Source: Beduinella massiliensis (lineage in GTDB: Bacteria; Bacillota; Clostridia; Christensenellales; Aristaeellaceae). Taken from it: a stretch of DNA of 64,000 nucleotides. Where the stretch lies: positions 3,193,605 to 3,257,604 of the forward strand of contig NZ_LT963430.1 of assembly GCF_900199405.1 (NCBI RefSeq). The letters are read 5' to 3'. How positions within the stretch are numbered: position 1 is the first letter of the stretch; every line of letters begins with the position of its first letter. This document shows positions 1 through 64,000 of the stretch, in pieces. A program made the translations under genes and the position numbers. Under the pieces are notes generated by a model. The model made no database searches and was not told the DNA's origin. It was given only the letters and a program-made list of their open reading frames with translations.

Positions 1-26
1 CCTATGAAAAGGATGCCTCTGAATGT

Positions 27-167
27 TCAAAACCGTTCCGCGTCCGCCTGCATGAGCTTTAATAGAATTGCGGCCAACGTCTCGCCTTCGTCGCTGTAGA
101 CCGGCTCGACCACAAAAGTAATTTTATCTATCTGATAGCTATACTCTTCTGTGCAGTTACCAGACAT
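27..167 (-). CDS. TnpW-like transposon-encoded protein
   Basis: A 46-residue protein starting MSGNCTEEYSYQIDKITF. It resembles the short TnpW proteins first named in Tn4451-type elements and common in clostridial conjugative elements; their function is not established. The ATG at 165-167 has a strong Shine-Dalgarno (GAGGAGG) just upstream. A longer in-frame extension to 263 exists but runs through a perfect hairpin and has no better start. It is the last element gene seen on this side, and a recombinase may lie further left outside the window. Confidence 0.75.
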   Translation of the reverse strand: MSGNCTEEYSYQIDKITFVVEPVYSDEGETLAAILLKLMQADAERF

Positions 168-229
168 TCTGCCTCCTCTCTCGCTTTGTGTGGATAGACT
201 ACCAGCCTCCCCTTGTCCCGTGGGGAAAC

Positions 230-263
230 GTGAAAGGGCGGCGCGAGTGCGCCGCCCTTTCAC
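230..263. repeat. Perfect 15-bp inverted repeat upstream of tnpW
   Basis: The arms GTGAAAGGGCGGCGC and GCGCCGCCCTTTCAC flank a GAGT loop. There is no T-run on either side, so it is not a standard terminator. It lies 9 bp from palindrome copy 1 and 62 bp upstream of the tnpW start, the same palindrome-hairpin-gene order as before the sigma factor, relaxase and maff2 genes. Confidence 0.8.
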
Positions 264-272
264 CTTCCTCCA

Positions 273-295
273 CCTCTGGCCAGGATGACCAGAAG
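273..295. repeat. TTCTGGCCA palindrome, copy 1
   Basis: Reads CCTCTGGCCA-GGA-TGACCAGAAG. It is 105 bp upstream of the tnpW start and next to a perfect hairpin. It belongs to a ten-copy dispersed family of 10-bp arms with a 3-nt spacer. Confidence 0.85.
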
Positions 296-889
296 CGGAG
301 GGGATAAGGCAGGGGCCGCCGATCCGGGGAAGTTTGGCCTGTTACAAGACAGAGAGGCCCCGGATGGGGCGGCCCCCTTGATTGCTATATCTGCGCCGTA
401 TTTGCCACGCATCCCCGGCGCGGGGAACATTTCAGGCCGCCGGTGGCTCCGACTGTCATAGCTCCACCGTACCGCTGCCTCGCCGTCACAAGCTCCATAT
501 CCCTCGCTTCCGCCTTGCGGCAAAAGCTCGTTCATTTCGCTGTTCCGGCTCCTCCCAGCAAATCATTGATTTGCCGGGAACCCTTTTAGGCTGGCGCATA
601 CAGCAGGGCTCCCCCGCAAGTCCGTGGGAGGGCGTGAGCAAGTTTCATTATCCCCCGCGCTGTCATCGCGCCCGGCTTGCCGTGGCCGGGTCAAAGACTG
701 GCGTTGATCGCTCGGATAGCTTGTCCTTCATACCCCCTTAAAGCTATCTGTCCTGGCGGCGCGTCTTTCGTCGCTACTCACGCGGGTTTTGTGCCTGAAA
801 TGCTGTCTATTCAGTTGTCACGGTTCCAAAGAAAGGGCTTGTACCTCTTTCTATTTACCATGTCTTTTTCAGGGTCAAACCGCAGGCGA

Positions 890-1312
890 TTAGATGGAAG
901 TTTTCAAAAGTTCCCGGAGCAATTTTAAGCCCCGGCTGATGCTGTCCCGGACAGCGCTCTCCGCCACCCCCTCGGCCCGCGCAAGGTCAGACTTGCTCAC
1001 GCCGAGTATGTAATGAGCATACACACGGCGGCTCTGCTTTTCCGGGAGAGCGGCAAGGGCGGCATACAGGGCCTCGATTTTTTCTTTCTCCTCATAGAGT
1101 TCGGCGGGAGAGGGGGCGAAGCGCAGGGAGCTATGCTCAATGCCGTCCCCGCGATCCAGGGAATACTGTGCCTTGTAGCGGTACATTTGGCGGCGGGCGT
1201 TGGACTCCCGCCGGGCGGCGGTGGTCATGGCCTCGGCAACGGCCTGGGAAACTTCCACAAACAGGTCACTATGGTAAAACGGGTACACGTCCCGCAGATT
1301 GAGCATGGTCAT
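890..1312 (-). CDS. Small sigma-70-like (region 4) transcription factor
   Basis: A 140-residue protein of the short sigma-70-like type found in Tn1549-like elements. The C-terminal half (about residues 88-135, LPEKQSRRVYAHYILGVS then DLARAEGVAESAVRDSI) is a helix-turn-helix like sigma region 4; no region 2 is visible, so it may need a partner or act as a regulator. The start is the ATG at 1310-1312, eight nt after GGAGG. That GGAGG is the 3' arm of a perfect 13-bp hairpin (1321-1370), so translation is probably controlled. Upstream ATG or GTG codons would place the hairpin in the coding region and lack ribosome sites. Confidence 0.75.
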   Translation of the reverse strand: MTMLNLRDVYPFYHSDLFVEVSQAVAEAMTTAARRESNARRQMYRYKAQYSLDRGDGIEHSSLRFAPSPAELYEEKEKIEALYAALAALPEKQSRRVYAHYILGVSKSDLARAEGVAESAVRDSISRGLKLLRELLKTSI

Positions 1313-1320
1313 TTGTAAAT

Positions 1321-1370
1321 CCTCCATTTCGATGTTGGGCGGTTGACGGGTGAACAGATCGAAATGGAGG
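1321..1370 (-). promoter_or_regulatory. Anti-Shine-Dalgarno hairpin in the sigma-factor leader
   Basis: Perfect 13-bp arms (1321-1333 and 1358-1370) with a 24-nt loop. In the leftward transcript the 5' arm is CCTCCATTTCGAT and the 3' arm is ATCGAAATGGAGG. The terminal GGAGG is the ribosome-binding site, 8 nt before the ATG at 1312. The 5' arm therefore contains a matching anti-Shine-Dalgarno CCTCC that would hide the ribosome site when paired. Confidence 0.7.
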
Positions 1371-1406
1371 GCGGCGGGGAGCGGCACCCAGGGGAGCCGC
1401 TCCGCA

Positions 1407-1429
1407 CCTCTGGCCACGCTGGCCAGAAG
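1407..1429. repeat. TTCTGGCCA palindrome, copy 2
   Basis: Reads CCTCTGGCCA-CGC-TGGCCAGAAG, 94 bp upstream of the sigma-factor start. An 8-bp hairpin (1378-1403) sits between it and the ribosome-site hairpin. Confidence 0.85.
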
Positions 1430-1766
1430 CGGGTACAAAAAACGTCCGCACAGCAGATAGCTATGCGGACGCACGAAACGAAACAATCTATAAAGTAGTG
1501 ATATGTTTCATGTATACTGGCGGACTGATCCCATGCAAAGATTGGCCTTTTTTTAAGCGGTAAAGTTTGTTAGGGACTAAACTGTAACATGGCGGCCTCC
1601 TCCCTTATGCCGCCGCTTATAGGGGTAGCAAAACGGCGGCTTTGATTTCTCAAAAGCCGCCGTCAAGTGGGCGTGAAGATATATCTGCTGTACGACGGCT
1701 TTTTTTCTTTTGCCGTCGTGCGGCAGTTTTGGCGTTATAGCGTATAGTCCCTATGGAAAATGGGGG

Positions 1767-2510
1767 TTACTCCCACTTAAAACATTTCACCGCAATTCCA
1801 GTACAGAGAACTGTCACAGCCCCCATCACGACGATAGGAAGCCAGACGTTGCCGACCGGCAAGCCAAGGGAAGTTTCTTTCATGAGCTGGATGCCTTGGG
1901 TCATAGGTAGTACACGGATGATTTTCTGTATCATTTCGGGCATGACTTCAAAGGGTAATGTCGCGCCGGAGAAAATCAGCATGGGGAAGTAGAGCACACA
2001 GGCAATCACACTAGCCGTCTTTTCGTTTTTCGCAATACCGCCCACCATCATTCCAATGCTCAAGGTGGACACCATAGTCAACAGCCAGCTACCCAAAAAC
2101 GCCAGCCAAGAGCCATGAATGGTGACATTCCAAAAAAGCCTTGCCACAGGGATCAGTGTCAGCATAGAGACAGCGGCGTAAATCACATAGATCGTAAACT
2201 CCACAGCCAACAGCATAACGGGACTGACCGGGGTCACTTGAAAGCGTTTCAGAATTTTGCGCTCCCGATATTCCGCCACCACCAGGGGCAGTCCCATCAA
2301 GCCCCCCGCGCAGATGGAGATGGTACAGAGCGCACCAAAGGACTGATCCATAAAGGTGTATGCCGCGCCGTCGGCGGCGGGCTTTGGGCCGTAGAGAAAG
2401 CCGAGGATGACCAAGACCACCAGCGGCATGATGATGGCGAAAATCACCATGTTCATATTTCGTATGTTGAGCTTCAACTCATTTTTCAAGAGCGTTCCAA
2501 AGGCTTTCAT
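1767..2510 (-). CDS. ABC-2 type transporter permease
   Basis: A 247-residue integral membrane protein with about six hydrophobic segments (first at residues 21-40) and the layout of ABC-2 type exporters. Its start overlaps the end of the ATPase gene (2507-3232) by 4 bp, so the two are translationally coupled and form one transporter. Substrate cannot be read from sequence; drug or peptide export is typical of MerR-linked ABC-2 pairs. It is cargo downstream of a MerR-type promoter. Confidence 0.85.
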   Translation of the reverse strand: MKAFGTLLKNELKLNIRNMNMVIFAIIMPLVVLVILGFLYGPKPAADGAAYTFMDQSFGALCTISICAGGLMGLPLVVAEYRERKILKRFQVTPVSPVMLLAVEFTIYVIYAAVSMLTLIPVARLFWNVTIHGSWLAFLGSWLLTMVSTLSIGMMVGGIAKNEKTASVIACVLYFPMLIFSGATLPFEVMPEMIQKIIRVLPMTQGIQLMKETSLGLPVGNVWLPIVVMGAVTVLCTGIAVKCFKWE

Positions 2511-3232
2511 TCGTCCGTTCCCTCCTCGCCGGAAAGCACCAGATAGGCGTCCTCAAATTTTTCGCAGCCACATTGTTCGTTTGCCTGGGCTACCGTCCCG
2601 CAGAAAACAGCTCTGCCGTTTTTGAGGATGCAGATTTCATCGCACAGGGCCTCAACCTCGTCCATGAAGTGTGAGGTCAGAAAGATGGTCAGGCCTTTGC
2701 TTTTCAGCCCCTCAAGTATTTTCCAGACATCCCGCCGCGCTTTTGCGTCAAGCCCGGTTGTCAGCTCGTCAAGAAAGACAAGCTGGGGATCTGGAATTAA
2801 TGCCAGAACAATGAAAAGACGTTGGCGCTCCCCGCCGGATAGACTTTTCACCGCCCGGCTCACCTTGTCCCCGATTCCAAATTGTTCACATAGAGATTTC
2901 CAGTCGGCAGGGCTTTTGTAGAGGCAAGCCGTTTCCTCGCATAGTTCCGAAACTTTGATTTCCGGCTGATAGTCTCCCTCTTGAAATTGAACGCCTACCT
3001 CCTGGAACAAATTACGGCGGTCTTTTTTGGGATCGCGGCCAAGGACGGATATAGTGCCGCTATCGGCCTTTCTCGTCCCTAAAATACATTCGATGGTCGT
3101 ACTCTTTCCCGCACCGTTTGCCCCCAGCAAACCGAAAACCATATTTTTTCGGACGCATAGGTTTAGGTTGTCCAACGCAAGCTGATTGCCGTATGACTTC
3201 GACAACCGCTCGACTTTGAGTGCTTCCTGCAT
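2507..3232 (-). CDS. ABC transporter ATP-binding protein
   Basis: A 241-residue nucleotide-binding domain that powers the ABC-2 permease downstream. Visible motifs are Walker A (LLGANGAGKST, near residue 35), signature LSGGERQR, Walker B LVFLDELTTGLD (Leu instead of the usual Pro after the catalytic Glu) and the H-loop LTSHFMDE. I chose the second ATG (3232) because it stands 8 nt from AGGAGG; the ATG 6 nt upstream is only 2 nt from it. A MerR-type promoter with a 19-bp spacer lies 30 bp upstream. Confidence 0.9.
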   Translation of the reverse strand: MQEALKVERLSKSYGNQLALDNLNLCVRKNMVFGLLGANGAGKSTTIECILGTRKADSGTISVLGRDPKKDRRNLFQEVGVQFQEGDYQPEIKVSELCEETACLYKSPADWKSLCEQFGIGDKVSRAVKSLSGGERQRLFIVLALIPDPQLVFLDELTTGLDAKARRDVWKILEGLKSKGLTIFLTSHFMDEVEALCDEICILKNGRAVFCGTVAQANEQCGCEKFEDAYLVLSGEEGTDE

Positions 3233-3261
3233 ACGCATACCCTCCTTTTTGTGATGATAAA

Positions 3262-3292
3262 AGAATACCACCAATGAAAACATTGGTGGTAA
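3262..3292 (-). promoter_or_regulatory. MerR-type promoter of the ABC exporter operon
   Basis: On the minus strand, -35 TTACCA (3287-3292) and -10 TATTCT (3262-3267) are separated by 19 bp. That long spacer is the hallmark of promoters activated by MerR proteins. The spacer lies within a perfect dyad, ACCACCAATG-TTTT-CATTGGTGGT (3267-3290). The tandem MerR gene lies immediately upstream. Confidence 0.8.
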
Positions 3293-3302
3293 GATGGAGG
3301 GT

Positions 3303-4046
3303 TTATGAGTATTGCCGTTTCATTTTCTGCAACATTTCCATCAGAATGACGGCGTTTTTTTTCGCCGCAGACAGGGAGCGGATTAACTGGTCACAAGCCG
3401 AGATAATATCGTCGGATGGCCTTGGCGTATTGAGCACAGTCTTAATATCCACGTTGGGATTTTTGGATAGCTGTTGGATCATCCGTAAAATGGCCTCCAG
3501 CGAGTAATTGGCACAGCGCAGGGCGCGAATGATTTTCAGACGTTTGATATCGTCATCCGTATAGATGCGATAGCCGTTTTCTTTCCGCTTAACCGCCAGC
3601 AAGCCGTTCATTTCCCAATTCCGCAGGGTGTCCATTGAAACGCCTAAATACTCAGATACTTCTTTCCGCTTCATAAAAGTCCTGTTCTCTTGGTTTTCGC
3701 CAGATATGATTTGTTTCACAATGCGGATCGCATCCTCCGCATTATCACGCTCTTGAAGCAGCCCGCTTAAATATGACTGCGTAAGGGAAAGGGCATCATC
3801 AAACTTCCCCGCCGCCGACAATTTGACCATCTGAAATATTTTCTTTCGCAGGCCGCTTTGCAGGATTTCAATTTGAAAGGCTGTACGGGCAAGCCGGATT
3901 TGATCAATGTGAAAATCCGTAAAGACCCGATACCCATTCTCTTTCCGCTCCGGCCTTGGAATAATGCCCCATTCTTCATACAGGCGCACGGTGTTTGGAT
4001 GTATTCCAATCACGGCGGCGACCTGTGATGTTTTGTATGTGTTCAC
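3303..4046 (-). CDS. Tandem MerR-family regulator with two HTH domains
   Basis: A 247-residue protein with two MerR-type DNA-binding heads: residues about 2-60 (SQVAAVIGIHPNTVRLYEEW then ENGYRVF) and about 124-190 (RKEVSEYLGVSMDTLRNWE then ENGYRIY). Each is followed by helical segments. Typical MerR proteins have one head and dimerise, so this is an internal duplication. The GTG at 4044-4046 is preferred because GGAGG lies 9 nt upstream. It sits directly upstream of the ABC exporter and its 19-bp-spacer promoter, so it likely controls that operon. A dyad at 4098-4121 may be its own operator. Confidence 0.8.
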   Translation of the reverse strand: MNTYKTSQVAAVIGIHPNTVRLYEEWGIIPRPERKENGYRVFTDFHIDQIRLARTAFQIEILQSGLRKKIFQMVKLSAAGKFDDALSLTQSYLSGLLQERDNAEDAIRIVKQIISGENQENRTFMKRKEVSEYLGVSMDTLRNWEMNGLLAVKRKENGYRIYTDDDIKRLKIIRALRCANYSLEAILRMIQQLSKNPNVDIKTVLNTPRPSDDIISACDQLIRSLSAAKKNAVILMEMLQKMKRQYS

Positions 4047-4097
4047 AGCAAACCACCTCCAATCTCCTGTAGTATATCTCATTTTGAAAGTCTGGTG

Positions 4098-4121
4098 TTA
4101 TAGTGGAGGGTTTCACTATAA
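4098..4121 (-). promoter_or_regulatory. Dyad upstream of the merR gene, candidate autoregulatory operator
   Basis: Inverted repeat TTATAGTG-8 nt-CACTATAA. A good -10 (TATACT, minus strand, about 4071-4076) lies between it and the merR start, with the dyad over the -35 region. Autoregulation is inference. Confidence 0.45.
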
Positions 4122-4235
4122 GGCATCTGTATTTTGCTTGCAAGGATGCAAATAGGAAATAAAATACTACTAATTCATAAAATTGTGTTTCGTTTTCATA
4201 ATGTACCCTGAAATGTAGAATGATATAGGGGTGAT

Positions 4236-4598
4236 ATGAAAATGTACCAATACGATAAGCGCCTTGACTTCCACGCCCTGGGGCGGGAAATCAAGCGCAA
4301 GAGGGAGGCCAAAGGTTGGACACAGGAATATCTGGCCCAGCTTGTGGATCGTACTCCGCGCTCCATCATGTATATCGAAAACCGGGGCCAGCATCCCAGC
4401 CTCAACACCTTTTATCAGCTCGTCACCCTGCTGGATATTTCCGTAGACCAATTTTTCTATCCAGACAAGCAAAACGGCCAGAGCGACTGCCGGAAGCATA
4501 TTGATGTCTTGCTCAATTCGATGGATGAGAAAGAACTAACAATTATGGAAGCCACAGCGGAGGGACTGAAAAAGGCCCGTGGAAGGTCGGAAGCGTGA
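4236..4598 (+). CDS. XRE-family helix-turn-helix regulator
   Basis: A 120-residue protein with an N-terminal XRE/Cro-type HTH (about residues 12-68; LGREIKRKREAKGWTQEYLA then RTPRSIMYIENRGQHPSL) and a C-terminal tail without a clear domain. Such regulators are common control genes in Tn1549-like elements. It is divergent from merR and convergent with the relaxase gene. AGGGGTG lies upstream; the ATG at 4242 has better spacing (9 nt) than 4236, so the protein may be two residues shorter. Confidence 0.8.
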   Translation: MKMYQYDKRLDFHALGREIKRKREAKGWTQEYLAQLVDRTPRSIMYIENRGQHPSLNTFYQLVTLLDISVDQFFYPDKQNGQSDCRKHIDVLLNSMDEKELTIMEATAEGLKKARGRSEA

Positions 4599-4725
4599 AA
4601 ACGCGGCCAACCTTTTTTTGTGAAGGTTCCGGGGAGCGCGTTAGCGGCAAGCAAGGCAAGTGTATAGACACTTGCCATTTTCGCGCCGCGAAAATGCTTG
4701 CTGGGGTGCCCCCAGACCCGCTGGA

Positions 4726-4748
4726 CTTCTGGCCACACTGGCCAGAAG
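4726..4748. repeat. TTCTGGCCA palindrome, copy 3
   Basis: Reads CTTCTGGCCA-CAC-TGGCCAGAAG, a perfect 10-bp dyad. It lies 37 bp past the relaxase stop, between the convergent xre and relaxase genes. Confidence 0.9.
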
Positions 4749-4785
4749 TCCGGGGCGCGTCGCGCCCCTTGTCGGCGGCCCGTCG

Positions 4786-6198
4786 CTATCGCTCCTGGGC
4801 CTTATTTTCCCGCCCATCCGTCAGGCCGAGCAGGTGATCCACGTTGTCCTTGACGGCCACCAGCTCCCGCATCTGCCGCTGGGCCTCCCGGTAGTCGGTG
4901 TAAAGGGCCTTTTTCTTGTCGGCCAACTCCCGGCGGGATTTTTTGAGCGCGTCCATCCGGGAGAGCTTTGCCCCACCCAGGATGTCATTCATAGAAGCGC
5001 GGGCGGCCCGGTAGGTGGCAAGCTCCGCCTCGTGTTCGGCCAGATACTTTTTGGAGTACCGGGCGGCCTTGTAGCCGTCGAACACTGGCCGGGTCTTGGC
5101 ATAGTCCACCACGGCCCCCATGAGCTGGCCGGTCTTGGTGAGCTCCGCCTCCACGGACTGGAGCTCCCCGGCCAGGGAGTGAGCGCGATCCACCGCCCCC
5201 GTGGTGGCGGCAGCCAGCGCGTCATAGTCGGTCAGGCCGTGCTCCAGGAGGTACTGGAGGGCGGCGGCCATCTGTTTGAGATTGTAGACCTTGGCCCACC
5301 GCTCGTATGCCGGGCCCTTGCCCCTGCGCATTCGCTCCTGGATGTCGATGACCAGATCGACACGCCGGAGAGCCGGGCGAGGGCGCTCCGGCGCTCTCTT
5401 ACGGGTGGGGGCCGTGCCGTCGATAACGGCCCCCACGTCCTCGGGGCCGTAGCCGTCCCCCAGGGTGGAGGCCCGGAGCCGGGAGGCGCAATCCTGGCCG
5501 GGGACACGGAAGGAGATCACGCCGCCCCGCCCATGCACCACCTGAACGCCCGCCGCCTCCACGCGGCGGAGGAAGTCGGCAAAGTCGGCGGGGCGCTCGG
5601 TCAGGGCCGTGTCTATGGCGCGGCGGATCTGCTCCTTGAAAGAGGGGGGCCGGGCCTCGCCCATCCACTGGCCGTAATGCTGATACTTGCCCTTGCTGTG
5701 GAGCTTGGGGCGCTCCACCACGGAAAGGGAGTGTTCCAGGCACACCCGGTCAGAGAGCCGCCGCAGGGCAAAGGTGGAGCCGATGAAGTTGCGAAACTTC
5801 CGGGAGCGGTCAACGGCGGTGGAATTGAAATAGATATGGTTGTGAATGTGCCCCTTGTCAATATGGGTGCAGACGAAAAACTGGTACTTGCCCTTTGTCC
5901 AGCGGAGGGCGGTTTCATAGCCGATCCGGTTGGCCTCCTCCGCCGTGACCTCCCCCTCGGGGAACGCCTGCCGTATCTGATAACACAGCGCCCCCTGCTC
6001 CGCCGTCCGGCCCGTTTCCACTTGATACTGGCTTTTCACCAGCATAAACTCGGCGTGGGCCGCCTCGGGATCGCAGAGGTAGGCGGACACGGCCCCCAGC
6101 TTCTCCGGGTTCAGGCCGTAGTCAAAACGGCCTTTCATGCTCTGTACAGCGGACTTGCCCACCGTTCTTTTGTGAGGCTTGATGTAGGTCGTGGCCGT
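4786..6198 (-). CDS. MobP-type relaxase with a non-AUG start
   Basis: Relaxase that nicks oriT and leads the transferred strand. The metal-binding motif HIDKGHIHNHIYFNS (about residues 112-126) is the HxDxxHxHNHxxxN signature; the C-terminal half is long and charged, with coiled-coil-like stretches. The frame stays open upstream of the GTG at 6162 and encodes ATTYIKPHKRT, the usual N-terminus of this family (normally MATTYI...). The codon at the expected start is ACG (6196-6198), 7 nt after AAGGGGG. The GTG at 6162 would remove the conserved N-terminus and has no ribosome site. The gene was probably once joined to mobC, but a plus-strand DUF262 gene now separates them. Confidence 0.85.
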   Translation of the reverse strand, partial: TATTYIKPHKRTVGKSAVQSMKGRFDYGLNPEKLGAVSAYLCDPEAAHAEFMLVKSQYQVETGRTAEQGALCYQIRQAFPEGEVTAEEANRIGYETALRWTKGKYQFFVCTHIDKGHIHNHIYFNSTAVDRSRKFRNFIGSTFALRRLSDRVCLEHSLSVVERPKLHSKGKYQHYGQWMGEARPPSFKEQIRRAIDTALTERPADFADFLRRVEAAGVQVVHGRGGVISFRVPGQDCASRLRASTLGDGYGPEDVGAVIDGTAPTRKRAPERPRPALRRVDLVIDIQERMRRGKGPAYERWAKVYNLKQMAAALQYLLEHGLTDYDALAAATTGAVDRAHSLAGELQSVEAELTKTGQLMGAVVDYAKTRPVFDGYKAARYSKKYLAEHEAELATYRAARASMNDILGGAKLSRMDALKKSRRELADKKKALYTDYREAQRQMRELVAVKDNVDHLLGLTDGRENKAQER

Positions 6199-6224
6199 GG
6201 GCGTTCCCCCTTTCTATGAAGAAA

Positions 6225-6250
6225 GGCGGCGGCTGTTTTCAGCCGCCGCC
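6225..6250 (-). promoter_or_regulatory. GC-rich hairpin in the relaxase leader
   Basis: Perfect 11-bp stem GGCGGCGGCTG/CAGCCGCCGCC with a TTTT loop. It lies between palindrome copy 4 and the relaxase ribosome site. No T-run follows on the minus strand, so it may be a leader structure rather than a terminator. Confidence 0.6.
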
Positions 6251-6260
6251 TGTGGCCCAG

Positions 6261-6283
6261 CTTCTGGCCAGTGTGACCAGAAG
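6261..6283. repeat. TTCTGGCCA palindrome, copy 4
   Basis: Reads CTTCTGGCCA-GTG-TGACCAGAAG, 62 bp upstream of the inferred relaxase start and 10 bp from a GC-rich hairpin. Confidence 0.9.
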
Positions 6284-6341
6284 TTTGTCTGCCTCGCTAA
6301 TAAAATTTTTTAGTTATCTGAACATTGATGACTGCAAAGTA

Positions 6342-6370
6342 TTGTCGAAATGTAATATATGGAGTATAGT
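6342..6370 (+). promoter_or_regulatory. Promoter of the DUF262 gene
   Basis: -35 TTGTCG (6342-6347) and -10 TATAGT (6365-6370) with 17 bp between, 23 bp before the ATG at 6393. Confidence 0.6.
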
Positions 6371-6392
6371 AAACCAAAAGGGAGGCGATTGA

Positions 6393-7973
6393 ATGGCGGA
6401 AATTTCAATTCGTAGAATTATTGAAAAGACTCTCACAGGAGAAATCAGAATTCCCTCATTTCAACGTGGATTTGTTTGGGAACCTGAAAAAGTAGCTTTT
6501 TTTATTGATAGTCTCTATAAGGGATATCCTATTGGCTCTTTACTTTTCTGGAGAACAAATGAACGGTTAGATAATGAGCGCCGTTTAGGTTGTTTTGACT
6601 TACCAGAGCCAACAAAAGGTTATCCTTTAGATTATGTTTTGGATGGGCAACAACGGATTACATCAATTTTTTCTGTGTTTCAGACAGAATTGTCAGCCTC
6701 ATCATCGTCAAATTGGATGGACATCTATTATGTTCTCGGCAGTTCAGCTGATAGTCAACAAAGCCAGTTTGTCCCTCTTGACTCTGATGCAGTTGATACT
6801 AAATTGCACTTTCCATTAAATTGCCTTTTTGATTCTGTTAAGTATCGTAAGGCAACCGAGGGATTAGAGGATTCAACAAAAGTTGAAGTTGACAAGTTAC
6901 AAGAAATATTTAAGGAGATTCAAATTCCATTCCAGCTAATGGAGACAGATGATCGTGCGCATGTTGCGATAGTTTTTGAACGCATTAACCGAACTGGCGT
7001 GCCGCTGGATTCTTTCCAACTCTTGAAAGCTTGGAGCTGGAGTACTGATTTTGATTTACAGGAACAACTTGATGATTTGTCCTCGGAACTTGCGGATTAT
7101 GGATATGACGGATTAACTACTGATCAAGACTTGCTCTTAAAGTGTTTTACTGGCTATATCCTTGGAGAAACTTCTCCGGGTTCAATTACGAAACTAAACG
7201 GTGAAAACATTCGCACAAATTACGACGAAATAAAAAATGGCATTAAGTCGGCTGTTGACTTTATAAGGTCAGAACTAAAACTCGACAGCCTAAAGTATCT
7301 ACCATATCCAGCTATGTTGGTATCACTTGTAAAGTTTTTTGGTACGCCCAAAAAAGGCGGGGCCACATATACGGATTTACAACGCCAAAGCCTTATCAAA
7401 TGGTTTTGGCGTGGGTGCTTCTCTAGGCGGTATTCTAGCGGTGTGAACAGCGCTCACGAAAGCGATTTGCAAGCAATGAAAAATTTAGCGCAAGATGAGC
7501 GTTTCGATATTTGCTCATTTAAGTGTGAAATATTTCCATCCTTTTTTACCGGAAATGTATTTAATCTTAATACAGTCAATACAAAGACTTTCATAGCTAT
7601 GCTAGCATCTGCATCTCCACGTTCATTTATTTCTGGTGCTAATGTAGACCTCTCAGAACCAATGAAATTAGCCAATTCAAAAGAATTTCACCATATATTT
7701 CCGGCCAAACATTTGCAACGTCTTGGTCTGGAGAGGAGTCAAATTTACTGTCTGGCAAATTTTTGCTTTTTAAATAATGCAGACAATCAAAAAATTAAGG
7801 ACAAGGCTCCCGAAGATTATTGCAAAATGATAACTACAGACAAAATAGATGAAATACTTGCATCTGCAATTTGTCCGTCCCAAACATTTTCACTTGATTA
7901 TGATACATTTATTACTGAACGGGCAAAACAGTTGGTATCATATTCAAAAAAATTGTGCGGAATTATAGCTTAA
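6393..7973 (+). CDS. DUF262 / HNH domain protein, candidate phage-defence nuclease
   Basis: A 526-residue protein. The N-terminal DUF262 (ParB-like nuclease fold) has PSFQRGFVWE at 21-30 and the signature DGQQR at 84-88. The C-terminal HNH-like part (DUF1524 type) has FHHIFPAKHL near 432-441 and an Asn-rich segment after it. This is the layout of GmrSD-type restriction enzymes and related defence proteins; activity here is inference. The gene is clearly richer in A+T than its neighbours, has its own promoter and GGGAGG ribosome site, and runs opposite to the transfer genes between mobC and the relaxase. It is therefore acquired cargo. Confidence 0.85.
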   Translation: MAEISIRRIIEKTLTGEIRIPSFQRGFVWEPEKVAFFIDSLYKGYPIGSLLFWRTNERLDNERRLGCFDLPEPTKGYPLDYVLDGQQRITSIFSVFQTELSASSSSNWMDIYYVLGSSADSQQSQFVPLDSDAVDTKLHFPLNCLFDSVKYRKATEGLEDSTKVEVDKLQEIFKEIQIPFQLMETDDRAHVAIVFERINRTGVPLDSFQLLKAWSWSTDFDLQEQLDDLSSELADYGYDGLTTDQDLLLKCFTGYILGETSPGSITKLNGENIRTNYDEIKNGIKSAVDFIRSELKLDSLKYLPYPAMLVSLVKFFGTPKKGGATYTDLQRQSLIKWFWRGCFSRRYSSGVNSAHESDLQAMKNLAQDERFDICSFKCEIFPSFFTGNVFNLNTVNTKTFIAMLASASPRSFISGANVDLSEPMKLANSKEFHHIFPAKHLQRLGLERSQIYCLANFCFLNNADNQKIKDKAPEDYCKMITTDKIDEILASAICPSQTFSLDYDTFITERAKQLVSYSKKLCGIIA

Positions 7974-8017
7974 AATAGTTGCGGGTACAGCAAGTTTAAC
8001 TGCTGTGCCCGCAATTG

Positions 8018-8365
8018 TTATATCTTTACCACGACGGCCAGCTTTTCCAGCAGCTCGGAGAGAGGCCCCCACAGGTCGGCATAGTCTTTTTGCAGGGCCT
8101 TGATCTCCTCGGGGCAGATGCCGCCGTAGGTGTTTGCCTGGATCGCCACCTGGTTCAGATTGTTGGAGCACCGGCGCTGGAGGGAGACAAGCTCCCGGAC
8201 GGGTTCAAGATCGACGTTGAGCACATAGCCGGTTAGGGCCATTTTGCGGATATAGGCGCTCAGGTTGCGGATGCCCGCCTGGGCCATGCGCTCCCGGATG
8301 GCCTCCAGCTCGTCAGGGCGCACCCACACATAGATGGGCACGTTGCGGACGCGCTTCTGGTTCAC
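8018..8365 (-). CDS. mobC: MobC-like relaxosome accessory protein
   Basis: A 115-residue protein with a basic ribbon-helix-helix-like start (RNVPIYVWVRPDELEAIRERM then LSAYIRKMAL) and the MobC C-terminal helix with NNLNQVAIQAN. It is expected to bind oriT and help the relaxase. It starts with GTG (8363-8365) after GAGGAG and overlaps the preceding small gene by 4 bp. The relaxase, its normal partner, now lies beyond the DUF262 insertion, so mob transcription would have to pass through about 1.8 kb of antisense DNA or use a new promoter. Confidence 0.85.
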   Translation of the reverse strand: MNQKRVRNVPIYVWVRPDELEAIRERMAQAGIRNLSAYIRKMALTGYVLNVDLEPVRELVSLQRRCSNNLNQVAIQANTYGGICPEEIKALQKDYADLWGPLSELLEKLAVVVKI

Positions 8366-8547
8366 CGCTCCTCACGCTCCAGGCTGCGCCTGCGCCGGGG
8401 CGGTTCCTTCACCTTGTCCGTTTCCATCACCGGAGCCGGGGGCACGGGAACGGACGGCGGGGCCGGAAGGTTGTTGATAATCCCGTTGATGTGGTCATAG
8501 TTCTGCTCCATAGACAGCTTCGCGTTTTTTAAAGGGTTGTTATCCAT
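8362..8547 (-). CDS. Small proline-rich conserved ICE protein
   Basis: A 61-residue protein with Pro/Val repeats in the middle (PAPPSVPVPPAPV) and a basic C-terminus (PPRRRRSLEREER). I do not recognise its family. The ATG (8545-8547) follows AGGAGGAG at good spacing, and it overlaps mobC by 4 bp, so it is probably translated with mobC. It may be a relaxosome accessory. Confidence 0.6.
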   Translation of the reverse strand: MDNNPLKNAKLSMEQNYDHINGIINNLPAPPSVPVPPAPVMETDKVKEPPRRRRSLEREER

Positions 8548-8565
8548 AGACTCCTCCTAAAAGCA

Positions 8566-8594
8566 TTGTCTTTTTCAACAAATTATTGTATTAT
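8566..8594 (+). promoter_or_regulatory. Promoter of a small-peptide transcription unit
   Basis: -35 TTGTCT (8566-8571) and -10 TATTAT (8589-8594) with 17 bp between. It points right, divergent from the mob genes, and feeds a unit that ends at the terminator near 8829. Confidence 0.65.
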
Positions 8595-8685
8595 ATTTGC
8601 GGGCCAATGTCTGCCCCCTCCTGGCCCACCAGACTCCACAGGAATTACAGCAAATGAGAGTATCACTAAAGGAGGGGGAGTGCTG

Positions 8686-8814
8686 ATGTCTAAAATTATC
8701 GCAGGTGTTCAGAAAATCATTGGTAAGGTATCCGGCCATCGTTACACTGGTCTTACACTCAAGATGCCATTCGTCAACCTCTCATTTGCCCCTGTGCTTT
8801 TTAACAGCCCCTAA
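8686..8814 (+). CDS. 42-residue peptide of unknown function
   Basis: The open frame starts MSKIIAGVQKIIGKVSG and ends VLFNSP. It has a strong ribosome site (AAAGGAGGGGGAG, 4-5 nt before the ATG at 8686-8688), a promoter at 8566-8594, and a rho-independent terminator that overlaps the stop codon. The first 17 residues would form an amphipathic helix like membrane-active or phenol-soluble-modulin-like peptides; the rest is hydrophobic. I do not recognise a family. It lies on the strand opposite the transfer genes, in the probable oriT region upstream of mobC. Confidence 0.55.
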   Translation: MSKIIAGVQKIIGKVSGHRYTGLTLKMPFVNLSFAPVLFNSP

Positions 8815-8829
8815 ATGGGGCTGTTTTTG
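8803..8829 (+). terminator. Rho-independent terminator of the small-peptide unit
   Basis: Stem AACAGCCCC/GGGGCTGTT (8803-8811 and 8817-8825) followed by a T-run. It overlaps the last codons of the 42-residue peptide. Confidence 0.85.
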
Positions 8830-8850
8830 TTAGCTTTTTAAGCCGGAAAC

Positions 8851-8881
8851 GGGGGCCGGACGTGAAAACGTACCGGCCCCC
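8851..8881. repeat. Strong hairpin upstream of mobC, candidate oriT element
   Basis: Arms GGGGGCCGG-ACGT and ACGT-A-CCGGCCCCC enclose a GAAA loop, with one bulged base. No T-run follows. It lies in the only sizeable gap upstream of mobC, where oriT is often found in MobC/relaxase systems. No nick site was identified, so the oriT role is inference. Confidence 0.4.
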
Positions 8882-8942
8882 AATAAACCGGGCCCGCGAA
8901 GTCTTGAAACAAGCGGGGTTCAAAGGGCCAAAAGCTCACAGG

Positions 8943-9296
8943 TCAGCCCCGGTTTTTCCTCATATATCCCCGCTGGCGCTTACGCCTCGCGGCCCCGGTG
9001 CAAGCCTCGGAGCAGTAGGCCCGCCGCCCATGGGGGACGAAGGCCCCGCCGCAGACGGGGCAAATCCGCATCTCCGGGGCCGGGCCCTCGGTGGTGAGCG
9101 CCGCCTCCAGCGCCGGATCGGTGGGGAGCACGGCCTCCCGGAAATAGCGGCACAGGGCCCCCGTCCAGCACTTGCCCAGCATATAGCACTCACAGTCCAG
9201 GGGCAGGCATCCGTATTCCCGGTCATAGTTGGCGCACAGGGAGAGCACCAGCTTGCGGATGGACGCCCTTTCCTCGCGGGTCAGTTCCCGGCTCAT
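8943..9296 (-). CDS. Cysteine-rich VLP-domain protein
   Basis: A 117-residue protein with an N-terminal Cys cluster (LCANYDREYGCLPLDCECYM then GKCWTGALCRYF) typical of the Cys-rich VLP domain of clostridial conjugative elements. A second zinc-knuckle-like part (CPVCGGAFVPHGRRAYCSEAC, split about residues 80-100) and a basic tail follow. Probably a zinc-binding DNA or RNA contact protein; the function is unknown. It overlaps the end of the DUF4366 gene by 4 bp. Confidence 0.8.
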   Translation of the reverse strand: MSRELTREERASIRKLVLSLCANYDREYGCLPLDCECYMLGKCWTGALCRYFREAVLPTDPALEAALTTEGPAPEMRICPVCGGAFVPHGRRAYCSEACTGAARRKRQRGYMRKNRG

Positions 9297-9952
9297 TCCT
9301 CCGGCTCCCCGTCGCCGTCCTCGTCCCAGGGCGGGCCGTCCTCATAGTCCTCCTCGTAGGGGGTGGGCTCGTCGGCGCAATCCTCCTCGGGCGTGGGGGC
9401 CCCCTGGTGCTTGGGTCGGTAAACCTTGAAGTAGAACGCGGCCCCGCCGCCGAGCAGGAGCACCGCCAGCCCCAGCAGAAAGGGCCCGGCCCCGCCCTTG
9501 GCCTGCGGCTCAGGCTCCGGGGCCGGGGCCGGTTCCGGGCTGGGTACAGGGTCAGGCTCGGGGCTGGGGGCCAGGGGCTCTCCGTTGGCCTCGGCCAGCG
9601 CCGCGAGGTCGGCCAGGGTGACGGCATTCAGGAAGTACACATTCTCCGCGCCCCGCTGCCGGTCAATGACGAGATAGAAAACGGACTCGTCCGCCGTGGT
9701 GATGGTGAAAAACTCCTTGCCCTCCTGGTCTGTGGCATTGTCCACCACCGTACCCGTGCCGGGCGGGGTAAAGGGCCTCTGCTCCGGCTCCGGGGAGGGG
9801 GCCGGGGCCGTCTCCGCCGGGTCGAGCCCCTCCCACAGATCGCTGCCCTCGGTGCCCCCGCCCTCGTCGGAAAAGGCATAGGCCGGGACGGTGAAGCTGC
9901 AGAGCAGGACGGCGGCGCACAGGGCCGCCGCTAAAAACCGCGCTTTTCTCAT
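9293..9952 (-). CDS. DUF4366 cell-surface conjugation protein
   Basis: A 219-residue protein with a signal peptide (MRKARFLAAALCAAVLLCSF..., cleavage near AYA-FS), an extracytoplasmic domain of about 90 residues, a Pro/Glu-rich spacer (about 130-150), a membrane helix (about 155-177) and an acidic cytoplasmic tail. This is the layout of the DUF4366 (CD1107-like) family. It probably forms part of the Gram-positive mating channel. It overlaps DUF4315 by 4 bp. Palindrome copy 5 lies 30 bp upstream. Confidence 0.85.
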   Translation of the reverse strand: MRKARFLAAALCAAVLLCSFTVPAYAFSDEGGGTEGSDLWEGLDPAETAPAPSPEPEQRPFTPPGTGTVVDNATDQEGKEFFTITTADESVFYLVIDRQRGAENVYFLNAVTLADLAALAEANGEPLAPSPEPDPVPSPEPAPAPEPEPQAKGGAGPFLLGLAVLLLGGGAAFYFKVYRPKHQGAPTPEEDCADEPTPYEEDYEDGPPWDEDGDGEPEE

Positions 9953-10209
9953 TCCGCCGCCCCCTCTCCCGCAGGGCCGGACTTCTGGCCAGTGTGACCA
10001 GAAGCGCCCTCCCCGCCCCGAAGCTTCTGGAGCAGGAGGGGCAGCTCGTCCAGGGGCACGCTCATACCCCGCACGATGTCCACGATCTCCTCGTTTTCCG
10101 CCTCCCGGTGCTTCTGCTCCAATTCTTTCAGCTTGGCCTGGGCCTCGCTGATCTTAGCCTTGACCTTTTCCATCTCGGCCTGGATTTTCGCGCTTTTGCT
10201 TGTCGCCAT
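9949..10209 (-). CDS. DUF4315 family small coiled-coil protein
   Basis: An 86-residue protein. The N-terminal half is a charged helix (KIQAEMEKVKAKISEAQAKL...) typical of DUF4315. Start ATG at 10209 after GGAGG; a longer frame to 10239 lacks a ribosome site. Its C-terminus (ASGHTGQKSG) is encoded by palindrome copy 5, so the palindrome has been taken into the reading frame. The gene lies between the NlpC/P60 hydrolase and DUF4366. Confidence 0.85.
   Translation of the reverse strand: MATSKSAKIQAEMEKVKAKISEAQAKLKELEQKHREAENEEIVDIVRGMSVPLDELPLLLQKLRGGEGASGHTGQKSGPAGEGAAE
9982..10004. repeat. TTCTGGCCA palindrome, copy 5
   Basis: Reads CTTCTGGCCA-GTG-TGACCAGAAG, the same spacer as copy 4. It lies in the 3' end of the DUF4315 gene and 30 bp upstream of the DUF4366 start. 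Confidence 0.9.
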
Positions 10210-10222
10210 GTAAAACCTCCAA

Positions 10223-11851
10223 TCATGGTAAACGCCCATAGGCGTAGAAATGAGCCTGCCAATAGCTGCTGTTCAGGTTGGAATATTGGATGGGGTCGCC
10301 ACAGTGGAGCATGATCCCGTCGCCCACATAGATGCCACAGTGGGAACAGCCCGCCGTGTCATAGGTGCCCACGAAGAAAACAAGGTCGCCGGGCCGGGGG
10401 GTGGAAACGGGGGTGCAGATGTTATATAGGCTCGTCGCCCCCAGGCGGCCCACGTCCCAGCCGGAATGATTGATGACCCACGACACGAAGCCCGAACAGT
10501 CAAAGGACGTGCTGGGAGAGTAGCCGCCCCACACATAGGGATAGCCGATGTACTTTTCCGCCTCGGCCAGAATGGCCGCAAACCGCTCGTCGGCCAGATA
10601 TTCCTCGGGCACCTCATAGTCCGGGGGCGGGTTGGTAACGTACTTTCCCACATAGTCGGAGCCGGGGAACAGGTCGGGCCGGTTGCCCAGGGTCGCCATA
10701 AAGAGGGCGTACCGGGAGAGCTGTTCCTCGCCCATGATGTAGATCGGGAGCTTGGAAAGGTTGAAGTTTTCCAGCGACACATAGCAGATGTAATAGTCGT
10801 AGGGCACCTCCACATCGTACTCGTTCCCCTCGCTGTCCGTCCGGGTGTCGGTGTAGTAGCGCGTTTCCACCACCACATTTTCCGTGAGAATATACTGGCG
10901 GTCAAAGAGCATTTGCAGGGTGTCCCGCACCTCGTCCACCGTCCAGGCCCCCTCATGGAGCGCACAAAGGATGGAAAGCAGATTATAGGGGTCGTGTTCG
11001 ATCTCGTCCAGGTCGTAATGGTATTCGTCATAGCTGTGGGTGGACTCGTAGCTGTCCAGGTAGTCCCGCAGCTCCTCCTCCAGCGCCGCATAGGCGGCCT
11101 CGGCCCCCAGCAGGTCGCCGTCCTCGGCGGAGTAGGTGCTGGCGGCCACCGCGCCCACCGTGGCGTTACCCAGGGACACCATCTGCGACATACAGGACTG
11201 CATGATGAGCAGGAGCAGAAAGCAGGCCACCAGGATCAGCGCCCCCACGGGATGCCGCCTGACGAAGCCTGCCACGGCCCTGCCCGTGGCGGCGGTGGTT
11301 TTTCCCGCCGCCTTTGTGCCCTGCTTGGCGGCCTCCCGCGCCTTTTTTTGATATTGCTTTTTCAGCTTGTGCTTATACCACTGGCGGGAGAGGGCGTTTT
11401 TCATAGCCTCGGGGTGCTCCTGGGCCAGCTTGCGGGTCTGGTAGTCGGCCTGGGCTTTGAGATAGCTGGACTCGGCGTGAGCGGCGGCCCTGGCCGGATG
11501 GGTGCGGGCGCGCTTTTTCACAAACCGCGCCCCGCCCCGCAGGGCGGTCTCGCCCACCATCTCGGAGCGGTGAGCGCCCTCGGTGCCCACGTTATCCTGC
11601 TCCACTTGAAAGAGCTTGCCGTGGACATAGCCATGCACTCCCCGCCCGGCCGCCCGGCCCACCCGTTTGACGGGGCCGGGCCGCTTGGGCGGTTTTTGGT
11701 TTGCCAGCTTCTCCCGGGCGGCCTCCAGCTTGCCGCCCCGTTTCTCCATGCGGAGCTTGGACTTGTTCAGCCGCTCCTGTGTGCTTTCCTGCCGGAACTT
11801 CTGGCCAGCCTGACCAGAAGTTTCCCCGGCCTCATTCGTCGTTTTGTTCAT
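10223..11851 (-). CDS. NlpC/P60 peptidoglycan hydrolase of the conjugation system
   Basis: A 542-residue protein like CD1108-type hydrolases. A long basic cytoplasmic N-terminus (residues 1-200) is followed by one membrane helix (about 203-220), an extracytoplasmic spacer and a C-terminal NlpC/P60 domain. Catalytic Cys is in FDCSGF and His in SHCGIYVGDG. It likely opens the wall for the mating channel. The ATG at 11851 overlaps the virB4 end by 20 bp. Residues near 11-18 (TSGQAGQK) are encoded by palindrome copy 6. Confidence 0.9.
   Translation of the reverse strand: MNKTTNEAGETSGQAGQKFRQESTQERLNKSKLRMEKRGGKLEAAREKLANQKPPKRPGPVKRVGRAAGRGVHGYVHGKLFQVEQDNVGTEGAHRSEMVGETALRGGARFVKKRARTHPARAAAHAESSYLKAQADYQTRKLAQEHPEAMKNALSRQWYKHKLKKQYQKKAREAAKQGTKAAGKTTAATGRAVAGFVRRHPVGALILVACFLLLLIMQSCMSQMVSLGNATVGAVAASTYSAEDGDLLGAEAAYAALEEELRDYLDSYESTHSYDEYHYDLDEIEHDPYNLLSILCALHEGAWTVDEVRDTLQMLFDRQYILTENVVVETRYYTDTRTDSEGNEYDVEVPYDYYICYVSLENFNLSKLPIYIMGEEQLSRYALFMATLGNRPDLFPGSDYVGKYVTNPPPDYEVPEEYLADERFAAILAEAEKYIGYPYVWGGYSPSTSFDCSGFVSWVINHSGWDVGRLGATSLYNICTPVSTPRPGDLVFFVGTYDTAGCSHCGIYVGDGIMLHCGDPIQYSNLNSSYWQAHFYAYGRLP
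11798..11820. repeat. TTCTGGCCA palindrome, copy 6
   Basis: Reads CTTCTGGCCA-GCC-TGACCAGAAG. It lies inside the coding region, about 31-54 nt after the ATG of the NlpC/P60 gene. Confidence 0.9.
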
Positions 11852-14204
11852 GGGCCTTGTCCTCCGGCTTAGTGGTCAACAGGGCATACAGCTCGGTATT
11901 TTGGGGGAAGCGATCCACGAAGGGGATGGCGGTATCGCCGTAGAACAGCAGGCCCTCGCCGGAGCCGGAGTGCGTGACATAGGAAAGCTGGTGGGGGCTG
12001 ATCCCCAGGTGGCTGGCCAGCACCTCCCGATCCCCGGCGGCCTGGGACAGCAGATAGAGAAAATCGCAGTTGCCGAAAATGGACTCGATCTCGCTGCTCT
12101 CCAACAGGCTTTTGACATTTTGAGTAATGCCGCTGGGGATGGCCCCCCATTTGCGGAACCGGCGGAATATCTCCACGCAGTAGGCCCCCACCTGGGGATC
12201 GGACAGGAGCACATGGAACTCGTCTTGATATACCCACGTCGATTTATGCCTGTCCCGGTTGACCGTGACGCGCCCCCATATCTGATCGGTGAGAATGAGC
12301 AGGCCGATCTTTTTCAGCATCTTCCCCAGGGATTTAATGTCGTAGCAGAGCAGCCGGGAATTGACCTCCACGTTGGTACGGTGGTTAAAGAGGTTGAGCG
12401 ATCCCGTGCAGTAGAGCTCCAGGGCCGACGCCACCCGGCGGGCCTCCGGCTCCGGCTGGCGAAGAAGCTCCTCGTACAAGTCCTGGAGAATGGGCATCCG
12501 CTCCGGAGCCGGGTCTGCCAGATAGGGGCGGTAGACATTCCGCACCGCCCGGTCGATGACGGTCTTTTCCACCGGGGCCAGCCCGCCCCGGCCCCCCACG
12601 ATGAGCTCACACAGGGACAAGATAAAGTCGCTTTTCAGGGATAGCGGATCTTCATCGTCGGCATAGTCGGGGGTAATGTCCATGGGGTTGATGTAGGTGC
12701 CGGAGCTGGTCGAAGGGGTGAGCTTCACCACCTGGCCCCCCAGGCGGTGGACAAGGGGGTAATATTCCCCCTCCGGGTCTGCAATCACGATGTCGTCCTC
12801 CGGCCACGTCAAAAACACATTCACAATCTCCCGCTTGGCCGCGAAGGATTTTCCGCTCCCGGGGGTGCCCAGGAAAAGCCCGTTGGGATTTTTCAGCCGC
12901 TTGCGGTCAGCCATGATGACGTTGCCGGAAAGGGCGTTCATCCCGTAGTAGAGGGCCTGCCCGTCCATCCGCAGCTCCTTTGTCATAAAGGGAATGAAAA
13001 TCGCCGTGGAGCTGGTGGTCATGCCCCGCTGGATCTCGATGCCGTTGTACCCCAGCGGCAGAGAGGACATATAGCCCTGCTCCTGCTGCCAGTCCAGCCG
13101 CCGCAACGCGCAGTTGTGCTTTTGGGCGATGCCGGACACCGTGAGCACCTCGTTCTCCAGCTTCTCCCGGGTGGGGGCCGTGTTCACGATTAAGAACGTG
13201 AGCAGGAACATCCGCTCGTTGCGGGATTGGAGGTCGGCCAGCAGGGCCGCCGCGTCCTTGGCGTAGGTAATGAGATCGGGTGGCAGGATGTCCGGGTCAT
13301 AGCCGCTCCGGGTGGCCTTGCGCTGCTCCTCCACCTTCATCTTGTCGATGTCGGAGATTTTACCCTTGACCGTCTTGATGGCCTTGGTCTGGTCAACGGT
13401 CTGGACGTGGAGGGTGACGGTCATTTCCGCGTCCAGCTCCAACAGCTCCAGAAGGAGCTTGTCGGACAGCTCGGAGGCCATGATCTGCAAGTAGGAGGCC
13501 GCGCCCCAGGACTGGCCCACCCGGAAGGAGCGGGACTGCCGGAAGTCGAAGCTGTAGGGAACAATGAAATCTTTCGTCCCCATGCCCGTCTTGGGGATGT
13601 CCCCCCAGGAGAAGCGGAAGGGCTCCCGGCCCCCTGGGTGCATTTGCCCATGGAGCGCCTCCAGCCGCTCCCGCCCGTCCAGGGCTACGGAATGTACCCC
13701 CAGCCGCTTGAAGTTGCCCATGATGTCCGCCTCCACCCGCTCCAGCCGGGGCCGGGCGGCGGCGAGGTCGGCGGCGGCAATACCAAAGGTGATGTACTTG
13801 GAGCGCACGATCCCGTTGTTGCTCCGGGCAATCTGCCGTTTGAGCATTTCCGTATACTCGGCCCGGATGCTGTCAAAGGCATCCTGGGCCGGGGGAATGT
13901 TCACCTTGTAGCGGCCCCCGCCACGGGAGCGGTGGTTGACGAAGGAGAGCTGGAAGGGCAGGGCGCTGTCAAAGTAGTTCAGGAAGGAGCACCAGCCGCT
14001 AAAGATAGCCGCCTGATCCTCCGTGGAAGCCACCGAATAATTGATGTCCTCATAGGCGATGGTCTTGGTATAGTAGCCGTCCCGCACCTTGCAAACGCCG
14101 TCTTTGAGCATTTCCACATAGGGGACGGTCTGCTGGGCGGACAGGGCCGCCCGCCCTTTACCCCTTGCGGGGCCGTGTTTTGCTGTGGGGTTACTTTTGG
14201 TCAA
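11832..14204 (-). CDS. VirB4-like conjugation ATPase
   Basis: A 790-residue VirB4/TraE-type ATPase that powers the mating channel at the membrane. Walker A is GTPGSGKS (near residue 448) and Walker B is STWVYQDEFH (near 658). Length and motif spacing match the Tn1549-type family. It starts with TTG (14202-14204) after GGAGG and overlaps PrgI by 14 bp, so the two are coupled. Confidence 0.95.
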   Translation of the reverse strand: MTKSNPTAKHGPARGKGRAALSAQQTVPYVEMLKDGVCKVRDGYYTKTIAYEDINYSVASTEDQAAIFSGWCSFLNYFDSALPFQLSFVNHRSRGGGRYKVNIPPAQDAFDSIRAEYTEMLKRQIARSNNGIVRSKYITFGIAAADLAAARPRLERVEADIMGNFKRLGVHSVALDGRERLEALHGQMHPGGREPFRFSWGDIPKTGMGTKDFIVPYSFDFRQSRSFRVGQSWGAASYLQIMASELSDKLLLELLELDAEMTVTLHVQTVDQTKAIKTVKGKISDIDKMKVEEQRKATRSGYDPDILPPDLITYAKDAAALLADLQSRNERMFLLTFLIVNTAPTREKLENEVLTVSGIAQKHNCALRRLDWQQEQGYMSSLPLGYNGIEIQRGMTTSSTAIFIPFMTKELRMDGQALYYGMNALSGNVIMADRKRLKNPNGLFLGTPGSGKSFAAKREIVNVFLTWPEDDIVIADPEGEYYPLVHRLGGQVVKLTPSTSSGTYINPMDITPDYADDEDPLSLKSDFILSLCELIVGGRGGLAPVEKTVIDRAVRNVYRPYLADPAPERMPILQDLYEELLRQPEPEARRVASALELYCTGSLNLFNHRTNVEVNSRLLCYDIKSLGKMLKKIGLLILTDQIWGRVTVNRDRHKSTWVYQDEFHVLLSDPQVGAYCVEIFRRFRKWGAIPSGITQNVKSLLESSEIESIFGNCDFLYLLSQAAGDREVLASHLGISPHQLSYVTHSGSGEGLLFYGDTAIPFVDRFPQNTELYALLTTKPEDKAHEQNDE

Positions 14205-14538
14205 TCGGCTCCTCCTTTCCTGTAAATGGGGCGTACATATTCTCCGTGCGGTAGGGCCTCACGCCGGGGCGCAGAAACCGCGCCCGGACGATGTGACCCA
14301 CCACCTTTTCAAAGGGCTGGCCGTCCCGCTCATACATCGCCAGGAAGAAGGCCGGGAGCATGACGGCCAGCATCAGGAACATAGCCCCGGTATTGCCGAT
14401 GGCGCTCCGAGTCAGTAGGAAGGCCGGGACGCCCACCAGCGCCGCGCCGCCGAAGCACAGGAGCTGGCGGCGGGTCAGGTTCAGCGCCAGCTTGGTCTTG
14501 ATTTTGGACAGGTCATTGGGAACGTTCACATAGGCCAT
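14191..14538 (-). CDS. PrgI-family conjugation membrane protein
   Basis: A 115-residue protein that begins MAYVNVPNDLSKIKTKL, the typical PrgI opening, with two membrane helices (about residues 28-42 and 52-68). PrgI proteins form the inner-membrane base of Gram-positive type IV secretion systems, next to VirB4. The ATG lies inside the 3' end of the MT-A70 gene. Palindrome copy 7 is 28 bp upstream. Confidence 0.9.
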   Translation of the reverse strand: MAYVNVPNDLSKIKTKLALNLTRRQLLCFGGAALVGVPAFLLTRSAIGNTGAMFLMLAVMLPAFFLAMYERDGQPFEKVVGHIVRARFLRPGVRPYRTENMYAPFTGKEEPIDQK

Positions 14539-15121
14539 GCGCTGCCTCCTCTCCGGCCCCGCCCACCTCTGGCCACGATGGCCATAAGTTGGCGGAAGGC
14601 GTTACCTCGTTGCCCCACACGTCCCAGCCGGGCGTGGTCTGCCGGGCGAACAGCTCCACGCGGGGCACGTCCCCCAGCAGGGCCACAATCTTGTCCCGCG
14701 CCTCGTCCGGCTTTTTGCTGTGGGCCTCGATGGGGGAAATGATGAACTGGTGGACGTTGGCCGCCTGCCGCTTGGGGCGGCCCCTGGTCGCCAGCAGGCA
14801 CACCTCCGTATTGGCCCTTGTCCAAAAGCCCAGGCCATAAAACCAGCTATCCGCCTTGCGGTTCTTTTTCAGCCAGACAAAGGCCGCGCTCTTGTAGGTG
14901 AAGCCCCAGGCCCGGATCAGCCGCAGGGCCTCCGGGAGCTGGGGGAAGGTGGCCCACAAAAAAAGCGCACAGTCCGGGGCCGCCAGATCGGCCACGGGCA
15001 GAGCGCATAACTCGTCAATCCCCATTGTGGGGTAATGCTTTTCAGCCGCCCCCGGTAAACCCTTTTGAGCGTAGCGCCAGGGGGGATCGGCGTAGATGAT
15101 GGAATAGTCTCCGATAGTTAC
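14513..15121 (-). CDS. MT-A70 family DNA N6-adenine methyltransferase
   Basis: MT-A70-type methyltransferase. The catalytic motif ADPPW and the start of the domain (TIGDYSIIYADPPWRYAQKG) are encoded upstream of the first ATG (15025), so that ATG cannot be the true start. No ATG, GTG or TTG is available in frame just upstream. The best candidate is a GTA codon at 15119-15121, next to GGGAGTG and overlapping the stop of the upstream methyltransferase by 4 bp. The start is therefore unresolved. The C-terminus includes ANLWPSWPEV, encoded by palindrome copy 7. A role in protecting the element from restriction is inference. Confidence 0.75.
   Translation of the reverse strand, partial: VTIGDYSIIYADPPWRYAQKGLPGAAEKHYPTMGIDELCALPVADLAAPDCALFLWATFPQLPEALRLIRAWGFTYKSAAFVWLKKNRKADSWFYGLGFWTRANTEVCLLATRGRPKRQAANVHQFIISPIEAHSKKPDEARDKIVALLGDVPRVELFARQTTPGWDVWGNEVTPSANLWPSWPEVGGAGEEAAHGLCERSQ
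14566..14588. repeat. TTCTGGCCA palindrome, copy 7
   Basis: Reads CCTCTGGCCA-CGA-TGGCCATAAG. It lies in the 3' part of the MT-A70 gene, 28 bp before the PrgI start, and is read in a different frame from copies 5, 6 and 8. Confidence 0.8.
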
Positions 15122-15924
15122 ACTCCCTTCCCGCCCTGGTTGACGGCCTCCCGCGCCCGTTCCAGGCGCTCGGTGGCCGGGCCGTAAAAGGCCGGGGCGT
15201 TTTCAAAGCAGATGTATCGGCGGCCCGTGTTCAGGGCGGCCACCGCCGTTGTGCCGCTCCCCGCGCAGATGTCCGCCACCACCTGGCCCTCCCGGGTGTA
15301 GGTGCGGATCAGGTACTCGCACAAGTCCACCGGCTTCTGCGTGGGGTGGATACCGCTGGCCACGGTGGAGAAGGCCAGCACATTCCCGGGGAAGCGCCGC
15401 CCGTCCGACTCGCCGCTGGTACGCTCAAACTTCCCATAGTTGGGGCTGTTGCCGCTGCGGTGGTGGATTTTCTTGTACGGCTCCCCCTGGTCGAACTGCG
15501 GATAGTAGGCCGGGGCCTTGCGGTAGAACACCAGAATGTTCTCCGACTTTTTCAGAGGGGCCCGGCGGGCGTTGAGAAACCCGGTGCAGCGGCTTTTGTA
15601 CCACACCCACTCATAGCGGAGCATGGGGAGGTTGGAGGCCCCCAGCACCTTGTCATAGGGACACTGGACGAACAGGAGCACCGCGCCCTCCGGCTTTACC
15701 GCCCACCGCACCGCCTCCCACAGCTCCGGGAGGGGCAGGGGCACGTCCCAGTAATTCCGGGTGGTGCCGTAGGGCGGATCGGTCAGGAGCAGATCGACGG
15801 AGTGACGGGGCAGGGAGCGCAGCCCCTCGATCCCGTCCATGAGAAACAAACCGTCCGGGGCCAGGGGCCGCCCGTCCGGGGCAAAGCTCTGGCCACACTG
15901 GCCAGAAGTAAAATGGTCTGTCAT
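15118..15924 (-). CDS. DNA adenine/cytosine-N4 methyltransferase
   Basis: A 268-residue DNA methyltransferase. Catalytic motif DPPY (LLLTDPPYGTTRNYWD, about residues 46-61) comes before the cofactor motif (ADICAGSGTTAVAAL, about 218-232), the motif order of beta-class N4/N6 methyltransferases. No restriction enzyme gene is adjacent. Such enzymes are regular parts of Tn1549-like transfer regions. Residues 6-12 (TSGQCGQ) come from palindrome copy 8. It may protect the element from restriction. Confidence 0.9.
   Translation of the reverse strand: MTDHFTSGQCGQSFAPDGRPLAPDGLFLMDGIEGLRSLPRHSVDLLLTDPPYGTTRNYWDVPLPLPELWEAVRWAVKPEGAVLLFVQCPYDKVLGASNLPMLRYEWVWYKSRCTGFLNARRAPLKKSENILVFYRKAPAYYPQFDQGEPYKKIHHRSGNSPNYGKFERTSGESDGRRFPGNVLAFSTVASGIHPTQKPVDLCEYLIRTYTREGQVVADICAGSGTTAVAALNTGRRYICFENAPAFYGPATERLERAREAVNQGGKGV
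15886..15908. repeat. TTCTGGCCA palindrome, copy 8
   Basis: Reads GCTCTGGCCA-CAC-TGGCCAGAAG. It lies in coding sequence, 16-38 nt after the methyltransferase start, read as TSGQCGQS. Confidence 0.85.
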
Positions 15925-15939
15925 GTATCACCTTTCCTT

Positions 15940-16806
15940 TTAGTGAGCGCCAAACACGCGCTGGGCGATGCCGCCCGTTTTGAACAACATGAAGCAGAGC
16001 AAAACTGTGTAGCCGATAGTTCCCCACACGGCCCCAATGGGGTCGCCGCTGGTGGCGATGCCCTGAATGAGCACGGCGTAGATCGCCACGCATACCAGAA
16101 TGAGCATCCCCTGGAACGCCACGGCAAACAGGGCTTTTAGGTAGTTCTGCCCCGTCCCACCCAGCTCCCGGTTAGAGAGGGTCGCCACGGGGATGGGCGC
16201 TAAACTGGTGAGCAGGTATATTTCTATCATACGGCCATACACCAGCACGAAAATAATGAGGTTCAGGGCCAGCATGGTGACATTGATGAGGATGGACTGC
16301 ATAAACAGGCCCAACAAGGGGCCCAGCTCCATGCCCTCCAGCGTCGTTTCCAGGTTCGCCAGCATGTCCGGCGTGATGTCCGTGGAGCCTTGGATCAGCC
16401 CCGCCGCGCTTGCAATCGCGCTCTGCGACACGTCGAACACAGCCATTACAATATTGAAGGTATTGGAGAGAATGAGGATGGCGCAGGCGGTTTTGAATAC
16501 CCACTTGTAGATATTCGCCACGTCAAACTCGTGCATATTGTTCTTTTCCAGGATCATCTGGATCAGCTCATAGGTTGCTACAAAAGTCAAAACCAGCCCG
16601 GCAATCGGCAGGATCACCGTTTCGGAAAGCTGGCGGATCAGGGAGAACACCCCGGCGTGCCACGCCGCCGGGGTCGTCCCCACCTGTGCCGCGATCTCCC
16701 CGACTTGGGCGTTGACGTTATCAAACAGGCCGCTCAGGTTGCCCATGATCCCGTCAATCAAAAGCTCTTTAAGCCATTCCGTGATCCAGTCGGTGAGAAT
16801 ACCCAT
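15940..16806 (-). CDS. TrbL/VirB6-like conjugation membrane protein
   Basis: A 288-residue protein with five or more hydrophobic helices (for example about residues 68-88, 105-125, 170-195 and 240-262), the profile of the VirB6/TrbL channel proteins of Tn1549-type elements. ATG at 16806, 12 bp after maff2. It probably forms the membrane pore with PrgI and VirB4. Confidence 0.85.
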   Translation of the reverse strand: MGILTDWITEWLKELLIDGIMGNLSGLFDNVNAQVGEIAAQVGTTPAAWHAGVFSLIRQLSETVILPIAGLVLTFVATYELIQMILEKNNMHEFDVANIYKWVFKTACAILILSNTFNIVMAVFDVSQSAIASAAGLIQGSTDITPDMLANLETTLEGMELGPLLGLFMQSILINVTMLALNLIIFVLVYGRMIEIYLLTSLAPIPVATLSNRELGGTGQNYLKALFAVAFQGMLILVCVAIYAVLIQGIATSGDPIGAVWGTIGYTVLLCFMLFKTGGIAQRVFGAH

Positions 16807-16818
16807 GTGCTGCCGCCC

Positions 16819-17031
16819 TTAAAACAGCGAGGACAGCAGGGGGATCAGCGTCGTGCCCAGGACGATGATGCCGCCCCCGGCCATGAGCTGCTTGATCCCC
16901 TGGCTTTTGGCCGCTGCGTTATCCGAGCCGTAGCCCTCCAGCAGATTGACCACGCCCCACACGGCCAAACCAGCGCCCAGGGCGATCACAAGGGTTTGAA
17001 GGGTCGTAACGGCGGTAGCGAAAAACTGCAT
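16819..17031 (-). CDS. Maff2-family membrane protein
   Basis: A 70-residue protein with two hydrophobic helices separated by a Gly-rich turn (ATAVTTLQTLVIALGAGLA then LMAGGGIIVLGTTLI), typical of Maff2 proteins, which resemble VirB2-type subunits. It lies between virD4 and the TrbL-like gene, with GGAGG before the ATG. Upstream are palindrome copy 9 and a terminator-like hairpin, so this gene may start a separately controlled part of the transfer operon. Confidence 0.9.
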   Translation of the reverse strand: MQFFATAVTTLQTLVIALGAGLAVWGVVNLLEGYGSDNAAAKSQGIKQLMAGGGIIVLGTTLIPLLSSLF

Positions 17032-17069
17032 AGTGCCTCCATTTCTCCGGGGCGCTCGGCCCCGGCCAT

Positions 17070-17093
17070 AAAAAAGCCGCCCTTTCAGGCGGC
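17070..17093 (-). terminator. Terminator-like hairpin between virD4 and maff2
   Basis: On the minus strand: GCCGCC-TGAAAG-GGCGGC then six Ts. It sits 31 bp after the virD4 stop and 39 bp before the maff2 ATG. It may end or attenuate transcription from the virD4 side. Confidence 0.7.
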
Positions 17094-17101
17094 GGGTTCA
17101 T

Positions 17102-17124
17102 CTTCTGGCCACGATGGCCAGAAG
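17102..17124. repeat. TTCTGGCCA palindrome, copy 9
   Basis: Reads CTTCTGGCCA-CGA-TGGCCAGAAG, a perfect dyad directly after the virD4 stop codon and 8 bp from the terminator-like hairpin. Confidence 0.95.
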
Positions 17125-18978
17125 CTATACAAAGGCGTCCGGGTCGTCGAGATCGTCATAGTTGAGGATGTCCTCGTCCTCTTCCATGTGCTCGTCCGGC
17201 ACGTCCACCTCGTACACGGTATATAGCTCGTCGGGGTTTATGTCCTTCATGCGCCGGTCAATCAGGCGGCCCAGGTCAAAGGCGTTTTTCTTGTTGGCCT
17301 CGGCGGTGTATTTGTAATTGGGGTGCTGTTTCAGATCGTACTTGGGGGAGTAGAACGGCGGCAAGCCCCGGAGCTGCAAAATGCACTTGTCGCCCGGCAT
17401 GGTGGCGAGCTCGGCGGGGGTCATCAGCTCCCGGCCCAGCCGCTGGGTGTTCAGGTTGAAACTTTCCGACTGTCCACGGGAGCGCCCTTCGGTCTGCATG
17501 GAGATGGTGGCCTTGCCCAGCCAATTTTCTGAAATCTCCTTGATGGTGGAGCTTTCCCGGCCACCCAGGAAAATCACGCTGTCCATGTTGCCTAAAATCG
17601 TCTCCGCGTTCTTGTCATAAATGGCCTTACACTGCGCCATCTGCTGGTAGAACAGGCACAGACTGACCTCGCGTGAGCGGATAACGGCCACCAGCTTTTC
17701 GAGCTGGGGCACCTGTCCCGTGTTCGCAGCCTCATCCCAAAGCACCCGCACATGATGGGGCAAGCGGCCCCCGTGGACGGTATCGGCCCTCTCACAAAGC
17801 AAATTGAACATCTGCGAAAAGGCCAAAGCCACTAAAAAATTGTAGGTGGTGTCGGTGTCGGAAATGCAGAAAAAGGTGGCCGTCCGTCTGTCGCCCATGC
17901 GGTCAAGCTCCATTTCGTCATAGGACATGATCTCCCGGAGTTGGGGGATGTCGAAGGGGGCCAGCCGAGCGCCGCATGAAATAAGTATGCTGCGCGCCGT
18001 CTTGCCGCTGGCCAACTTGTACTTTTTATACTGCTTCACTGCGAAACAATCCGGCTTGCGCTTTTCCAGCCCCGCGAACATATAGTCCACCGCGTTCATA
18101 AAGTCGTCGTCCTCTTCCTTGACCTCCATGCCGGAAATCATGTCCACCAGGGTATTCATGTTTCGATCCTCAGCGGGGGCCTCAAAAATGATATAGGCGA
18201 TTAAGGAGCAATACAGCAAGGTTTCCGCTTTCGTCCAAAAGGGATCGCCCTCCTTGCCCTCCCCCTTGGTGTTGGAGATCAGGGCGTTGACGAACTTAAG
18301 AATGTCGGCCTCGTTGCGGATGTACGCCAACGGATTGTAGTGCATGGATTTTGAAAAGTCGATGCTGTTAAAAACCTTGATCCTGTACCCACGCTTCTTT
18401 TGCAGAAACCAGCCCACTTGGGAGAGGACGCCGCCTTTCGGGTCTACCACCACATAGCTGCATCCGCCGTTTTTGTCCGCGCTGGCCTGCAATAGCTGGG
18501 GGGTCAGCCAAAACCGAGTCTTGCCGGAGCCGGACGAGCCGATAATACAGCAATTCAGATTGCGGGCGTTGGCCGGTATCTTGGGCCGGGTGTTCATGGT
18601 GAGAAACTCCGTCCCGGTGAGAATGACGTTGTTTTCAAACTTGGGATCGGTGAAGGGGGCTATATCCTTGGGGGTACCCCATCGGGCACTGCCGTACTCC
18701 GCGTCGGGCCGGTATTTCTTGGCCTTTTTCGTCTTGCAGTAGATGAGCAGCCGGAAGGCCGCCGCCCCCACGATGCCCACCAGCCAATCGAAAGGTACAA
18801 GCCCCGGCGCGAAGTCGGCAAAGGCCGGGCCGATGGTCTGGATCGTCCCGATGAGCTTTTCACCGAAGCCAGCGCCGGATGCCAGACGGTAGGCCGTCCC
18901 CACCTTCAGGCAGGCCCACAGGATAAATAGATAAGGTAGATTGGGTAAAATGTATTTGCGTATTTTATCTGTCCTCAG
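17125..18978 (-). CDS. VirD4-type coupling protein, probable non-AUG start
   Basis: Coupling ATPase that brings the relaxosome to the channel. Walker A is GSSGSGKT (near residue 150) and Walker B lies in RVLWDEAANTG; the tail is acidic. The GTG at 18903 would give 592 residues but cuts off the first membrane helix, encoded just upstream as KYILPNLPYLFILWACLKVG, a conserved start in this family. The open frame reaches a CTG (18976-18978), 6 nt after GGAGG and overlapping the PcfB end by 14 bp. No ATG, GTG or TTG is in frame there. CTG is therefore the best start (617 residues). Palindrome copy 9 follows the stop. Confidence 0.85.
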   Translation of the reverse strand: MRTDKIRKYILPNLPYLFILWACLKVGTAYRLASGAGFGEKLIGTIQTIGPAFADFAPGLVPFDWLVGIVGAAAFRLLIYCKTKKAKKYRPDAEYGSARWGTPKDIAPFTDPKFENNVILTGTEFLTMNTRPKIPANARNLNCCIIGSSGSGKTRFWLTPQLLQASADKNGGCSYVVVDPKGGVLSQVGWFLQKKRGYRIKVFNSIDFSKSMHYNPLAYIRNEADILKFVNALISNTKGEGKEGDPFWTKAETLLYCSLIAYIIFEAPAEDRNMNTLVDMISGMEVKEEDDDFMNAVDYMFAGLEKRKPDCFAVKQYKKYKLASGKTARSILISCGARLAPFDIPQLREIMSYDEMELDRMGDRRTATFFCISDTDTTYNFLVALAFSQMFNLLCERADTVHGGRLPHHVRVLWDEAANTGQVPQLEKLVAVIRSREVSLCLFYQQMAQCKAIYDKNAETILGNMDSVIFLGGRESSTIKEISENWLGKATISMQTEGRSRGQSESFNLNTQRLGRELMTPAELATMPGDKCILQLRGLPPFYSPKYDLKQHPNYKYTAEANKKNAFDLGRLIDRRMKDINPDELYTVYEVDVPDEHMEEDEDILNYDDLDDPDAFV

Positions 18979-19456
18979 CCGCTACCTCCTTTTCCCTTTC
19001 CCGTTGGCGCTGGGGCTGTTGGCATACCAACGCCTGGGCGCGTTTGAGCTGTTCCCGGATGGGGACGCGCCGATCCTTGGAGCGGTTCAGCATACGGCGG
19101 GAGTATTCCGCAAAACAGCCCGTGACAGCATCGGCCTGTCTTGCCTTGAACAACAACAGGTACTTACCCTTATCCACGGGCCGGATGGCGTAGTCCACGC
19201 CCCAGCGCCGGGCCACCCGGTCAAACAGCCGGGTATCGCCGGGCAGCTCCATGCCACTGGTGTCCCCAACCTGGCCCATGAGCTTTCTCACGCTCTGCTT
19301 GCCCTGGGGCGTTTGGGCAGCCCGCTGGGCTTTGCGGATTTTCCTGGCCGCCGCGCCCAGCACATAGGCCAGTCCCTGCGCCGTCAGCTTGCTGGCCCGG
19401 ACGGTGATGGCGATGGCGCTCCGGGAAATTTCGTCACTTACCAGTAGCTTCACCAC
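18965..19456 (-). CDS. PcfB-family conjugation protein
   Basis: About 160 residues of PcfB/DUF3801 type (SDEISRSAIAITVRASKLT at the start, basic Arg/Gln-rich C-terminus). PcfB proteins link relaxosome and coupling protein, and virD4 follows with overlap. The start is uncertain: GTG at 19456 or 19453, TTG at 19460-19462, or CTG at 19442-19444, which best matches where the conserved domain begins. The plus-strand HNH gene begins 30 bp away, and its insertion may have removed the original upstream region. Confidence 0.75.
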   Translation of the reverse strand: MVKLLVSDEISRSAIAITVRASKLTAQGLAYVLGAAARKIRKAQRAAQTPQGKQSVRKLMGQVGDTSGMELPGDTRLFDRVARRWGVDYAIRPVDKGKYLLLFKARQADAVTGCFAEYSRRMLNRSKDRRVPIREQLKRAQALVCQQPQRQREREKEVAAEDR

Positions 19457-19457
19457 C

Positions 19458-19485
19458 TTCAAAAAAGTTGTTGTTATGATATAAT
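19458..19485 (+). promoter_or_regulatory. Promoter of the HNH-like gene
   Basis: -10 TATAAT (19480-19485) with a -35-like TTCAAA (19458-19463) 16 bp upstream, just before the GGGGGG ribosome site of the HNH-like gene. It overlaps the pcfB start region on the other strand. Confidence 0.6.
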
Positions 19486-19507
19486 AATGTCAAAAGGGGG
19501 GATCGAT

Positions 19508-20266
19508 TTGGAAGAACAAGAACGGTGCTATTGGTGCGGAGCGCCTGCAACTTCAAAAGAGCATGTTCCACCAAAGTGTTTATTTCCAGAAACAAAGGAT
19601 ATTAAAAAAATATACGGCAAAGATTTGCGTAAAGATTTAATTACCGTTCCATCTTGTGATGAGCATAATTTGCGGAAGTCAAATGATGACGAATACCTGA
19701 TGGTCTGTCTTGCATCAAGGACGGGGAATAATGCCGAGGCCTATATTCATACATGTACGAAAGTAAGACGAGCAAGAGATAGAAATCCACGACTAGTAGT
19801 AGTTGAAAGTGAGGATGAAATTAGAACAGAAAATACAGTTTTTCCAGTTCAGTGGGTTAACGTGGATATGATCCGGCTGTTCCACTCCTTTGAAGCGATA
19901 GCTCGTGCATTGTATTATTATGACTTTGGGGTGCGCTTCGAGGGTGACTGCCAAATCGTAACACGGCTTTGTTTTCATCCAGAAGCGATTGAGAGCACTG
20001 TTTTCAATGCAAGGGCATGTAAAATGATTGAAATGGAAATGCCACATTGGCACACTGAAGTAAAAGGGAATAATCCCGCTATCTTTACATATCAGTTCAG
20101 CCCAGAGGATGCCATGAAAGTTAGAACACTTTGTTTGACATTTTATGAGAAAACACAAGTGTTTGTTGCGTTATCACGAATGACGGCCGAAGAAATTGCC
20201 TTTCAACGGGAGAAAAACAAAAATATTATTGATGCAATATTTGGAGATGTATTGAAGCCTGACTGA
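19508..20266 (+). CDS. Putative HNH-type zinc protein, cargo gene
   Basis: About 252 residues. The N-terminus has an HNH-like zinc motif: CYWCGAPATSKEHVPPKCLF then CDEHN. The rest is unrecognised and rich in aromatic residues, with WHTEV and FTYQFSPEDA. I chose the TTG at 19508 because AAAGGGGGG lies 6 nt upstream; the ATG at 19487 is next to the -10 box. The gene is much more A+T-rich than its neighbours, has its own promoter, and runs against the transfer genes, so it is acquired cargo. A nuclease or defence role is likely but unproven. Confidence 0.65.
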   Translation: MEEQERCYWCGAPATSKEHVPPKCLFPETKDIKKIYGKDLRKDLITVPSCDEHNLRKSNDDEYLMVCLASRTGNNAEAYIHTCTKVRRARDRNPRLVVVESEDEIRTENTVFPVQWVNVDMIRLFHSFEAIARALYYYDFGVRFEGDCQIVTRLCFHPEAIESTVFNARACKMIEMEMPHWHTEVKGNNPAIFTYQFSPEDAMKVRTLCLTFYEKTQVFVALSRMTAEEIAFQREKNKNIIDAIFGDVLKPD

Positions 20267-20298
20267 TTTAGCGAAATCAGCTCAAAGTAGAGACACAA

Positions 20299-20640
20299 TT
20301 AACGGCGCCCCTGGCCCTTGACCGTCAGGATGCCCTCCAGGGTGGTAGCCGTGATCCCCAGCCGCTGGGCCACGGCGATGTCGTTTTTCATTTCCTCAGT
20401 AATAGGGATGCCGCACACCACCAGCACACGGGAGCGCCGGAGCAGGTCGCGGCCCATGTCGATGCCGTTCTTGTGCTCCTCCGGCACCGCGTCATTGAGG
20501 AACAGGGGAAGATACAGCGTCGGGCAGATGGGAGCAAAGCCCGCCTCATACACGGTTCGGCAGTATTCCGCCGCCTGTTGCGTCACCTCGCAGGGATCGC
20601 CGCGCCACGCGGCGGTTATATACGCAAGGGGTCGTTTCAT
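20299..20640 (-). CDS. DUF7768/DUF4406-like protein
   Basis: A 113-residue protein with a nucleoside-deoxyribosyltransferase-like fold pattern: YITAAWRGDP at the start, then CPTLYLPLFLND and VLVVCGIPITEEM. This matches a small family regularly found next to parB in Tn1549-type elements; function unknown. Start ATG at 20640 after GGAGG. It lies between the HNH-like cargo gene and a hairpin-rich gap. Confidence 0.7.
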   Translation of the reverse strand: MKRPLAYITAAWRGDPCEVTQQAAEYCRTVYEAGFAPICPTLYLPLFLNDAVPEEHKNGIDMGRDLLRRSRVLVVCGIPITEEMKNDIAVAQRLGITATTLEGILTVKGQGRR

Positions 20641-20655
20641 AATGAGAACCTCCAA

Positions 20656-20922
20656 TTTCTAAATTGAGTTGCGGGGGAGCGGTCAACCCTATCCCCCCGC
20701 CCTTTCCCTATCCAGGGAAAGGGGGCGGCTCTGGAGGATATACCCCTGCCGCGCCGCTGGGTGTGGCACAGCCGGGGCAGGCCGTCAAGGGCAAACCGCC
20801 GCAAGCGGCGGGGCGTGCCGCCCCCTTGACAGCCAGCTCCCGCCCGCGCCCGGAGATAGGCGGCGACGGGGGATATAAACCACCAGACCCTTTCAGTAGG
20901 GGGGACGCGGGGAAAGAAAAAA
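20656..20922. other. Hairpin-rich gap between parB and the DUF7768-like gene
   Basis: No gene is supported. It contains a strong hairpin (about 20697-20728; TTTCCCT/AGGGAAA plus GC pairs), and a larger one (20784-20830; outer stem GTCAAGGG/CCCTTGAC, inner stem CCGCCGC/GCGGCGG). Palindrome copy 10 follows at its right edge. It could be a structured leader RNA, an origin or an oriT. Confidence 0.5.
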
Positions 20923-20945
20923 CTTCTGGTCACGATGGCCAGAGG
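20923..20945. repeat. TTCTGGCCA palindrome, copy 10
   Basis: Reads CTTCTGGTCA-CGA-TGGCCAGAGG. It lies directly after the parB stop codon, as copy 9 does after virD4. Confidence 0.85.
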
Positions 20946-22316
20946 TTACTCCTTTTCCATATCCACCTTTTTGTCGCCCTTGCCCAACTCCGGGGGCTGT
21001 TTCTCCTTCCATTCGTCCAGCAGGGCCAGAATCTGGCCCTTCATTTCATCAACCGGGGCCTCCGGGCCGAAATACTTCTCCAGTTCAGCGCCAGTAATAA
21101 TCACGTTGCGATCCTCCTTCTTTTTTACTTCACTCAAAATGGTATCAACCACATCGGTATTCAGTTCTTTTTTCTTGTCCAGCTCCCGCATCCGCTTTGC
21201 CTGTCCCTGGGATGGGGAGCCCAGTGTATCAATGGAAGCGGCGATATACTTCTGGAGCTTAGGCCGGATACGGGAAATCTCCACGGCGGGGGTAAAGGAC
21301 AGCTTGCCCTCGTCCATTGTCTTTTTCAGTTCGGGAACAAGGTCATCCAGCCAGAGATACCGCTGCACCGTCTTGATGCTCATGCCGTTGCGCTCACCCA
21401 CCTGGGCAAGGGAGAGCTTACCTGCCTCCTCGTCATCCCCACGAGCCCCCTGGTGCTTGATCGCCTCATATTGCTGTTTGATGGCCAGGGCCTTCTCGCT
21501 GGGCAATAGCTTTTCCCGGTGCCGGAGGTTATCGTCCGTCATGGCGATAATGGCCTCATCATCGGTCATTTGCCGGACGATACACGGCATATTGAAGTAC
21601 CCGGCCAGTTCGCTGGCCTTGTGCCGACGGTGGCCCGCGATAATCTCGTAGCCGCCATCGGGATGGGGGCGCACCAGCGCGGGCTGGTTCACACGGCCCG
21701 TCTTGACGCTTTCCACCAGGGCCTGCATTTCCACATCATCCCGCACGCCGAAGGGGTTGAGCGGGGAGGGGTGGAGCTCCGACAGGTTGATATATTCAAC
21801 CTTCTCCTCCACGCCGCTGGAAGCATCGCGGGGCTCGGGCGGGTCAACCGTGGGGGCCGGAGGGTTCTCAGCAGTCGAGCCTCCTTTATCGGCGGCCTTG
21901 GGAGCGCGGCCTGCCTTGCCCGGTGCGGCCCGCTTGCCCTTGCTGGGGGTATCCTGGGTTTTGGGCGGGCGGCCCCGCTTGGGCTTCTGCTTGCGGGCCT
22001 CCAGTTCGGCGCTGGGTATTTCCCACTCCTGACGGTCATCATCCTCCAGGGACTTACCCCTTTGGGTCGGGCCATCAGGGGAATCAGTCACCTCCGGCGC
22101 GGGCGGGTCTTTCTTATCCGTCACGGCGGCCTCGTCACCGCCGCCAGCGCCCTCCAGAACATCCGAGAGGTTGGTCACCTTATCCGAAGACGCGGGGGGA
22201 TTGTCAATCCCCGGAATCACGCCCTGCTCGGCGGTAGGGGGGCCCGGTGTCTCAGGCTCATGGGACTCCGGCGCGGGCGTTTCCCCCGTGCCGGTGATTT
22301 TCGTTTCGTCTGCCAT
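20946..22316 (-). CDS. ParB/KorB-like DNA-binding protein
   Basis: A 456-residue ParB-family protein. The first 175 residues are low-complexity, acidic then basic (KPKRGRPPKTQ). The ParB N-domain follows (INLSELHPSPLNPFGVRDD... GGYEIIAGHRRHKASELAG, motif near residue 229). Next comes the HTH domain (KLSLAQVGERNGMSIKTVQRY), then a tail. ATG at 22316 with AGGAGG. No parA is seen next to it; the IS3 element lies 90 bp upstream. It may be a partition or global regulator protein of the element, and the ten palindromes are candidate binding sites (inference). Confidence 0.85.
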   Translation of the reverse strand: MADETKITGTGETPAPESHEPETPGPPTAEQGVIPGIDNPPASSDKVTNLSDVLEGAGGGDEAAVTDKKDPPAPEVTDSPDGPTQRGKSLEDDDRQEWEIPSAELEARKQKPKRGRPPKTQDTPSKGKRAAPGKAGRAPKAADKGGSTAENPPAPTVDPPEPRDASSGVEEKVEYINLSELHPSPLNPFGVRDDVEMQALVESVKTGRVNQPALVRPHPDGGYEIIAGHRRHKASELAGYFNMPCIVRQMTDDEAIIAMTDDNLRHREKLLPSEKALAIKQQYEAIKHQGARGDDEEAGKLSLAQVGERNGMSIKTVQRYLWLDDLVPELKKTMDEGKLSFTPAVEISRIRPKLQKYIAASIDTLGSPSQGQAKRMRELDKKKELNTDVVDTILSEVKKKEDRNVIITGAELEKYFGPEAPVDEMKGQILALLDEWKEKQPPELGKGDKKVDMEKE

Positions 22317-22440
22317 TCACGGATACCTCCTCTTTCTTGGCATGAAAAAAGGCCAAACCTAACGGCGTGGCCTACGAGGATATATGAAAACGCCGCCCAT
22401 AGTCTTGAAGTGACCCCCAAAAGTTAGACAAATAGTTTAA

Positions 22441-23283
22441 TTAAGCAGCCGCAAGGGCTTGCTGTCTGTGCATCGCAGGTGGCAAGCCCATTGTCTTTGC
22501 CTTGCGACGACGGTTGTTGTAGTAATCAAGATAGTCAGTCAGTTCATTCTTAAAATGTTCCATGGAATGAAACGTCTGCAAATACAGCAGCTCACTCTTG
22601 AGCAGGCCAAAGAAGCTTTCAATCACCGCGTTGTCCAAACAGTTGCCTTTGCGACTCATGCTCTGATAAATTCCTTTTTCTTTGAGCATTCTTTGGTACT
22701 GCTTGTGCTGATACTGCCAGCCTTGGTCGGAGTGTAGGATAAGATTTGTTCCATCCGAAATTTTTGCAAAGGCATTGTTCAGCATAGTTGTCACCATAGA
22801 CAGCGCTGGCCTGTCCGAAATGGTGTAGCTGACGATATCCCGGCTGCACAGGTCGAGGATTGGCGACAGGTAGAGTTTTTGCCCAAAGAGACTGAACTCC
22901 GTGACATCGGTCACCCACTTTTGATTCGGCTTCTCTGCTTCAAATTTGCGCTCCAGCAGATTTGGCGCAATTTTGCCAACTTCTCCTTTGTAGGAATGAT
23001 ATTTTTTCATCCGGACGCGGCAAATGAGTTTCAGGTCACGCATCAGTCGCTGTACCGTCTTGTGGTTGAGGACAAAACCTTTGTCACGCAATTCGTCTGT
23101 GATACGGCGGTAGCCGTAGCGACCTCTGTGCTCATGATAGATGGCCGATATCAACTCTTTTTCCCATTTGTATTTTTCTGGCGCGGCCTGTCGCTTTATG
23201 TGGTAATAGTAAGTGGCACGCGGGAGTTGAGCGATGGAAAGGAGCAGATCCAGCCGAAAATCTTGCCTCAGTTTTTGAATCAC
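22441..23283 (-). CDS. IS3-family transposase OrfB (DDE integrase domain)
   Basis: 280 residues. The integrase core carries the DDE triad: TDVTEF, HSDQGWQY and NAVIESFFG. The N-terminal segment is helix-turn-helix-like (RGRYGYRRITDEL). It is expected to be made as an OrfAB fusion by -1 frameshifting at AAAAAAC (23288-23294), where orfA and orfB overlap. The reading frame is intact. Confidence 0.95.
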   Translation of the reverse strand: MIQKLRQDFRLDLLLSIAQLPRATYYYHIKRQAAPEKYKWEKELISAIYHEHRGRYGYRRITDELRDKGFVLNHKTVQRLMRDLKLICRVRMKKYHSYKGEVGKIAPNLLERKFEAEKPNQKWVTDVTEFSLFGQKLYLSPILDLCSRDIVSYTISDRPALSMVTTMLNNAFAKISDGTNLILHSDQGWQYQHKQYQRMLKEKGIYQSMSRKGNCLDNAVIESFFGLLKSELLYLQTFHSMEHFKNELTDYLDYYNNRRRKAKTMGLPPAMHRQQALAAA

Positions 23284-23630
23284 CAGTGTTTTTTGTGCTG
23301 GCGTCGCTCGTCTTCCAAAACCAAGGCTTGCAAGTTTTTTAGGTACGCATTCTCCGCTCGTAGCCGCTGCACTTCTGCAAGCAAGTCTTCTTCTGTTTTT
23401 TCAGGTAGCCTTGGTGGACGTCCCTTACTCCCGCGTCCACGACGCTCCACGCAAAAGCCTTCCGGACCTTCTGTTAGGTAAATACGCTCCCACGCCGCGA
23501 CCCGCTTGTCGTCTCCAACCTCGAATTGTCGCGCTGCTTCCTTGTAACTCAACCTTTCCTGTTGCATTGTTTCTACCACTATCGTCTTAAACTCTGGCGT
23601 GTATCGCTTGTTTGGTCTCCCTTTTGGCAT
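23280..23630 (-). CDS. IS3-family transposase OrfA
   Basis: About 116 residues with an HTH (RPNKRYTPEFKTIVVETMQ then KEAARQFEVGDDKRVAAWE) and a Leu-zipper-like C-terminus. ATG at 23630. It ends within orfB; a -1 shift at the run of six As gives the full transposase. Confidence 0.9.
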   Translation of the reverse strand: MPKGRPNKRYTPEFKTIVVETMQQERLSYKEAARQFEVGDDKRVAAWERIYLTEGPEGFCVERRGRGSKGRPPRLPEKTEEDLLAEVQRLRAENAYLKNLQALVLEDERRQHKKHW

Positions 23631-23781
23631 AAAAAGCACCCCCAACGTTTTCAGTATACCATACTGTCTAACATTAGGGGGGCAGTTCATCTCCATAGGG
23701 CGGCGCTTTGCTCATAGTTTAGTTTTTTGTTGTAAATACTGCTTTCTGATTGCCTACAAACCATTGATTTTACTGGGTTTC

Positions 23782-23871
23782 TTCAAATCCTATAATTCCA
23801 CTCCGACCATTGGAAAGACCGTCGACTTTTGTCGGCGGTCTTTTACTACGCCTTTGTTTAGCAGGTTTATC
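23782..23871. repeat. 90-bp imperfect direct repeat, left copy
   Basis: Similar without gaps to 24605-24694 (offset 823 bp). It contains a terminator hairpin and ends GGTTTATC in both copies. The two copies bracket the A+T-rich membrane-protein gene. Confidence 0.75.
23817..23844 (+). terminator. Rho-independent terminator (left repeat)
   Basis: 10-bp stem GACCGTCGAC/GTCGGCGGTC, TTTT loop, then TTTT. One G-U pair. Confidence 0.8.
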
Positions 23872-23983
23872 AGATATAAAAAACGGTTAAGTCCCACAAT
23901 TCACTCGGAAGCAAAACTGAGTGACAGGATTTACTATAAGTGCTATACTTTATTAAATATTATTTATGTTTAAGGATGAAAAT

Positions 23984-24559
23984 ATGGATAAATTTCTAGA
24001 AGCAATCATTAGTGGAATAGAGAAAAACTTAAAAAATCCAAAACTATATGCTTTTATAGCAGTAGTTATATTCGTGTGTGCACTTGTTTTTCCTTACATT
24101 GATGCCAACTACTTTTTTTATCATCGAATCGAAAAACGAATTCGTATTTTACAAAGTATTTCACAGTTTGACTATGAAGAAATATCCCAAGAGCCCTTAC
24201 TTAAAAAAGAGTATGATGCTATACTTGTGGAAATAGACCAACAAAGAAACTGGTCCATTTCCAGTGCTGCTCAAAATTCAAATAGCGATGATGTCAAAAC
24301 AGTTATGTTATTTAAATTTCTATCTGGTGCTGTTCTTTCTTTGCTAATAACTTTATGTATTCCTTTTATGAACACATTTAAAGACAGGCAGACTAAAGTA
24401 ATAGCTTTTTTCTGTCTTCTAATTCTTAGTAGCGTCCTTGGAGGAATTGGCTATTTAATACCAACCTTTTTTAACCCTTGGATAAACTATGTGGGCTGGC
24501 CAATTCTGCAAATTGTTTTTGTAGCTGGATTGGCCATGAAACCAAAAAAGACAGAATGA
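23984..24559 (+). CDS. Membrane protein of unknown function
   Basis: About 191 residues with an N-terminal membrane helix (FIAVVIFVCALVFPYI), a soluble loop of about 90 residues (YEEISQEPLLKKEYDAIL...), and three hydrophobic helices in the C-terminal half. I do not recognise a family. ATG at 23984 with AAGGA 7 nt upstream fits better than the ATG at 23966. The gene is strongly A+T-rich, unlike the chromosome and the transfer genes. It is bracketed by 90-bp direct repeats, each with a terminator. Confidence 0.65.
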   Translation: MDKFLEAIISGIEKNLKNPKLYAFIAVVIFVCALVFPYIDANYFFYHRIEKRIRILQSISQFDYEEISQEPLLKKEYDAILVEIDQQRNWSISSAAQNSNSDDVKTVMLFKFLSGAVLSLLITLCIPFMNTFKDRQTKVIAFFCLLILSSVLGGIGYLIPTFFNPWINYVGWPILQIVFVAGLAMKPKKTE

Positions 24560-24604
24560 GTACAGCTTGCCGCTTGCGTCTATAAAATTGTTTTTCCAGT
24601 TCGC

Positions 24605-24694
24605 TCCAAGTCCTACAATTACGCTCCGACCAGGAAAAAGGCCGTCGACGTTTATCGGCGGTCTTTTCATTTCCCTATGTTTATGTGGTTTATC
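24605..24694. repeat. 90-bp imperfect direct repeat, right copy
   Basis: Partner of 23782-23871. It follows the stop of the membrane-protein gene by 45 bp. Confidence 0.75.
24640..24667 (+). terminator. Rho-independent terminator (right repeat)
   Basis: 9-bp stem with compensating G-U pairs relative to the left copy, then TTTT. It ends the membrane-protein gene. Confidence 0.75.
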
Positions 24695-24883
24695 CCTCAA
24701 TTTCTCTACCACATCCTTATGGCAGGCTCCCGCACAGAGTTCAGAACCAGAATTTTTAATTCGCAGTCCTATTAAAAACATATATTCTGATTCACACTAT
24801 CGCATTGCAATGCGAGATGTGCCCGCCTCAGCACGCAAGCAAGGCCTCCATCCCCAAAAACGCCGGCATAAATCATTCTACCC

Positions 24884-24919
24884 AAATGCTGCCGGCAGCC
24901 ATTTGCCGGCAGCATTTTT
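24884..24919. terminator. Bidirectional terminator at the end of the beta-glucuronidase gene
   Basis: 14-bp arms AAATGCTGCCGGCA/TGCCGGCAGCATTT, with T-runs on both strands. Confidence 0.8.
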
Positions 24920-24929
24920 CATGCGCTCC

Positions 24930-26696
24930 TTATTTCTTTTCCCACCGCGCCCGCAGGAAGTGCGCCGCCAGCTTAGGCCTGCGCTCGCGCGTGAACACGC
25001 CCTTCTTGTTGCCGCCCACACGCATGATGTTCTCCGCGGTCGCAAAGTCCGCAAAGTTCCAGACATGCTCGCCCGTGATGAACGGCAGGCGGTCAAAAAC
25101 CTCGCCGTAGGCCTTTAAAAAAGCCGCCTGATATTCCTCGCTGAAAAGGCCCGGCGTCGCGTCGTGCAGGCCCGCGATCGTATCCGCGCCGTACTCGCCC
25201 AGCATGATCGGCTTGTCAGGACAGCGCCTGTGGAAGCCCAGCAGCTCGTCCTCCAGCAGCTTAGCCGCCGCAGGCAGGTCGCCCGCCGTGTCGTACCAGC
25301 CTCGATAGCGGTTGAGCACCAGCACGTCGCACAGCTCCGCGACCTTGCACGTCTCCGGCGTGGAGCCTCCGTACGTCACGATCGTCACCGGGCGGCGCTG
25401 AGGGTCGAGCGTACGCGCCAGATTCGTCAGCGGCTCGAAGTACTCCCTGGCCCCCTCCTCCTCGCTCGCGGGCTCGTTCGCCACGCTCCACATCACCACA
25501 CACGGGTGGTTCTTGTCGCGCGCGATCATCTCGCCGATCACGTCCCTGTGGTGCTCCGCCGTCTTCATCGTCTTCCAGGTGCCGTTCGGTTCGCCGCCCA
25601 ACAGACCCACCGCCGAAAAGCCCGTGTGCAGCCCGACGGCGGGCGCCTCCGCGATCACGAGGATCCCCTCCCGGTCGCACAGGCGCAGCATTTCCTCGCT
25701 GTACGGATAATGGCTGGTGCGGAAGGAATTGGCGTTGAGCCACTTGAGCAGGGCGACGTCCTTGACGTTGTACGCCTCGTTAAACCCGCGCCCGTTTACC
25801 GGGCTGTCCTCGTGCTTGCCGAAGCCCTTGAGATATACGGGCTTTCCGTTCAGGCAGACGCGGCAGTTTTCGAGGGTCACGTCCCGGAAGCCGAACGGCT
25901 CCTCGTACACGTCCTCGCCGTCCGCCCCCGCGAGGCGCACCGCCAGGCGGTAAAGCGCCGGCTGCTCCGGCGACCAGGGCGTGACGCCCTCTACCCTTCC
26001 CTCAAACGCGGCCCCTGTAAACGCGGCGAGCTCCCGTCCCTCGCCGTCCAGCACGCGCGCGGAAATTTCGCCCGCCCCGGACGTCTCTACGCGGCAGGAG
26101 AGCCGCCCGTCCGCGTGCGCGACGATCGCGACGTCCGTGATGCGCACGTTCGGCACGAGCATCAGCTTCACCGGGCGCATGATGCCGCTATAGTTGAAAA
26201 AGTCAAAGTTCGGCAGGTCGATCGCCTTGTCCGGCAGGCCCTCCACGCGCCGCGTGGTCATCCGCCCCGCGGGCAGCGTCGTCTCGTCCACGACGTTGTT
26301 TACCAGCACCGTCAGCAGGTTCTCGCCCGGACGCGCCGCGCCCGTAACGTCCGCCTCGAAGGGCAGGAAGCCGCCCCTATGCCGCGCCACGAGCTCGCCG
26401 TTCACGTATACGCTCGCCTGATGGGTCACGCTGCCAAAGCGCAGCAGCACCCGCTTTCCCGGCAAAAGCGCAGGTATTTCAAACGTCCGCTGGTAACAGA
26501 GGTTGCCCACGTGCTCGCGAAAGTCGCGCCCTTCGTACAGATCGTTATAAGCGCTGGGCACGGCCATGGCGCGCAGGTGCGGCAGGCGCCTTCCCGCCCA
26601 GCCCTCCTGCGCCGAAAGCCCATCGTCCAGTTGAAAATCCCATATGCCGTCCAGGCTGAAGACCAGACGGCTCTGCGTCATCGACGGATACAACAT
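24930..26696 (-). CDS. uidA: Glycoside hydrolase family 2, beta-glucuronidase-like
   Basis: A 588-residue GH2 enzyme. The N-terminal sugar-binding domain (residues 10-180) and Ig-like domain precede the TIM barrel. Acid/base Glu is in SVANEP (near 407) and nucleophile Glu in LGEYGAD (near 501). The uronic-acid-specific Asn-x-Lys motif is GGNKKG (near 563), which supports beta-glucuronidase over beta-galactosidase. No signal peptide is seen, so it acts in the cytoplasm. It starts 33 bp after the PLP desulfhydrase gene and is probably in its operon. Confidence 0.9.
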   Translation of the reverse strand: MLYPSMTQSRLVFSLDGIWDFQLDDGLSAQEGWAGRRLPHLRAMAVPSAYNDLYEGRDFREHVGNLCYQRTFEIPALLPGKRVLLRFGSVTHQASVYVNGELVARHRGGFLPFEADVTGAARPGENLLTVLVNNVVDETTLPAGRMTTRRVEGLPDKAIDLPNFDFFNYSGIMRPVKLMLVPNVRITDVAIVAHADGRLSCRVETSGAGEISARVLDGEGRELAAFTGAAFEGRVEGVTPWSPEQPALYRLAVRLAGADGEDVYEEPFGFRDVTLENCRVCLNGKPVYLKGFGKHEDSPVNGRGFNEAYNVKDVALLKWLNANSFRTSHYPYSEEMLRLCDREGILVIAEAPAVGLHTGFSAVGLLGGEPNGTWKTMKTAEHHRDVIGEMIARDKNHPCVVMWSVANEPASEEEGAREYFEPLTNLARTLDPQRRPVTIVTYGGSTPETCKVAELCDVLVLNRYRGWYDTAGDLPAAAKLLEDELLGFHRRCPDKPIMLGEYGADTIAGLHDATPGLFSEEYQAAFLKAYGEVFDRLPFITGEHVWNFADFATAENIMRVGGNKKGVFTRERRPKLAAHFLRARWEKK

Positions 26697-26729
26697 GTTA
26701 AAAAACCTCCGTTTCTCGTCCTTCGCGCT

Positions 26730-27785
26730 TCAATCGGCCAAATCGCCCAAAATCTCCCTTTCCGCAAAAAGCGCCGTCGCGCCGCCTGTATGCCAAAATA
26801 CCACCGTGCTGCCCGCCGCCACCCTGCCCGAGCGCACGTAGTCCAGCATTCCAGCAAACGCCTTGCCCGTATAGACGGGATCCAGAAGCAGCCCCTCTGT
26901 CCTTGCGAGCAGGCGAATCGCCTCCGTAGCGGCTTCGTTCGGCTGCTCGTAGCCCGGTGCAAAGTAGCCGCGATCCACGCAAATTTCGTCCGCGCCGACC
27001 GACTCGCCGCTCCCCAGATAGCGCAGCGTTTCGGTCGCGAGCGCTGCGCAGCGCGCTTCGTACGCCGCATCCTTGTCGCTGACGGCGATCGCCTGGATCC
27101 GCGGCCCTCCGCCCAGCAGGCGGCGGCCCGCGCAGAGGCCCGCGACGGTTCCGCCCGTACCCGTCGCGCTGAACACGCAGTCCGGCGCGATGCCTTCGGC
27201 ATCGCACTGCTCGCGCAATTCCAGATAACCGCCGACGAAGCCCGCCGATCCGACGGCGCTCGCTCCGCCGAGGGGGATGTCGTAGCAGTGGCGCCCCTCG
27301 GCCTCAAGCCTCGCGGCGTGCGCGCGGCCAAGCGCGAAGCAGCGCGCCTCCGTCGCCGCCTCGCTCTCGCCCTCTTCCCCCTCGACGATGTGCATCTCCG
27401 CGCCCAGAACGCGGTCCAGCAGCATGTTGGAGCGCACGTCGCGCGCATCCGGCTCCACGTACGCGTTCAGGTAGAGGATCGGGTTCAGGCCCAGCATGCG
27501 GCAGGCGGTCACGGTCTGCATCGCGTGATTGGACTGCGTCGCGCCGTAGGTGAACACCGTATCGCAGCCTCCGGCCAGCGCGTCGCCCAGCAGATATTCG
27601 AGCTTCCGAACCTTATTTCCACCAAAGAGGCTCCTGCCGGAAAAGTCGTCCCGCTTGACGTACAGCTCGACGCCCAGCATCTGCGACAGGCGGCTCAACC
27701 GATGCAGCGGCGTCGGGAAAAAGCCCAGCCCGGCGCGCGGCCTGGCCGCGAGCATCGCGTGCACGGCCTTGTATCGTTCCTCCAT
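26730..27785 (-). CDS. PLP-dependent D-cysteine desulfhydrase / ACC deaminase family enzyme
   Basis: 351 residues of the fold type II PLP family. The Schiff-base Lys is in GGNKVRK (residue 58), with QSNHA next and a TGTGGT phosphate loop. D-cysteine desulfhydrase and ACC deaminase cannot be told apart by eye; for a Clostridia the former is likelier. It is divergent from the M20 amidohydrolase gene and upstream of the beta-glucuronidase gene. Confidence 0.8.
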   Translation of the reverse strand: MEERYKAVHAMLAARPRAGLGFFPTPLHRLSRLSQMLGVELYVKRDDFSGRSLFGGNKVRKLEYLLGDALAGGCDTVFTYGATQSNHAMQTVTACRMLGLNPILYLNAYVEPDARDVRSNMLLDRVLGAEMHIVEGEEGESEAATEARCFALGRAHAARLEAEGRHCYDIPLGGASAVGSAGFVGGYLELREQCDAEGIAPDCVFSATGTGGTVAGLCAGRRLLGGGPRIQAIAVSDKDAAYEARCAALATETLRYLGSGESVGADEICVDRGYFAPGYEQPNEAATEAIRLLARTEGLLLDPVYTGKAFAGMLDYVRSGRVAAGSTVVFWHTGGATALFAEREILGDLAD

Positions 27786-27891
27786 CTTCCATTCCTCCCA
27801 GCGTGTTCCATTCGCTTTTCTTCTTGCATTCGCCGCACACCCGTAAATTCCTGCCGCCGGGCTTCGCGCCGTCCAAAAACGCCGCTTCCCC

Positions 27892-27919
27892 TTGCGGCGG
27901 GCGGCAGATGCGGTATAAT
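27892..27919 (+). promoter_or_regulatory. Promoter of the M20 amidohydrolase gene
   Basis: -35 TTGCGG and -10 TATAAT with 16 bp between, 29 bp before the ATG at 27949. Confidence 0.65.
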
Positions 27920-27948
27920 GGAAGAAAAACAGGAAGAGGGGCTCTTCA

Positions 27949-29304
27949 ATGCAGGACGCTCAGCTCATTTCGCTCGTGGACAGGCACCGCGGCGCGATCC
28001 TCAGTACGCAGGACTTTCTTTGGGCCCACCCCCAGACCGGCTATCGCGAATGGGAGGCGGACCGGTACATGGCCGCGCACTTCGAAGCCCTCGGCTACCG
28101 CCTCACGCGCGCGGGCGACATCCCCGGCTTTTACGCAGACGTGGACACGGGTCATCCGGGCCCGAAGGTAGCCCTGCTCGCGGAGCTCGACTCGCTCATC
28201 TGCAGGAACCACCCGGACGCGAACCCCGAGACGGGCGCTGTGCACGCCTGCGGCCACAGCGCGCAGTGCGCCGCGATGGCCGGACTGGCGGCGGCGCTGC
28301 GCGAGCCGGGCGCGCTGGACGGGTTGTGCGGGTCGATCCGGCTGATGGTCGTGCCTGCGGAGGAGCTCATCGAGATCGGCTACCGCGAGGCGCTCAGAAA
28401 GCGGGGCGTGATCCGCTATCTCGGCGGCAAGGTGGAGTTCCTCGCGCGCGGCTTCTTCGACGGCGTGGACATGGCGATGATGATCCACAACAGCGCCCAC
28501 AGCGAGGGCCCTGCGATGCTCGTCGGAGAGGGCTGCAACGGCTGCGTCACCAAGCAGATGACGTTCACGGGCGTAGCCGCGCACGCGGGCGGCTCGCCGC
28601 ACGAAGGAATCAACGCGCTGTACGCGGCGACGACGGCGCTCTCCGCGGTCAACGCGCTGCGCGAGACGTTCCGGGACGAAGACCACATCCGCTTTCACCC
28701 CATCATCACGAAGGGCGGACAGGCGGTCAACGCCATCCCAGACACGGTGGTGGTGGAAAGCTACGTGCGCGGCGCGACGATGGAGGCGATACGCGCGGCA
28801 AACGAGCGCGTCAACCGCGCGATGGCGGGCTGCGCGGCTGCCTTCGGCGCAAGCGTGCACCTGCAGGACCGCCCCGGCTATTCCCCGCTGCTGAACGACC
28901 GCACGCTCGCGCGGACGGCCTGCGAGGCGGCGGAGGCGGTGCTCGGCGCCTGCGAGGCGGCCTATGACGGCACGTGGGACACGGGCTGCACGGACATGGG
29001 CGACCTGAGCTGCGTGATGCCGGTCGTCCATCCCTACATCAAGGGCTCGCAGGGGCTGGGGCACGGCGACAACTACCGCATCGCAGACCCGGAGATGGCC
29101 TGCGTCGTGCCCGCGAAGATCCTGCTGCTCACGGCGCACCGGCTGCTCGCAAACGGCGCCGCGCGCGCCAAGGCCGTGCTCGAGAGCTTCAGGCCCCGCT
29201 ATGCCAGCCGGGAGGCGTTCCTGTCGGCTATCGACGCGCTCTATCTAGATCGCGAGGCCGTCCGCGTACAGGAGGACGGCACGGTTCTGCTCGACTACAA
29301 ATGA
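27949..29304 (+). CDS. M20-family amidohydrolase, AbgB-like
   Basis: A 451-residue M20D-type zinc amidohydrolase: metal ligands in HACGHSAQCAAM (about 98-109), VPAEE (about 133) and a later His (MIHNSAHSEG). The lid domain is in the middle (TFTGVAAHAGGSPHEG). The family hydrolyses N-acyl amino acids or aminobenzoyl-glutamate. Its own promoter is at 27892, and a terminator follows. Confidence 0.85.
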   Translation: MQDAQLISLVDRHRGAILSTQDFLWAHPQTGYREWEADRYMAAHFEALGYRLTRAGDIPGFYADVDTGHPGPKVALLAELDSLICRNHPDANPETGAVHACGHSAQCAAMAGLAAALREPGALDGLCGSIRLMVVPAEELIEIGYREALRKRGVIRYLGGKVEFLARGFFDGVDMAMMIHNSAHSEGPAMLVGEGCNGCVTKQMTFTGVAAHAGGSPHEGINALYAATTALSAVNALRETFRDEDHIRFHPIITKGGQAVNAIPDTVVVESYVRGATMEAIRAANERVNRAMAGCAAAFGASVHLQDRPGYSPLLNDRTLARTACEAAEAVLGACEAAYDGTWDTGCTDMGDLSCVMPVVHPYIKGSQGLGHGDNYRIADPEMACVVPAKILLLTAHRLLANGAARAKAVLESFRPRYASREAFLSAIDALYLDREAVRVQEDGTVLLDYK

Positions 29305-29318
29305 CGGAGAAAAAATTG

Positions 29319-29361
29319 GACGGGGCCATCGCCTGCATTTCAGGAGAGGCCCCGTCCGCTG
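29319..29361 (+). terminator. Terminator after the M20 amidohydrolase gene
   Basis: Stem GACGGGGCC/GGCCCCGTC with a 20-nt loop, then TTTTT. Confidence 0.75.
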
Positions 29362-29378
29362 TTTTTCATCCCCGGCGT

Positions 29379-30110
29379 TTACGGACGCCGCGACCGCTCA
29401 TAGGCGTCGATCTTGTCTTGGATCATCGCCCACGCCTCGCGGTTCCTTTCCTCGTAATCCCAGGGTTCGCGCGCCTGCGAAGCGAGGTTTACCGACAGCC
29501 AATTCGGCGGCTTTGCGCCCAGATACGGCCGGAATCCGAACTTGCCGTAAACCGAAAGCGCCCGATAGCTCCACGTCTGCGAGGTCAGGTACACGTAGCC
29601 CGCATACCCCAGCTCGTTATACAGGTCGAGCAGGCGTGTCACCAACGCCTTGGCGATTCCCCGCCCCTGATGGTCCGGATGCACGGCGACCCAGTGCAGG
29701 CGCTGGCGCTCCACCCCGAAGTGACGGCCCGGCCAGAGCGCGCCCGTACCCACGACGTCTCCCGCTGCATCCGTCACGAAGAGAAGACGTCTGCGCATCT
29801 CTTCATAGCAGGGAAACGCCTCGGCAGGTATATCCCTCCGTTCGGGCGGCCGCGGTTGCGCCCAGTCCGTCCCACAGCCCAGGAGAAACCCGCTTTGGAA
29901 GACTTCCTCCGCCTCCTGCAGAGAATCGACGTGGCCTACCAGGTGCTGCAATCGCGCCCACCGCGCTTCAAAGCCCGGCTCAAACGCGCTAAAGCGATAC
30001 CCCTTCGGCAGCTCAAAGCGCGGATACGCCGCCGTATCCCGCTTTTCCATGATGACGCCGATGTGCGGCAGGGACTTGTCCAGCCCGGTGCGCAAAAAGC
30101 GCTCTTCCAT
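29379..30110 (-). CDS. GNAT-family N-acetyltransferase
   Basis: About 243 residues. Acetyl-CoA motif A is HWVAVHPDHQGRGIAKALV (about 148-166), with SYRALSVYGKFGFRP after. Substrate unknown. Start ATG at 30110 with GGGAGGG 6 nt upstream. It begins 26 bp after the TetM-like GTPase gene and likely shares its transcript. Confidence 0.85.
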   Translation of the reverse strand: MEERFLRTGLDKSLPHIGVIMEKRDTAAYPRFELPKGYRFSAFEPGFEARWARLQHLVGHVDSLQEAEEVFQSGFLLGCGTDWAQPRPPERRDIPAEAFPCYEEMRRRLLFVTDAAGDVVGTGALWPGRHFGVERQRLHWVAVHPDHQGRGIAKALVTRLLDLYNELGYAGYVYLTSQTWSYRALSVYGKFGFRPYLGAKPPNWLSVNLASQAREPWDYEERNREAWAMIQDKIDAYERSRRP

Positions 30111-30135
30111 AGGTTTCCCTCCCTTGGCAGGCAGC

Positions 30136-32127
30136 TTACGGGACGAAGGGCTTCGCCTCCCGCTCCGGGAGCGGACAGTGCGCCCAGTTCGGCGCCTCGC
30201 GCCAGCTGACGCCAAAGCCCGCGCCGTGGCTGCAGAACACGGAATCCGGCGTATCGGAGAGGCTCGCGAGCGGGTTATAGCCCGCGAGCGCGACGACCTC
30301 CTCCGCGTTCGCGCAGGGCGCGTAGTGCGACAGGGCGAACGACACCGCCCCGCGCCCGCGCGTCGCCGCCGTAAACTCCGGCGGATACTGTAGGAACGTC
30401 GCCGCCGGGCAGAGCCCCGACAGCGCGACGAGGCCGCCCGCGCTCACGGGCGCATCGAAGTCCGCGCGCAGGCGCGTGAGGTCGGAGAGGATTCGGCCCA
30501 GCGATTCCTCCGGCGCGGTGAGGGTAAAGCGGCAGACCGGCTCGAGCAGCACAGAGCGCGCGCCCATCAGCCCCTGCCGGATCGCGCGGTAGGTCGCCTC
30601 GCGGAAGTCGCCGCCCTCCGTGTGCTTGAGGTGCGCGCGTCCCGTGAGCAGCGTCACGCGCACGTCCGTCAGCGGCGCGCCCGTCAGCACGCCGCGGTGC
30701 GTGCGCTCCATCACGTGCGTATGGACGAGGCGCTGCCAGTTCAGGGCGAGCAAATCCACCGGGCATACGCTGTCAAACGTGACGCCGCTGCCGCGCGGCC
30801 CGGGCGTGAGGCGCAGGCGCACCTCCGCGTAGTGGCGCAGCGGTTCGTAGTGCCCGGTGCCGATCGCCTCGTCCGCGATCGTCTCCATGTAGAGGATGCG
30901 GCTTTGACCAAAGCCGACGCGCATGCGAAAGCGCGCCTCCAGAAGCTCCGTCAGCACTTCCAGCTGAATCGGGCCCATGACGCTGACCTCCAGGTCGCCC
31001 GAATCTGGGTCCGCGCCCACCGAGAGCGCAGGGTCCTCCTGCTCCAGCAGCCGCAGCGCCGAAAGCACCGCGTCCTTTGAAAGCGGCGGCGAAAACAACA
31101 CGCGCGCGCGGAGCATCGGGCGCGTGTCGAAGCGGGAAAGCGCGGGTGCGCCGCCGATACGGTCGCCCGGAAGCGGCGTCTCCAGCCCCGTCGCCGCGAC
31201 CACGTCCCCCGCCTGCGTCCGCTGAACCACGCGATACTTGTCGCCGCTGTACACGCGAAGCTCGTGCACCTTTTCGCGCACCGCCTCGCCCGCGCGCGTC
31301 AGGCTTGCGACCTCATCCTTGACGCAGAGCGCGCCGGAGAGCACCTTCATATGCACGACCCGCGCGCCCTGTGCGTCGCGCCGCACGCGAAAGACACGGG
31401 CCGCGAAGGGCGCATCGAGCTGGGGCGCTGCGTCTTTGAGCAGCGCGTCGAGCCCATAGAGCAGCTCCCGCACGCCCTCCCCCCTGAGCGCCGCGCCCGC
31501 GAAGGCCGGAAACAGCTGTCTCTGCGCCGTCTCCAGCCGCGCTGCGCGCAGAAAGTCCTCGCTAGATGCCGTACCCGCGAGGTAGCCCTCCAGCAGCGCC
31601 TCGTCGCGCGCGGCGATTTCCTCCTTCGCGGCGGGCGCAAACGAGCCCTCCGCCGCGCCCGCGTCCAGCAGCACGCAGTCTCCCGTGAGCCGCGCGCGGA
31701 TGCCGTCCAGCGTGCGCCGGACGTCCGCCCCCTCCCGATCCGTCTTGTTCAGGAAGAAAAAGACCGGAAGCCCCGCCTGCCGCGCGAGCCGCCAGACCGT
31801 CTCCGTGTGGCTTTGCACGCCCTCCACGCAGCTCACGACCAGAATGGCCGCGTCCAGCACCTGCAGGGCGCGCTCCATCTCCGCCGAAAAATCCGCGTGG
31901 CCGGGCGTGTCGAGCAGGGTGTACTGATTTTCCCCCAGCGCAAAGACCGCCTGCCCGGAAAAGATGGTAATGCCCCGGCGCCGCTCCAGCGCGTCCGCAT
32001 CCATGAAGGCGTCCTGATGATCCACCCGTCCGGGCGCGCGCAGGACGCCCGCGAGGTAAAGAATCTGCTCGGACAGGGTGGTCTTGCCCGCGTCCACGTG
32101 CGCCAAAATGCCAATCGTCCTGTTCAT
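30136..32127 (-). CDS. TetM-like ribosomal protection GTPase
   Basis: A 663-residue translational GTPase of the Tet(M)/Tet(O)/Tet(W) group, close to their usual 640 residues. G1 is AHVDAGKT (9-16), G2 region RRGITI (50-55), G3 DTPGHADF (73-80), G4 NKTD (127-130). The rest has EF-G domains II-V. It lacks the closest Tet(M) identity, so it may be a divergent resistance gene or a chromosomal EF-G-like relative. The ATG at 32127 has no close ribosome site: AGGAGG is about 29 nt upstream with a small hairpin (GCGGG/CCCGC) between. It is followed by the GNAT gene. Confidence 0.8.
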   Translation of the reverse strand: MNRTIGILAHVDAGKTTLSEQILYLAGVLRAPGRVDHQDAFMDADALERRRGITIFSGQAVFALGENQYTLLDTPGHADFSAEMERALQVLDAAILVVSCVEGVQSHTETVWRLARQAGLPVFFFLNKTDREGADVRRTLDGIRARLTGDCVLLDAGAAEGSFAPAAKEEIAARDEALLEGYLAGTASSEDFLRAARLETAQRQLFPAFAGAALRGEGVRELLYGLDALLKDAAPQLDAPFAARVFRVRRDAQGARVVHMKVLSGALCVKDEVASLTRAGEAVREKVHELRVYSGDKYRVVQRTQAGDVVAATGLETPLPGDRIGGAPALSRFDTRPMLRARVLFSPPLSKDAVLSALRLLEQEDPALSVGADPDSGDLEVSVMGPIQLEVLTELLEARFRMRVGFGQSRILYMETIADEAIGTGHYEPLRHYAEVRLRLTPGPRGSGVTFDSVCPVDLLALNWQRLVHTHVMERTHRGVLTGAPLTDVRVTLLTGRAHLKHTEGGDFREATYRAIRQGLMGARSVLLEPVCRFTLTAPEESLGRILSDLTRLRADFDAPVSAGGLVALSGLCPAATFLQYPPEFTAATRGRGAVSFALSHYAPCANAEEVVALAGYNPLASLSDTPDSVFCSHGAGFGVSWREAPNWAHCPLPEREAKPFVP

Positions 32128-32185
32128 GCAACCGGCGGGATTCTCTCCCCGCGCGCCTCCTAACCCATTTCATTTGGACAAAAGG

Positions 32186-32207
32186 ACACCGGAAGCCCAG
32201 CTTCCGG
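32186..32207 (-). terminator. Terminator-like hairpin after the nucleotidyltransferase gene
   Basis: Stem CCGGAAGC/GCTTCCGG (32189-32207) with a short T-rich tract after it on the minus strand. It may uncouple the nucleotidyltransferase from the TetM-like gene. Confidence 0.5.
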
Positions 32208-32213
32208 CTCATC

Positions 32214-33119
32214 TCAGTCTCTGAGCGTCTTCGGGTACACGCCCGCGGCGTGCAGCGCCTTCAGCTCGCCCATGACGTAGGGCTTGTCCTCCCTGTAGGT
32301 AATGCCGAACCAGACCGCGTCCGTGGAGAGCACGCGCACCGACAGCCCGCCCGCCCGCATCAGGTCGTCCACCATGATCGGCAGCAGGCACTCGCCCTTC
32401 ACGCTGTCCGGCGCAAGCGCCTTTAAGAACGCGGTAAAGTAGGCGTCCGCCGCCTCGAAGATCCACGGGGTGAAGCCCCAGAAGTTCATGGAGACCAGCG
32501 CCTGCGGGTCGAGCGCCGCGCCCTCCTCGCTCTGGGAGGTATCGCGGATGGTGCCGTCCGGGAAGGGGCGAATCTTGTACGTCTCCTTGACCGCGGCCAG
32601 CTTGCCGTCCAGCAGCGAACAGACGCCGCGCGTCACCGTGCCGTTTTCGGAGACCGTGTTGCACAGGCGGTATCCGACCATCGCCGCCTCGCCCGTGGGC
32701 GCGAGGCTTTGCAGGCAGTCGTGCATGGACTGAAAGGCGGGCACGCCGTAGTAATCGTCCGCGTTGAGCACCGCGAAGGGCTCATGCACGACGTCCCGCG
32801 CACAGAGGATGGCGTGCACCGTGCCGAACGGCTTGGTGCGCCCCGCCGGCACCTGATAAAACGCAGGGAGCGAAGAAAAATCCTGAAAGGCGTATTCGAC
32901 CTTCACCTTTTTCGCGATGCGGTCGCCCACCATCTCGCGCACGGTATCCAGCATTTCGCGTTTGATGATAAAGACTACCTTGTTAAAGCCCGCGCGGATT
33001 GCGTCGTAAATCGAATACTCCATCAGGATCTCGCCGCCCGGCCCGATCGCGTCCACCTGCTTGTTGCCGCCATAGCGCGATCCCATGCCCGCCGCCATGA
33101 TGATAAGCGTCGTGTTCAT
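32214..33119 (-). CDS. NTP-dependent nucleotidyltransferase
   Basis: A 301-residue nucleotidyltransferase: N-terminal nucleotide-binding AAGMGSRYGGNKQ (about 9-21), then LNADDYYG (about 110) for the metal. Sugar-phosphate or choline-phosphate activation is the usual role; the substrate is not clear. ATG at 33119 after GAGGAG; a longer frame to 33206 has no ribosome site. Confidence 0.8.
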   Translation of the reverse strand: MNTTLIIMAAGMGSRYGGNKQVDAIGPGGEILMEYSIYDAIRAGFNKVVFIIKREMLDTVREMVGDRIAKKVKVEYAFQDFSSLPAFYQVPAGRTKPFGTVHAILCARDVVHEPFAVLNADDYYGVPAFQSMHDCLQSLAPTGEAAMVGYRLCNTVSENGTVTRGVCSLLDGKLAAVKETYKIRPFPDGTIRDTSQSEEGAALDPQALVSMNFWGFTPWIFEAADAYFTAFLKALAPDSVKGECLLPIMVDDLMRAGGLSVRVLSTDAVWFGITYREDKPYVMGELKALHAAGVYPKTLRD

Positions 33120-33215
33120 CTCTGTTCTCTCCTCTTTTGCCGCGGCCTGCAGCCGCATCATCGGTTTGCTGCATTCAGTATAGCAGATTTTGTCTGTTTC
33201 GTCCACTCATGGCGC

Positions 33216-33244
33216 TTGACAGAATGTGCCTGTTATGGTATCCT
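33216..33244 (+). promoter_or_regulatory. Promoter of the choloylglycine-hydrolase-like gene
   Basis: -35 TTGACA (33216-33221) and -10 TATCCT (33239-33244) with 17 bp between, 55 bp before the ATG. Confidence 0.75.
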
Positions 33245-33298
33245 TTCTCCCGTTTATATTGAATATCAAAATATTAGAACATCAAAGGAGAAAACGCC

Positions 33299-34378
33299 AT
33301 GACATCCACCCCCAAGCATTCCGCCCGGCGCCACCCGCTGCGAATCCTGCTGGTCTGCGTCCTTCTCGCGCTGGTCGTCGCCCTTGCGGCCCTGCTTACG
33401 CTGTTTCAAGGCGAGCTGCGCACGCTGATGACGGTCGAAAAGCAGCGCGAATACCCGCTGTACACCATGAACTACCTGGGCGACTACGGCTTTGACAAGT
33501 ACCTGGCGGAGGGCTCTGCGAGCGATGCGGAGCTGATCGCCTTCGTCACCCGCACGCTGCTCAAGGGCATCCCCCTGCCGTTCAGCATCCCCGACCTCGG
33601 CTGCTCGACGTTTAACGCCGTCACCCCCGAAGGAGAGGCGATATTCGGGCGCAACTTCGACCTTTCCTACTCGCCCGCGCTGCTCGTGCGCACGCAGCCG
33701 AAGGACGGATATGCGTCTCTTTCGATGGTCAACATGGGCTTTCTGGGTTACGGCGAGGGCAAGCTGCCGGATTCGCTGCTTTCTTCCTTCATCCTGCTCG
33801 CCGCGCCTTACGCGCCGCTGGACGGCGTGAACGAGAAGGGCGTGTCCATCGGCGTGCTGCTCATTCCCACCGAGCCGACGGCGCAGGAGACGGGCAAGAC
33901 GCCCATCAGCACCACCGCCGCGGTGCGGCTGGTGCTGGACAAGGCCGCGAGCGTGGACGAGGCGATCGACCTGCTCTCGCGCTACGACATGCACGCCTCG
34001 GCGGGCAGCAGCTACCACTTCCAGATCGCGGACGCGCAGGGCCATTCCGCCGTCGTCGAATTCGAGGGCGACGTCATGAGCGTCGTGCGCGCAGACACGC
34101 CCTATCAGGCCTGCACCAACTTTTTGCAGACGCCCGCCTATTACGGCCAGGGCAAGGGGCTGGAGCGCTACGACCTGCTCGTGCGAACGCTGGCGGAAAA
34201 GGGCGGTGTGCTCACGATGGAGGAGGGCATGGCGCTCCTGTCCGCCGTCAGCCAGCCCTTTGAGGACGTGACGTCCGACAGCGACACGCAATGGTCGGTG
34301 ATGTACAACAACGCGACGGGCGAAGCCGTGGTCTGCGCGGGCCGCGACTACGAAAACCCGTATTTCACATCGCTCTGA
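33299..34378 (+). CDS. Membrane-anchored linear amide C-N hydrolase (choloylglycine hydrolase-like)
   Basis: 359 residues. An N-terminal hydrophobic helix (about 15-37) anchors it, with an outside catalytic domain. The candidate nucleophile Cys is in LGCSTFNA (near 102), and GRNFDLSYSP follows, typical of the Ntn-type bile-salt hydrolase/penicillin acylase family. Bile-salt hydrolases usually start at the Cys after processing; here the Cys is far in and behind a membrane helix, so the substrate is probably different. Confidence 0.75.
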   Translation: MTSTPKHSARRHPLRILLVCVLLALVVALAALLTLFQGELRTLMTVEKQREYPLYTMNYLGDYGFDKYLAEGSASDAELIAFVTRTLLKGIPLPFSIPDLGCSTFNAVTPEGEAIFGRNFDLSYSPALLVRTQPKDGYASLSMVNMGFLGYGEGKLPDSLLSSFILLAAPYAPLDGVNEKGVSIGVLLIPTEPTAQETGKTPISTTAAVRLVLDKAASVDEAIDLLSRYDMHASAGSSYHFQIADAQGHSAVVEFEGDVMSVVRADTPYQACTNFLQTPAYYGQGKGLERYDLLVRTLAEKGGVLTMEEGMALLSAVSQPFEDVTSDSDTQWSVMYNNATGEAVVCAGRDYENPYFTSL

Positions 34379-34455
34379 CGCGCCGCGCGCTTGTGTTTTT
34401 TCCCGTCCTGTGCTAAACTGCCAGACAGATTCACGCGAGAAAAGAGGCGCATTTC

Positions 34456-35481
34456 ATGATTCTGTTTCTGAACGATTACAGCGAGGGCGCGCACCCGCGC
34501 ATCCTCGAAGCCATGGCGGAGGGCAACCTGCGCCAGCAGCGCGGCTATGGGCTGGACGACATCTCGCTTCGCGCACACGAGCGGATTCGCGCGCTGATCG
34601 ACCGTCCGGACGCGGACGTGCACCTGCTCACCGGCGGCACCAGCGCCAACCTCGTCGCGCTGAGCGCCTTCCTGCGCCCGCACGAGGCCGTCATCTGCGC
34701 GGACTGCGGCCACATCAACACGCACGAAACCGGCGCGCTCGAGGGCGCGGGCCACAAGATCCTGACCGCCCCTTCCCACGACGGCAAGCTGACCGCGCAG
34801 GCCGTACGCCGCATCGCCGCCGCCCATACGGACGAGCACATGGTGCGCCCGCGCGCGGTGTTCATCTCGAACGCCTCCGAGCTGGGGACGGTGTACAGCC
34901 TGGAGGAGCTGCGCGGCTTACGCGCGGCCTGCGACGCGTGCGGCCTGTACCTGTACATGGACGGCGCGCGCCTGGGCGCGGCACTCGCGAGCGAGGGCTG
35001 CGATGTGCGCTTCAGCGACCTGCCGGGCCTGTGCGACGCCTTTTACATCGGCGGCACGAAGAACGGCGCGCTCATTGGCGAGGCAATGGTGCTCGTAAAC
35101 CCCGCCCTCAAGGCCGACTTCCGCTACCTCATCAAGAACCGGGGCGGCATGCTCGCCAAGGGCTTCGTCGCAGGCTATCAGTTCGACGTGCTGATGCAGG
35201 ACGGCCTGTACCTGCGCCTTGCCCGCCACGCGAACGGGATGGCGCAGGTGATCCGCGCCGCGTTCTCCGAAAGGGACGTTCCCTTCTTCGTGGAGACGGC
35301 CACCAACCAGCTCTTCCCCATCCTGACCGCCCCGCAGATCGCGTATCTCGAGCGGGATTTCGGCTTTCAGGTCTGGGAGCAGCTTTCGGACGGGCGCACC
35401 GCCATCCGCATCGTCACCAGCTGGGCAACGCCCGAGGAAAACGCCCGCGCGCTCGCAGAGGCGATTGCGGGGATGCCGTAA
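34456..35481 (+). CDS. Threonine aldolase-like PLP enzyme
   Basis: A 341-residue fold type I PLP enzyme of the beta-eliminating lyase group. PLP contacts are LLTGGTSAN, YMDGARLG (about 168) and Schiff-base Lys in GGTKNG (about 202). It most resembles low-specificity L-threonine aldolase (threonine to glycine plus acetaldehyde). Possible promoter TTGTGT-16 nt-TAAACT upstream. Convergent with GH51 over a shared terminator. Confidence 0.85.
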   Translation: MILFLNDYSEGAHPRILEAMAEGNLRQQRGYGLDDISLRAHERIRALIDRPDADVHLLTGGTSANLVALSAFLRPHEAVICADCGHINTHETGALEGAGHKILTAPSHDGKLTAQAVRRIAAAHTDEHMVRPRAVFISNASELGTVYSLEELRGLRAACDACGLYLYMDGARLGAALASEGCDVRFSDLPGLCDAFYIGGTKNGALIGEAMVLVNPALKADFRYLIKNRGGMLAKGFVAGYQFDVLMQDGLYLRLARHANGMAQVIRAAFSERDVPFFVETATNQLFPILTAPQIAYLERDFGFQVWEQLSDGRTAIRIVTSWATPEENARALAEAIAGMP

Positions 35482-35551
35482 TATCGCAGCTACGGAGGTT
35501 CCTGCGTCTCCCCGCGCCGAACCCTCTTCGTCTCCTCACGGAATCGCCATG

Positions 35552-35596
35552 AAAAACCGGCGGCATAGCCTCTTCAGGGCTGCGCCGCCGGTTTTT
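35552..35596. terminator. Bidirectional terminator between the threonine aldolase and GH51 genes
   Basis: Stem AAAAACCGGCGGC/GCCGCCGGTTTTT with T-runs on both strands, between convergent genes. Confidence 0.85.
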
Positions 35597-35604
35597 GTGC
35601 GCTA

Positions 35605-37194
<1,590 letters not shown>

Positions 37195-38136
37195 TCAGGC
37201 CTCCTCGAGCGCCTCGATCACCCAGCGGATGCGGGCGGGGTCGATGTCCCGGGGCAGGGAACAGTCCGCGCCCACGATCAGGCCCTCCGCGCCCGCCTCG
37301 TTCAAAAGCGTGCGCGTGAACGAGCGCACCTGCCCCTTCCCTCCCCGGTGCAGCAGCGCGCCCTCCCGGTTGTCGAAGCCGCCCATGACCACGCGGCCCG
37401 GGAAAAGCGAGCGTCCCTCCGCGAGGCTGAGCCCCTCCACGCCCACCGCCCAGTTGACGATGCGGCCCGGATAGTCCTTCCACAGGTCGAGCTGGTTGGG
37501 CACGCCGTCCCAGCCGCACAGGTGCAGGAGGTTTGCGTCCGACAGCTCATTTGCGCGCAGGACGACGCGCCGGTCGCTGGGGGCGATCAGCCGCGCGTAT
37601 TCCTCCGGCGAAAAACGCCCCCGCTCCGCCCCCTGCAGGGGCAGCATCATCCCCCGCGTGCCGGTCTGCGTCAGGATGCCCTCGATGAGCAGACAGGTAT
37701 CCTCCGCGATGACGTCCAGCACGTGCAGCGCGGCCTTCTCGTCTGAACGGAGCAGGGCCATGCTCTGCGCGTCGCCCATCGCGTGCTTGAGCGTGGCGTA
37801 CGGCGAAAAGGCGTTGTACAGGGTAAACGCCTCGCCCGAAAGCGCCTCGTTGATGCGCGCGGCGCGCTCCACCTGCCCGGAAATGTACGCGCTTTTCCTG
37901 CCCAGCGGACGCAGAGAGAGCAAGTCCTGCGCGGACGGCGATTCGGGCAGCGGATAGAAGAAGAACTCGTCGCACATCATCTTCAGGATGTCCTCCCCGC
38001 TCTCCCGGTAAAACCGCACGTGCTCCCGCACGGTCGCCTCGGGCCCGATATCGCCAAAGTGATGCCAGAAGCATACGGGCGGACGGTCCACCGGCCTGCC
38101 CAGCAGGGTATTGACGGCGCGTGTCATGCGATTCAT
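37195..38136 (-). CDS. UroD/MtaA-like protein, candidate zinc methyltransferase
   Basis: 313 residues of the uroporphyrinogen-decarboxylase superfamily. It carries LLHLCGWDG (His-x-Cys) and a later GADC, which together fit the His-x-Cys...Cys zinc motif of MtaA/MtbA-type corrinoid methyltransferases rather than heme-making HemE. It is about the same length as 53802-54761 and shares FWxHF, KxMCD and GGFDN motifs with it, so they are paralogues. The ATG at 38136 is 8 nt from the ribosome site. It follows DUF4340 by 2 bp, which ties it to the ABC cluster. Confidence 0.75.
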   Translation of the reverse strand: MNRMTRAVNTLLGRPVDRPPVCFWHHFGDIGPEATVREHVRFYRESGEDILKMMCDEFFFYPLPESPSAQDLLSLRPLGRKSAYISGQVERAARINEALSGEAFTLYNAFSPYATLKHAMGDAQSMALLRSDEKAALHVLDVIAEDTCLLIEGILTQTGTRGMMLPLQGAERGRFSPEEYARLIAPSDRRVVLRANELSDANLLHLCGWDGVPNQLDLWKDYPGRIVNWAVGVEGLSLAEGRSLFPGRVVMGGFDNREGALLHRGGKGQVRSFTRTLLNEAGAEGLIVGADCSLPRDIDPARIRWVIEALEEA

Positions 38137-38138
38137 GC

Positions 38139-39557
38139 TCATTCCTCCCCTGCAAACCGCTCAAAGACGGCGTCCACCTTCTGGCGGGCGATCAGAAACG
38201 CGGCCTCGCCGTCCCGTTCCACCGCGTCGTAGGTATCGCCGCAGTCAAGAAAGCGAAGCGTCCACTCCGTGCCATCCGTAAAGGTATAGGTAAACGACGC
38301 GCGGCAGGCGCCGGGCTGCTGCCCCTCGCCCAGCCTGCGGTCGATGAGCAGGCCGATCGCCGCCTGATAATACGGCCTAAAATCCTCCAGCTCCACCGCC
38401 TCGCCGTCCACCCAATAGCGCGCTTCCCCCGTCTGCGTCCGCTCCACAGAGAGCCGGTGCGTCTCCCCGCCGCGCCTGAGCGTCAGCGTCTTTACGTCCG
38501 CAAGCGACACCAGGCCCGGGAGCTGCTCCGCCAGGTAGGTCACGCGCGCGATCTCGGGGATGCGCGCGGCGTCCTGCGAGAGCGCGTACACCGCGTCGCC
38601 TTCGTCAAGGCGCGCGTACAACGCGCCGTCCGCCTCCCCCACCTGCGCGTCCAGGGTTTCCTCGCCCGCGCTCAACAGATGAAGGGTGAAGAGCGGCGCG
38701 TCCAGCCCGTAGGTGGAAAGCGCCTCCTTCCCCTCCGCACGGCCCGTGTAGCGCTCAATTTCGAGGCCGCAGACCGCGAGGAAGAGCTCTGCCGCACGCT
38801 CGGAGCTCGCCGGATAGCGAATCGGCTCCGTCATCTCCGCGACGGTGTTGAAGGGATTGGCCTCCGTCACGCGCGCGACGCTCACCGTCTCCCCGCCCCG
38901 CGGGGTGACCGCCGCCCGAAGGAGCGTCTCCGCCTGGAACATCGTGAGGTCTGGAAGCGCGGCAAGCGCCTTTGCGCCCGCGCTCAACGTCTCGTAGACC
39001 GCTCGGTTGACCACGTAGACGCCGTCCGTCCCCTCCACCTGCGCGTAGCGGCCCTCGCCCGTGGCGGGCGCGTCGCCCAGATGAAGCGTCAGCGTCCGGC
39101 CGTCCGCGTAGGTAAAAGACGCCGACACCCGGGCTGGGTCGAGCCCAAAGGCCGCCGCGTCCTGCGCGTCGATGCGCTGGCGGGCGAGCAGCGACGCCCC
39201 GCAGCTCAGCACGCGCCTTGCGGCCGCCGCGTCGATGGAGAGCGCGTCGTCCGAAAGCGCGAAGCTTCCGTCCTCCCCCGCGCGCAGGGTATAGGCCTCT
39301 CCCTGCGCCTCGACCCGCGCGGCCACGGGCGTGCCCGCGCCTGCCGGGATGAGCTGCGTAAGGCCGCTTTCGGCCTTCTGCGCCGGGGCATTCGTGGGCT
39401 TCTGCTCCCTCGCGGGGAACAGAAGCGCCGCGCTCGCCGCAAGGAAGATCGCCGTCAGCGCGGCTAGGACGCGGGGCGCGCGCGGGCCGCGGCGAGGAAG
39501 CGCCCTGCGCAGCTCCGCCGCCGGACGAAGCAGCGGATTCTTTCTCTCTTCGCTCAT
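38139..39557 (-). CDS. DUF4340 membrane-anchored protein
   Basis: About 472 residues. One N-terminal membrane helix (about 30-48) is followed by a long extracytoplasmic repeat-like region (LTLHLGDAPATG and later LFTLHLLSAGEETLDAQVGE...), as in DUF4340 proteins encoded with GldF/GldG ABC systems. ATG at 39557 after AGGAGG, overlapping gldG by 4 bp. Function unknown. Confidence 0.85.
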   Translation of the reverse strand: MSEERKNPLLRPAAELRRALPRRGPRAPRVLAALTAIFLAASAALLFPAREQKPTNAPAQKAESGLTQLIPAGAGTPVAARVEAQGEAYTLRAGEDGSFALSDDALSIDAAAARRVLSCGASLLARQRIDAQDAAAFGLDPARVSASFTYADGRTLTLHLGDAPATGEGRYAQVEGTDGVYVVNRAVYETLSAGAKALAALPDLTMFQAETLLRAAVTPRGGETVSVARVTEANPFNTVAEMTEPIRYPASSERAAELFLAVCGLEIERYTGRAEGKEALSTYGLDAPLFTLHLLSAGEETLDAQVGEADGALYARLDEGDAVYALSQDAARIPEIARVTYLAEQLPGLVSLADVKTLTLRRGGETHRLSVERTQTGEARYWVDGEAVELEDFRPYYQAAIGLLIDRRLGEGQQPGACRASFTYTFTDGTEWTLRFLDCGDTYDAVERDGEAAFLIARQKVDAVFERFAGEE

Positions 39558-41002
39558 CTTCTGCGCCTCCTGACCTGCACCGCGACGCCGGCGACCGCCG
39601 CGGCCGCCGGCAGCGCCAGCGTCAGCGCGAGGATGCGCCACGCGGCTGCCGCGCTGGGAATCACCATGCTGGTATCCGCGATTTCGCGCACGGGAATCGA
39701 AATCCCGCTCTCGCGCTCCGAAAGCCAGGAGAGCGCGCTCGCCATCAGATCCAGGTTATAGGTCGAATAGAGCAGGCTGCTGTCCATCGCGGTGTACAGG
39801 GAACCGATGAAGACGGCGCGCGTCTTGCCCTCCTCCTGCGCGCGCTCCACGGATACGGCCAGCTGACAGCTTCCTGCCGGATCGCCCGCCTCGCGCGTGA
39901 ACGCCTCGCTGTCCGTGCGCTTGACGTAGGCGCCGTCGGATGTCGTCAGCAGCGCCTCGTACGTGTACCCGGACAGCGGAATCTGCGGTCCCGCGACGGC
40001 GCGCGCGCCGGGCAGGACGACGCGCTGATCCGCCGCCATGCCGGAAAGCGCCGCTGCGTCCCGGTTCAGGTCGGGCGCGAGGTAGAGCGGCGAGTTCATC
40101 CAGTTGCCCGCCGCCGTCTCGGCCTCTACGACGATGCCGGGCTCAAACGAAAGCGAATAGCGCCCAGCGAGCTCCGCGAAGCGCGGCAGGTTCTCCATGT
40201 TCACCGTCGCGTCCACGGCAAAAAAGAGCCGCCCGTCCTCATCCAGCCAGCGCTGCAGCGCCGCCGCCTCCTGCTCCGTCAGGTCGCGCGCGGGCGAAAG
40301 GACCAGCAGCACGTCCCCGCTCTTCAGCGCCGGGTCCTTGAGCAGCTCGTAATCCGTCACCTCGTAGTTCTCCGCCGAAAGCCTATCGGCGAGCGTCTCG
40401 CAGTCCCCGGTGGACAACTCGCCGTGACCCGTGAGGAAGCCGATGCGCGGCATGTCCTCGCTCGTCACATAGGCGACGGCGGAGGTGAGCTTCTGCTCCG
40501 CATTTACGCCTGTGAGGGCGTACCCGCCGGATCGGGTGCGCGTGTACGCGTACATCTCCCGCGCGTTAACGACCTTAAAGCGGCTTCCGTCCGCATTGGC
40601 CACGATGGCCGAGCCCTCGGCGATCGCGTCGTCCCCCGTCTTAAAGGCGGCGATGCGGTTCGGCTCCGTCACCGGATCGATCGTGTCCACCGTAACGTCC
40701 CATCCCCGGGCCGCGTACTGCCCCGCGAGCGTCTCCAGCGTTCTGCGAAGGTCGGTCGCCGTGGCTTTCTGAAAGACGAGGTGGATGGAAACGGGCTCGT
40801 CCGTCTGCTCCAGAATTTTGAGCGTCTGCTCGCTCAGGCGCGAAATGGCCGTCGGCGTCAGGTCGATTTGCAGGGAATACCGCGCCTGCAAGGCGCCCGC
40901 CGACGCGCACACGAGCGCCGCCGACAGGACGACCGCGGCGAGCTTCATAAATGCGCGCAGCGGGAGCGTGCGCCCGGCCCTCTCTTTTTTCGTCTTCGAC
41001 AC
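39554..41002 (-). CDS. GldG-like ABC auxiliary protein
   Basis: About 482 residues with an N-terminal membrane helix, a GldG-like extracytoplasmic domain (IGFLTGHGELST, LLVLSPARDLTEQE, WLDEDGRLFFAVD) and a C-terminal membrane helix near 458-478. The starting GTG (41000-41002) follows AAAGGGGGCGG. It lies between the ABC permease and DUF4340 with short spacing or overlap. In Firmicutes these systems are not for gliding; the role is unknown. Confidence 0.85.
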   Translation of the reverse strand: MSKTKKERAGRTLPLRAFMKLAAVVLSAALVCASAGALQARYSLQIDLTPTAISRLSEQTLKILEQTDEPVSIHLVFQKATATDLRRTLETLAGQYAARGWDVTVDTIDPVTEPNRIAAFKTGDDAIAEGSAIVANADGSRFKVVNAREMYAYTRTRSGGYALTGVNAEQKLTSAVAYVTSEDMPRIGFLTGHGELSTGDCETLADRLSAENYEVTDYELLKDPALKSGDVLLVLSPARDLTEQEAAALQRWLDEDGRLFFAVDATVNMENLPRFAELAGRYSLSFEPGIVVEAETAAGNWMNSPLYLAPDLNRDAAALSGMAADQRVVLPGARAVAGPQIPLSGYTYEALLTTSDGAYVKRTDSEAFTREAGDPAGSCQLAVSVERAQEEGKTRAVFIGSLYTAMDSSLLYSTYNLDLMASALSWLSERESGISIPVREIADTSMVIPSAAAAWRILALTLALPAAAAVAGVAVQVRRRRR

Positions 41003-41004
41003 GT

Positions 41005-41733
41005 TCAGGCCGCCCCCTTTCTGCTCCAGCGCCGCCTGTCCATCAGGTAGACCGTGATGCTCAGCACGACCGCCGCGAACGTGGCATAGTAGGCGACGGA
41101 CGCGGGCGCGATCATGCCGCTGGTGAAATCGGCATAGCGGGCGTTCAGCGAGAGCACGCCAAGCAGGCCGGGCAAGAACGGCAGGTAGGGCACGTGCAGC
41201 GTAGGCGCGATCATCTCCAGGAGCTGCAGCAGCATGTTCGCCCCGAACGTGAGCACGGCGGCCGTAATCTGGCTCTCCGTGACGGCGCTCATCAAAAGGC
41301 CGATGGCGATGTAGCAGGCACACAGCAGGAAGAAGCCCAGGTAGTTTGAAAAGACGAGCCCTGCGTAGACCCGCGCGTAGCAGCCGATGACCGCGACGTA
41401 CAGAAACGTGCCGGCGAGCGCGACGAGCAGTACCGCGCAGGCGGCGAAGAACTTGCCCAGCACGACGGAGGCAAGGCTCGCCGGCGCGCAGTAGAGGAGC
41501 TGCACCGTGCGGCTCCTGCGTTCCTCGCTCAGCAGCCGCATCGTAAGCAGCGGCACGATCATCATGAAGAGGTACGACATGTTGCCAAAGAGCGCGCTCA
41601 GGTCGGACGAAGCGGCGAGCACGTTGTACAGGAAAAAAAAGACGGCGCCGAGCAGCCAGAAGATGCCCGTGAAGACGTAGCCCGTGGGGGTCAGGAAGTA
41701 CTGCATAAGCTCGCGCTTGAAAACGCTCGTCAT
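41005..41733 (-). CDS. ABC transporter permease (GldF-like)
   Basis: 242 residues, about six membrane helices, ABC-2 type (ELMQYFLTPTGYVFTGIFWLLGA at the start). It works with the ATPase (41738-42670) and GldG-like partner, 2 bp apart. Confidence 0.9.
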   Translation of the reverse strand: MTSVFKRELMQYFLTPTGYVFTGIFWLLGAVFFFLYNVLAASSDLSALFGNMSYLFMMIVPLLTMRLLSEERRSRTVQLLYCAPASLASVVLGKFFAACAVLLVALAGTFLYVAVIGCYARVYAGLVFSNYLGFFLLCACYIAIGLLMSAVTESQITAAVLTFGANMLLQLLEMIAPTLHVPYLPFLPGLLGVLSLNARYADFTSGMIAPASVAYYATFAAVVLSITVYLMDRRRWSRKGAA

Positions 41734-41737
41734 CGTC

Positions 41738-42670
41738 TCACTCCTCCGCTTCGTCTTCGGTCAGCCGCAGGAAGATGTCCTCCAGCTCCACGTCCATCGG
41801 GTACAGCATGCGCAGGCCGCAGCCCGCCTGAAGCAGCGACCGCGCCAGCAGCCCGCCCACATCTTCCTCCGTCTCGAGGAGGAAGTCCTGGCAGCCCGGC
41901 TCGCGCGCGGGCAGAGGGGCCAGCTGCCGCAGCCCCGGCAGCGCCTCAAGCGCAGCCCTCGCGCCCGCGCCCTGTACGCGCACCTTGAGCCGATGCCCTT
42001 CGCGATGGCGCGCGGCGATCTCGTCCATGCTGCCCGCTGCGACGACCCGTCCTTTTTTAACGATGACGGCGCTGTCGCAGACGTCCTGAATCTCGTGCAG
42101 GATGTGGCTGGAGATGAGGACCGCGTGATCCTCCCCCAGCGCGCGGATGAGGCTGCGGATGCCCACCATCTGCTGCGGGTCGAGGCCCACGGTCGGTTCG
42201 TCCAAAATGATGAGCCCCGGATTGCCGACGAGCGCCTGCGCGAGCCCGACGCGTTGGCGGTATCCCTTGGAAAGATTGCGGATGAGCCTTCCCTGCTGCT
42301 CCGAAAGGCCCGTCAGCGCGCACACCTCCTCGACGTGGCTCCTGCGCACGCGCCGCCTGATCCGTTTGAGCCCGCACACGAAATCCAGGTATTCCCGAAC
42401 CGTCAGATCCGGGTAGAGCGGCGGGATCTCCGGCAGGTACCCGATTTCCTGTTTATAGGCGTCCCCGAGGCGCAGCGCATCCTGCCCCTGAAAGAGCACG
42501 CGCCCTGAGGTAGGCGCAAGGCAGCCCGCGAGGATGTTCAGAGTCGTGGACTTTCCCGCGCCGTTCCGCCCCAGAAAACCCGTCACCTGACCCGCGCGCA
42601 CCTCGAAGGAGACGCCGCGGACGGCGTCGTGGTTTCCGTAGCGTTTTGTGATGTCTTCCACCTGCAGCAT
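41738..42670 (-). CDS. ABC transporter ATP-binding protein (GldA-like)
   Basis: About 310 residues. Walker A GRNGAGKST (about 37-45), signature LSKGYRQR, Walker B LIILDEPTVGLD, H-loop ISSHILHEIQ, then an extra C-terminal domain as in GldA/Nos-type ATPases. ATG at 42670 with GGAGG 8 nt upstream. It heads the GldF/GldG/DUF4340 cluster and follows the sugar ABC operon's terminator. Confidence 0.9.
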   Translation of the reverse strand: MLQVEDITKRYGNHDAVRGVSFEVRAGQVTGFLGRNGAGKSTTLNILAGCLAPTSGRVLFQGQDALRLGDAYKQEIGYLPEIPPLYPDLTVREYLDFVCGLKRIRRRVRRSHVEEVCALTGLSEQQGRLIRNLSKGYRQRVGLAQALVGNPGLIILDEPTVGLDPQQMVGIRSLIRALGEDHAVLISSHILHEIQDVCDSAVIVKKGRVVAAGSMDEIAARHREGHRLKVRVQGAGARAALEALPGLRQLAPLPAREPGCQDFLLETEEDVGGLLARSLLQAGCGLRMLYPMDVELEDIFLRLTEDEAEE

Positions 42671-42708
42671 GTATCTGGCCTCCGTCCGTCGTCGCCCGGT
42701 CTTATCCG

Positions 42709-42738
42709 AAAAGGCCGGCCGCGTCAAACGCGGCCGGC
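42709..42738 (-). terminator. Terminator after the sugar-binding protein gene
   Basis: Stem GCCGGCCGCG/CGCGGCCGGC with a 5-nt loop, then CTTTT on the minus strand. It ends the sugar ABC operon. Confidence 0.8.
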
Positions 42739-42794
42739 GCATTCCCCGGAGCCTGCGGGCTCCGCGCTTCAAGCTTTCGGGTTGCCGCGCGCCG

Positions 42795-44330
42795 TCAGTC
42801 GACGAACGCGTGGTACTGCTCCGTCCATACGGCGCTGCGGATCTGTCCGTCGATCTCCCAGGCGGTCTGCACGGTCTGGTTCCATTCGTCCTCGGTCAGT
42901 TCGCCCACGAGCGCCTTCTCCATCGCTTCCTTGATCAGCGTGTCGGCGTCGTTCGTGAGGTACTCCGCGTCGGTGCCGTTCAGGTCGTAGGGCACGTAAT
43001 AGTCAAAGCTCGGGATCGCCTGGATGCCCGCGTCGATCTGCTCGCGCATCTGCCAGGCGGTATAGGTGCGCCAGTTGTCCTCGGAGAAGTAGGGCTCCGG
43101 GTACTTGTCGTAGTCGTACCACTCGAGCAGCTGATACTCCAGCATGTAGCGGTCGGTCGCGCCGTCCGGCTGGGTAAACGTCTTGCCGTCCTCGCTGAGG
43201 ATGTAGTGGTCGCCCTCGATGCCGTAGGTCGCGAGCATGTAGTTCTCCTCGGAAGCGTAGATCCAGTCGAGCAGCTTGAGCGCCCACTGCGGGTCGGTGC
43301 TGGTCGCGGAGAGCGCGACCTCCGCCATGTAGGTCGGGTTTCCGCCCCACGCGCTCACGCCGCTGGGCGCGTCGGTGAAGTTGGGAATCGCCGCCCAGGA
43401 GCAGGAGCTGTCCGGGTTCGCCTCCATCAGGCGCGAGGTGCCCTGCAGGCCCATGTTGTACCAGCCGGAGCACATGCCGATGCGGTCGGTCGCGCCCATG
43501 TCGTTGGCCGTCTCGTTGGTCATCGTCAGGTAATCCTGATTGATGTAGCCCTTCTGATACCACTCCGCACCCTTGGCGACCAGCGCCCAGGCGTTCTCGT
43601 GCATGTACCAGGGCATCACCGTGCCGTCCTCGGTGAGGTAACGGTCCTCGTTGTCGCAGTTGCCCTTGGTGCCCAGGTAATAGACGTGCAGCGGGCCGTT
43701 CCACAGGCTCTGGAAGTACGGGATGTAGCCGTATTCGTCGTTCGGATCGCCGTTGCCGTTCACATCCTGCGTCTTCACGCCCTCAAAGTACGCCTCCAGC
43801 TCCGGCAGCGTGGTGGGCATTTCCATGTTCAGCTTTTCGAGCCAGTCCGTGCGAATGGAGGGCACGCCGCCCGCGGTGAACGACTCGTGGCGCGGCAGCG
43901 CCCAGATGTTGCCCTCGGCGTCCTTGCAGGGGATCCAGGCTTCCTCAGGGATCATGGCCATCACGTTGGGAAGATACGTGTCGAGCATCTCCTGCGTGTA
44001 GGGCACGATCGCGCCGTTGGCCGCGTAGGTGGACCAGACGCCGCTGTTCGCGGTCAGGTTCAGGGTGTCGAACTTCTCCGAGCCCGCGATCATGACGTTG
44101 ACCTTCTCGGCCCAGGTGTTCTCGGCCACGACGATGACCTCGAAGTCGATGCCCGACTTTTCCTCGATCAGCGCCTTGATCTTGTCGTTCTCCGTCTTGT
44201 TTTCCTTGTTGGAGTTGGAGCGGATGACGAAGCGCGCAGGCTCTTGCTGCACCGCGTCCTCGGCCGCCGCGCCCGCGATCATCGCAAGCGCCATGACCGC
44301 CGCCAGTACCAGGGAAACAACCTTTTTCAT
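42795..44330 (-). CDS. Sugar ABC transporter substrate-binding protein (LplA-like)
   Basis: About 511 residues. A signal peptide (MKKVVSLVLAAVMALAMIAG) ends AAAED; no lipobox Cys is present, unlike most Firmicutes binding proteins. The size and motifs fit family 1 oligosaccharide-binding proteins that work with LplB/YtcP permeases. ATG at 44330 after GAGG. Confidence 0.85.
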   Translation of the reverse strand: MKKVVSLVLAAVMALAMIAGAAAEDAVQQEPARFVIRSNSNKENKTENDKIKALIEEKSGIDFEVIVVAENTWAEKVNVMIAGSEKFDTLNLTANSGVWSTYAANGAIVPYTQEMLDTYLPNVMAMIPEEAWIPCKDAEGNIWALPRHESFTAGGVPSIRTDWLEKLNMEMPTTLPELEAYFEGVKTQDVNGNGDPNDEYGYIPYFQSLWNGPLHVYYLGTKGNCDNEDRYLTEDGTVMPWYMHENAWALVAKGAEWYQKGYINQDYLTMTNETANDMGATDRIGMCSGWYNMGLQGTSRLMEANPDSSCSWAAIPNFTDAPSGVSAWGGNPTYMAEVALSATSTDPQWALKLLDWIYASEENYMLATYGIEGDHYILSEDGKTFTQPDGATDRYMLEYQLLEWYDYDKYPEPYFSEDNWRTYTAWQMREQIDAGIQAIPSFDYYVPYDLNGTDAEYLTNDADTLIKEAMEKALVGELTEDEWNQTVQTAWEIDGQIRSAVWTEQYHAFVD

Positions 44331-44376
44331 GTAGGTACCTCCTCTTTCTATGTCGCTTTTCGCACCCATCGTCGCC

Positions 44377-45258
44377 TCAGCCCTTCACCGAACCCACCAG
44401 CATGCCCTTGACGAAGTACTTTTGCAGGAACGGGTAGACGCACAGGATCGGGACGGTGGCGATGACGATGGTTGACATACGAACGGTTTCCGCCGGGGGG
44501 ATGTTGTCCATCGCGGAGCCGACGGTGGCGATGTCCGCGACGGTGGCGCTGTCGATCAGCTGGCGCAGCGTGTACTGCATGGTCCACATTTCCTTCCTGT
44601 TCATGTAGAGCATGGAGTCGAACCACATGTTCCAGTGATACACCGCGTAAAAAAGCGTGATCGTGGCGATGGACGCGGTGGAAAGCGGCAAGTAAATGCG
44701 AAAGAAGATGTGCAGGTCGTTTGCGCCGTCCAGCTTTGCGGATTCCTCCAGCGAGTCGGGAATCTGCATGAAGAAATTGCGCATGATGATGAGGTTAAAG
44801 GCGTTGACCATCGAGGGCAGGATGTACACCCAGAAGTTGTTGATGAGCCCCAGGGACTTGTTGAGCAAAAAGCTGGGGATCAGCCCGCCGGAAAACCACA
44901 TGGTAAAGACGATCATGCCGGTGAGGGCCCTTCGCGGCGGGTAGTACTTCTTGGAGAGCGGGTAGGCCAGCAGCGTGGTCACGACGATGTTGAGCGTCGT
45001 GCCGATCAGCGTGCGGGCGATGGTGGTCAGGTAGGAATTGATGATATTCGACCCGGAGGACAGGATGAACCGGTATCCGGACCAGTCGAACGTCCGTGGG
45101 ATCAGGCGCAGCGGGTTCAGCGCGCGCTCAAATTCCGGCGTCACCGAGCGGCCGAGGACGAAGAGGATGGGATAGATCATGATCGCGCACAGCACCACCA
45201 TGACGACGTCGTTGACGACGAGAAACGTCTTCTCGCCCTTTGTAACCGTGCCTGCCAT
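44377..45258 (-). CDS. Sugar ABC permease (YtcP-like)
   Basis: 293 residues, six membrane helices. The ABC contact loop EAA motif is ESAKLDGANDLHIFFRIYLPL (split about residues 170-190). YtcP type. It lies between the LplB-like permease and the binding protein. Confidence 0.9.
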   Translation of the reverse strand: MAGTVTKGEKTFLVVNDVVMVVLCAIMIYPILFVLGRSVTPEFERALNPLRLIPRTFDWSGYRFILSSGSNIINSYLTTIARTLIGTTLNIVVTTLLAYPLSKKYYPPRRALTGMIVFTMWFSGGLIPSFLLNKSLGLINNFWVYILPSMVNAFNLIIMRNFFMQIPDSLEESAKLDGANDLHIFFRIYLPLSTASIATITLFYAVYHWNMWFDSMLYMNRKEMWTMQYTLRQLIDSATVADIATVGSAMDNIPPAETVRMSTIVIATVPILCVYPFLQKYFVKGMLVGSVKG

Positions 45259-45275
45259 TTGCTTTCCTCCCCTTC

Positions 45276-46244
45276 TCAGAACAGACCTTCAGCGCCCAGC
45301 TTTTTGGAGGCGCGGTTGCTGAACAGGATCATCGCCAGCGCGAGCACCGACTTGACCAGGCCGACCGCGGCCGTGTAGGAGAACTTGGACTCCTGAATGC
45401 CGTTGCGGTAGATGTAGGTTTCAAACACGTCGGAAACCTCGTAGACCGAGGGGCTGTAGAGGTTGAAGATCTGGTCGAAGTTGTCGTCGAACATCTTGCC
45501 GATCTGCAGGATCAGCATGATCGCGATGATCTCGGAGATGGCGGGCAGCGTGATGTGGAGGATCTGCTGAAGCTTGTTCGCGCCGTCCACGCGCGCGGCC
45601 TCGTACTGCTCCTGATCGATGCTGGTGATCGCCGCCAGGTAGACGATGGAGCCGTAGCCGATGCTCTTCCAGATTTCGCTCAGGATGAGGATCGGGCGGA
45701 ACCACTGCTTGCTCGTCAGGAAGTAGACCGGCTGGCCCCCGCACAGCTTGATGAGCGCGTTTACCGCGCCGCTGTCGGGCGAGAGCAGCGTGTTGAGCAG
45801 CCCGGCCACCACGACCCACGAGAGAAAGTAGGGCATGTAGGTCACCGTCTGCACCGTGCGCTTAAACCAGGTAGAGCGGATCTCGTTGATCATCAGCGCC
45901 AGCAGGATCGGCGCGGGGAAGCTGAAGATCAGGCGCAGGACGCTCAGGTAAATCGTGTTGCTAAAGACGCGCTTGCAGTAGATCGACTTGAAGAAAACCT
46001 CGAAGTTCTTGAGCCCCACCCAATCGGACTGCATGATCGCGGCAAAGCCGCCCGCCGCGCCCTTGTAGTTTTTAAAGGCGATGAGGATGCCGTACATCGG
46101 CACGTACTTGAAGAGGATAAAAAAACAAAGTCCCGGCAGCACCATCAGGTGCAGATAGCGGTATTCGACGACGGCATGCCAGATGCGCTGCCCCATCGAC
46201 CTTTGCAGCGGCCCCCTCGCTCTTGCGACACCCGAAGCTTTCAT
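45276..46244 (-). CDS. Sugar ABC permease (LplB-like)
   Basis: About 322 residues, six membrane helices. The contact loop has EQYEAARVDGANKLQQILHI (about residues 232-251). LplB-type permease, first gene of the sugar importer. ATG at 46244 after AAGGGG. Confidence 0.9.
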   Translation of the reverse strand: MKASGVARARGPLQRSMGQRIWHAVVEYRYLHLMVLPGLCFFILFKYVPMYGILIAFKNYKGAAGGFAAIMQSDWVGLKNFEVFFKSIYCKRVFSNTIYLSVLRLIFSFPAPILLALMINEIRSTWFKRTVQTVTYMPYFLSWVVVAGLLNTLLSPDSGAVNALIKLCGGQPVYFLTSKQWFRPILILSEIWKSIGYGSIVYLAAITSIDQEQYEAARVDGANKLQQILHITLPAISEIIAIMLILQIGKMFDDNFDQIFNLYSPSVYEVSDVFETYIYRNGIQESKFSYTAAVGLVKSVLALAMILFSNRASKKLGAEGLF

Positions 46245-46544
46245 GGATCTACCCCTTTTCCATATGCAAATAATTACACGATTTGTTGGCATTCTTTGCC
46301 GTCGACGCCAAGCTTTATGTGAACTCATTATACAAAGCATTTTCGCGCACTAAAAGCGCAAAAGACGCAGAAAACGTGCAGAATCAATCATCATGGGGCC
46401 CGGCGTTTGGTGAATTGTCCCCTATGCGTTCCTGCGCATGCGCGCGAAAATAAGCGTTTCTGCGCGAAGGTTCGTCGAAAACGCGATGGCTTCAAAAGAG
46501 GACTTCCTGTATAATAAAACACATCAGCAGAAGGAGGCGCTTTC
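46245..46544. other. Divergent control region between the sugar ABC and aldo/keto reductase genes
   Basis: No gene is seen. On the plus side there is a TATAAT (about 46510-46515) before the aldo/keto reductase. The 46320-46380 part is A+T-rich with GCGC repeats and likely holds the sugar-operon promoter. Confidence 0.5.
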
Positions 46545-47537
46545 ATGACATACGTTCCCGCCGAATCGCGCTACGACGCGATGCCTTACCGCCGCTGCGG
46601 GCGCAGCGGCCTGATGCTCCCCGCGATTTCGCTTGGGCTCTGGCATAACTTCGGCAACATCACGCCCTTCGGCGTGCAGCAGAGCCTGCTGCGCACCGCC
46701 TTTGACAACGGCATCACCCATTTCGACCTGGCCAACAACTACGGCCCGCCCTACGGCGAGGCGGAGCGGAACTTCGGCGTCCACATGGACCGCGACTGGA
46801 AGCCCCACCGCGACGAGCTGGTGATCTCGACCAAGGCCGGTTACGACATGTGGAAGGGCCCCTACGGCGACCACGGCAGCCGCAAATACCTGATCGCCAG
46901 CCTCGATCAGAGCCTGCGGCGCATGCACCTTGACTACGTGGACATCTTTTACCACCACCGGCCCGACCCCGACACGCCGATCGAGGAGACGATGGGCGCG
47001 CTCGACCAGATCGTGCGCTCGGGCAAGGCGCTCTACGTCGGCCTTTCCAACTACAACGCCGAGCAGACCTCCGAGGCGGTGAAGGCGCTGAAGGCCCTCG
47101 GCACGCCCTGCCTCATCCACCAGCCGAACTACTCCATGTTCAACCGCTGGATCGAGGGCGGGCTGACCGGCGTGCTGCGCCGGGAAAGCGTCGGCTGCAT
47201 CGCCTTTGCGCCGCTGCAAAACGGCCTGCTCACGAGCAAGTACCTCAAGGGCATCCCGGCGGACTCCCGCGCCGCGCACGACCCGCGTTACCTGCACGCC
47301 AGCGACATCACGCCCGAAAAGATCGCGAAGATTGAAAAGCTGAACGAAATCGCCCTGTCGCGCGATCAGAGCCTCGCCCAGATGGCGCTGTGCTGGGTGC
47401 TGCGCGACGAGGTGGTCACCTCCGCGCTGATCGGCGCCAGCCGCCCGGAGCAGATCGTGGAAAACGCGGCGGCGCTGCGCCACGCCGGGTTCACGCCCGA
47501 AGAGCTCGCGCGCATCGACGCGATCCTCGCGAAGTAA
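46545..47537 (+). CDS. Aldo/keto reductase, YghZ-like
   Basis: 330 residues of the NADPH aldo/keto reductase family. Tetrad residues: Asp in FDLANNYG, Tyr in the same segment, Lys in ISTKAGY and His in FYHHRPD. The RSGKALYVGLSNY motif and length match the YghZ/AKR14 type, which reduces L-glyceraldehyde 3-phosphate and methylglyoxal. It is divergent from the sugar transporter. Confidence 0.85.
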   Translation: MTYVPAESRYDAMPYRRCGRSGLMLPAISLGLWHNFGNITPFGVQQSLLRTAFDNGITHFDLANNYGPPYGEAERNFGVHMDRDWKPHRDELVISTKAGYDMWKGPYGDHGSRKYLIASLDQSLRRMHLDYVDIFYHHRPDPDTPIEETMGALDQIVRSGKALYVGLSNYNAEQTSEAVKALKALGTPCLIHQPNYSMFNRWIEGGLTGVLRRESVGCIAFAPLQNGLLTSKYLKGIPADSRAAHDPRYLHASDITPEKIAKIEKLNEIALSRDQSLAQMALCWVLRDEVVTSALIGASRPEQIVENAAALRHAGFTPEELARIDAILAK

Positions 47538-47552
47538 TCCCCTTGGCCCCAC

Positions 47553-47584
47553 GGCCCGGACGCCCTGCGCGCCGGGCCTTTTTT
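47553..47584 (+). terminator. Terminator after the aldo/keto reductase gene
   Basis: Stem GGCCCGG/CCGGGCC (47553-47559 and 47572-47578), then six Ts. Confidence 0.8.
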
Positions 47585-47618
47585 CCGCCGCCCCGCCCGC
47601 TTTTTTGCCCGATCCCGC

Positions 47619-47647
47619 TTGACATTTTGCCAAATTCATGCTACGTT
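47619..47647 (+). promoter_or_regulatory. Promoter of the ZTP-riboswitch purine operon
   Basis: -35 TTGACA (47619-47624) and -10 TACGTT (47642-47647) with 17 bp between and an extended -10 TG. The riboswitch follows. Confidence 0.6.
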
Positions 47648-47653
47648 GAAGCT

Positions 47654-47750
47654 GTTATACGACTGACGGAAGTGGAAGGAACCACGGGGAGTATAACCTT
47701 GGATAAGCCGACCGTCTGGGCAAACGCTTGGATACGTGTGCGGCTTTTTT
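47654..47750 (+). ncRNA. ZTP (pfl) riboswitch with terminator
   Basis: The first stem GTTATAC/GTATAAC (47654-47660 and 47691-47697) encloses ACCACGGGGAG. After a linker comes the conserved GCCGACCGTCTGGGC (47707-47721) of the pfl/ZTP class. AAGCCG (47705-47710) can pair with CGGCTT (47741-47746) to make a terminator followed by Ts. The aptamer and terminator therefore compete for the same bases: ZMP/ZTP would block the terminator and allow purO and AICAR formyltransferase expression. This is the classic regulation of folate-linked purine genes. Confidence 0.9.
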
Positions 47751-47813
47751 CGTATTTCATCGCCGCCGCGCCCAGGCCGCTTTCAATTCAAAAGATCAGA
47801 GGAGGAATGGTGC

Positions 47814-48524
47814 TTGAAAACGCCGCTCGAACAGCAACTGAAGGAAAACGCCTATCCCGGCAGGGGAATCGTCATCGGCCGGTCCGAAGACGGAAAGTCG
47901 GCCGTGACCGCCTACTTCATCATGGGCCGAAGCGAGAACAGCCGCAACCGCGTCTTCGTCGAGGAGGGCGAGGGCATCCGCACGCAGGCGTTCGACCCCT
48001 CGAAGATGAAAGATCCCAGCCTCATCATCTACGCGCCGGTGCGCGTGCTCGGCAACAAGACGATCGTCACCAACGGGGATCAGACGGACACGATCTACGA
48101 GGGCATGGACAGGCAGCTCACGTTTGAGCAATCCCTGCGCACCCGCGCATTCGAGCCGGACGCGCCCAACTACACGCCGCGCATCTCCGGCATCCTGCAC
48201 GTGGAAAACGGCGCGTTCAGCTACGCGCTGTCCATCCTCAAGAGCGCGGACGGCGACCCGGCGCAGTGCAACCGCTTTACCTTCGCCTACAGCGACTGCC
48301 TGCCGGGGCAGGGCCACTTCATCCACACCTATATGCATGACGGGGATCCGCTGCCCAGCTTCACGGGCGAGCCCAGGCCGGTCGCCATTCCCAACGACAT
48401 CGACGCCTTTACGCGGCTCCTCTGGCAGAGCCTTAACGAGGACAACAAGGTCTCCCTCTTCGTCCGCTTCATCGACATCGCGTCCGGCGCGCACGAGAGC
48501 CGCATCGTCAACAAGAACCGGTAA
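47814..48524 (+). CDS. purO: IMP cyclohydrolase, PurO-like
   Basis: About 236 residues of the PurO type (PGRGIVIGRSEDGKSAVTAYF at the start, IYAPVRVLGNKTIVTNGDQTD in the middle), best known from archaea and also in some Clostridia. It closes FAICAR to IMP, the last step of purine synthesis. The starting TTG (47814-47816) lies 8 nt after GGAGG; no ATG is in frame there. It is downstream of the ZTP riboswitch and 62 bp before the formyltransferase. The usual bifunctional PurH is replaced by two genes. Confidence 0.85.
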   Translation: MKTPLEQQLKENAYPGRGIVIGRSEDGKSAVTAYFIMGRSENSRNRVFVEEGEGIRTQAFDPSKMKDPSLIIYAPVRVLGNKTIVTNGDQTDTIYEGMDRQLTFEQSLRTRAFEPDAPNYTPRISGILHVENGAFSYALSILKSADGDPAQCNRFTFAYSDCLPGQGHFIHTYMHDGDPLPSFTGEPRPVAIPNDIDAFTRLLWQSLNEDNKVSLFVRFIDIASGAHESRIVNKNR

Positions 48525-48586
48525 GACATCCCCGTCGGGGCGGCCGAAGGACGCCGCTTCTTTATGAGTAGAAAGGAAGACGCCAC

Positions 48587-49765
48587 GTGAAAGAATTCAC
48601 CCTGAAATACGGCTGCAACCCCAACCAGAAGCCCTCGCGCATCTACGTCGCGGACGCCAGCGACCTGCCGGTGGAGATCCTCGGCGGCAGGCCCGGCTAC
48701 ATCAACTTTCTGGACGCGCTCAACGGCTGGCAGCTCGTTCGCGAGCTGAAGCAGGCGACCGGGCTGCCAGCCGCCACCTCGTTCAAGCACGTCTCGCCCG
48801 CGGGCGCGGCGGTGGGCCTGCCGCTCAGCGATACGCTCAGAAAGATTTACTGGGTGGACGACATGGGCGAACTCTCGCCGCTGGCCTGCGCCTACGCGCG
48901 CGCGCGCGGCGCGGACCGCATGTCCTCCTTCGGCGACTTCATCGCGCTGTCCGACCCCTGCGACGCGAGCACCGCCGCCATTATCAAGCGCGAGGTCTCC
49001 GACGGCGTGATCGCCCCGGGATATTCCGAGGAGGCGCTGTCCATCCTCCGCCAGAAGAAAAACGGCAGCTACTGCATCATCCAGATCGACGAGCAGTACC
49101 GCCCCGCCCCGCTGGAGCACAAGGAGGTCTTCGGCGTCACGTTCGAGCAGGGGCGTCAGGAGCTGCCCATCGACGACGCGCTGCTTTCCAACATCGTGAC
49201 GAAAAACACGGAGCTGCCCGAAGCGGCCCGGCGTGACCTGAAGATCGCGCTCATCACGCTCAAGTACACGCAGTCCAACTCCGTATGCTTCGTGAAGGAC
49301 GGTCAGGCCATCGGCGTGGGCGCGGGCCAGCAATCCCGCGTGCACTGCACGCGCCTGGCCGGGCAGAAGGCCGACAACTGGTTCCTCCGCCAGTCCCCGC
49401 AGGTGCTGAACCTGCCGTTCGTGGACGGCATCCGCCGCGCGGACCGCGACAACGCCATCGACGTGTACATCGGCGAGGAGTACATGGACGTGCTGGCGGA
49501 CGGCGCCTGGCAGCGTCTCTTCAAGGAAAAGCCGCCGGTCTTCACCCGCGAGGAAAAGCGCGCGTGGCTCGACCGCCTGCAGGGCGTGACGCTGGGCTCC
49601 GACGCCTTCTTCCCCTTCTCCGACAACATCGAGCGCGCGCACAAGAGCGGCGTTCAGTACGTCGCGGAGCCGGGCGGCTCCGTGCGCGACGACGCCGTGA
49701 TCGAGTGCTGCGACAAGTACGGCATGGTGATGGCCTTCACCGGCATCCGGCTCTTCCATCATTAA
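48587..49765 (+). CDS. AICAR formyltransferase (standalone)
   Basis: 392 residues, only the AICAR-formyltransferase half of PurH: SFKHVSPAGAAVG holds the catalytic Lys-His. It makes FAICAR from AICAR and 10-formyl-THF for PurO. It starts with GTG 8 nt after AAAGGAAG and ends at a strong terminator. It consumes the riboswitch ligand ZMP (AICAR). Confidence 0.9.
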   Translation: MKEFTLKYGCNPNQKPSRIYVADASDLPVEILGGRPGYINFLDALNGWQLVRELKQATGLPAATSFKHVSPAGAAVGLPLSDTLRKIYWVDDMGELSPLACAYARARGADRMSSFGDFIALSDPCDASTAAIIKREVSDGVIAPGYSEEALSILRQKKNGSYCIIQIDEQYRPAPLEHKEVFGVTFEQGRQELPIDDALLSNIVTKNTELPEAARRDLKIALITLKYTQSNSVCFVKDGQAIGVGAGQQSRVHCTRLAGQKADNWFLRQSPQVLNLPFVDGIRRADRDNAIDVYIGEEYMDVLADGAWQRLFKEKPPVFTREEKRAWLDRLQGVTLGSDAFFPFSDNIERAHKSGVQYVAEPGGSVRDDAVIECCDKYGMVMAFTGIRLFHH

Positions 49766-49788
49766 AAGCTGAAAAGCAGCGCATCAGC

Positions 49789-49828
49789 GCTCCGCCGAAG
49801 GGGGAATCCCTTCGGCGGAGCATTTTTT
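49789..49828. terminator. Bidirectional terminator
   Basis: 14-bp stem GCTCCGCCGAAGGG/CCCTTCGGCGGAGC with T-run on the right, between convergent AICAR formyltransferase and M24 peptidase genes. Confidence 0.9.
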
Positions 49829-49842
49829 ATGCCAGCGGGGCA

Positions 49843-50907
49843 TCAGCCGACGATGCGCAGCTCCTTGGGGTGGTGATTGAAGAGCTCGCAGCCTTCCTTC
49901 GTGACGCAGACCAGATCCTCGATGCGCACGCCGAACGCCCCGGGCAGGTAGATGCCCGGCTCGATGGAAAAGCACATGTTTTCCGCCACCGGCAGGTTCC
50001 GTCCGCCCACGTCGAACGGCTCCTCGTGATAGTCGATGCCGATGCCGTGGCTGGTGCGGTGCGGATAGCGGTCGCCATATCCCGCGCGCTCGATGACCTC
50101 CCGCGCCGCCCGGTCGATCTGCGCGATCGGGACGCCCGGCCGCACCGCCGCGATGGCCGCCCGGTTCGCCTCCAGCACGACCTCGTAAACCTCGCGCTGA
50201 AGCGCGGAACAGCTTCTAAAGAAGACGGTCCGCGTCATGTCGCTGTAATAGCCGTCGATGCGCTTGCCCGTGTCCACGCTCACCGCGTCGCCCGGACACA
50301 GCCGCGCGTCGCCCGGCGCGTGGTGCGGCTCCGCCGAGCCCTTTCCGAAACAGACCATCGGGTCTCCCTGAAAGCGCCCCACGCCCCGCCTTTCAAAGCA
50401 CTCGGAAAAGACGGCGCCGAGCTCCAGCTCCGTCATCCCCTCCCGAAGGCGGGCAAACGCGTCCTCGAACACGAGATCCGTGATCTCGCTCGCCCGCCGC
50501 AGGCGCATGACCTCGTCCGGCTCCTTGATCATTCGCGCTTCCTCCACGCAGGAGCTGACCGTGAAGCGCAGCTCCGGGCGGGCCGCCATCAGCGGAAGCA
50601 GAAACCTGCTGGCGAGGTAGCCGTCCACGCCCGTATCAGCGTCCTCCAAAAGATCCGAAAGCGTCGCCGCGGTGCGCCCCGTGTCGCTGTACACGGTCAC
50701 ATCACACCCCTCCGGATTGATCACCGCCAGCACGTAGCAGAGCATCCTGCACGCCGCCTGCGTGACCACGAGCGCGTCCAATCGGTCGTGCGGTTCGACC
50801 CACTCCCCTGTCAGGTAGTAAATCGCCTGCGGCTGCGTGACGATGATCTGAGACAGCCCGTTCATCGCCATCCGTTCCCGCACGCGCCGTAGCCTGTTTT
50901 CAAGCAT
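49843..50907 (-). CDS. M24-family metallopeptidase (Xaa-Pro type)
   Basis: About 354 residues. Metal ligands: SVDTGKRIDGYYSDMTRT (Asp pair), HGIGIDYHE (His), FSIEPGIY and RIEDLV (Glu). It fits Xaa-Pro dipeptidase/aminopeptidase. The ATG at 50907 has the better ribosome site (GGAAAGG) than the one at 50916. It is divergent from the M20 dipeptidase. Confidence 0.85.
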   Translation of the reverse strand: MLENRLRRVRERMAMNGLSQIIVTQPQAIYYLTGEWVEPHDRLDALVVTQAACRMLCYVLAVINPEGCDVTVYSDTGRTAATLSDLLEDADTGVDGYLASRFLLPLMAARPELRFTVSSCVEEARMIKEPDEVMRLRRASEITDLVFEDAFARLREGMTELELGAVFSECFERRGVGRFQGDPMVCFGKGSAEPHHAPGDARLCPGDAVSVDTGKRIDGYYSDMTRTVFFRSCSALQREVYEVVLEANRAAIAAVRPGVPIAQIDRAAREVIERAGYGDRYPHRTSHGIGIDYHEEPFDVGGRNLPVAENMCFSIEPGIYLPGAFGVRIEDLVCVTKEGCELFNHHPKELRIVG

Positions 50908-51143
50908 GAGCCCCATCCTTTCCAGGTTGATTGATCTATATCATAACACAAAAGCTATGCATTGTCCGATCTAAAACGAGCAAAAAACGGGATAAATCGC
51001 TTAAACCTCGCGGGGCGTGCGCCGCGGCGGCAAAAAGGTCGTTTTTGCTCGATTTCTGCGCCATTCCCACATGCAAATGCCTGTGCCATGCGTTATGATG
51101 TGGACTGATCGCACACCTTTACCCCGCAAAGGAGGGATCTACC

Positions 51144-52526
51144 ATGGAAGCCCCATTGTCAGAGCGCGTCGACGCCTGGCTTCACGCGCACCGCGAGGAG
51201 ATCATCCGCGACCTGATCGAGCTCGTCGCCGTGCCCAGCGTGTCGGAGCCCGGAAGCGCCGTCGCGCCCTTCGGCCAACCCTGCCGGGACGTGCTGGATC
51301 ACATGCTTTCTTTAGGCCGTCGGCATGGATACGAGACGCGAAATTACGACAACTACGTCGGCGCGATTGAATTTCAAAAGGGCGATCAAACCGTCGGCTT
51401 CTGGGCACACCTGGACGTCGTGCCCGTCCCCGAACCGGGCGACTGGGATTACCCGCCCTTTGAAGCCACCGTCGTCGAGGATCGCTACATCATCGGCCGG
51501 GGCGTACAGGACAACAAGTCTCCCGCCATCGGCGTCTTTCACGTGATGAACTGCCTGCGCGACCTGGGCATTCCGCTGCGCCACGGGTACACGCTCTATC
51601 TGGGCACGAACGAGGAGTGCGGCATGGAGGACGCGCGCTATTTCGCCGCGCACTATCCCTGCCCCGACCTCTCCATCGTGCCCGACAGCGGCTTCCCCGT
51701 CTGCTGCGCGCAGCGGGGCGCGATGACGCTGTCGCTCTCCGTTCCCTTTGTTCCGGACGTCTCGATCGAGATGCGCAACAATCCCTCTGTGACGCCGGAG
51801 GAAATCACGGCGCGCCTGCCAGGCGGGGAGACGCTCCGCATGCACGGCAAAAGCACGCATGTCTACAACGCCTCCCCGGAGGACAACGCGATCCTCCTGC
51901 TGCTGGAAGCGCTCGCGCAGCGCCTGCCCGAAGAGGCTGAAAAGCTTCGGGCGCTCCGCACGCTCTGCGCCGCCGCGGACGGCGCGCCGCTCGGCATCGC
52001 GTTTGCGGACGCGTTTTCCGGCGCGCTCCTGATGGCGCCCACCCGTATGGAGGTCACGCGGGGACGTCTTTACGTAAACGTGTTTGCGATCCTGCCCGTT
52101 TGCTGTGACCCCGATGCGCTGGTACAAAGCGCGAAGGACGCGTGCGCGCGCCTCGACGTTCAGGCGGAGGTTCTGCGCCTGCGGCGGCCCGTCAGCTTTC
52201 CCCGCGAACACCCGGTCGTCCGCCTGCTCACCGATACCTATAATGAGGTCATGCACACCGACAGCGCGCCGTTCGCCATGTCCGGCGGCAATTATGCCTC
52301 CTGCCTGCCGAACGCGTTCGGCTTCGGCCCCGGCATGCCGGGCCGCGAATTTCCCCGTCACATCTTCCGCGAAGGACACGGCGATTACCACCAGTGCGAC
52401 GAAAGCGAGGACATCGAGCGCCTGCTCGACTTCATGCGCGTCTACGCGGCGGCGGTCGTCGCGCTGGACGCCCTCGACACCCTCTCGATAGAAGGAGCTA
52501 CACATGGAAGCAAATGCCTACCTTGA
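51144..52526 (+). CDS. M20-family metallo-dipeptidase (PepV/Sapep-like)
   Basis: 460 residues. Metal ligands: FWAHLDVVP (His), GRGVQDNKSP (Asp), GTNEECG (Glu) and a later His. It resembles PepV/Sapep dipeptidases. Its 3' end overlaps the cysteine desulfidase start by 23 bp, so the two are coupled; it may release Cys-containing dipeptides for it. Confidence 0.85.
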   Translation: MEAPLSERVDAWLHAHREEIIRDLIELVAVPSVSEPGSAVAPFGQPCRDVLDHMLSLGRRHGYETRNYDNYVGAIEFQKGDQTVGFWAHLDVVPVPEPGDWDYPPFEATVVEDRYIIGRGVQDNKSPAIGVFHVMNCLRDLGIPLRHGYTLYLGTNEECGMEDARYFAAHYPCPDLSIVPDSGFPVCCAQRGAMTLSLSVPFVPDVSIEMRNNPSVTPEEITARLPGGETLRMHGKSTHVYNASPEDNAILLLLEALAQRLPEEAEKLRALRTLCAAADGAPLGIAFADAFSGALLMAPTRMEVTRGRLYVNVFAILPVCCDPDALVQSAKDACARLDVQAEVLRLRRPVSFPREHPVVRLLTDTYNEVMHTDSAPFAMSGGNYASCLPNAFGFGPGMPGREFPRHIFREGHGDYHQCDESEDIERLLDFMRVYAAAVVALDALDTLSIEGATHGSKCLP

Positions 52527-53769
52527 CATCCTGCGCGAGGAGATCAAGCCCGCCCTGGGCTGTACGGAACCCATCGCCGCTGCTCTGGCTGTCGCCCGCG
52601 CCAGAGAAGCGCTCGGCGCCATGCCGGACAGCGTGCGCCTGCGCGTGAGCCGCAATATCCTCAAAAACGCGATGGGCGTCGGCATCCCCGGCACCGGCAT
52701 GGTCGGTCTGGAAATCGCCGCCGCGCTCAGCTGCGTCGCGGGACGCTCCGACTACGGGTTGGAGGTGCTCAGCGGCGCGGACGAGAAAGACCGCGCACGA
52801 GCCCGGCGCCTGGCCGCGCAGGGACTCGTTCAGGTCAAGCCCAAGGAGACGGACAAGAAGCTCTACATCGAAGCGGAGCTCGTCAAGGACGCGCACACCG
52901 CACGCTGCGTCATCGAGGACGCGCACACTCACATCGCGCTCGTGACGCTCGACGGCGCCGTGCTCGAGCAGGGCCGCACGGGCGCGCAGCACGCGGGGGC
53001 CGCATCGGACCATCCAATGGACGTCGCGGGCATCTACCGCTTCGTCACTTCGGTGGACGTATCCGCGCTCGCGTTCCTGCGCGAGGCGATCGAAATGAAC
53101 GAGGCGATCGCGGAGGAAGGGCTGCGCAGCGATTACGGCATGCGCGTGGGCAAAGTGCTGCGCGGGGATGGCCCTATAGGCGACGTGCCGCTCAAGGATT
53201 ACGTCGTCGCCTACACAGCCGCCGCTGCGGACGCGCGCATGGCGGGCTGCACGCTGCCCGTGATGAGCACCGCAGGCAGCGGCAACCAGGGACTCACGGC
53301 GACGCTGCCCGTCGTGGCCGTCGCCCGCCGCCTGAACGCGAGCGAGGAAAGCCTGCTGCGCGCGCAGGCGCTCAGCCAGCTCGTCACCATCCACATCAAG
53401 ACCCACATCGGCCGCCTCTCGCCGCTGTGCGGCTGCGCCATCGCCGCCTCCATCGGCTCGTGCTGCGCTATCACGTACCTGCTGGGCGGCACGCAGAGCG
53501 CCCTGTGCCGCGCCATCAAGAACATGATCGCGGACATCTCCGGCCTCATCTGCGACGGCGCGAAGTCGGGCTGCGCCCTCAAGATCGCCACGTCGGTCGC
53601 CAGCGCCATGCAGTGCGCGCAGCTCGCCCTCGCGGGCGCCGGCGCGGGTTGCCTGGACGGCATCATCGCGGAGGACGTGGAGCAGACGATTCAAAACCTC
53701 GGCAGCCTGGGCAGCCTCGGCATGCAAGCCACCGACCGCGTCATTCTGGATATGATGATCGCCAAGTAA
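52504..53769 (+). CDS. L-cysteine desulfidase / CyuA-like (UPF0597)
   Basis: 421 residues of the CyuA/UPF0597 iron-sulfur family: KPALGCTEP, GCTLPVMSTAGSGNQGLTA, LCGCAIAASIG and KSGCALK supply the Cys residues of the cluster. It releases pyruvate, ammonia and sulfide from cysteine, or acts as a related serine lyase. ATG at 52504 after GAAGGAG, inside the end of the dipeptidase gene. Confidence 0.85.
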   Translation: MEANAYLDILREEIKPALGCTEPIAAALAVARAREALGAMPDSVRLRVSRNILKNAMGVGIPGTGMVGLEIAAALSCVAGRSDYGLEVLSGADEKDRARARRLAAQGLVQVKPKETDKKLYIEAELVKDAHTARCVIEDAHTHIALVTLDGAVLEQGRTGAQHAGAASDHPMDVAGIYRFVTSVDVSALAFLREAIEMNEAIAEEGLRSDYGMRVGKVLRGDGPIGDVPLKDYVVAYTAAAADARMAGCTLPVMSTAGSGNQGLTATLPVVAVARRLNASEESLLRAQALSQLVTIHIKTHIGRLSPLCGCAIAASIGSCCAITYLLGGTQSALCRAIKNMIADISGLICDGAKSGCALKIATSVASAMQCAQLALAGAGAGCLDGIIAEDVEQTIQNLGSLGSLGMQATDRVILDMMIAK

Positions 53770-53801
53770 AAAACACCCCAGTATTAAAGGAGGTCCTTTT
53801 T

Positions 53802-54761
53802 ATGAACAAGCGTGAAAGAGTCCTGGCCGCCCTGAACAACCTGCCGGTCGACAGGCCTCCCGTAGGCTTCTGGTTTCACTTTCAGGCCGATCAGGGCGTA
53901 GGCGAGGCGTGCGTCAAGGCGCACCTGGACTACTACAACCACATCGACGTCGACATGGTGAAGATCATGTGCGACAGCTATTTCGACTACCCGAATCCCG
54001 TCGCCAAGTCGGTCCAATCGCCGCAGGACTGGTACAACATGCAGCCGCTGGGGCCGGATTCCCCCTTCATCCGCGAGCAGGTCGCGCGCGCGAAGGCCGT
54101 GAAGGCCGGGCTGAAGGACGACATGGTGGTCATCTACAACGTGTTCGCGCCCTTTTCCCTCATCCGCTTCGGCACCAGCAACGAGCTGGTGACCCGCCAT
54201 CTGAAGGAAGATCCGAAGGCCGTTCAGTACGCGCTCGACGTCATCGCGAAGGACGCCGCTCTGCTCAGCGAGCTGCTGATCCGGGAAGCCGGAATCGACG
54301 GCATCTACTACTGCGTACAGGGGGGCGAAAAGGATCGCATGAGCGTCGAAACGTACCGCGAGCTCATCGGTCCCTCCGACCGCGCGGTGCTCGAACACGC
54401 CAACCGGTTCAGCGAGAACAACGTGCTGCACTGCTGCGGCTGGGCGGGCATCCCCAACCATCTGGAGGTCTGGCAGGATTACCCGGCTAAGGCCATCAAC
54501 TGGGCCTGCTTCATCGAGGACATGGACCTCACGCAGGGCAAGGCGTTCTTCGGGGGCAAGTGCGTGCTCGGCGGGTTTGACAACCGGCCCTGCGGGGTGC
54601 TCTTCTCCGGCACGCGCGAGGAGGTCGAAGCCACGACCCGCGCGCTCGTTCAAGCGGCCGGCACGACCGGCGTGATCCTCGGCGCCGACTGCACGCTGCC
54701 CGCCAGCATCGACAAGGAGCGGATCGGCTGGGTCGTGGACGCGGTGCGCCGTCTGGCGTAA
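53802..54761 (+). CDS. UroD/MtaA-like protein (paralogue of 37195-38136)
   Basis: 319 residues, UroD superfamily with LHCCGWAG (His-x-Cys) and a GADC near the end, which fits the zinc methyltransferase (MtaA-like) motif. 33 bp after cyuA with AAAGGAGG, so in the same operon. It may be a corrinoid-methyl carrier; no corrinoid protein gene is in the window. Confidence 0.75.
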   Translation: MNKRERVLAALNNLPVDRPPVGFWFHFQADQGVGEACVKAHLDYYNHIDVDMVKIMCDSYFDYPNPVAKSVQSPQDWYNMQPLGPDSPFIREQVARAKAVKAGLKDDMVVIYNVFAPFSLIRFGTSNELVTRHLKEDPKAVQYALDVIAKDAALLSELLIREAGIDGIYYCVQGGEKDRMSVETYRELIGPSDRAVLEHANRFSENNVLHCCGWAGIPNHLEVWQDYPAKAINWACFIEDMDLTQGKAFFGGKCVLGGFDNRPCGVLFSGTREEVEATTRALVQAAGTTGVILGADCTLPASIDKERIGWVVDAVRRLA

Positions 54762-54793
54762 CCCCGGCGTCCCTCAGGTCCATCACAGCTTCC

Positions 54794-54820
54794 GGGAGCC
54801 CGCAAGGGGCTCCCTTCTTT
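54794..54820 (+). terminator. Terminator of the dipeptidase-cyuA-UroD operon
   Basis: Stem GGGAGCC/GGCTCCC, then TTCTTT. Confidence 0.65.
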
Positions 54821-54840
54821 GCGCGATCTGCGCTTCCCGC

Positions 54841-54868
54841 TTGACATCGCCGCCTTCCATGCTATAAT
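54841..54868 (+). promoter_or_regulatory. Sigma-A promoter of the AraC-family gene
   Basis: -35 TTGACA (54841-54846) and -10 TATAAT (54863-54868) with 16 bp between; both boxes match consensus. Confidence 0.85.
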
Positions 54869-54904
54869 CAAAGCCATTCGGGCAACGTCAAGCGAGGTGT
54901 CTTC

Positions 54905-55882
54905 ATGGATACGCGACAGGACGCACAGCAGAACATGCAGCACAACATCTTCTACAGGCATTTCGACCTGCCGGCACACTTCCCGGTCATCGGCCTGCTG
55001 GGCGACTCGTGGCAATACGTCCGCGAGCCTGTTTCCCGCATGCACTTTCACAACTGCCTGGAAATCGGTTACCTCTACAAGGGCAGCGGTCAGTACTACG
55101 TGGACGACAAGGAAGTGCACTTCGAGGCCCCGGCCATCGTGCTCGCGCCGCCCAACGCGCCCCATGCCAACATCGTGGACGAGGGCGCCGTCTGCGGCTG
55201 GAAGTGGATTTACGTCGACCCCATTCAGCTGCTGCCCCAGCTCTCCCCGCGCCTGGCCAACGCCATCAACCAATACCAGCGGCTTCTCGCAGGGGCGGAC
55301 TGCATCCTCTCCGCCAGGGAGCACCCGCAGATTTTCGCGCTGACCGAGATGATCATCGGGGAGATGGAGGGGCAGGGCCAGCACTACCACCATATCGTGC
55401 GCGAGCTGCTGTACGCGTTCTTCCTCCTGCTGCTGCGCGTCTCCCCTACCGTGCAGCCGAGCGATCACTTCATCAACCCCCGGATGGGCTGCATCGCCCC
55501 GGCCATCTCCTTTATCGCGGAAAATTACATGAACGACCTCTCCATCGAAGAGCTCGCCCAGCTCTGCCACGTCAGCACCTCGCACTTCCGGCGGCTCTTC
55601 AAGCAGGTGCTCGGCTGGGCCCCGCTGGACTACCTGCAGGTCATCCGCATCGACCGCGCCTGCGTGCTGCTCTACAACTGCGAGTATTCCGTCACCGACA
55701 TCGGCATGCAGGTGGGCTATCCATCGCCCTCCAGCTTCAGCCGCCAGTTCCGCCGTATCCACGGCATATCGCCCAGCCAATGGCGCCAAAAGATGCGCAG
55801 CGAGGAAAACCCCATCGTCACCGCCTACTTCAACTCCGTTCCGCACGCCACGCAGCAGTTCTTCCCGCTCGAGCAGGGCTGA
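54905..55882 (+). CDS. AraC-family transcriptional regulator
   Basis: 325 residues. A cupin-like sensor domain (FHNCLEIGYLYKGSGQYYVDDKEV..., about 40-90) and two C-terminal HTHs (SIEELAQLCHVSTSHFRRLFK then VTDIGMQVGYPSPSSFSRQFR). The usual target is a sugar-use operon, but none is adjacent. Own consensus promoter. Confidence 0.9.
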   Translation: MDTRQDAQQNMQHNIFYRHFDLPAHFPVIGLLGDSWQYVREPVSRMHFHNCLEIGYLYKGSGQYYVDDKEVHFEAPAIVLAPPNAPHANIVDEGAVCGWKWIYVDPIQLLPQLSPRLANAINQYQRLLAGADCILSAREHPQIFALTEMIIGEMEGQGQHYHHIVRELLYAFFLLLLRVSPTVQPSDHFINPRMGCIAPAISFIAENYMNDLSIEELAQLCHVSTSHFRRLFKQVLGWAPLDYLQVIRIDRACVLLYNCEYSVTDIGMQVGYPSPSSFSRQFRRIHGISPSQWRQKMRSEENPIVTAYFNSVPHATQQFFPLEQG

Positions 55883-55942
55883 GCGTCCGGCGGCGTGCCG
55901 GCGCGCGCGGCCGCATCCCGCGAATTTCCGACAAACCCAAAA

Positions 55943-56000
55943 AGCCGTTCCCCGTGTACGGACGCTGCGGCGCCCGCATTCAGGGAACGGCTCCTTTTTT
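55943..56000. terminator. Bidirectional terminator between the AraC and GGDEF genes
   Basis: Stem AGCCGTTCCC/GGGAACGGCT with a 30-nt loop, then TTTTTT on the plus strand and AAAA on the other side. Confidence 0.75.
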
Positions 56001-56011
56001 CATTTCACGGT

Positions 56012-56998
56012 TCATTCAGCCCAGCAAAAGCGTCCTTTTCCCAGCGACTTCGCCCGGTACAGCGCGCGGTCCGCGCGCTGATAGAGGGCGGTAAAGTCCT
56101 CCCCGGCCCGGCCGCTGAAAGCGATGCCGGCCGAGCAGCTGACGTGCGTACCGACGCCCTCCGAGAGCGTCCGGCAGCTTTCGGCCAGCGCCGCGAAACG
56201 CCCTTCCGCCTCCTTGCGGTCCGAGACGGCGCTGTCCCATACGGCAAATTCGTCGCCGCCCATCCGTCCCAGAATCGCGGAGGGGGCGAAGGCCCGTTTA
56301 AGCGCGCGCGCAAACTCACGGATGACCTGATCGCCCGCCAGATGACCCATGGTATCGTTGACGCGCTTGAATTCGTCCAGGTCGATCGCGAAAAAGCAGC
56401 CGTTTTCCCGCCCGATCGCCTGGGTCACGCGCCGCTCCATATAGACCCGGTTGTACAGCTCGGTCATGTGATCCATCTCGACCCGCCGTTCCAGCGCCTT
56501 TGTCTTCTTGAGGGCTTCGTTGGCCAGCGAAGCGAGCGATTTGGGGTAGAACTCGTCCTCCCCCTGGTCGGCATACGGCATGGAATGGTGCACGGTGCAA
56601 ATTTCAACGCCGCTTCCCGTGTCCCGGCAAACCACGGTAAAGCGGCTGCCCTCCATGTCCACGAGCACCGCCTTGCCGGGCGTCACCTTCTCACGCGCCC
56701 AGATGCTGCCGTAGACGACGCAGACGTCCGCGCTGATCGCCTGTACGTCGTACCACTCGTCCTGCAGTTCAAATTGAATGTCGCGCGCCTCCGTCTGGTC
56801 GGCCATCATCCCCCGCAGGAATTCCTCCCGGCACTTGTAAAGCTCGTGCCTGCCCGTCCCGATCATCAGCAGATCGGCGGGAAGCGATGCCAGTTCCCTT
56901 TCCATTTGGTCCGGATTCTCGTTCACGACATAAAGGTGCCAAAGGCGCCTGACCTTATCCATCGCCCTGCGATGAAAATCCGAATACGTCCGGGCCAT
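56012..56998 (-). CDS. Diguanylate cyclase with SnoaL/NTF2-like domain
   Basis: About 328 residues. The N-terminal half (WHLYVVNENPDQMERELAS..., about residues 15-145) resembles SnoaL/NTF2 sensor folds; the C-terminal GGDEF domain has RMGGDEFAVW, the catalytic motif, but no RxxD inhibition site just before it. It should make cyclic di-GMP. ATG at 56998 after GGAGG. Convergent with the AraC gene. Confidence 0.8.
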   Translation of the reverse strand: MARTYSDFHRRAMDKVRRLWHLYVVNENPDQMERELASLPADLLMIGTGRHELYKCREEFLRGMMADQTEARDIQFELQDEWYDVQAISADVCVVYGSIWAREKVTPGKAVLVDMEGSRFTVVCRDTGSGVEICTVHHSMPYADQGEDEFYPKSLASLANEALKKTKALERRVEMDHMTELYNRVYMERRVTQAIGRENGCFFAIDLDEFKRVNDTMGHLAGDQVIREFARALKRAFAPSAILGRMGGDEFAVWDSAVSDRKEAEGRFAALAESCRTLSEGVGTHVSCSAGIAFSGRAGEDFTALYQRADRALYRAKSLGKGRFCWAE

Positions 56999-57242
56999 TG
57001 GAACCCCCTCCTTTACCGCGGGCCGCGCGGCGATCCCTGATGGGAAAAGCCTCGCCGCCCATCCTGCGCCTCTGTCCATCAGTATAGTCGATAAACGCGG
57101 CTTCGTAAAGCGCATGCGGCGGGCTTTTTTGCCTTTTTGCAAATTTACAAAAGATGCCGCCGGAATCGTACGATCCCGACGGCTTTCAATGGGGCCTGCG
57201 CCTGTGCGGCCCGCTTCGGAGCCTTCGCGCGTTTCGGCGCGC

Positions 57243-59411
57243 TTACTGCTCCATCTGACGGCCCACGATGGAAGCCGTCGTCTCCGCAACCTTGAGCTCG
57301 GTGTCGCCCATCTTCGCGTTCTGTTCGCGCGAAAGGAGCAGCACCGCGCCGATGGATTCGCCGTCCGCGATGATCGGGCAGATCACCTGCGCGGTGTACG
57401 CGGCGGCGTCTTCCTCGTTCGTCACGGCCAGCATCTTGCCGCCGGATTGGCGGCTGACGTTGACGACCTGGCGGCCCTGAATCGCCGCCTCCAGGTCGCG
57501 GCTGATGGGCTTATCCCACAGCTCCTTGCGCGATACGCCGCTGGCGGACACGACCATGTCGCGGTCGCAGATGCACGCGATGTGCCCCAGCGAACGGAAG
57601 AGCGACTCCGTGTAATCCTTGGCGAAGGAGGAGATTTCCCCGATCGGGGAATACTTCTTGAGGATCACCTCGCCGTCCTTGTCCGTATAAATCTCCAGCG
57701 GGTCGCCGTCACTGATAACATGGGCATCGAAAACCTTGTCCTTTTGGTTCTTCGCGCTTTGGACAAGACGGCATTGCAGGATATTTTCGATGCCCCGGTT
57801 AAAATTTACGGCTTCCTCCAACGTGCAGGAGCGAAGCAGCGCGTCGATGTCCGCCTGCAGGTAGATCTCCAGATGGTCCTCGAATACCCGGATGCGGTCG
57901 ATGATGAGTTCGAGGTCGTTGCGCTCGAGCTTCTCCTTTTCCAGCACGTCCCGGAATACGTCCATCGCCGTCTTGGCGACGCGGTTGACCCGCAAAATGG
58001 TGTTGCGCCTGTCCGAAAGCAGGCCGATCTGACGGTTCAGCCCTTCTATCTTCCTTTGCAGATCGCCCTCCAGCTCGTCGTACGTCTCTTCCAGCAGGGC
58101 TTCCTGCTCGGGGTGCTTCATCAGATCCCGGATGCGCTGGCGCTTGGTGGCCTTCAGCTCCTCGTGCAGGTCGCTGAGCACCTCCGCCAGATGATCGGCG
58201 GACTGCTCGGTCTCCGCCACGTCTTCTCTCTCCCGGGAAAGGCCGGCGTTGAGCTGTTCCAGCATGCCGGAGGAACCCTCCATCACGCGCCGGACGTAGA
58301 TTTTCAGCAGCTCATCCAGCCTGTCCGCCCGAATATGGTGAGAGGTGCACCCGGCGAGGCCACGCCGGTGGTACGTACCGCAGGTGTAGGCGGGCTTCAA
58401 GTCGCTGCGGCTCATGGCGAACATGGGGCCTGCGCAGTCGCCGCATTCCAGAAAGCCGGAGTACACGTTGTCATACTTCTTCACGCCCCGGTAGTTGGAG
58501 CGGGTGCGCTTTTCCCGCAGGGCCCGCGTCGTGGCGAAGGTGCGGTAATCGACGATGGCCTGATGGTGGTTTTCGATGACGATGTGCTCTTCCTCGTCCC
58601 GCTTCACGTCCCTGCCGTTGATCTTGGCCCGCGTATACTTGCCCTGCCGCAACGTGCCGATGTAAAAGTCGTTGTCCAGGATGCCCTGAACGCTCACGAT
58701 GCTCCACGCGGCCTTTACCGGGCGGTTGTAGCTTTCGCCCTCGGCTTCCTTGCGCATCTGTTCGGACATACGCGGGGTAGGAATCCCCTGCTCAGTGAGG
58801 AAGTTGGCGATCTTCTTGTATCCCCAGCCCTCGTGATTGTAGAGCGCAAAAATCCGCCGAACGATGTCCGCCTCGGTTGGCACGACCTCGAATTCCCGCT
58901 GCCGGTTCACGATATAGCCGTAGGGCGCGGCGCAGATCCACCGGCCGTCCACCTGCCGCCGCTTGATGACGTTTCTGACCTTCTTGGAGGTGTCGGTGAC
59001 GGGCATCTCATTGATCAGGAACTGAAACTGAATCTTCAGCCAATCGTCGTCATTGGGAAAGTCGATGCCGTCGCCGATGGAGATGATGCGGACCCCGGCG
59101 TCGCGGAGGTCCTCCAGCTCCACCAGGCCGCGACTGTTGCGGCGGGAAAACCGCGAAAAATCCTTGACGAGGAGGATGTCCTTGCGGTGCGCCATCAGCT
59201 CGCGGCGCATGGACTGATAGCCCTCGCGCTGTTCAAAGGTATAGCCAGAGCGGTCGCGGTCCTCGTAAAAGGTGAGCGTGCTGCCGGGAAAACGCTGCTT
59301 CACGTAGTCCGCGAGGATCGCCTTCTGGTTTTCGATGGAGGTGTTGTCCTTGTCCAGCTCGTCGTCCACGGAGATGCGTGCGTAGCCCGCGATGTCAAAG
59401 GTTTCGATCAC
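57243..59411 (-). CDS. Large serine recombinase fused in frame to the C-terminal part of SpoVT
   Basis: 722 residues. 1-150: serine recombinase catalytic domain (Ser14 in GYARISVD, VKDFSRFSRR). About 165-290: recombinase domain. About 323-354: zinc ribbon (CGDC... CGTYHRRGLAGC). About 390-460: coiled coil. From residue 566 the protein becomes the SpoVT sporulation regulator from its middle: GDPLEIYTDKDGEVIL, KKYSPIGEI, then LGHIACICDRDMVV and a final RQMEQ, typical of SpoVT's C-terminal GAF domain. The SpoVT N-terminal AbrB domain is missing. The GTG start (59409-59411) follows GAGG. Confidence 0.85.
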   Translation of the reverse strand: MIETFDIAGYARISVDDELDKDNTSIENQKAILADYVKQRFPGSTLTFYEDRDRSGYTFEQREGYQSMRRELMAHRKDILLVKDFSRFSRRNSRGLVELEDLRDAGVRIISIGDGIDFPNDDDWLKIQFQFLINEMPVTDTSKKVRNVIKRRQVDGRWICAAPYGYIVNRQREFEVVPTEADIVRRIFALYNHEGWGYKKIANFLTEQGIPTPRMSEQMRKEAEGESYNRPVKAAWSIVSVQGILDNDFYIGTLRQGKYTRAKINGRDVKRDEEEHIVIENHHQAIVDYRTFATTRALREKRTRSNYRGVKKYDNVYSGFLECGDCAGPMFAMSRSDLKPAYTCGTYHRRGLAGCTSHHIRADRLDELLKIYVRRVMEGSSGMLEQLNAGLSREREDVAETEQSADHLAEVLSDLHEELKATKRQRIRDLMKHPEQEALLEETYDELEGDLQRKIEGLNRQIGLLSDRRNTILRVNRVAKTAMDVFRDVLEKEKLERNDLELIIDRIRVFEDHLEIYLQADIDALLRSCTLEEAVNFNRGIENILQCRLVQSAKNQKDKVFDAHVISDGDPLEIYTDKDGEVILKKYSPIGEISSFAKDYTESLFRSLGHIACICDRDMVVSASGVSRKELWDKPISRDLEAAIQGRQVVNVSRQSGGKMLAVTNEEDAAAYTAQVICPIIADGESIGAVLLLSREQNAKMGDTELKVAETTASIVGRQMEQ

Positions 59412-59694
59412 TTGCCGTCACCTCGCTTGCCTTTATATTCTGCCGTCCCGCGGTTGCATCCGGAGACGGTTTCGTCGCTTTCCAGAGGCCCTCCAGACAC
59501 GGAAAGCCCCAAGCCCTATCAACAACAGTGATTCTATCCATTCCTGTATCAGATAACATTGTAACGCAATGCGGCCGATATTACAAGCGCTAAGCCAAAG
59601 AAATGGGAGAGCGCCCGCCCTCCCATCTGCATCCCGATACCCTGTCAATCGGCTGAAATGAGAGGGCGCCTCGTCCTCCCGTTTTTTCTTTTTC
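59412..59694. other. Gap upstream of the serine recombinase gene
   Basis: No gene is seen. It contains a small hairpin (CATTG-TAACG-CAATG, near 59557-59571), an 8-base match to the SpoVT junction, and no SpoVT N-terminal sequence. Confidence 0.5.
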
Positions 59695-59949
59695 TCAAAG
59701 CGGCAAATTTTGCTGCTGCTCGTGCCGGACAGCCAGTTCCGCAAGCCGCTTTTGATTGTAGGAAAGCAGGTTCAGCGTGCTTTGATAGAGATCGCAGCCG
59801 CCGGACGCATACACGGCGACCAGATATTTTTTCAGCTTGTACTTTGCATAGAGGGGCCTCAGGCTTTCCCGCACAGCGGGATCGTCTTTTTCCGCGTTGG
59901 TCAGCCAGACCTCCACCAGCCGGCGTTCGTCGCTTATGCGAACCTCCAA
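59695..59949 (-). CDS. Small conserved protein next to serine recombinase
   Basis: 84 residues (EVRISDERRLVEVWLTNAEKDD at the start, YKLKKYLVAVYASGG in the middle). I recognise it as a type of small protein often found beside large serine recombinases in clostridial mobile elements; its function is unknown. The TTG start (59947-59949) is inferred; a GGGAGGAG lies about 12 nt upstream. Confidence 0.6.
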   Translation of the reverse strand: MEVRISDERRLVEVWLTNAEKDDPAVRESLRPLYAKYKLKKYLVAVYASGGCDLYQSTLNLLSYNQKRLAELAVRHEQQQNLPL

Positions 59950-60139
59950 AGGTCATCACGCTCCTCCCTTCCAATCGTTTCCTCGCCTTCCTCGATTTAT
60001 GCAGCCGGGGCGAACGCAAAAATCGAGGCCCGAAGGCCCGCGAGGAAGCGCGGCGGAAAAGAGGCGTAAAACAGGAAAGGCCGGGCCGCAAAAATCTGCG
60101 AACCGGCCATTCTGTGTTCCTGCTGGGCAATTCTTCGCG

Positions 60140-61123
60140 TCAAACTCCCGCGATTTTCATCGCGCCGTGCAAGCCCATTTTGCCCGAAATTTCCGACGGC
60201 ACCTGCTCGGCGTCTTCGATGCCCATCGCGCCCAATACGTCCCTGATCGCGCGCTGCAGGGGCATCTTGCCCGCGATATAAACCTTTACAGACGAAACGT
60301 CCGGGATAAATGCCTGGAGCGCCAGCGCATCCTGCGCGAGCACCGCGCCGAGCAGGTAACTGCGCAGGCGAACGCTCTCTACGCCGCCCAGTTGATTGAG
60401 GATGCGCCCCGCAAACGCCGAGCGCCCCAGCCCGCAGCGCAGGCATTCCATCGCGCCCCTGCACGCCATCTCCGCGTCGTAGTCCTCCTCCGTGGCGAAC
60501 GCGCGCCCGACGGCGTCGGCCAGGATCGTGCCGTGCGTGACCGCGTCGAGCAGCTCGCCGGAGATGGAGGTCATGCAGCCGAGGATCTCCCCTTTCGCGC
60601 TGACGCGGACGAACTTGTTGTGCGAGCCGGGCAGGATGAACACGCTCTCCTGCCGCGGCCTCAGCAGGTCATAGAGCCCGATCGATTCGGTCTCCTCGCC
60701 GCGCATCATGTCCATGCCGGAGCAGTTTTCGAGCGTCACGCTGCCGGCGAAGTTGCGGACGCCCGGGATGAAGGCAATCTCAAACGGCGCGATCTGCGGA
60801 AAGCGCTCTGTGCGCATGCCGCGCCGCAGGTCTTCCGCTGAGACGGGGGCGATCAGATGCGGAATCTCCAAGAGGCCCACGTTGCTCGTGATCATGCCGA
60901 AAGCTACGCAGCGCGACACGTCCCCCATCTGCAATCCGGCCTTTTGAAGGACCTCCTCCATGCACTCGGCGAGCATCGCCTTGAGCCTGCCGTTGTGTCC
61001 ATCGATCGCCGTATGGCGCACGCCGCCGGAACGGCTGCCGCGCGCGAGAACCCGGCCGTCCCCGCCCAACAGCATGCAGCGCAGGTTGGTCGTGCCGCAG
61101 TCCACGATGATCGTCGCGCTCAT
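60140..61123 (-). CDS. dgoK: 2-dehydro-3-deoxygalactonokinase
   Basis: About 327 residues of the ASKHA sugar-kinase-like DgoK family (IIVDCGTTNLRCMLL phosphate-1 motif; PGSHNKFVRV; IYIAGK-like segment VKVYIAGKMP). It phosphorylates 2-keto-3-deoxygalactonate. ATG at 61123 with GGGAGG; it overlaps dgoA by 4 bp. Confidence 0.85.
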   Translation of the reverse strand: MSATIIVDCGTTNLRCMLLGGDGRVLARGSRSGGVRHTAIDGHNGRLKAMLAECMEEVLQKAGLQMGDVSRCVAFGMITSNVGLLEIPHLIAPVSAEDLRRGMRTERFPQIAPFEIAFIPGVRNFAGSVTLENCSGMDMMRGEETESIGLYDLLRPRQESVFILPGSHNKFVRVSAKGEILGCMTSISGELLDAVTHGTILADAVGRAFATEEDYDAEMACRGAMECLRCGLGRSAFAGRILNQLGGVESVRLRSYLLGAVLAQDALALQAFIPDVSSVKVYIAGKMPLQRAIRDVLGAMGIEDAEQVPSEISGKMGLHGAMKIAGV

Positions 61124-61794
61124 TTTTCCGCCTCCCACGCCGCAATCGCCTGGGTGAACGCCTTTGCGCGCGCCTCAATCGCCGCGTAGTCGCCTTCCCT
61201 GACCGCGTCCGCAAGGACGAGCGGCCCGCCCACGCCGAAGCCGCAGACGCCCGCATTCAGGAAGTCCCTGACGTTATCCGGCTTGACGCCGCCCACCGCG
61301 CTCATCGGAATATGCTTCAGCGGCCCGCGCACAGCCTTGATGTAGCCCACGCCGAGCTCGCCCGCCGGGAAGAGCTTGACGATGTCCGCGCCCGCGTTCC
61401 ACGCGGTGACGATCTCCGTCGGCGTCAGCGCGCCGGGCATGGAGACCATGCCGAGCTCGCGGGCCCTGCGGATGACCTCGATGTTTACATCCGGGGAGAT
61501 GACCAGCCCCGCGCCGGCCTCATGTGCCGCCGAGACCTCGTGGACGCTCAGCGCCGTGCCGCAGCCCACCGCGACGGTATCGCCGTAGTGCTCCGTCACG
61601 TAGCGAATCTTGTCCGCATTCTCCCGCAGATAGTTCTCCCGGTCGTGGTCAAACGTAAATTCCAGCACGCGCACGCCGCCCGCAATCAACGCACGGACGA
61701 CGCCGTCGATGCGGTCCATCGGCAGGCCGCGCAGAATCGCGACCAGGTGCTCCCGGCGGATGATTTCAAGGACTTCGTCATGACTTCTGTTCAT
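61120..61794 (-). CDS. dgoA: 2-dehydro-3-deoxy-6-phosphogalactonate aldolase (KDPG/KDPGal family)
   Basis: About 224 residues, KDPG/KHG aldolase fold: VRVLEFTFDH (Glu) and Schiff-base Lys in VKLFPAG. It splits the phosphorylated product into pyruvate and glyceraldehyde 3-phosphate. ATG at 61794 with AAGGAAG. It overlaps dgoK. Confidence 0.85.
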   Translation of the reverse strand: MNRSHDEVLEIIRREHLVAILRGLPMDRIDGVVRALIAGGVRVLEFTFDHDRENYLRENADKIRYVTEHYGDTVAVGCGTALSVHEVSAAHEAGAGLVISPDVNIEVIRRARELGMVSMPGALTPTEIVTAWNAGADIVKLFPAGELGVGYIKAVRGPLKHIPMSAVGGVKPDNVRDFLNAGVCGFGVGGPLVLADAVREGDYAAIEARAKAFTQAIAAWEAEK

Positions 61795-61907
61795 GCTTTT
61801 TCTTCCTTTCCGTACACGATAAAAAGCGAAGCGGGAAGCCGGGCAACGATCGTAAGCCGGCTTCCCGGGCAATCAGAGCCGCTCTCCCGGCGCCGGGCAG
61901 CGACGGC

Positions 61908-63053
61908 TTACCACTCGGCGATGATGCCGTCGCTGTCGCGCCAGATCGGGTTGTGCCAATCGTGCCCGCTTTCGGCCATCTTGCGCACGTACTCCTCGTT
62001 CACCTCGATGCCAAGGCCCGGCCCGGTCAGCAGGCCGCACATGCCGTCCTTATACGTGAACACTTCCGGATTGCGAATGTAGTTGAGCAGGTCGTAGCCC
62101 GCGTTGTAGTGGATACCCGCGCTCTGCTCCTGGATGAACGCGTTGGGCGAGCAGAAGTCGACCTGCAGGCAGGCCGCCAGCGCAATCGGTCCCAGCGGGC
62201 AGTGCAGCGCGACCGCCACGTCGAACGCCTCCGCCATGGCCGCGATCTTGCGCGCCTCCAGAATGCCGCCGCAGTGGCTCACGTCGGGCTGCAGGATGTC
62301 GACGCCGCCGCGCGTGAGCATGTGCTTGAACCCCCAGCGGGTGAAATTTCGCTCGCCTGTCGCAATCGGCGTATGGCACGTGCGGGCAAATTCGAGGAAC
62401 TCGTCCTCGTTCTCGCAGAGCACCGGCTCCTCCACGAACATCAGGTTGTACGGCTCGAGCATGTGGATGAGCTGCTTGGCCATCGTCTTGTGCACGCGGC
62501 CGTGGAAATCCACCGCGATGCGCATGTCCGGCGCGACCTCGCGGATCGCCGCCACGCGGGCGACCGTCGCTTCCAGCTTGTCATAGGTGTCGATCCAGCG
62601 CAGCTCGTCCGTGCCGTTCATTTTGACGGCGCGATAGCCCTGCGCGATCGCTTCCTTCGCCGCCTCGCCGGTATCGCGCGGATGATCGCCGCCGATCCAG
62701 CGGTACACCTCGATTCGGTCGCGCACCTTGCCGCCCAGCATCTCGTAGACCGGTACGCCGAGCGCCTTGCCCTTGATGTCCCACATGGCCTGCTCGATGC
62801 CCGAAATGGCGCTGGTAAGGATGGGGCCGCCACGGTAAAATCCCGTGCGATACATCAGCTGAAATGCATCCTCGACGTCCGTGGCGCTGTGTCCAATCAG
62901 CTGCGCCCCCAGTTCCTTCACCGCCGCGGCGACGGTGTCCGCCCTGCCCTCGCAGACGGGCTCGCCCCAGCCAGTCAGGCCGTCATCGGTCGTCATCTTC
63001 AGGAACAGCCAGCGCGGAGGAACCTTGAACAGTTCAATCTTCGCGATCTTCAT
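61908..63053 (-). CDS. dgoD: D-galactonate dehydratase
   Basis: 381 residues, enolase superfamily. Metal ligands RIAVDFHGR (Asp near 181), MFVEEPV (Glu) and ATGERNF (Glu), and the base His in VALHCPLGP fit the DgoD group. It dehydrates galactonate to 2-keto-3-deoxygalactonate. First clear pathway gene after rraA. Confidence 0.9.
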   Translation of the reverse strand: MKIAKIELFKVPPRWLFLKMTTDDGLTGWGEPVCEGRADTVAAAVKELGAQLIGHSATDVEDAFQLMYRTGFYRGGPILTSAISGIEQAMWDIKGKALGVPVYEMLGGKVRDRIEVYRWIGGDHPRDTGEAAKEAIAQGYRAVKMNGTDELRWIDTYDKLEATVARVAAIREVAPDMRIAVDFHGRVHKTMAKQLIHMLEPYNLMFVEEPVLCENEDEFLEFARTCHTPIATGERNFTRWGFKHMLTRGGVDILQPDVSHCGGILEARKIAAMAEAFDVAVALHCPLGPIALAACLQVDFCSPNAFIQEQSAGIHYNAGYDLLNYIRNPEVFTYKDGMCGLLTGPGLGIEVNEEYVRKMAESGHDWHNPIWRDSDGIIAEW

Positions 63054-63070
63054 GATCTCTACCCCTATTC

Positions 63071-63751
63071 TTACAAAATGCCGTACTTTTTGAATGCGTC
63101 GGCGGCGCTCATCCCCGCGCGGATCGCCTTGCCGACCGTCTTTTCACCGGTGGCCTTCTCCCACGCGCGCGAGATGACCTCGGCCTCGACCTCGCGCGGA
63201 ATCACGACCACGCCGTCAAGGTCTCCAAAGACGATGTCCCCCGGGCAGACGTGCACATCCCCCACGTCGATCGGAACGCGCCAGGCCGTCACGCGCCCGC
63301 GCGGCGCCTGATCCTGCGCATACCGCCCGCGGCTGAAGCACGGGAAATCCAGCTCCAGAATGCCGCGCGTATCCCTGTGCGGGCCGTTCATCACCGTTCC
63401 AACCGCGCCGCACGCCTGCATCCGCGTGCACATCAGCTCGCCCACCACCGCGTAATCCGGCGAGGACCCCGAGCAGATGTACACCTCGTTCTTTTGCAGC
63501 CCATCCAGCGCGTCGAGCATATAGCCAAACGTCGGTTCGCTCGGGACGGGCTCGCCGATCTGGGGAAGGTCCTCCTCCAGCACCGTCATCGCCCGCCCGC
63601 AGACGACCATGTCCTCGCGGATCGGCTGAATCTCCATCGGGAGAAACTGATGGTACCTTCCCATCTGGTCCAGAATATCGCCGATGACGGCGGAGTACAG
63701 GTCACGCCGCATGATGGCAAACAGTTCATCGTCATTCTTCCACGTCAACAT
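63071..63751 (-). CDS. RraA-family protein (HMG aldolase-like)
   Basis: 226 residues of the RraA/HMG-aldolase fold (GDILDQMGRYHQFLP, GAVGTVMNGPHRDTRGI, VHVCPGDIVFGDLDGVVVIP). Members include 4-hydroxy-4-methyl-2-oxoglutarate aldolases; in sugar-acid operons the role is unclear. It overlaps the dehydratase gene by 20 bp and comes before dgoD. Confidence 0.8.
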   Translation of the reverse strand: MLTWKNDDELFAIMRRDLYSAVIGDILDQMGRYHQFLPMEIQPIREDMVVCGRAMTVLEEDLPQIGEPVPSEPTFGYMLDALDGLQKNEVYICSGSSPDYAVVGELMCTRMQACGAVGTVMNGPHRDTRGILELDFPCFSRGRYAQDQAPRGRVTAWRVPIDVGDVHVCPGDIVFGDLDGVVVIPREVEAEVISRAWEKATGEKTVGKAIRAGMSAADAFKKYGIL

Positions 63752-64000
63752 CGTTCGCTCCTACTACGGCGCCTTCCGCCGCCGATTTGCTTATCGCCTG
63801 ATAGACCTTCAGATAACCGTCCGGAATCTCCTTGCGCGGCCTCGTCCAGCGCGCTTTCCGCCCGCGCAGGGTTTCCTCCGGCACGCGCAGTTCAATGCGC
63901 CTGTTCGGGATGTCGATTTCGATCTCATCCCCGTCCTCGACCAGCGCAAGCGCGCTGCCCTCGTAGGCCTCGGGCGAAATGTGCCCGACGAACAGGCCGC
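63732..64000 (-). CDS. IlvD/Edd-family dehydratase (partial)
   Basis: Only the last 89 residues are in the window: GHISPEAYEGSALALVEDG then IDIPNRRIELRVPEE, the C-terminal domain of IlvD/Edd-type sugar-acid dehydratases. The stop (63732-63734) overlaps the rraA start. The rest of the gene lies to the right. It may dehydrate another sugar acid for the same pathway. Confidence 0.85.
   Translation of the reverse strand, partial: GLFVGHISPEAYEGSALALVEDGDEIEIDIPNRRIELRVPEETLRGRKARWTRPRKEIPDGYLKVYQAISKSAAEGAVVGANDVDVEE

Follow-up and report, generated by a model that had tools for sequence, protein, structure and literature searches.

Several mobile elements of spore-forming bacteria reside in sporulation genes. 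As described in their reports, the hosts of skin, SPbeta, vfbin, vrin, gin and yin are mother-cell or SigK-controlled genes (PMC5595907, PMC10747680, PMC4191935, PMC5025042). In Bacillus cereus, the excision of gin from gerE in sporulation is reported to need GirC and GirX (PMC5595907). The account of skin in C. difficile indicates that vegetative cells, too, produce its recombinase and that the timing of excision is set by a small directionality factor (RDF; PMC5025042). Limitation of excision to the mother cell has been argued to keep the element in the spore genome (PMC4191935). The mother cell of the published elements is doomed, so excision costs those elements nothing.

Attachment sites may also lie within a gene of the element itself, and archaeal SSV viruses carry attP within the integrase gene. 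In the integration-dependent immunity described for mycobacteriophage BPs, attP is situated in the repressor gene and integration removes 33 C-terminal residues (PMC4557955). A report on serine integrases describes that an RDF fused to the integrase C-terminus can set the direction of recombination (PMC5737554). The gene studied here, spoVT, is reported to encode a forespore regulator in C. difficile, and its promoter is described as similar to the promoters used by either sigma factor of the forespore; its mutant formed phase-dark immature spores and zero heat-resistant spores (PMC3789822). A search of titles and abstracts, covering largely open-access journal papers, returned no report of an element in spoVT, and spoVT is absent from the main text of an LSR survey (PMC10083194).

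Fused recombinase–SpoVT frame

In the window (the whole stretch of 64,000 nucleotides that was analysed), a large serine recombinase gene continued in frame into the 3' half of spoVT (Table 1). The preliminary description had placed the transition after residue 566, and Pfam and NCBIfam matches to the single 722-aa frame bore this out. Resolvase (residues 7–158), Recombinase (178–302) and Zn_ribbon_recom (317–369) domains, which are large serine recombinase features, were followed by SpoVT_C (592–721; E 4e-42). The NCBIfam model spore_V_T aligned with residues 566–721 from model position 27 to its end, and the score of 182.5 bits stayed under the full-length cut-off of 235.9 because the first 26 model positions were missing. 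Residues Y10, R12, S14 and D16 were invariant in 13 aligned recombinase rows and correspond to the Y-R-S-D motif that surrounds the catalytic serine in enzymes of this class. The structural model of the fusion was poor (mean pLDDT 59), with the junction region (residues 530–597) at very low confidence. A whole-genome search returned the SpoVT_C of the fusion, a GAF-type domain, as the sole one; an intact second spoVT copy, which the preliminary description had proposed to look for, was not found in the genome.

A sigma-A-like promoter (TTGTAA-N17-TACAAT; 59558..59586, minus strand) was located 5' of the recombinase gene. TACAAT preceded the recombinase in 15 of 18 loci inspected, a set including L032, a fragment with coding sequence upstream. 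Sporulation-type motifs occurred before the recombinase in two of the 18 loci only (one sigma-G-like, one sigma-K-like). Such a promoter would suit an enzyme that is made during growth and depends on a second protein for its direction, as reported for skin of C. difficile (PMC5025042).

Table 1. Features of the spoVT locus and its element (window positions, unless prefixed C3).
Feature	Position	Strand	Remarks
Fused open frame	57243..59411	(-)	722 aa, GTG start; large serine recombinase in frame with spoVT 3' half
spoVT 3' half, host gene	57243..57707	(-)	GDPLEIYTD... to stop; includes SpoVT_C
attL core GGCGACCCG	57699..57707	(-)	Central GA at 57703-57704
Recombinase part carried by element	57708..59411	(-)	568 aa before core; Resolvase, Recombinase, Zn-ribbon and long helical stretch
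Recombinase-side arm of attP, ATGCCCATGTTATCAGTGAC	57708..57727	(-)	Last recombinase codons before core
Element portion inside window	57708..64000	(-)	Continues to attR at C3:3278321
84-aa small protein	59695..59949	(-)	One of the two gene families common to the six elements compared; putative directionality factor
DGOK sugar-acid kinase	60140-61138	(-)	Cargo
KDPG/KHG aldolase	61120-61872	(-)	Cargo
Enolase-superfamily protein	61908-63053	(-)	Cargo
RraA-like protein	63071-63751	(-)	Cargo
attR core	C3:3278313-3278321		Outside window; matches attL core

Insertion in spoVT and attachment sites

A search of the genome for AbrB-type DNA-binding domains gave three places. One match, C3:3278316-3278393(-), covered just the first 26 of 48 model positions, and its frame read ...ATGIVRRIDELGRVVIPKEIRRTLRIREGDP, then SQMTGRASERFCFAMMELGKRAGWG, then stop. 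This frame (C3:3278235-3278432(-)) was the N half of spoVT. It lay about 20.6 kb past the window end and 27.0 kb from the C half, on the same strand and upstream in the reading direction, i.e. in the correct order. The AbrB part, described earlier as absent, was cut in two at ...REGDP|LEIYTD...; its other half is indeed not within the window, and it had been missed because of its distance beyond the window end. The N half, searched for together with a matching att sequence, shared the 9-bp core GGCGACCCG with the C half. The core was common to both junctions and directly repeated at the ends of the element, which measured 27,010 bp from core to core.

Joining the two flanks restored a complete spoVT frame. 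The joined flanks aligned unbroken over 653–660 bp, at 88%, to the intact spoVT of two same-genus genomes, each represented by two records, and the element had no match in these genomes. The rejoined SpoVT was 97.3% and 96.2% identical to the two intact proteins over 182 aa. An empty site is therefore present in relatives.

The rebuilt attP was a near-palindrome about the GA of GGC-GA-CCC, with 15 of 20 arm positions complementary, compared with 7 of 20 in attB. The first 18 rebuilt pairs had 14–16 complementary arm positions of 20 in attP and 6–9 in attB. Six further attP had 17, 16, 16, 15, 11 and 11, the two lowest being those of G047 and G1054, so that 22 of all 24 rebuilt attP had 14–17 and two had 11. 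At the locus of genome G008, host and element differed on either side of the centre (attL GGCGACCCA, attR GGGGACCCG), and the crossover therefore lies inside GACCC. Judged from the sequence, the single spoVT of this genome harbours the element, with the insertion point between codons of REGDP|LEIY. This agrees with the preliminary description, which had proposed integration in spoVT and a recombinase frame running through the attachment site: the N half was in place, the core was repeated, attP was symmetric and the arrangement had 20 parallel cases among relatives.

Exchange of C-termini

Because attP lies within the recombinase gene itself, close to the 3' end, integration swaps C-termini. 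Read across the rebuilt attP, the recombinase ended in ...VISDGDP-SQMTGRASERFCFAMMELGKRAGWG and a stop, giving a native tail of 25 aa. The tails of other elements were 24–31 residues long and many were alike, e.g. SQITGKAWEKFCFAMSDLAKRAGW and SLMALTQTEQFCIALMNTADRFGAP. Within two groups (9 and 4 elements), the pN/pS of the tail was 0.28 and 0.20, and the tail therefore behaves there as coding sequence; the value was 0.72 when all 18 elements were pooled without alignment. In this reconstruction, integration deprives the recombinase of its native 25-aa tail and provides it with the SpoVT C half, and the N half of spoVT receives the tail.

We tentatively suggest, as an idea that is rather unlikely to hold, that the exchange acts as a switch. 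The native-tail form made from the circle would integrate. The SpoVT-domain form would either sense the state of the forespore or pair with SpoVT, and would thereby favour excision there. In each spore, the element would then be removed from the chromosome of the germ-line compartment, to return when the spore germinates. If true, this would be a reversible DNA switch in a heritable lineage, and the sensor domain used by the mobile element would be that of the regulator it interrupts. A recombinase gene with its own attP and a host-domain tail is a natural case of integration-state-dependent enzyme architecture.

Recurrence in relatives

Among 76 relatives of the SpoVT part in a genome contigs database, 20 were fused in frame to a recombinase at the identical codon and 53 continued into the AbrB half, L017 and L080 only in part. 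The remaining three, two contigs beginning at the core (L016, L069) and one cut by the contig edge (L076), were counted neither as fused nor as intact. The fusion and the empty site, both proposed earlier as things to look for in related genomes, were thus found. An undamaged N half was found in 17 of the 20 fused genomes, diverging at GDP or one codon later, and was missed in three. Where both halves were on one contig (G000, the genome of the window, G007, G008, G011, G013, G014, G353 and G380), the N half was upstream on the same strand in all eight cases.

SpoVT_C was encoded in 145 of 308 genomes of the home family. At least 21 of these 145 were fused (19 long open frames, for which either the sequence was read or the contig coordinates were common with loci that were read, and two partial ones). 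Five additional short contigs agreed with fused loci by coordinates, and the long frame of G499 was an intact spoVT. Fused and intact species co-occurred within genera. In an order-wide draw of 396 genomes, all eight recombinase matches at E<=1e-60 were fused, and in a class-wide draw of 391 genomes, G720, G752, G871, G1042 and G795 were fused besides G000; these counts are lower bounds, as at most two (order-wide) or three (class-wide) candidates per genome were scored. A more distant recombinase at the spoVT site of G1054 ended before the core and was unfused. With G047 and G185 included, the fusion occurred in five families besides the home family. It was also present in three IMG/VR contigs (L180, L181, L183) and a human faecal scaffold (MT836658). 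The recurrence of the fusion in related species suggests a later removal of the element that would let spores form. The conserved spoVT site in many gut Clostridia is also a source of natural serine integrases for which attB and attP have been deduced and a directionality factor can be proposed.

Element genes and mobility

The spans of six compared elements were approximately 7.0, 14 (cut by a contig end), 15.7, 19.9, 22.0 and 27.0 kb. Antisense frames over them aside, only the recombinase and a protein of 84–88 aa were common to all six (BLAST E<=1e-4). The cargo differed between elements. The window's own element carried sugar-acid catabolism and a tripartite transporter, whereas the G011 element encoded sulfatase and polygalacturonase-type enzymes, that of G007 an O-antigen-ligase-like protein, and that of G013 one protein resembling AAA-ATPases and another resembling actin. 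A Mob_Pre relaxase was encoded in G008, G014 and MT839487. None was found among 10 scanned proteins of the window's own element; of the G007, G011 and G013 elements, some of the proteins were scanned.

The 84–88 aa protein had no Pfam family and no fold match at E<=0.001; one of two members gave a weak PHROG match (E 0.013). Sporulation-type promoter motifs were found before the small gene in none of 10 elements. In the three elements with a relaxase, the small gene came after the relaxase gene, so it may belong to mobilization. We infer that this protein is the best candidate directionality factor.

In the four closest pairs, three of which were drawn from the same three loci (L071, L072, L123), synonymous divergence was 0.22–0.24 for the recombinase versus 0.52–0.58 for the host spoVT, and the recombinase pN/pS was approximately 0.05. 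These values suggest transfer from host to host and an enzyme that still works. The fifth-closest pair was slightly reversed (0.370 for the recombinase versus 0.336 for spoVT). Over all 190 pairs there was no overall difference in synonymous divergence, the recombinase being lower in 97.

A phage or plasmid home was considered and rejected. Two of 249 matched phage records reached 60–80% identity and 247 were below 60%; among the best 10 of the 249, just two unannotated faecal scaffolds exceeded 50%. All 180 plasmid records were below 60% identity. The element is a genomic island that ends in a single large serine recombinase gene, and is perhaps an integrative mobilizable element.

Spore genes and selection on spoVT

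In a survey of SpoIVA and SASP in which many genomes were incomplete, SpoIVA was present in 20 and SASP in 22 of 25 split genomes, with at least one in all 25; both were present in 8 of 8 genomes with intact spoVT, and both were absent from 10 of 10 home-family genomes lacking SpoVT_C. None of 20 split C halves contained a stop. The pN/pS of split versus intact C halves was not raised in three bins (0.075 vs. 0.094, 0.154 vs. 0.230 and 0.194 vs. 0.236), and was 0.078 vs. 0.036 in the lowest divergence bin, which held one split pair only. This test used 44 of the 53 intact loci, omitting L064-L067, L070 and L079, in which the matched part was one codon longer, L073 as the most distant, and L017 and L080 for their odd upstream sequence. 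The purifying selection on the spoVT halves may predate recent insertions.

In the window's genome, the N half keeps GCATA-N17-CATACTA upstream, as do the intact same-genus loci L005 and L006; by consensus, this is a forespore-type promoter. This sigma-F/G-like motif stood upstream of the N half at 6 of the 19 split loci. Of 51 intact loci, two were dropped for short upstream sequence, and the motif was present at 18 of the other 49, so it holds for some lineages only.

Contig edges at the core

Twenty-four of 25 relatives had a measurable upstream contig edge at less than 6 kb. Ten of these edges were <=220 bp from the core and the other 14 were spread over the remaining 5.8 kb (Poisson ~3e-10, with the 14 distant edges as background and the loci treated as independent). 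For L012, the core position was approximately 134 as judged from the match (172 by automatic placement), within 220 bp either way. Contigs L016 and L069 started 3 and 5 bases before the core, the G626 contig started with the first core codon, and IMG/VR contig L175 ended inside the core. The pile-up of edges fits assembly forks between two coexisting configurations, and strain mixture would give the same. These breaks hint at mixed states in nature. A search by pattern for the attP junction of a circle found none in IMG/VR, nor in 179 loci.

Explanations for the interrupted spoVT

The interruption of spoVT is real and recurrent, and it is probably reversible. A mobile element occupies the only spoVT of a Clostridia species with retained spore genes, and we consider it likely that it is excised during sporulation so that spoVT rejoins. 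The recombinase, together with a directionality factor (best candidate, the 84–88 aa protein), would excise the element during sporulation. Excision would rejoin spoVT and let forespore gene expression proceed, and the excised circle would re-integrate after germination or travel onward by mobilization. The sequences themselves establish the integration, its sites, the C-terminal exchange and the recurrence; excision in sporulation, the role of the small protein and re-integration are what we infer. The spore genes kept in split genomes, the stop-free split C halves with pN/pS not raised in three of four bins, the pile-up of edges and the C. difficile spoVT phenotype were counted in favour of excision. 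Counted against this reading were the small gene lacking a sporulation motif, the isolated sporulation-type hits before the recombinase, the attP junction not being found in IMG/VR or the 179 loci, the pooled tail pN/pS of 0.72, the purifying selection on the spoVT halves that may predate recent insertions, the N half being missed in 3 of 20 fused genomes, the contig breaks, which may reflect strain mixture, and the forespore motif in just 6 of 19 split N halves. A forespore event would also strip the element from the spore chromosome, unlike the published cases described as limited to the mother cell (PMC4191935).

It is possible, if doubtful, that the element merely uses a conserved spoVT site and excises at random, in connection with its transfer and independently of sporulation, with carriers sporulating poorly or only an element-free subpopulation doing so. 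The sigma-A-like recombinase promoter, the small gene lacking a sporulation promoter motif, the relaxases in G008, G014 and MT839487 and, for the four closest pairs, a recombinase that has diverged less than its host spoVT are consistent with this, as are the fused and intact genomes within the same genera and the core contig breaks, which fit strain mixture. However, at least 21 of the 145 family genomes with SpoVT_C are carriers, yet 25 of 25 split genomes keep at least one spore marker, and uncontrolled excision would be costly if SpoVT were as vital as reported for C. difficile (PMC3789822). Permanent loss, which the preliminary description had raised, would mean that the element is stuck and spoVT a dead fragment pair. 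A second SpoVT_C is absent from the genome, as would fit such a loss, but this outcome is improbable given the lack of stops in all 20 split C halves, pN/pS not being raised in three of four bins, the strong purifying selection on the recombinase in the closest pairs, and the spore genes kept in all 25 split genomes and missing from the 10 tested without SpoVT_C.

The junction frame, open in 20 of 20 fused loci, and the unfused distant recombinase of G1054 would be in line with the domesticated fusion regulator also suggested earlier, i.e. an old host protein whose own function is unrelated to excision. This is very improbable, as the undamaged other half of spoVT with attR was present in 17 of 20 fused genomes, the cargo was varied, the symmetry of attP was kept, the closest recombinase pairs looked transferred between hosts and the fusion has only the later half of the DNA-binding domain of SpoVT. 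Going by their titles, the relatives are genomes assembled from metagenomes or of uncultured organisms, which would leave room for an assembly or binning artefact at the junction. The likelihood of this is negligible: 20 of the 76 loci shared the junction codon for codon, which excludes chance as well as the assembly join at the boundary considered earlier. IMG/VR contigs and one scaffold from human faeces had the junction too, matching attR partners were present, and a misjoin would give no rebuilt palindrome. Excision during sporulation with rejoining of spoVT remains the preferred reading.

Comparison with known systems

As in the engineered integrase–RDF fusions, a serine integrase here carries a C-terminal fusion partner; those fusions are man-made with an RDF as partner, whereas the partner here is a host protein (PMC5737554). 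As described for BPs, attP lies inside a coding gene of the element and integration alters a C-terminus; in BPs the repressor is truncated, whereas here a domain from a host regulator takes the place of the recombinase tail (PMC4557955).

Among the sporulation-interrupting elements, SPbeta in spsM (PMC4191935) and yin in yabG (PMC10747680) likewise sit in a sporulation gene, and their excision is reported to rejoin the gene. Unlike the spoVT element, they are described as prophages or prophage-like and as residing in mother-cell or SigK-controlled genes. Similarly, skin in sigK of B. subtilis and C. difficile is a serine recombinase element that splits a sporulation regulator, but is characterized as prophage-like and mother-cell restricted, with another host target and cargo (PMC5025042, PMC4191935). 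The element shares with gin, as reported, a non-phage island splitting a sporulation regulator gene, a serine recombinase, variable gene content, and att sites that have an inverted repeat along with a consensus of 9 bp (PMC5595907). In contrast, gin occupies the mother-cell gene gerE and has three recombinases, whereas spoVT, a probable forespore gene, is occupied here and one recombinase is common to the compared elements; the recombinase here, unlike in gin, reads through attP into the host gene (PMC5595907).

Since spoVT encodes a forespore regulator in C. difficile, the logic of mother-cell limitation put forward for the published elements (PMC4191935) would fail for the spoVT element. 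If its excision occurs in the forespore, it would act on the line becoming the spore, and the element must either persist as a circle and re-integrate or be lost in each sporulation. The spoVT element differs from the published sporulation-interrupting elements by its probable forespore-regulator target.

Recombinases at the spoVT site and elsewhere

In one relative (G1054; loci L191 and L204), the same spoVT site was occupied by a more distant recombinase, which was unfused and ended ~140 bp before the shared att core. Its rebuilt attP showed weak arm symmetry (11/20). Since this distant, unfused recombinase sits there, more than one recombinase type uses the spoVT site. Another serine recombinase (27% identical) was encoded ~107 bp before the start of the window in B. 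massiliensis.

By eye, several elements, that of the window and others in relatives, carried at the equivalent place a near-palindrome resembling GATACAATATTATC that overlapped the −10 box in front of the recombinase gene. The near-palindrome is a possible operator.

Coordinates of the features described
Feature	Location	Strand
spoVT N half with element tail, first copy	L198 (G010:C9:1-6000) 344-550	-
spoVT N half with element tail, second copy	L198 (G010:C9:1-6000) ~1940-2118	-
Neighbouring serine recombinase	C3:3191999-3193498	-
Near-palindrome at the −10 box	window 59550-59570	
2705-aa repeat protein	L082 1497-9614	-
Small-protein match	L058 3784-4026	

Element ends, cargo and remnants

In locus L198, the two spoVT N halves with element tails lay in tandem at a spacing of ~1.6 kb, and a similar ORF of 85–91 aa (MNMDFYTAFYDMDEN... 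in one of these) followed each of them. Two small ORFs between the N halves resembled, by eye, a MazE/MazF pair. Either element ends are arrayed in tandem here or the assembly is mixed. The element in L082 encoded a 2705-aa protein, likely a surface protein, in which five long repeats looked near-identical by eye; it was adjoined by a 654-aa protein with EEAARKA repeats. In L058, the small protein of the element, the candidate directionality factor, had a match that preceded an intact spoVT by ~1.8 kb and over which the ORF listing contained no clean ORF of at least 90 aa; this match is perhaps the relic of a lost element.

Sporulation in the home family

A SpoVT_C match was absent from 163 of the 308 genomes of the home family (f1), some of these 163 being incomplete, and SpoIVA and SASP were also missing in all 10 tested genomes lacking SpoVT_C. 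On the basis of these absences, a large part of the family may have lost sporulation.
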